Shown here in pieces: positions 1 to 13,774 of a stretch of DNA of 13,774 nucleotides. Source of the stretch: Anaerolineae bacterium (GTDB lineage Bacteria > Chloroflexota > Anaerolineae > 4572-78 > NAK82); the NCBI GenBank assembly GCA_030598425.1, contig JAUVPY010000015.1, positions 1 to 13,774 on the forward strand, read 5' to 3'. The notes under the pieces were generated by a model, which saw only the letters and a program-made list of their open reading frames with translations, had not been told where the DNA came from and searched no databases. Position numbers and translations under genes: made by a program. Every line of letters begins with the position of its first letter. The stretch's first letter is position 1.

Positions 1-736
1 GCGCATGCTCTCGCAGTCTTACGTGGCCTTCGATGTCATCCGGCGGGAGCGCCTCTTCGAACCAGACGATATCATAGTCGGCCAGCATCTTGGCCGTCTC
101 AAGCGCCCATTTGTAGGAGTGTGGCCAGAACTGGTCGCTGGCCCCCGCATCCACCATCAGTTCAACGTCGGGACCCACCGTTTCTCGGGCAGTTTTGACC
201 AGCAGCTCGTCCATCTTCCGGCTTACGCGGCCAAAAGGACGCCATCCCATTTTGATCGCCCTAAATCCTCGGGCCATGACTGATTCGAGCCTGGCTTTCA
301 GCGCTTCGGGCTCGCCAAATAAGATAGACCCGTAAGGCTTGATGGAGTTTCGATAGTAGCCCCCCAGTAAGCGTCCCACCGGCTGGCCCGTTACCTTGCC
401 CAGAATGTCCCACAGGGCAATGTCGATACCGCTGATGGTGTGAGTGACGGCTCCGCCCCTTCCCTGCCAAAACGTAAGCTGGTGCAGTTTTTCTGTGACT
501 CGTTCGGGCTCAATGGCGATCTCACCTATCAGGAAAGGACGGAGTAATCTTAATGAGGCATCTACCAGCGCTTTGCTGGTGTAGACACTGCCAAAGCCGT
601 ACACGCCTTCATCTGTCAGGATTTTTATGAGCGTGTGCAGGTTCTCTGAAGGATCAATCTCATCCGCCCACCCGCCTTCGGGGGTTTGGCTTAACAAGGC
701 GATGGTTTTTATCTCAGCGATCTTCATTTTATCCAT
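1..736 (-). CDS. Mandelate racemase / muconate lactonizing enzyme family protein (enolase superfamily), partial at C-terminus
   Basis: The open frame gives 245 residues before the window edge; family members are usually 360-400 residues, so about a third is missing. Residues 1-125 form the enolase N-terminal capping domain, with the typical segment SGIDIALWDILGK near 102-114. The barrel domain follows: AIKMGW (K162) on the strand that normally carries the KxK motif, the metal-ligand strand LMVDAG (D196), and the next ligand strand WFEEALPPDD (E227/E228). The third metal ligand lies outside the window. Position 164, normally the second Lys of KxK, is Gly, so the acid/base chemistry cannot be read from the motif and substrate is unknown; sugar-acid dehydration or racemization is plausible. 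GGAGG lies 3 bases before this ATG and 12 before a second ATG at 727 (MKIAEIKT), which is the more family-like N-terminus, so the start is uncertain. Codon use is less GC-biased than in the upstream activase. It is probably last or late in the minus-strand unit. Confidence 0.88.
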   Translation of the reverse strand, partial: MDKMKIAEIKTIALLSQTPEGGWADEIDPSENLHTLIKILTDEGVYGFGSVYTSKALVDASLRLLRPFLIGEIAIEPERVTEKLHQLTFWQGRGGAVTHTISGIDIALWDILGKVTGQPVGRLLGGYYRNSIKPYGSILFGEPEALKARLESVMARGFRAIKMGWRPFGRVSRKMDELLVKTARETVGPDVELMVDAGASDQFWPHSYKWALETAKMLADYDIVWFEEALPPDDIEGHVRLREHA

Positions 737-747
737 ATGCCTCCGCT

Positions 748-764
748 GCCCCCAGAAAGGGGGC
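748..764 (-). repeat. Small GC hairpin just upstream of the racemase-family start
   Basis: GCCCCC and GGGGGC form a perfect 6-bp stem around a 5-base loop, ending a few bases before the GGAGG ribosome-binding site of the gene starting at 736. It could modulate access to that site or be chance in GC-rich DNA. There is no U-tract, so it is not a normal terminator. The rest of the 92-base gap to the activase shows nothing I can interpret. Confidence 0.3.
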
Positions 765-828
765 GGGAATACCCGTCCTTTGACGGAGCGACGATTTGAC
801 GTTCGAGGGGACTTGGCGAGGCAGCGGC

Positions 829-1602
829 TTAATCAGTCCCATCCCGCGCCAGCAGCGCCGCGCCCAGCGCGCCGACGATCTGCGGCTCCTCGGGCACGAT
901 CAACGTCTCGCCCAGCACCTCCTCCAGCGCGCGCACCACGCCCACGTTCTTGGCCACGCCACCGGCGAAGGCCACCGGCGGCTCCACCCCCACCCGGCGC
1001 GCCATACCGCCCACCCGCCGGGCGATGGAGCGGCAGATGCCGGCCACGATCTCCTCGCGCGGCACCCCCTCGGCCACCAGGGTGACCACTTCCGACTCGG
1101 CAAAGACGGTGCAGGTGCTGGAGATGTCCGCCGCGCGTCGGGCGCGCAGCGCGCGGGGGCCCATCTCGTCCAGGTCCAGTTCCAGGGCGCGGGCGATCAC
1201 CTCCAGAAAGCGCCCCGTGCCGGCGGCGCACTTGTCGTTCATGGCAAAGTCCAGCGGCTTGCCCCCCGGCCCGACAGCCACCACCTTGGAGTCCTGCCCG
1301 CCGATGTCGATCACCGTCTGGGCCTCGGGGTAAAGGTGGTGGATGCCGCGCGCGTAGCAGGAGATCTCCGTCACCTAGCTGTCGGCAAACTCGACGGCCA
1401 TCCGCCCGTAGCCGGTGGCCACGACGGGCTCCAGTTGCTCCCGCGCCAGGCCGCTCTGGGCCAGTGCCTCGTCCAGCGCCAGCCCCGCCGCCCGGCGGCT
1501 GTTGTAGCCGGTGTCCACCACCGACCAGGCCACGACCCGATCCCCCTCCAAAATAAGCGCCTCACCCGACGTCGAGCCAATGTCAATTCCCACGGCGTAC
1601 AT
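829..1602 (-). pseudogene. HgdC/BcrA-BadF-type ATPase (2-hydroxyacyl-CoA dehydratase activase), interrupted by an in-frame TAG at codon 76
   Basis: This is the ATP-dependent electron-injecting activator of 2-hydroxyacyl-CoA dehydratases and benzoyl-CoA reductases, an ASKHA-fold homodimer bridged by one [4Fe-4S] cluster. Read through the stop, the frame gives 257 codons, the normal family length (about 260). Motifs in order: phosphate-1 loop GIDIGSTS (5-12), ATGYGR (62-67), TEISCYARG (78-86), phosphate-2 DIGGQDSKV (99-107), cluster loop NDKCAAGTGRF (C125), SSTCTVFAESE (C164), and adenosine-loop region AGGVAKN (213-219). C125 and C164 match the two cluster cysteines of Acidaminococcus HgdC. TAG (1377-1375) separates FADS from VTEIS with no frame change, where relatives usually have Lys or Gln. 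A GTG follows directly, so reinitiation is conceivable, but I see no good ribosome-binding site for it. The main start ATG has a G-rich tract 7-8 bases upstream. It lies 145 bases after the large dehydratase subunit. It is either a recent point-mutation pseudogene, a suppressed amber codon, or a sequencing error. Confidence 0.88.
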
Positions 1603-1667
1603 TCAAGTTCCCCCCCAAAGAATCAGATTCTCTAAAGCTGACCAAAGACGAATGACTCCTCACGGAT

Positions 1668-1742
1668 GACGAACGACGAAATCCTCGCGTCTAACCCGAC
1701 CATTCTCGTCGTTCGTCCTTCGTCGTTCGTCCTTCGTCGTTC
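1668..1742. repeat. Private tandem and inverted repeat in the dehydratase-activase gap
   Basis: A 14-base unit close to CTTCGTCGTTCGTC is repeated about 2.8 times from 1704 to 1742. An inverted copy, GACGAACGACGAA (1668-1680), is the exact 13-base complement of 1719-1731, so the minus-strand transcript could fold a long hairpin. The array begins within a few bases of the large-subunit stop codon. No open frame or protein match is apparent. It may be a 3'-end mRNA structure; no U-tract follows. Confidence 0.8.
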
Positions 1743-1747
1743 TTCTG

Positions 1748-3025
1748 TCAGACCAACATCTCCACAAACGCCTCAACCCGCGTCCGCAGCGGCCCCAATT
1801 GCAGGTTGACCGGGTCCACGCAGTCGCCGTCCAGGATCAGCAGCGGGATCCCCTCTCGCCGCAACTGATCGCGCACGACCCGCAGCGCGCCCGAGGACTG
1901 GCGACAGCCCCAATGGCTGAAGTGGACGGCACCGGCGCAGTCGTAGCGGGCGACGTGGCGCAACGCCATGTCCACCCGCCGCTCCACCGTTCCGTTCAGC
2001 GGATGGGACAGCATCTTGCGGGCCAGGGAGCGGGTCGGCTCTTCTTCGTCTAGCCTGTCCCACCAGACGGTGCTGAACTCCTCAAAAGCGATCACGGCGC
2101 CCAGGTCGTCCTCCAGGTGAGGAAGGAAATCCGTCTCGTACTGGGGTCCCAGGTGCATCCAATAGAGGCGTACCTTCTGGACCGCCTGCTCCGGCTCGGC
2201 GCGCCCTATCCGCTCCTGTGTATAGTCCCGCAGCGCCCGGTAATAGGCGACGCCCGCCGGGTGGCCGAACAGCGAGCTCAGGTTGCCCAGTTCACCCAGC
2301 ATGGACGAGCCACGCAGCGGGGCCGGGTGTGCCTCGCGCAGCGCTGCCACTTCCAAGGCCAGCGCCCGGGCCTGGTTGGAGAGACGGATCGCCCCCCGCA
2401 AACGTTCTGGATCGTAGGGAACTCCCGACTCCGCCGCCCAGCGCTCTACCAACTCATCCAGTTGCGCCGCCAGGTACGTCACAGCCGCCTCGTCGTCGCT
2501 CTGGGGCACATCCAGCAGGACGAACGGGCGGCCTTCGGCGTGGGCAAAGCCGGCCAGCATCTGGCCGGTCACGTCGCACAGGTTGGAGGTGGCCACGTAG
2601 GCGTCGGCGCGGGGATATAGACCGGCGGCGCGCAGGCCGGCCGCGGCCCGGTTGAAGGTGCACAGATCGACCGGGTAGCCCAGCGCCTCGGCCCCTTCCA
2701 CCCCCAGGCGGCTCAAACCCAGGATAGCGGAGAGGCTTGCCCACGTCTCTGGGTAGAAAGGCACCAGCCCCAGCCCCCACATCAGCTCGCAGGGGGCGAA
2801 GAGGTTGGTCCACACCACGGGCGTGGACCGGTCGGCGTAGGCCCGTGCCGCCAGTTCCAGGAAGAAGTCCGCCACCACCCGGTCGTGGGGCCTGGTCGCA
2901 ACCCCCTGGGCCAGCCAGGCCCGTGCCAGCCGCAGCCCCAGCCGGGAACGCATCAACCGCTTCAACGCACCGATTTGCAGCCGGTCTCGCGTTGGCCGTC
3001 CATTGCCGGTGATCCGTTTCAACAT
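1748..3025 (-). CDS. 2-hydroxyacyl-CoA dehydratase family protein, large HgdB/BcrB-like subunit
   Basis: The 425-residue protein belongs to the family of 2-hydroxyglutaryl-CoA dehydratase and benzoyl-CoA reductase subunits, cytoplasmic radical enzymes that bind a [4Fe-4S] cluster per subunit and take a high-energy electron from the activase. Visible landmarks: APCELMWGLGLVPFYPE (77-92, the conserved PxEL...G...P start of the first Rossmann-like domain), DLCTFNRAA (C122), TSNLCD (C150), HFSHWGCRQSSGALR (C374), and the C-terminal block LILDGDCVDP...RTRVEAFVEML. C122, C150 and C374 have the spacing of the usual three cluster ligands. I chose ATG at 3025 because GGAGGG stands 4 bases upstream; the frame stays open to 3079, but those extra 18 codons merely translate the intergenic repeat. 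It lies 57 bases downstream of the small subunit and before the activase, the usual complement of such a system. Substrate is unknown; a homomeric double-cubane protein is less likely given the paired subunit. Confidence 0.9.
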   Translation of the reverse strand: MLKRITGNGRPTRDRLQIGALKRLMRSRLGLRLARAWLAQGVATRPHDRVVADFFLELAARAYADRSTPVVWTNLFAPCELMWGLGLVPFYPETWASLSAILGLSRLGVEGAEALGYPVDLCTFNRAAAGLRAAGLYPRADAYVATSNLCDVTGQMLAGFAHAEGRPFVLLDVPQSDDEAAVTYLAAQLDELVERWAAESGVPYDPERLRGAIRLSNQARALALEVAALREAHPAPLRGSSMLGELGNLSSLFGHPAGVAYYRALRDYTQERIGRAEPEQAVQKVRLYWMHLGPQYETDFLPHLEDDLGAVIAFEEFSTVWWDRLDEEEPTRSLARKMLSHPLNGTVERRVDMALRHVARYDCAGAVHFSHWGCRQSSGALRVVRDQLRREGIPLLILDGDCVDPVNLQLGPLRTRVEAFVEMLV

Positions 3026-3050
3026 GTGTCCCTCCGCGAAAACACTGAAA

Positions 3051-3085
3051 CACGAATTACACGAATAGACGAATGGCACGAATTA
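3051..3085. repeat. Short CACGAAT repeat overlapping the small-subunit stop codon
   Basis: CACGAATTA occurs at 3051-3059 and 3077-3085, with CACGAATAGACGAAT between them. The copy at 3077-3085 contains the TAA stop of the upstream gene (3085-3083). The array fills much of the 57-base gap between the two dehydratase subunits, and its sequence differs from the repeats in other gaps. Confidence 0.7.
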
Positions 3086-4147
3086 ATGCAACATTTCCAG
3101 GAACGCTTCGACCCGCGTGCGGTGTTGCCCGCTGACAGCCTCGTCCTCCAGCTCCAGGAGCAAAACCGGTACGCCCAATCCCTCCAGATGCGCCTTCAGG
3201 CTGGGATACTCGGCCAGGTACAGGTCGCAGAACTTGCTGTAGGCGCAGATGGCGGCCTGGGCGCCGCGCTCGGCCACCAGCCGGCTGAGATAAGCCAGGC
3301 GACGGGACAGGTCGCGCATCCGCGGGGCTGGCGGTTTTGACAGATAGGCACGTGCCAACGCGGCCAGGGTCTCCGTCAACGTCCCCGCGTCGGCCGGAAC
3401 CGGCTCCGCCATGTCGCGCTCGTCCAGATCGGAGTCCTCGGCTACCACCTGTGCGCCCTTCGCCTCGACCAAACGCACCAGCCCGGCGGGGGCGGCCAAT
3501 TCTGCCAACAGGAGCAGGCGCCGGGCTGGCGGGTCGGAGGAGCCATTTACACCACCCTCCGAAGCCGCCAGGGTCTCCCGCAGCCGCTCGTTGGCCGTCA
3601 CCGGGTCCTGGGTGAGCGCGGTCCGGCGCAGTCGCCGGTAAGCCACCGTGTTCACGCTCCCGGCCAGCCAGTGACGTTTGAGGTCGGCCAGCAGACTCCT
3701 CTGCTCGTTAAACACGGCGATGGCCCGGCGCAGGCTGTGGGCGCCCAGTGATCGCCCCGTGTGAGCCTCCAGGTCGGCGACCAGGCGGGCCAGGATATCG
3801 GCGTAGCGATCGGCAGCTAAGGGAGTGGCGGCGCGTGGCACCTCCACGAAGCCCCAGACCGGCACTGTTACACTTGCGCGCCAGACGTCGTGCAGCCGCC
3901 GCGTTGCGTCATCCTCGTCGGCAAAGATCACGGCGTCCAGGCCGGCGTTCTTTTCTTCCAGAAACCCCGCCAGGATGAGTCGGTCCAGCGAGCAGAAGTT
4001 GCGCGGCAGGAAGGCCTCAGCAGCCGTCGGCTTCCCGGCTGAGGGGAAGACCCGCACCGGCCTGCACCCCAGGGCGTAGACTAGCTCCCGGGGGAGGTAA
4101 GAACTGAATAGGCCAACGGTTGGGGCTAGAGGATCCTCATCGATCAT
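3083..4147 (-). CDS. 2-hydroxyacyl-CoA dehydratase family protein, small HgdA/BcrC-like subunit with an altered cluster motif
   Basis: The 354-residue protein is a second member of the dehydratase/benzoyl-CoA reductase subunit family, presumably partnering the large subunit encoded next. Landmarks: SSYLPRELVYALGCRPVRV (15-33), NFCSLDR (C52), FADEDDATRRLHDVW (75-89), SKFCDLYLAEYPSLK (C307), and the closing block LLELEDEAVSGQHRTRVEAF (330-349). These are strong matches to the family pattern. The oddity is at residue 79: relatives read TCD or SCD here, giving the second cluster Cys, while this protein reads EDD. A further often-conserved Cys in the DDLC-like segment is also absent (EDSDLDER, 237-244). 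C52 and C307 remain. It may bind a cluster with an Asp ligand, bind an altered cluster, or be structural. GAGG stands 6 bases before ATG, and it is the first gene of the minus-strand unit. Confidence 0.88.
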   Translation of the reverse strand: MIDEDPLAPTVGLFSSYLPRELVYALGCRPVRVFPSAGKPTAAEAFLPRNFCSLDRLILAGFLEEKNAGLDAVIFADEDDATRRLHDVWRASVTVPVWGFVEVPRAATPLAADRYADILARLVADLEAHTGRSLGAHSLRRAIAVFNEQRSLLADLKRHWLAGSVNTVAYRRLRRTALTQDPVTANERLRETLAASEGGVNGSSDPPARRLLLLAELAAPAGLVRLVEAKGAQVVAEDSDLDERDMAEPVPADAGTLTETLAALARAYLSKPPAPRMRDLSRRLAYLSRLVAERGAQAAICAYSKFCDLYLAEYPSLKAHLEGLGVPVLLLELEDEAVSGQHRTRVEAFLEMLH

Positions 4148-4163
4148 GTCAAGCCTCGTCTAT

Positions 4164-4180
4164 CTTAGCTCCATGCTAAG
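4164..4180. promoter_or_regulatory. Inverted repeat CTTAGC-n5-GCTAAG, possible operator
   Basis: CTTAGC (4164-4169) and GCTAAG (4175-4180) are perfect complements with a 5-base centre. The site overlaps the candidate -10 and transcription start of the minus-strand dehydratase promoter, which suits a repressor site. It is unlike the lac-type palindromes at 4322-4345, so a different regulator would be needed. A six-base arm pair can occur by chance. Confidence 0.4.
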
Positions 4181-4200
4181 AACACTTAAGAACTCGTCAA
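4173..4200 (-). promoter_or_regulatory. Candidate promoter for the minus-strand dehydratase unit
   Basis: On the minus strand TTGACG (4200-4195) is followed after 16 bases by TAGCAT (4178-4173), giving 5/6 and 4/6 matches to sigma-70 consensus. Transcription would start near 4166 and give a leader of about 20 bases carrying the GAGG ribosome-binding site at 4157-4154. The -10 element is only moderate. Confidence 0.4.
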
Positions 4201-4211
4201 GTTTCGCTATA

Positions 4212-4259
4212 GGGCGCGCCTGCTCTCAGGATTCCAGCTTTCCTAGGCAGGCCGCGCCC
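4212..4259. repeat. GC-rich inverted repeat between the divergent units
   Basis: GGGCGCGCCTGC (4212-4223) pairs with GCAGGCCGCGCCC (4247-4259), giving a 12-bp stem with one bulged base and a 23-base loop. It lies upstream of both divergent promoters, so neither predicted transcript contains it. It has no U-tract. It may be a cruciform-forming protein site or a remnant of a former junction. Confidence 0.55.
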
Positions 4260-4287
4260 CACACACCTCTATTTCCCTCTCTCTAGT

Positions 4288-4316
4288 TTGACAAAGGACA
4301 AAGGCCGTTGTACACT
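4288..4316 (+). promoter_or_regulatory. Near-consensus sigma-70 promoter of the lacI-type gene
   Basis: A perfect -35 TTGACA (4288-4293) is followed by exactly 17 bases and TACACT (4311-4316). Initiation would fall near 4323, inside the first operator palindrome, leaving a leader of about 27 bases. There is no clear Shine-Dalgarno sequence before the ATG at 4350. With modest gaps downstream, this promoter could drive the whole plus-strand sugar-acid unit. Confidence 0.75.
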
Positions 4317-4321
4317 GCCGC

Positions 4322-4345
4322 GTGACCGTTCACGTGAGCGCTCAC
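4322..4345. promoter_or_regulatory. Two abutting lac-like operator palindromes
   Basis: GTGACCGTTCAC (4322-4333) and GTGAGCGCTCAC (4334-4345) stand directly side by side between the -10 box and the start codon. The second is a perfect palindrome, extending to CGTGAGCGCTCACG (4333-4346), and matches the core of the ideal symmetric lac operator; the first shares the GTGA...TCAC arms. The regulator encoded immediately downstream keeps the Gln and Arg that contact this core in E. coli LacI, so autorepression is the natural reading. Confidence 0.75.
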
Positions 4346-4349
4346 GACT

Positions 4350-5369
4350 ATGAAGCGACGAGTCACCATCGAAGATGTGGCCCGCGCGGCTGGCGTCTCG
4401 CGCCAGACCGTCTCCCGCGCCATCAACAACAAGGGTGAAATCAGCCCTGCCACTCGGGAACGGGTGCTGGAGGCTGTGCGGGCCTTGGATTACCGGCCCA
4501 GCCGAGTGGCGCGAGGCCTGGCCACCCGGCGCACCCGAACCATTGGCTTGGTCGTGCCCGACATTACCAACCCCTTCTTCCCCGAGATTGCCCGGGGCGT
4601 GCAAGACGTCGCCCGGGGGGCGGACTACAGCGTCTTTCTGTGTAACACTGACGAGAGTCCAGATGAGGAACTCCAGGTACTTCGCTCGCTGGCTGCCCAG
4701 CCGGTGGATGGCATTCTCCTCTTCGGCAGCCGCATCAACGACGATGACGCGGCCGCCTTCGCCGATGGTTACCGGCCCCTGGTGGTGCTCAACCGCGTCT
4801 TGGAGCATCCGGGGGTTAGCCTGATCCTGGTAGACAATCAGCGGGGTGCGAAGCTGGCCGTAGATCACCTGGCCAATAAGGGGCACACCGCCATCGGAAT
4901 GCTGGCCGGGCCGGTAACATCACCTAGCAGCGCGCAACGGGTTGAGGGATTTCGCCAGGCGATGGCCGCCCGTGGCCTGTCCACCCCCGAGGATTGGATC
5001 CTGCCGGGTCACCCGACCATTGAGGGTGGGCACGCGGCAGCCCGACACTTGCTGACGGGACATCCCCAGGTATCGGCCCTCTTCACTTATAATGACTTGA
5101 GCGCTCTGGGGGCGGCGCAGGCCAGCCTTGAGCTGGGCCGCCGTGTGCCTGCCGGTTGTGCCATTATTGGCTTCGACGATGTCCGCCTGGCGGCCATGGT
5201 CAGTCCATCGTTGACCAGTGTGCGGGTAAACAAATACTACCTGGGCCAGCAGGCCATGATCCGTCTCCTGGCCATGCTCGACGAGCCCGACGCGATTTTC
5301 CCTCCCATTCGTGTTGACGTAGAATTGGTAGTGCGTGAGTCGACACAGAAAAGTGAGATTGGAGATTAG
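4350..5369 (+). CDS. LacI-family transcriptional regulator
   Basis: The 339-residue protein has normal LacI-family length. Residues 5-26 form the DNA-binding helix-turn-helix (VTIEDVARAAGVS, then RQTVSRAIN), residues 49-62 the hinge helix region (RPSRVARGLATRRT), and residues about 64-335 a periplasmic-binding-protein-like sensor domain (IGLVVPDITNPFFPEIARG; later GFDDVRLAAMVSPSLTSVR). The recognition helix carries Q19 and R23, aligned with Q18 and R22 of E. coli LacI, which fits the GTGAGCGCTCAC palindromes just upstream. The effector is probably a sugar acid or related intermediate, judged only from the genes downstream. ATG at 4350 is chosen because it puts the helix-turn-helix at the usual distance; no good ribosome-binding site precedes it. 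The gene stands between two divergent units and may control both. Its stop codon lies inside an inverted repeat. Confidence 0.93.
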   Translation: MKRRVTIEDVARAAGVSRQTVSRAINNKGEISPATRERVLEAVRALDYRPSRVARGLATRRTRTIGLVVPDITNPFFPEIARGVQDVARGADYSVFLCNTDESPDEELQVLRSLAAQPVDGILLFGSRINDDDAAAFADGYRPLVVLNRVLEHPGVSLILVDNQRGAKLAVDHLANKGHTAIGMLAGPVTSPSSAQRVEGFRQAMAARGLSTPEDWILPGHPTIEGGHAAARHLLTGHPQVSALFTYNDLSALGAAQASLELGRRVPAGCAIIGFDDVRLAAMVSPSLTSVRVNKYYLGQQAMIRLLAMLDEPDAIFPPIRVDVELVVRESTQKSEIGD

Positions 5370-5502
5370 GCCGTGTTGACGTTTTGTCCCAGTCCTCTGA
5401 AACTCCGCGCAGAGTTTGATGATGTCTCTCTGGTGCTAAATCAAATGTCAACACTACCTAGTGACTTCAGGAATGAATCTCTAATCTCTAATCTCCAATC
5501 TC
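5355..5502. repeat. 15-bp perfect inverted repeat bracketing the regulator-SDR gap, with a tandem AATCTCT array
   Basis: GAGATTGGAGATTAG (5355-5369) ends on the regulator's TAG stop. Its exact complement CTAATCTCCAATCTC lies at 5488-5502, inside a short tandem array of AATCTCT-like units (5475-5505) just before the SDR gene. The arms could pair around about 118 bases and place the next ribosome-binding site (from 5504) immediately after the stem. Confidence 0.8.
5373..5454. repeat. Nested inverted repeat GTGTTGAC/GTCAACAC in the regulator-SDR gap
   Basis: GTGTTGAC (5373-5380) is perfectly complementary to GTCAACAC (5447-5454); pairing extends inward through a G-U wobble and three T-A pairs. 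Within the loop AAACTC (5400-5405) and GAGTTT (5412-5417) form another hairpin. Together with the outer 15-bp arms this makes a multi-stem leader ahead of the SDR gene. I do not recognise a known riboswitch class. Confidence 0.6.
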
Positions 5503-5514
5503 TAAAGGATAGGT

Positions 5515-6357
5515 GTGAAAGCTATGGATCTCAATGAACTCACAAAGATGTACGACTTTGCCGGCAAGACGGTAGTCATCACCGGAGGAGCCGGAATACT
5601 GGGTGGCGAGATAGCCTGCGCGCTGGCAGGGTGCGGCGCCAACGTCGCTATCGTGGATCTTGATCCAAGTCTGGCCGACCGGCTGATACCCCGTCTCGAG
5701 GCCAGCCAGGGCCGGGCCATCGTGCTTGGCACGGATGTACTCAACACCGAAGTCCTGGAAGGGACCGCTCAACAGGTCATCGAGGCCTTCGGGCGGGTAG
5801 ATTGCCTGATCAACGGTGCTGGTGGCAACAACCCCCGCGCGACCACAGGACCCGATCAATCGTTCTTTGAGTTGCCATCCGATGCCTTACGCTTCGTATT
5901 CGACCTGAACATCATAGGGACGGTTTTGCCCAGCCAGGTTTTCGGCAAATACATGACTGGGCAGGGCGAGGGTGTCATTCTCAACGTCTCATCGATGAAC
6001 GCACTGCGCCCTTTGACCAAGATCCCGGCTTATTCGGCAGCCAAGGCAGGCGTCAGCAACTTCACCCAGTGGCTGGCGGTTCACATGGCTCAAGAGTATT
6101 CGCCCAACATCCGGGTCAACGCCATCGCGCCTGGTTTTTTCCTGACCACTCAGAACAAGTTCCTGTTGGTCGACGAGGCCAGCGATGAACTGACGCCGCG
6201 CGGCCAAACCATCGTCGACCACACCCCAATGGGCCGCTTTGGCGATCCAGAGGATTTGCTCGGTACCGTGCTCTGGCTGCTTTCGCCCGCCTCGACCTTC
6301 ATCACCGGCGTGGTGGTGCCCATCGATGGTGGGTTCTCAGCGTTCAGCGGAGTGTAG
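5515..6357 (+). CDS. SDR-family D-mannonate oxidoreductase (fructuronate reductase), YjmF/UxuB type
   Basis: This short-chain dehydrogenase is predicted to reduce D-fructuronate to D-mannonate with NADH in hexuronate catabolism. Cofactor motif TGGAGILG (23-30); an acidic residue after strand 2 (IVDLD, D48) favours NAD(H); NAG-like INGAGG (99-104); N132; catalytic S160, Y173 and K177 (NVSSMNA and PAYSAAKAG). The blocks SSMNALRPLTKIPAYS, NFTQWLAVH, RVNAIAPGFF, TPMGRFGDPEDLLGT and VPIDGGFSAFSGV closely match Bacillus YjmF-like mannonate oxidoreductases rather than generic SDRs. Length 280 fits. GTG at 5515 has AGGA 5 bases upstream; ATG at 5524 is an alternative with weaker spacing. It follows the LacI-type regulator by 145 bases and belongs with UxaE at the end of the unit, since UxaE makes its substrate. 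A different aldonate specificity cannot be excluded. Confidence 0.87.
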   Translation: MKAMDLNELTKMYDFAGKTVVITGGAGILGGEIACALAGCGANVAIVDLDPSLADRLIPRLEASQGRAIVLGTDVLNTEVLEGTAQQVIEAFGRVDCLINGAGGNNPRATTGPDQSFFELPSDALRFVFDLNIIGTVLPSQVFGKYMTGQGEGVILNVSSMNALRPLTKIPAYSAAKAGVSNFTQWLAVHMAQEYSPNIRVNAIAPGFFLTTQNKFLLVDEASDELTPRGQTIVDHTPMGRFGDPEDLLGTVLWLLSPASTFITGVVVPIDGGFSAFSGV

Positions 6358-6368
6358 GGATGGAAGGT

Positions 6369-6459
6369 TGGAAGACTGGAAGATTGGAAGGTTGGTAGGC
6401 TGGCAACCCGGACGATAGTTTTTGCCAATCTTCCAGCCATCCAATCTTCCAGTCTTCCA
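6369..6459. repeat. 19-bp perfect inverted repeat in the SDR-HAD gap
   Basis: TGGAAGACTGGAAGATTGG (6369-6387) is exactly complementary to 6441-6459, and a third partial copy CCAATCTTCCAG lies at 6425-6436. Each arm is itself a tandem of TGGAAGA(C/T)-like units. The array starts within about ten bases of the SDR stop codon. The loop is about 53 bases and no U-tract follows, so it is not a classical terminator. Confidence 0.85.
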
Positions 6460-6531
6460 GGCTCTTGGACGAAAGGCCCACGACCAGGGCTAGAGTCACA
6501 CACCAATCACAACACTTAATTGGAGGATACT

Positions 6532-7431
6532 ATGCCTGACTATCCCGAAGCAGCCCGCCCTTTGGCGGAGCTAAGCCCCAAACACCAGTTTTTCGTCGGC
6601 ATCGACTCCGACGGCTGCGCCTTCGACACCATGGAAATCAAGCACAAAGAGTGCTTCTGCCCCAATACCATCAAGCATTGGGGCTTGCAGCCGGTATCGA
6701 AGTATGCGCGCGAGGCAGCCGAATTCGTCAACCTGTACTCCAAGTGGCGCGGCATCAACCGCTGGCCGGCGGTGGTTATGGTCTTCGACCTGCTGCGTGA
6801 GCGACCGGAGGTGCAGGCACGGCATGTGGTTCCGCCGGAGGCTCCCCGCGTGCGCGAATTCATCGCCGACGACGCCTACCCCAAGAGCAATGACGGTCTG
6901 AAGGCGTATATGGCCGAGCGCCCCGATCCAGAATTAGAGAGGGCCTGGGCCTGGACAACGGGCGTCAATCAAACCGTGGCCGACATGGTGCACGATGTCC
7001 CTCCCTTCCCCTATGTGCGCGAGAGCCTGGAATTCCTGGCCGACAAAGCCGACATGATCGTCGTTTCGGCCACCCCCGTCGAAGCGCTAACCCGCGAGTG
7101 GGAGGAGCACGACATCGCCAAGTATGTGCGCGTCGTTGCCGGTCAGGAGTTGGGCAAGAAGGCCCTGCACCTGGAGCTGGCGGCCCGGGGCAAATATGAT
7201 TCCGATCGCATCTTAATGATCGGAGACGCGCCGGGCGATATGAACGCCGCTCGCGCCAACGATGCGCTCTTCTACCCGATAAACCCTGGCTATGAGGAGG
7301 AGTCCTGGCAGCGGTTCCACGACGAGGGGGTGCATAAGTTTCTGGCAGGCGAGTACAAAGGCGCATACGAAGCCCAACTCGTCGCTGAGTTCGAAAAGCT
7401 GCTGCCCGAGGTGCCGCCCTGGAAACGGTAG
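6532..7431 (+). CDS. HAD-superfamily hydrolase
   Basis: The 299-residue protein carries all four haloacid dehalogenase-type motifs: motif I GIDSDGCAFDT (nucleophile D25, acid/base D27), motif II VVSAT (S179), motif III Lys at K209 or K210 (GQELGKKAL), and motif IV GDAPGDMNAA (D232, D236). The DxD motif points to phosphoryl hydrolysis. About 120 mostly helical residues between motifs I and II form a large C1-type cap, which sets substrate choice; the cap segment with CFCPNTIKHWG (41-51) and NLYSKWRGINRWP (67-79) is distinctive but I cannot assign a substrate. No signal peptide. GGAGG lies 5 bases before ATG 6532; an upstream in-frame TTG at 6520 overlaps that site and is unlikely. It sits between the mannonate oxidoreductase and the LarA homologue, so a sugar-acid phosphate is a reasonable guess only. 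Confidence 0.88.
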   Translation: MPDYPEAARPLAELSPKHQFFVGIDSDGCAFDTMEIKHKECFCPNTIKHWGLQPVSKYAREAAEFVNLYSKWRGINRWPAVVMVFDLLRERPEVQARHVVPPEAPRVREFIADDAYPKSNDGLKAYMAERPDPELERAWAWTTGVNQTVADMVHDVPPFPYVRESLEFLADKADMIVVSATPVEALTREWEEHDIAKYVRVVAGQELGKKALHLELAARGKYDSDRILMIGDAPGDMNAARANDALFYPINPGYEEESWQRFHDEGVHKFLAGEYKGAYEAQLVAEFEKLLPEVPPWKR

Positions 7432-7470
7432 CAAGTAGCAGAGTATCAGGTATTAAGGTGGCAGGTAGCA
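7428..7470. repeat. GTAGCA repeat seeded at the HAD stop codon
   Basis: GTAGCA occurs at 7428-7433, 7435-7440 and 7465-7470; the first copy contains the TAG stop (7429-7431). Between them are related degenerate units. The rest of the 98-base gap up to the LarA gene has no clear promoter. Confidence 0.6.
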
Positions 7471-7529
7471 GAACTGAACGTGACTGCTGTCTGCGGTCTG
7501 GCTAGCCTGCGAGGGGAGAGAATTGACTA

Positions 7530-8819
7530 ATGGTTATAGGCAAGGGATACGAAGACAGTTTTTTATCAGAGGCCGAAACAAAAGATCTGATGACGGAAGC
7601 GCTGGAGCAAGCTGATCTGACCGGCAAGCGGGTGCTGGTTCTTGTACCCGACGGGACCCGCACTGCGCCCACTCCGATGATGTTCCGACTGTTCCAGGAC
7701 ATCCTGGCCGGACGGGTAGCAGCCCTGGACTATCTGGTGGCCCTGGGCACTCATCAGCCAATGAGCGACGCAGCCCTGAGTCAACTGGTCGGCCAGCCGG
7801 TGGTGGGCGGGAAGGTGGGAGACACTCATATCTTCAACCACCGCTGGGATCAGCCGGAGACCTTCGTCACCCTGGGCACCATCCCCGCCACCAGGATCGA
7901 GGAGATCAGCAAGGGACTGCTGTCTATGGAGGTGCCGGTCAGGCTCAACCGCCTGATCCTGGACTACGACAGCATCTTCATCTGCGGGCCTACCTTCCCT
8001 CACGAAGTGGTCGGCTTCTCCGGCGGCAACAAATACTTCTTCCCCGGCATCAGCGGCCCCGAGGTCATCAACTTCTCTCATTGGCTGGGGGCGCTTCTCA
8101 CCAGCTACGAGATCATCGGCACCCCGGACACGCCGGTGCGGGCGGTAATCGACCAGGCGGCCTCCTTCATCGACCGGCCACAACTGGGTTTCAGCATGGT
8201 CGTCAAGACTGATGCTGCCCACAATCCCAGGTTGGCCGGGCTGTACATCGGGGCCCCTCAAGAGGCGTACGCCGCCGCCGCCGAGCTGTCGAGCCGCCTG
8301 CACATCGTGTGGGTGGACCGCCCCTTCCAGCGAGTACTCAGCGTGATGCCCCATATGTACGACGACATCTGGACCGCGGCCAAGGGGATGTATAAGATGG
8401 AACCGGCCATCGCCGATGGCGGCGAGGTGATTATCTACGCCCCCCATATCGACGAAATCTCATACACCCACGGCGGCGTCATTGACCAGATTGGCTACCA
8501 CGTGCGCGATTACTTCGTCAAACAGTGGGACCGCTTTAAGAAATATCCCTGGGGCGTGCTGGCGCATTCCACGCACTTGCGGGGTATCGGCACCTTTGAG
8601 AACGGCATCGAAAAGGCGCGCATTGACGTAACCCTGGCCACCAGTATCCCTCGTCAACGCTGCGAGCAAGTGTGCCTGGGCTATATGGACCCTGACGCCA
8701 TCAATACGGATGAATGGCAGGGCCGTGATGAGGAAGGCATCCTACTGGTGCCCAAGGCTGGGGAAATGCTGTACCGAGTGAAACCGGCAAATCAGCAAAT
8801 CGGCAAATCGGCAAATTGA
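7530..8819 (+). CDS. LarA-family (lactate racemase-like) nickel-pincer enzyme, candidate mannonate/gluconate 2-epimerase
   Basis: LarA enzymes invert alpha-hydroxy acids by hydride transfer to a nickel-pincer nucleotide covalently held by Lys. The 429-residue protein keeps the landmarks: PDGTRTAP (40-47, the DHTRP-type loop), ALGTHQPMS (71-79; H75 aligned with LarA H108), FNHRWDQPE (102-110), GPTFPHEVVGFSGGNKYFFP (153-172) with H158 and K168 spaced 10 apart, as H174 and tethering K184 are in Lactiplantibacillus LarA. Family length is about 420-430. The cofactor makers LarB, LarC and LarE are not in the window. The neighbours handle mannonate upstream and 6-phosphogluconate downstream, so C2 epimerization of mannonate to gluconate is an attractive inference; I recall gluconate 2-epimerase activity being reported for some LarA homologues. 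GAGGGGAG precedes ATG 7530 with rather long spacing (about 12). The last 11 residues are encoded by an 8-base repeat. Confidence 0.85.
   Translation: MVIGKGYEDSFLSEAETKDLMTEALEQADLTGKRVLVLVPDGTRTAPTPMMFRLFQDILAGRVAALDYLVALGTHQPMSDAALSQLVGQPVVGGKVGDTHIFNHRWDQPETFVTLGTIPATRIEEISKGLLSMEVPVRLNRLILDYDSIFICGPTFPHEVVGFSGGNKYFFPGISGPEVINFSHWLGALLTSYEIIGTPDTPVRAVIDQAASFIDRPQLGFSMVVKTDAAHNPRLAGLYIGAPQEAYAAAAELSSRLHIVWVDRPFQRVLSVMPHMYDDIWTAAKGMYKMEPAIADGGEVIIYAPHIDEISYTHGGVIDQIGYHVRDYFVKQWDRFKKYPWGVLAHSTHLRGIGTFENGIEKARIDVTLATSIPRQRCEQVCLGYMDPDAINTDEWQGRDEEGILLVPKAGEMLYRVKPANQQIGKSAN
8785..8816 (+). repeat. Four tandem copies of CGGCAAAT at the 3' end of the larA-like gene
   Basis: CGGCAAAT, CAGCAAAT, CGGCAAAT and CGGCAAAT run head to tail from 8785 to 8816, with the TGA stop following directly. 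Because the 8-base unit is not a multiple of three, it reads in changing frames as PANQQIGKSAN. The array is therefore partly coding, unlike the repeats in other gaps. Confidence 0.85.
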
Positions 8820-8914
8820 CAAGTCAAGAAGCGAAATACGCTCGGCTGGTGACGAATTGCAGGTTGAGCATTTTGCCTCGAGTAGAGAAATAGAAACACA
8901 AAGGAGAGTGAAAA

Positions 8915-10369
8915 ATGGAAGCAAAAGCAGACTTTGGTCTCATCGGACTGGCCGTGATGGGCCAGAACCTGGTCCTCAATATGGACGACAACGGTTTCGC
9001 CGTGGCGGTGTTCAACCGCACTGTGTCCAAGGTAGACGACTTTATCAACGGCAACGCCAAGGGCACCAAGGTCATCGGCACTCACTCCGTCGAAGAGTTC
9101 GTGAGCGCGCTCAAGCGTCCGCGCCGGGCGATGTTGCTGGTCAAAGCCGGCCCAGCGGTGGACAGTTTCATTGATATGCTCATTCCCCACCTGGAACCGG
9201 GCGACATCATCATTGACGGCGGCAACTCCAACTATCACGACACCATGCGCCGCACCGAATACGTGGAATCCAAAGGGCTGCTCTACATCGGTACCGGTGT
9301 CTCCGGCGGCGAGGAAGGGGCGCGCTATGGTCCATCCATCATGCCTGGCGGGTCGCCCGACGCCTGGCCGCACGTCAAGCCCATTTTCCAGGCCGTTGCC
9401 GCCAAAGTGGACGACGGTTCGCCTTGCTGCGACTGGGTCGGCGAAAATGGCGCGGGCCACTTTGTGAAGATGACCCACAACGGCATCGAATACGGCGACA
9501 TGCAGCTCATTTGCGAGGCCTACCACCTGATGAGGGTCGGGCTGGGCCTGAGCAACGACGAAATGAGCGCCATATTTGCTGAGTGGAACGAAGGCAAACT
9601 CGATTCCTACCTGATCGAGATCACCCGCGACATCCTGGCTTACAAAGGCGAGGATGGTGAGCAAGTAGTGGACAAAGTGCTCGACACCGCGGGCCAGAAG
9701 GGCACTGGCAAATGGACGGCAATCTCGGCCCTGGACATGGGCATTCCCTTGACGCTGATCGGCGAGGCCGTCTTTGCCCGCTTTCTGTCGGCCCTCAAAG
9801 AGGAACGGGTGGCCGCCTCCAAAGTTCTGACCGGCCCCGCGGCCAAGTTCGATGGTGATAAAGCGGCCTTCATCAACGACCTGCGGGAAGCGCTGTACGC
9901 CTCCAAAATTATCTCTTACACTCAGGGTTACATGCTTATGCGGGCCGCGGCCAAAGAATATGGCTGGAACCTGAACTACGGCGGCATCGCCCTGATGTGG
10001 CGCGGCGGGTGTATCATCCGCTCCGCCTTCCTGGGCAAGATCAAGGAAGCCTTCGATGAGAACCCCGAACTCAGTAACTTGTTGCTGGCGCCATACTTCA
10101 AGCATGAAGTGGAAGCAGCGCAGGGAGCCTGGCGGCGTGTCGTCGCGAAGGGGGTTGAGATGGGTATGCCGGTACCGGCTATGTCCAGCGCCCTGGCCTT
10201 CTACGATGGCTACCGCCACGAGCGCTTGCCAGCCAATCTTCTGCAGGCGCAGCGCGACTACTTTGGCGCGCACACCTACGAGCGGGTCGACCGGCCGCGC
10301 GGTGAGTTCTTCCACACCAATTGGACGGGCACGGGTGGCGATGTGACCGCGAGCACGTACGTGGCGTGA
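8915..10369 (+). CDS. gnd: 6-phosphogluconate dehydrogenase (decarboxylating)
   Basis: The enzyme oxidatively decarboxylates 6-phosphogluconate to ribulose 5-phosphate in the oxidative pentose phosphate pathway. The 484-residue length is that of the long, dimeric form. Motifs in order: dinucleotide fold [12 protein letters not shown] (11-22), FNRTVSK (33-39), where NRT after strand 2 favours NADP+, IIIDGGNS (98-105), the substrate motif [12 protein letters not shown] (126-137), the catalytic region [17 protein letters not shown] (181-197, K185), then the all-helical domain, and a family-typical C-terminal tail ([10 protein letters not shown]). AAGGAG stands 8 bases before ATG. Only 7 bases separate its stop from the phosphofructokinase start, so the two are surely co-transcribed. 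Its place after the LarA homologue suggests gluconate produced in this unit is meant for it after phosphorylation. Confidence 0.97.
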
Positions 10370-10376
10370 GAATACC

Positions 10377-11672
10377 ATGGCTAGACCTAACAACGTTGTC
10401 GTAGCTCAATCGGGCGGACCGACGCCCGTCATCAACAGCACTCTGCGCGGCATCGTGGAGATGTGCAAAGCGATGCCCGATAAGTTCGGCACCATCTACG
10501 CTGGCTTTCACGGTATCGAGGGCGTGCTCAAGGAAGAGTTGCTCGATATGTCCGCCCAGTCCAAGGAGGAAATCTGCCTGCTGAGCGTGACCCCGGCTGC
10601 CGGGGGCATCGGCACCTGCCGTTATAAGCTGAAAGCGCACCAGGGAGAGGATTTCGAGCGCGTGATCGAGGTCTTCAAAGCCCACGACATCGGCTACTTC
10701 TTCTACATCGGCGGCAACGACTCAATGGACACCGCCAACCAAGTGGCGGGCCTGGCTCACAAGCGTGGTTTGGACCTGGTCGCCGTCGGTGGTCCCAAGA
10801 CCATTGACAACGACGTAGGCGACAGCGAATTCAAGCTGATCGATCACACCCCGGGCTACGGCAGCGTCGCCCGCTATTGGGCGCTGGCCGTGCAAAACGC
10901 CAACGAGGAGAACGCGGGCTCCTGCCCCTCGGACCCGGTACTGGTGATCCAGGCGATGGGTCGCAAGATCGGCTTCATCCCGGCTGCGGCTCGGCTGGCT
11001 GACCCCGACCGGGCAATGCCGCTGCAAATCTATATGCGGGAATCCGGCCTGACGCTGGGGCAGATGGCCAACCTGGTCAACGACGAGCTGAAGCAAAGCG
11101 GGCGCTGCATCGTGGTAGTCAGCGAGGGCTTCGATGTGGGTGAATTGGGTGAGCGCAGAGACAGCTTCGGGCACACTCAATTCTCATCCAGCGCCACCAC
11201 CGTCGAGCAAGTGGTCGTCAATTACCTTAACGACGTTGGATTGGCAGCGCACGGCTCCGCACGCGGCAACGTCCCCGGCACCGACCAGCGCCACAACATG
11301 ATCTACGCCTCGACCGTGGACATGGAAGAGGCATACAAACTGGGGCAGAAGGCGGTGGAGATCGCTGTGGAAGATGGCTCTGGTTATATGAGCACCATCT
11401 TGCGCGATCCGGGTCCTATCTACCGCGTTAGCTACGACAAAGTGCCGCTGGAAAAGGTCGCCAACTCCGAGCGACACTTTCCCAAACAATGGATCACCGA
11501 GAATCGGGTTGACGTGACCGATGAATTCGTACGCTACGCTCGCCCGCTCATCGGCGAAAACTGGCCCGCCATCCCACTGGTGGATGGGCGGCAACGCTTC
11601 GCCCGCTTGGAGCATATCTTCGCGCCACAAACGTTATCAGACTACGTACCGCAGACGCAGCGGCAGGCGTGA
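10377..11672 (+). CDS. Phosphofructokinase, PPi-dependent type
   Basis: The 431-residue protein has the phosphofructokinase fold: AQSGGPTPVINSTLRG (10-25), IGGNDSMDTA (111-120), PKTIDNDV (140-147), HTPGYGSVARY, the fructose-6-phosphate motif QAMGRKIGF, and SEGFD. Two positions separate PPi- from ATP-dependent enzymes: the GGDGS of ATP enzymes is here GGNDS, with Asp in place of the permissive Gly, and PGTIDND is PKTIDND, with the Lys characteristic of PPi users. So it should catalyse reversible PPi-linked phosphorylation of fructose 6-phosphate; some PPi enzymes also accept sedoheptulose 7-phosphate, which would suit pairing with 6-phosphogluconate dehydrogenase. Asn for the first Asp of GGDDS is a variant I recall in one PFK clade. 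The start lies 7 bases after gnd with no strong ribosome-binding site, implying translational coupling. Confidence 0.92.
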   Translation: MARPNNVVVAQSGGPTPVINSTLRGIVEMCKAMPDKFGTIYAGFHGIEGVLKEELLDMSAQSKEEICLLSVTPAAGGIGTCRYKLKAHQGEDFERVIEVFKAHDIGYFFYIGGNDSMDTANQVAGLAHKRGLDLVAVGGPKTIDNDVGDSEFKLIDHTPGYGSVARYWALAVQNANEENAGSCPSDPVLVIQAMGRKIGFIPAAARLADPDRAMPLQIYMRESGLTLGQMANLVNDELKQSGRCIVVVSEGFDVGELGERRDSFGHTQFSSSATTVEQVVVNYLNDVGLAAHGSARGNVPGTDQRHNMIYASTVDMEEAYKLGQKAVEIAVEDGSGYMSTILRDPGPIYRVSYDKVPLEKVANSERHFPKQWITENRVDVTDEFVRYARPLIGENWPAIPLVDGRQRFARLEHIFAPQTLSDYVPQTQRQA

Positions 11673-11739
11673 TGCGGGAAGACATGATCCGTGATGCGGG
11701 AAACGTGATCTGAATCACGCATCACGTTTCCCGCGTCAC
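11669..11739. repeat. Direct and inverted repeat forming a 19-bp hairpin after the phosphofructokinase gene
   Basis: GTGATGCGGGAA occurs at 11669-11680, overlapping the TGA stop (11670-11672), and again at 11691-11702. The second copy extends to GTGATGCGGGAAACGTGAT (11691-11709), which pairs 18 of 19 with 11721-11739 around an 11-base loop. The only T-rich stretch after the stem is short and mixed, so efficient termination is doubtful. Confidence 0.85.
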
Positions 11740-11787
11740 GCTTCTCGTTTCGCACCTAATCCACCATAATCCATACGGAGGCATTCT

Positions 11788-13356
11788 ATGACACTTGCTA
11801 ATCAGTTGCTCACATCTGCCGAGCTAGCCCAACCCTTGCCCCTCGCTGAGGCAGAGACACTGGCCGGCGAACTGAGTCGCGTCGCCGGCATGAGCGTCTA
11901 CCCTCGCTCGATTGCGGCAAGGGGCTGTGTCCTTTTCTTCCTGGGGCGACGTGACACGCACAAGTTCCTGGGCGCTATCCACGCCGGGGCTGCTCTGGCT
12001 GGCGAATTTACCGGCGAGACGCGTGAGGTCACCCTGAATGGTGGTAACGCTCTCGTCTTGACGCAATGCCCCACGGACCCCGCCAACGCCGCGGCGTTAC
12101 GCACGGCTCTACCCTTCACGGCGCCGGTCACGCTGGGCCTGTGCAAGTCTATCGGATGCGGCGACCGGCTGGGGTTGGCCACGCCGGGCCACGTGCGCGC
12201 CGTGCGCAAGGGGAATATGGCCCCCATCTTCGCTCAGCAGTCCATCCGCGAGATGACGCGCACCCAGCGCACCCCTGAGGAGGTGATGGACGACGCCAGC
12301 TGGGGTGTCTTCCAGGAGGGCTGGCGCGAACGCTTTGGGGCCGACGCCGACCACCTCAAGACACCCGATGACGTAGACCGCTGCGTCGCTGCCGGGTTTG
12401 TCTTCTACACAGTCGACCCCGGCGACCACGTGGACAACGCCGCCGATGCCGATGACCCAGCCACCCTGCGCCAGAAGGTCGAGGCCCTCCCGTGGGATGA
12501 TCTGGAAGCGTCCCCCGATGACCTGCGGCGCTCATACCTCGGGCGGGAGTTCGACGTGGGCGACTTCGCTGTCACCTTCAGCGAGGAGGATTTGCTGCGC
12601 GCGGCGGCCAAATACGGTCGAGCCGTGGCTCACACCGTCCGCATGTACCGCCGCGTGGCGGACCAGATGGGCGACCGTCCGTTTGAACTGGAGATGTCGG
12701 TAGACGAGACGGAGACGCCGACCACCATCCCCGAGCACTACTTCGTCGCCAGCGAACTCAATCGACTGGGAGTGGAGTGGGTCAGCCTGGCCCCGCGCTA
12801 CATCGGCCGCTTTGAAAAGGGCGTAGACTACATCGGCGATCTGACTGTCTTTGAGGCCGACTTCGCCCGACATGTGGCCATCGCTAGCGCATTGGGACCC
12901 TACAAACTCAGCCTGCACTCCGGCTCCGACAAATTCAGCATCTACCCAATTTTCGATCGCGTGGCCGGCGACCTGGTGCACTTGAAGACGGCTGGCACCA
13001 GCTACCTGGAGGCCCTGCGGGCCACCGCCGGCACAGACCCTGGCCTGTTCCGCGAGATTCTGGCCTTCGCCTTTGAGCGATATGCTGAAGATCGCGCCTC
13101 GTACCACGTCTCTGCTGATCCGGCCAAAGTCCCCACGCCTGATCAACTGGCTGATGGCGAGTTAGCCACAGTACTGGATGATTTTGACGGACGGGAGATG
13201 CTGCACGTCACCTTCGGGTCGGTACTAACGGTCGCAGATGCCGCTGGAGGATATCGGTTCCGAGATCGGCTTCTAGCCGCGCTTCAGGCCGACGAGGAGG
13301 CGCACTATGCCGCCCTGGAGGCCCACTTTGACCGTCACATCGCACCATTTGGTTGA
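11788..13356 (+). CDS. uxaE: D-tagaturonate epimerase (UxaE family)
   Basis: UxaE interconverts D-tagaturonate and D-fructuronate, joining the galacturonate branch to the glucuronate branch in one step; it was described in Thermotoga and relatives. The 522-residue protein matches the family from end to end: GMSVYPRSIAARGCVLFFLG (34-53), GLCKSIGCGDRLGLATPGH (117-135), SVDETETPTTIPEHYFVA (304-321), GVEWVSLAPRYIGRFEKGVDY (328-348) and LHSGSDKFSIYP (376-387). The Asp, Glu and His clusters in these segments fit a metal-dependent barrel enzyme. GGAGG lies 6 bases before ATG 11788. It is the last gene of the plus-strand unit, 115 bases after the phosphofructokinase. With the mannonate oxidoreductase it defines uronate catabolism. 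No UxaC isomerase, UxuA dehydratase, KDG kinase or transporter is in the window, so the pathway is either completed elsewhere or runs by a different route. Confidence 0.9.
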   Translation: MTLANQLLTSAELAQPLPLAEAETLAGELSRVAGMSVYPRSIAARGCVLFFLGRRDTHKFLGAIHAGAALAGEFTGETREVTLNGGNALVLTQCPTDPANAAALRTALPFTAPVTLGLCKSIGCGDRLGLATPGHVRAVRKGNMAPIFAQQSIREMTRTQRTPEEVMDDASWGVFQEGWRERFGADADHLKTPDDVDRCVAAGFVFYTVDPGDHVDNAADADDPATLRQKVEALPWDDLEASPDDLRRSYLGREFDVGDFAVTFSEEDLLRAAAKYGRAVAHTVRMYRRVADQMGDRPFELEMSVDETETPTTIPEHYFVASELNRLGVEWVSLAPRYIGRFEKGVDYIGDLTVFEADFARHVAIASALGPYKLSLHSGSDKFSIYPIFDRVAGDLVHLKTAGTSYLEALRATAGTDPGLFREILAFAFERYAEDRASYHVSADPAKVPTPDQLADGELATVLDDFDGREMLHVTFGSVLTVADAAGGYRFRDRLLAALQADEEAHYAALEAHFDRHIAPFG

Positions 13357-13389
13357 CGGGCGGACATCGGACAATCCCAAGCTCTGGAC

Positions 13390-13437
13390 AAAAAAAGCGG
13401 CTGCCTTGCCATCTTTGAAGCGATGGAGCAGCCGCTT
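13390..13437 (-). terminator. Intrinsic terminator of the minus-strand histidine kinase gene, possibly bidirectional
   Basis: AAGCGGCTGC (13395-13404) and GCAGCCGCTT (13428-13437) form a perfect 10-bp stem. On the minus strand the stem is followed by a run of seven T (13396-13390, the last two A of the left arm included), 45 bases after the kinase stop. On the plus strand only a mixed TTATCGTTT follows, so it may stop uxaE transcripts less efficiently. Confidence 0.85.
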
Positions 13438-13481
13438 ATCGTTTGCCTGTTGCCGCGGCGGCACATTTCTATGTAATAGGC

Positions 13482-13774
13482 TCAGCTTGCCGCAGAACCC
13501 ACCTCCTCTGTCGCGGCCTGTTCCGGCAATGACGTCGCCAAGACCGGAGGTCGCTCGGTGGCAATGGGCAGGGTGAAAGTGAAACACGTCCCGAGTCCTT
13601 CCTCGCTGTCTACCCAGATTTCTCCGCCGTGGGCTTCCACCAACCCCTTCGCAATCGACAATCCCAGGCCGGTGCCGACCGTTTGCTGTATCTCGGGGCG
13701 CTCCACACGACTGAAGCGATCAAAGATGTCTGGCAACAAGTCGGCCGGGATGCCAATGCCGGTGTCGCTCACGC
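13482..13774 (-). CDS. Sensor histidine kinase, C-terminal part (partial at 5' end)
   Basis: About 97 residues of a histidine kinase catalytic ATP-binding domain are present; the sensor, any transmembrane segments and the phosphorylated His lie beyond the right edge. Visible boxes: G1 SDTGIGIP, F box [12 protein letters not shown], and G2 [22 protein letters not shown] followed by GTCFTFTLP. The order and spacing are those of HisKA-type kinases (HATPase_c). The roughly 25 residues after the domain ([12 protein letters not shown] onward) are a short Ala/Glu-rich tail without an apparent domain. The gene converges on uxaE, is followed by its own terminator, and is probably unrelated to the sugar-acid unit. 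Its input signal cannot be judged. Confidence 0.93.

Follow-up and report, generated by a model that had tools for sequence, protein, structure and literature searches.

The 13,774-nucleotide stretch of Anaerolineae bacterium DNA analysed here (the window) carries what is probably a Thermotoga-type operon for the catabolism of plant hexuronates, in which a phosphofructokinase (PFK) family protein would act as a pyrophosphate (PPi)-dependent gluconate kinase. Gene order, protein families, residues and distribution are directly observed, and from these we infer the reactions, the substrate of the kinase and its phosphate donor. More broadly, we lean narrowly towards the view that a clade of the PFKA family has turned into a PPi-dependent gluconate 6-kinase, replacing GntK, FGGY and PfkB kinases on the way from uronates to the pentose phosphate pathway in Chloroflexota, Acidobacteriota and other groups, with entry costing PPi rather than ATP. 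For the window protein itself, gene-replacement patterns suggest this role in place of GntK. A PPi-dependent gluconate kinase was not found in the literature searched, and the PPi kinases listed in PMC12632266 include none for gluconate.

The unit lies on the plus strand at positions 5515-13356, and the features in and immediately upstream of it, with their profile matches, are as follows.

4333..4346, no strand: perfect 14-bp palindrome immediately 5' of the LacI gene, a possible operator
4350..5369, plus strand: LacI-family regulator (Pfam LacI 69.8 bits, cut-off 27; Peripla_BP_3 114 bits)
5515..6357, plus strand: SDR, D-mannonate oxidoreductase of the UxaD/YjmF type (NCBIfam PRK08277 = NF006132, 362 bits, cut-off 281)
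6520..7431, plus strand: HAD-superfamily protein, probably a phosphatase (PF13419 29.5 bits, cut-off 23.8)
7530..8819, plus strand: LarA-superfamily epimerase, predicted D-mannonate/D-gluconate 2-epimerase, GntE-like (Pfam Lar_N 72 bits, cut-off 23.3)
8915..10369, plus strand: Gnd, 6-phosphogluconate dehydrogenase, decarboxylating (TIGR00873 777 bits, cut-off 427)
10377..11672, plus strand: PFK-family protein of clade A, predicted PPi-dependent gluconate 6-kinase (PRK14072 374 bits, cut-off 273)
11788..13356, plus strand: UxaE, tagaturonate-fructuronate epimerase (PF16257 522 bits, cut-off 27.1)

The SDR, LarA-type, gnd, PFK and UxaE genes that the original prediction had placed on the plus strand were all matched by family profiles. 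Two genes were absent from it, namely the HAD-family gene (6520-7431), which sits between the SDR and larA, and the LacI-type regulator (4350-5369), which is on the same strand as the SDR and 145 bp upstream of it. Intergenic gaps measure 95 bp (larA-gnd), 7 bp (gnd-pfk) and 115 bp (pfk-uxaE). The order LacI-SDR-HAD-LarA-GND-PFK-UxaE was found again in related genomes (loci L032, L033 and L112), so the arrangement is more than chance; a LacI-type gene is also first in the operon at L032, L033, L034 and L112. As the window is the entire contig C479 of a fragmented genome (482 contigs, 63.36% complete), the unit may extend past position 13774.

In the proposed route UxaE would convert tagaturonate to fructuronate, the SDR, judged by its family, would reduce fructuronate to D-mannonate, and the nickel-pincer LarA homologue would invert C2 to give D-gluconate. 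The PFK-family protein would then transfer phosphate from PPi to C6 of gluconate, and Gnd would oxidise the resulting 6-phosphogluconate to ribulose-5-phosphate. Apart from the kinase assignment, this chain had been anticipated, and it fits UxaE, the SDR, the GntE2-like LarA and Gnd, which stand together in one unit as in the Thermotoga-type pathway; as an inference, a uronate route through mannonate-gluconate epimerization is well supported. The claim of a new pathway, however, falls away: the joined pathway is already known from Thermotoga, because PMC6978723 and PMC7583248 attribute it to Rodionova et al. (2012), who proposed it for T. maritima according to the passages citing that work in these two papers and in PMC3750489. 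The lack of UxuA in the original prediction extends beyond the window, as this mannonate dehydratase was found in 0/7 genomes of the family (the source genome, 63% complete, and six others); among the 80 relatives, 11 have it. A point against the route is that UxaC, which would make tagaturonate, gave no match in the same genome, though this is 63% complete and UxaC-family genes are present in 14 of 91 related LarA operons.

A LarA-type mannonate/gluconate 2-epimerase was demonstrated in 2020 (PMC7583248), and the closest solved structure to the window homologue is T. maritima GntE2 (PDB 4NAR, E 2.5e-71). Residues D41, R44, H75, H158, K168, H184 and K285 align with the catalytic and cofactor (NPN-binding) set of LarA and GntE2, and the EV loop named for LarA groups 18-20 is present (positions and groups per PMC7583248). 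The source genome also holds larC (477 bits), larB (290) and larE (350) clustered on contig C477, where the original prediction had asked whether larBCE would be absent. It is very improbable that the homologue works on another aldonate or aldarate, which would make the mannonate-gluconate link wrong. Such a substrate would agree with a score of 205 bits against the hexonate-epimerase model of NCBIfam (NF052594 NPN_18_hexonate), where 500 is needed, and with the suggestion in PMC7583248 that group 19 possibly has a different native substrate; set against these are the retained catalytic and cofactor residues, the EV loop of groups 18-20 (PMC7583248), and neighbouring genes whose products would produce mannonate and consume 6-phosphogluconate.

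The step from gluconate to 6-phosphogluconate was the gap in the original prediction, which took the PFK at its name and put the gluconate kinase outside the window. Comparative evidence instead makes the PFK a candidate for this kinase. A classical gluconate kinase (GntK or FGGY) is absent from the window, and the 63% complete genome yields a best GntK match of 24.5 bits against a cut-off of 113.75 and a best FGGY match of 27% identity. The 91 LarA loci left after deduplication include 20 with the PFK and 25 with an FGGY, SKI (GntK-type) or PfkB kinase, and no locus has both. Similarly, PFK clade A occurs in 29 of the 80 relatives, the FGGY clade in 15 and GntK above cut-off in 4, with neither of the latter in any of the 29 PFK genomes (Fisher 6e-5). 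Another 50 LarA-bearing genomes from several phyla, chosen from 80 LarA loci to spread phyla, again gave no overlap (PFK 11, FGGY 10, GntK 6). When 80 LarA-bearing genomes were searched for PfkB too, 27 had the PFK and 40 another operon-linked kinase (FGGY, GntK-type or PfkB), again without overlap (Fisher 1.6e-11, ignoring kinship), and 13 had none of the four kinases. This PfkB search left out ten of 40 LarA-bearing relatives (G002, G003, G005, G011, G019, G043, G049, G055, G063 and G071), nine of which have PFK clade A and all of which were covered for FGGY and GntK. Short PFK fragments in G022 (52 residues) and G093 (38 residues) were counted as not present, and kinase cut-offs were set at natural score gaps (FGGY 293 to 197 bits; PfkB 639 to 321 bits). 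The PFK-family protein would thus stand in for the FGGY, GntK or PfkB kinase of sister operons. Six of the 11 uxuA genomes also carry PFK clade A, so the mutual exclusion does not extend to sugar-acid genes in general.

Kinship was considered with a LarA tree of 86 proteins, on which 15 changes are needed to explain the PFK label. Of 15 independent pairs, 6-12 (mostly 9-10) have another kinase in the member lacking the PFK, and 0 have one in the PFK member; strongly supported branches leave only 4 independent pairs, too few for significance. PFK clade A is furthermore associated with LarA (25/29 PFK genomes; Fisher 1.5e-6). For 39 loci more than 600 bp of upstream sequence was available; the PFK follows gnd at a distance below 300 bp in 27 of them, and comes immediately after LarA, with no gnd between, in three (L045, L078 and L095). 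Some PFK loci have no nearby gnd or larA, such as L216 and L224.

The main rival, which we regard as unlikely though still a serious contender, holds that the PFK is an ordinary PPi-dependent kinase of sedoheptulose 7-phosphate (S7P) and fructose 6-phosphate (F6P), serving the non-oxidative pentose phosphate pathway after Gnd (a transaldolase bypass), with a more distant gluconate kinase elsewhere in the genome. The protein does pass the cut-off of PRK14072, a diphosphate--fructose-6-phosphate phosphotransferase model, its nearest solved structures are PPi-PFKs, and the Methylococcus capsulatus enzyme prefers S7P (PMC5673643). An S7P/F6P kinase would also be sensible next to gnd. Moreover, more distant kinases occur in PFK genomes, both FGGY (e.g. 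G071, 30%, 193 bits; G111, 29%, 152 bits) and PfkB (e.g. G084, 36%; G082, 38%), and any of these lower-scoring proteins could phosphorylate gluconate. However, such a kinase does not predict strict exclusion with gluconate-type kinases (0/27 PFK genomes versus 40/80), nor larA-pfk adjacency without an intervening gnd, nor that ten clade A genomes hold an ordinary PPi-PFK as well. Clade A forms a separate group with members 61-87% identical to the window protein, to which ordinary PPi-PFKs are about 40% identical; in the ten genomes holding both, the ordinary enzyme is at 37-43% identity, which marks clade A as a specialised paralogue.

The PPi signature of D and K (G in ATP enzymes) is kept in 37/37 clade A proteins (D115 and K141 in the window), and relative to 15 ordinary proteins clade A has an insertion after TIDND, Q in place of E before xMGR and mostly L for the preceding K. 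The four arginine or histidine positions holding the 6-phosphate in E. coli PFK are R162, R243, H249 and R252. In the alignment the R243 and R252 positions are conserved in all 37 clade A proteins, and in all 37 R162 is lost and H249 replaced by T, changes partly shared by the ordinary clade (P at R162 in 12/15; T at H249 in 4/15). Loss of all four residues was therefore ruled out, and with two positions kept and the losses partly common, these positions by themselves leave room for F6P or S7P as the substrate. If gluconate is the acceptor, its C1 carboxylate would be placed where F6P has its 6-phosphate. The predicted structure (mean pLDDT 80.5; Foldseek TM 0.80 to 3hno) confirms the fold only, the substrate not being readable from a model whose low-confidence stretches (148-155, 259-273 and 300-306) cover the insertion and the changed loop.

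Two further assignments of the phosphotransfer were weighed. The PFK-family enzyme might phosphorylate a different acid in the pathway, such as D-mannonate, with epimerisation following at the phosphate level; this is improbable, as the epimerase resembles GntE2, which uses unphosphorylated mannonate (PMC7583248), and the PFK pairs with gnd even away from larA (L178, L179 and L180), which points to gluconate, the precursor of gnd's own substrate. That the HAD protein supplies the missing phosphotransfer instead is extremely improbable: it is present in 27/91 LarA operons, including 16/20 with the PFK, but also in two with a PfkB kinase, and is absent from four with the PFK. HAD enzymes are mostly phosphatases. 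A kinase role for the HAD gene was rejected given its occurrence with and without other kinases and its weak structure model (mean pLDDT 73, with four further models below 50), for which the top Foldseek matches are HAD hydrolases and PDB sequences gave no match at E 0.1. The protein is probably a phosphatase and would be an accessory to the unit.

Should the gluconate kinase reading hold, a very large protein group labelled 6-phosphofructokinase in databases would be misnamed; at least 8000 relatives were scored, ordinary PFKs included, and none of the best 120 of these falls below 77% identity. Kinases of a family known for phosphorylating sugar phosphates would have acquired activity on a sugar acid that carries no phosphate, and PPi would join ATP as phosphate donor for gluconate entry. 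This would also fill the missing gluconate kinase in genome-scale models of such bacteria.

The nearest known system is the T. maritima UxaR regulon (gnd, uxaE, uxaD, gntE and gntK), which shares with the window UxaE, an SDR-type mannonate oxidoreductase, a LarA-type gluconate 2-epimerase and Gnd in a single unit. Where T. maritima has gntK, the window encodes a PFK-family and a HAD protein, and its regulator is of the LacI type rather than UxaR of the GntR family. The galacturonate route of Lactobacillus suebicus likewise connects an isomerase-pathway start to 6-phosphogluconate, but there the kinase precedes the epimerase (PMC6978723). The epimerase recalls LarAH20/GntE2 and LarA group 18 (PMC7583248) in its catalytic and NPN-binding positions, EV loop and best solved relative, yet falls below the group 18 model cut-off, and its activity here is predicted. 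PRK14072-type PPi-dependent 6-phosphofructokinases (3HNO, 3K2Q and the S7P-preferring M. capsulatus enzyme) share the fold and PPi-type residues with clade A, which differs in its roughly 40% identity to those in the same genomes, the TIDND insertion, changed acceptor-side residues and gnd/larA linkage. Lastly, the myo-inositol kinase TM0415 (PMC5931981) and the KDG kinase LguH (PMC12632266) are likewise PPi-using sugar-type kinases acting on unphosphorylated substrates, although TM0415 belongs to the ribokinase family (PMC5931981) and the window protein to the PFK family.

The contig makes up the whole window (13774 bases) and comes from a genome that is 63% complete in 482 contigs. Its genes are as follows.

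Genes of the contig
2-736, minus strand: enolase-superfamily sugar-acid dehydratase, N-terminal part, truncated at the contig boundary (galactonate dehydratase scores highest among named families, 92 bits against a cut-off of 311)
829-1374, up to about 1600, minus strand: acyl-CoA dehydratase activase (TIGR00241, 224 bits, profile positions 76-248 only)
1748-3079, minus strand: 2-hydroxyglutaryl-CoA dehydratase D-component (HGD-D) protein
3083-4147, minus strand: second HGD-D protein
4350-5369, plus strand: LacI regulator
5515-6357, plus strand: SDR
6520-7431, plus strand: HAD
7530-8819, plus strand: LarA homologue
8915-10369, plus strand: gnd
10377-11672, plus strand: PFK
11788-13356, plus strand: UxaE

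The original prediction led tagaturonate through fructuronate, mannonate, gluconate and 6-phosphogluconate to ribulose 5-phosphate and called for a gluconate kinase. In related loci different kinases fill this slot. In the window and its relatives, gnd is followed by a PFK gene (7 bp downstream in the window). An FGGY kinase adjoins larA in L044, L061, L068, L123 and L126, a GntK-type kinase occurs in operons L093, L105 and L110, and a PfkB kinase lies 3' of gnd in L047, L058, L060, L064, L065 and L080. Deduplication of the window plus 100 retrieved loci left 91, among which PFK is found in 20 operons, FGGY, GntK-type or PfkB in 25, both in none and neither in 46, many of which are cut by contig ends. 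In the Anaerolineaceae operons L047, L058, L060, L065, L080 and L084, a KDG-kinase-like PfkB gene that may act on gluconate rather than KDG follows gnd or larA, with genes for zinc alcohol dehydrogenase, GFO/IDH/MocA and other proteins 3' of it. Acidobacteriota larA operons (L045, L054, L062, L074, L086, L091, L095, L111) are faced by an opposite-strand protein of roughly 480-675 aa that matches UxaE weakly (58 bits over partial length in L062).

The same exclusion is seen across genomes. A close LarA homologue (identity ≥45%) is present in 40 of 80 relatives, own genome counted, and the PFK clade that includes the window protein (clade A, predicted to be a PPi-dependent gluconate 6-kinase) in 29, the FGGY clade in 15 and GntK above cut-off in 4. 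PFK never overlaps with FGGY or GntK (Fisher 6e-5, kinship ignored) and occurs together with LarA in 25 genomes (Fisher 1.5e-6, kinship ignored); no association with LarA was found for FGGY in these relatives (LarA in 7/15). A second set of 50 LarA-bearing genomes (Chloroflexota, Acidobacteriota, Planctomycetota, Latescibacterota and others) gave PFK in 11, FGGY in 10 and GntK in 6, again without overlap (Fisher for PFK 0.0099, kinship ignored). With PfkB included, 80 LarA genomes (30 of the 40 LarA-bearing relatives plus the second set) divide into 27 with PFK, 40 with another kinase, none with both and 13 with none of them, by cut-offs at score gaps under which PFK-containing genomes do hold more distant FGGY and PfkB kinases. 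The only overlaps among FGGY, GntK and PfkB are in G072 and G079. Within a single family (f3), PFK occurs in G010, G016 and G019, FGGY in G014, G020, G021 and G024, and PfkB in G022. In a tree built from 86 different LarA proteins, the presence of PFK changes at least 15 times, 4 of these changes being forced by strongly supported branches. Each of 300 random pairings yields 15 independent pairs (4 with strong branches alone), in which the partner lacking PFK has another kinase in 6-12 of 15 cases and the PFK partner never does.

Clade A is separated by a clear gap from ordinary PPi-PFK (61-87% versus 37-43% identity), and both occur together in ten genomes (G001, G003, G026, G031, G036, G045, G059, G066, G121, G128). 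Upstream sequence of >600 bp is available for 39 clade A loci; 27 of them have gnd, and 3 have larA, within 300 bp ahead of the PFK gene. HAD-gnd-pfk also occurs away from larA (L179, L180), and a few clade A genes lack both gnd and larA close by. The HAD protein, coupled with gnd and PFK, is probably a phosphatase; it is strongly conserved (82-93% identity among the homologues listed) and belongs to no curated family. All 37 clade A proteins retain the catalytic D, the PPi-type D and K and the MGR arginine. Compared with 15 ordinary enzymes, they have an insertion after TIDND, Q192 in 37/37 (E in 15/15), L189 in 36/37 (K in 12/15) and PGTDQR where PxYLQR is mostly found. R296 and R305, which correspond to the 6-phosphate-binding R243 and R252 of E. 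coli PFK, are kept; in our model they would hold the gluconate carboxylate, with the C6-OH pointing toward PPi. No report of a PPi-dependent gluconate kinase was found in a largely open-access set of papers, and passages of PMC12632266 (2025) that enumerate the known PPi-dependent kinases give none for gluconate.

At the other end of the contig, the two HGD-D genes are 4 bp apart and adjoin the activase, whose N-terminal part lies just upstream in the same frame, separated by one stop codon; neither HGD-D protein reaches any named NCBIfam equivalog cut-off. A dehydratase branch of uronate breakdown in this host is conceivable, given the enolase-superfamily fragment at the contig start, which scores far under every named dehydratase cut-off. 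The larB, larC and larE genes are all present and located together in the own genome, UxuA was found in 0/7 genomes of the window's family, and UxaC was not found in the own genome, at 63% completeness. The best solved relative of the window LarA is 4NAR (E 2.5e-71), which is GntE2 according to passages of PMC7583248, and D41, R44, H75, H158, K168, H184 and K285 agree with positions named there. From the LarA match and residues, the larBCE genes and the UxuA result, we infer that the predicted chain holds in this host, although it was already known: passages of PMC7583248 credit Rodionova 2012 with mannonate entry into the pentose phosphate pathway, a proposal also recounted in part of PMC6978723. 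In the same passages of PMC7583248, a D-gluconate 2-epimerase role is postulated from gene context for the T. maritima LarA homologue, and 2-epimerase activity is demonstrated for GntE2 and GntE1. The window LarA has the loop EV after H158, like LarA groups 18-20 as given in that source.
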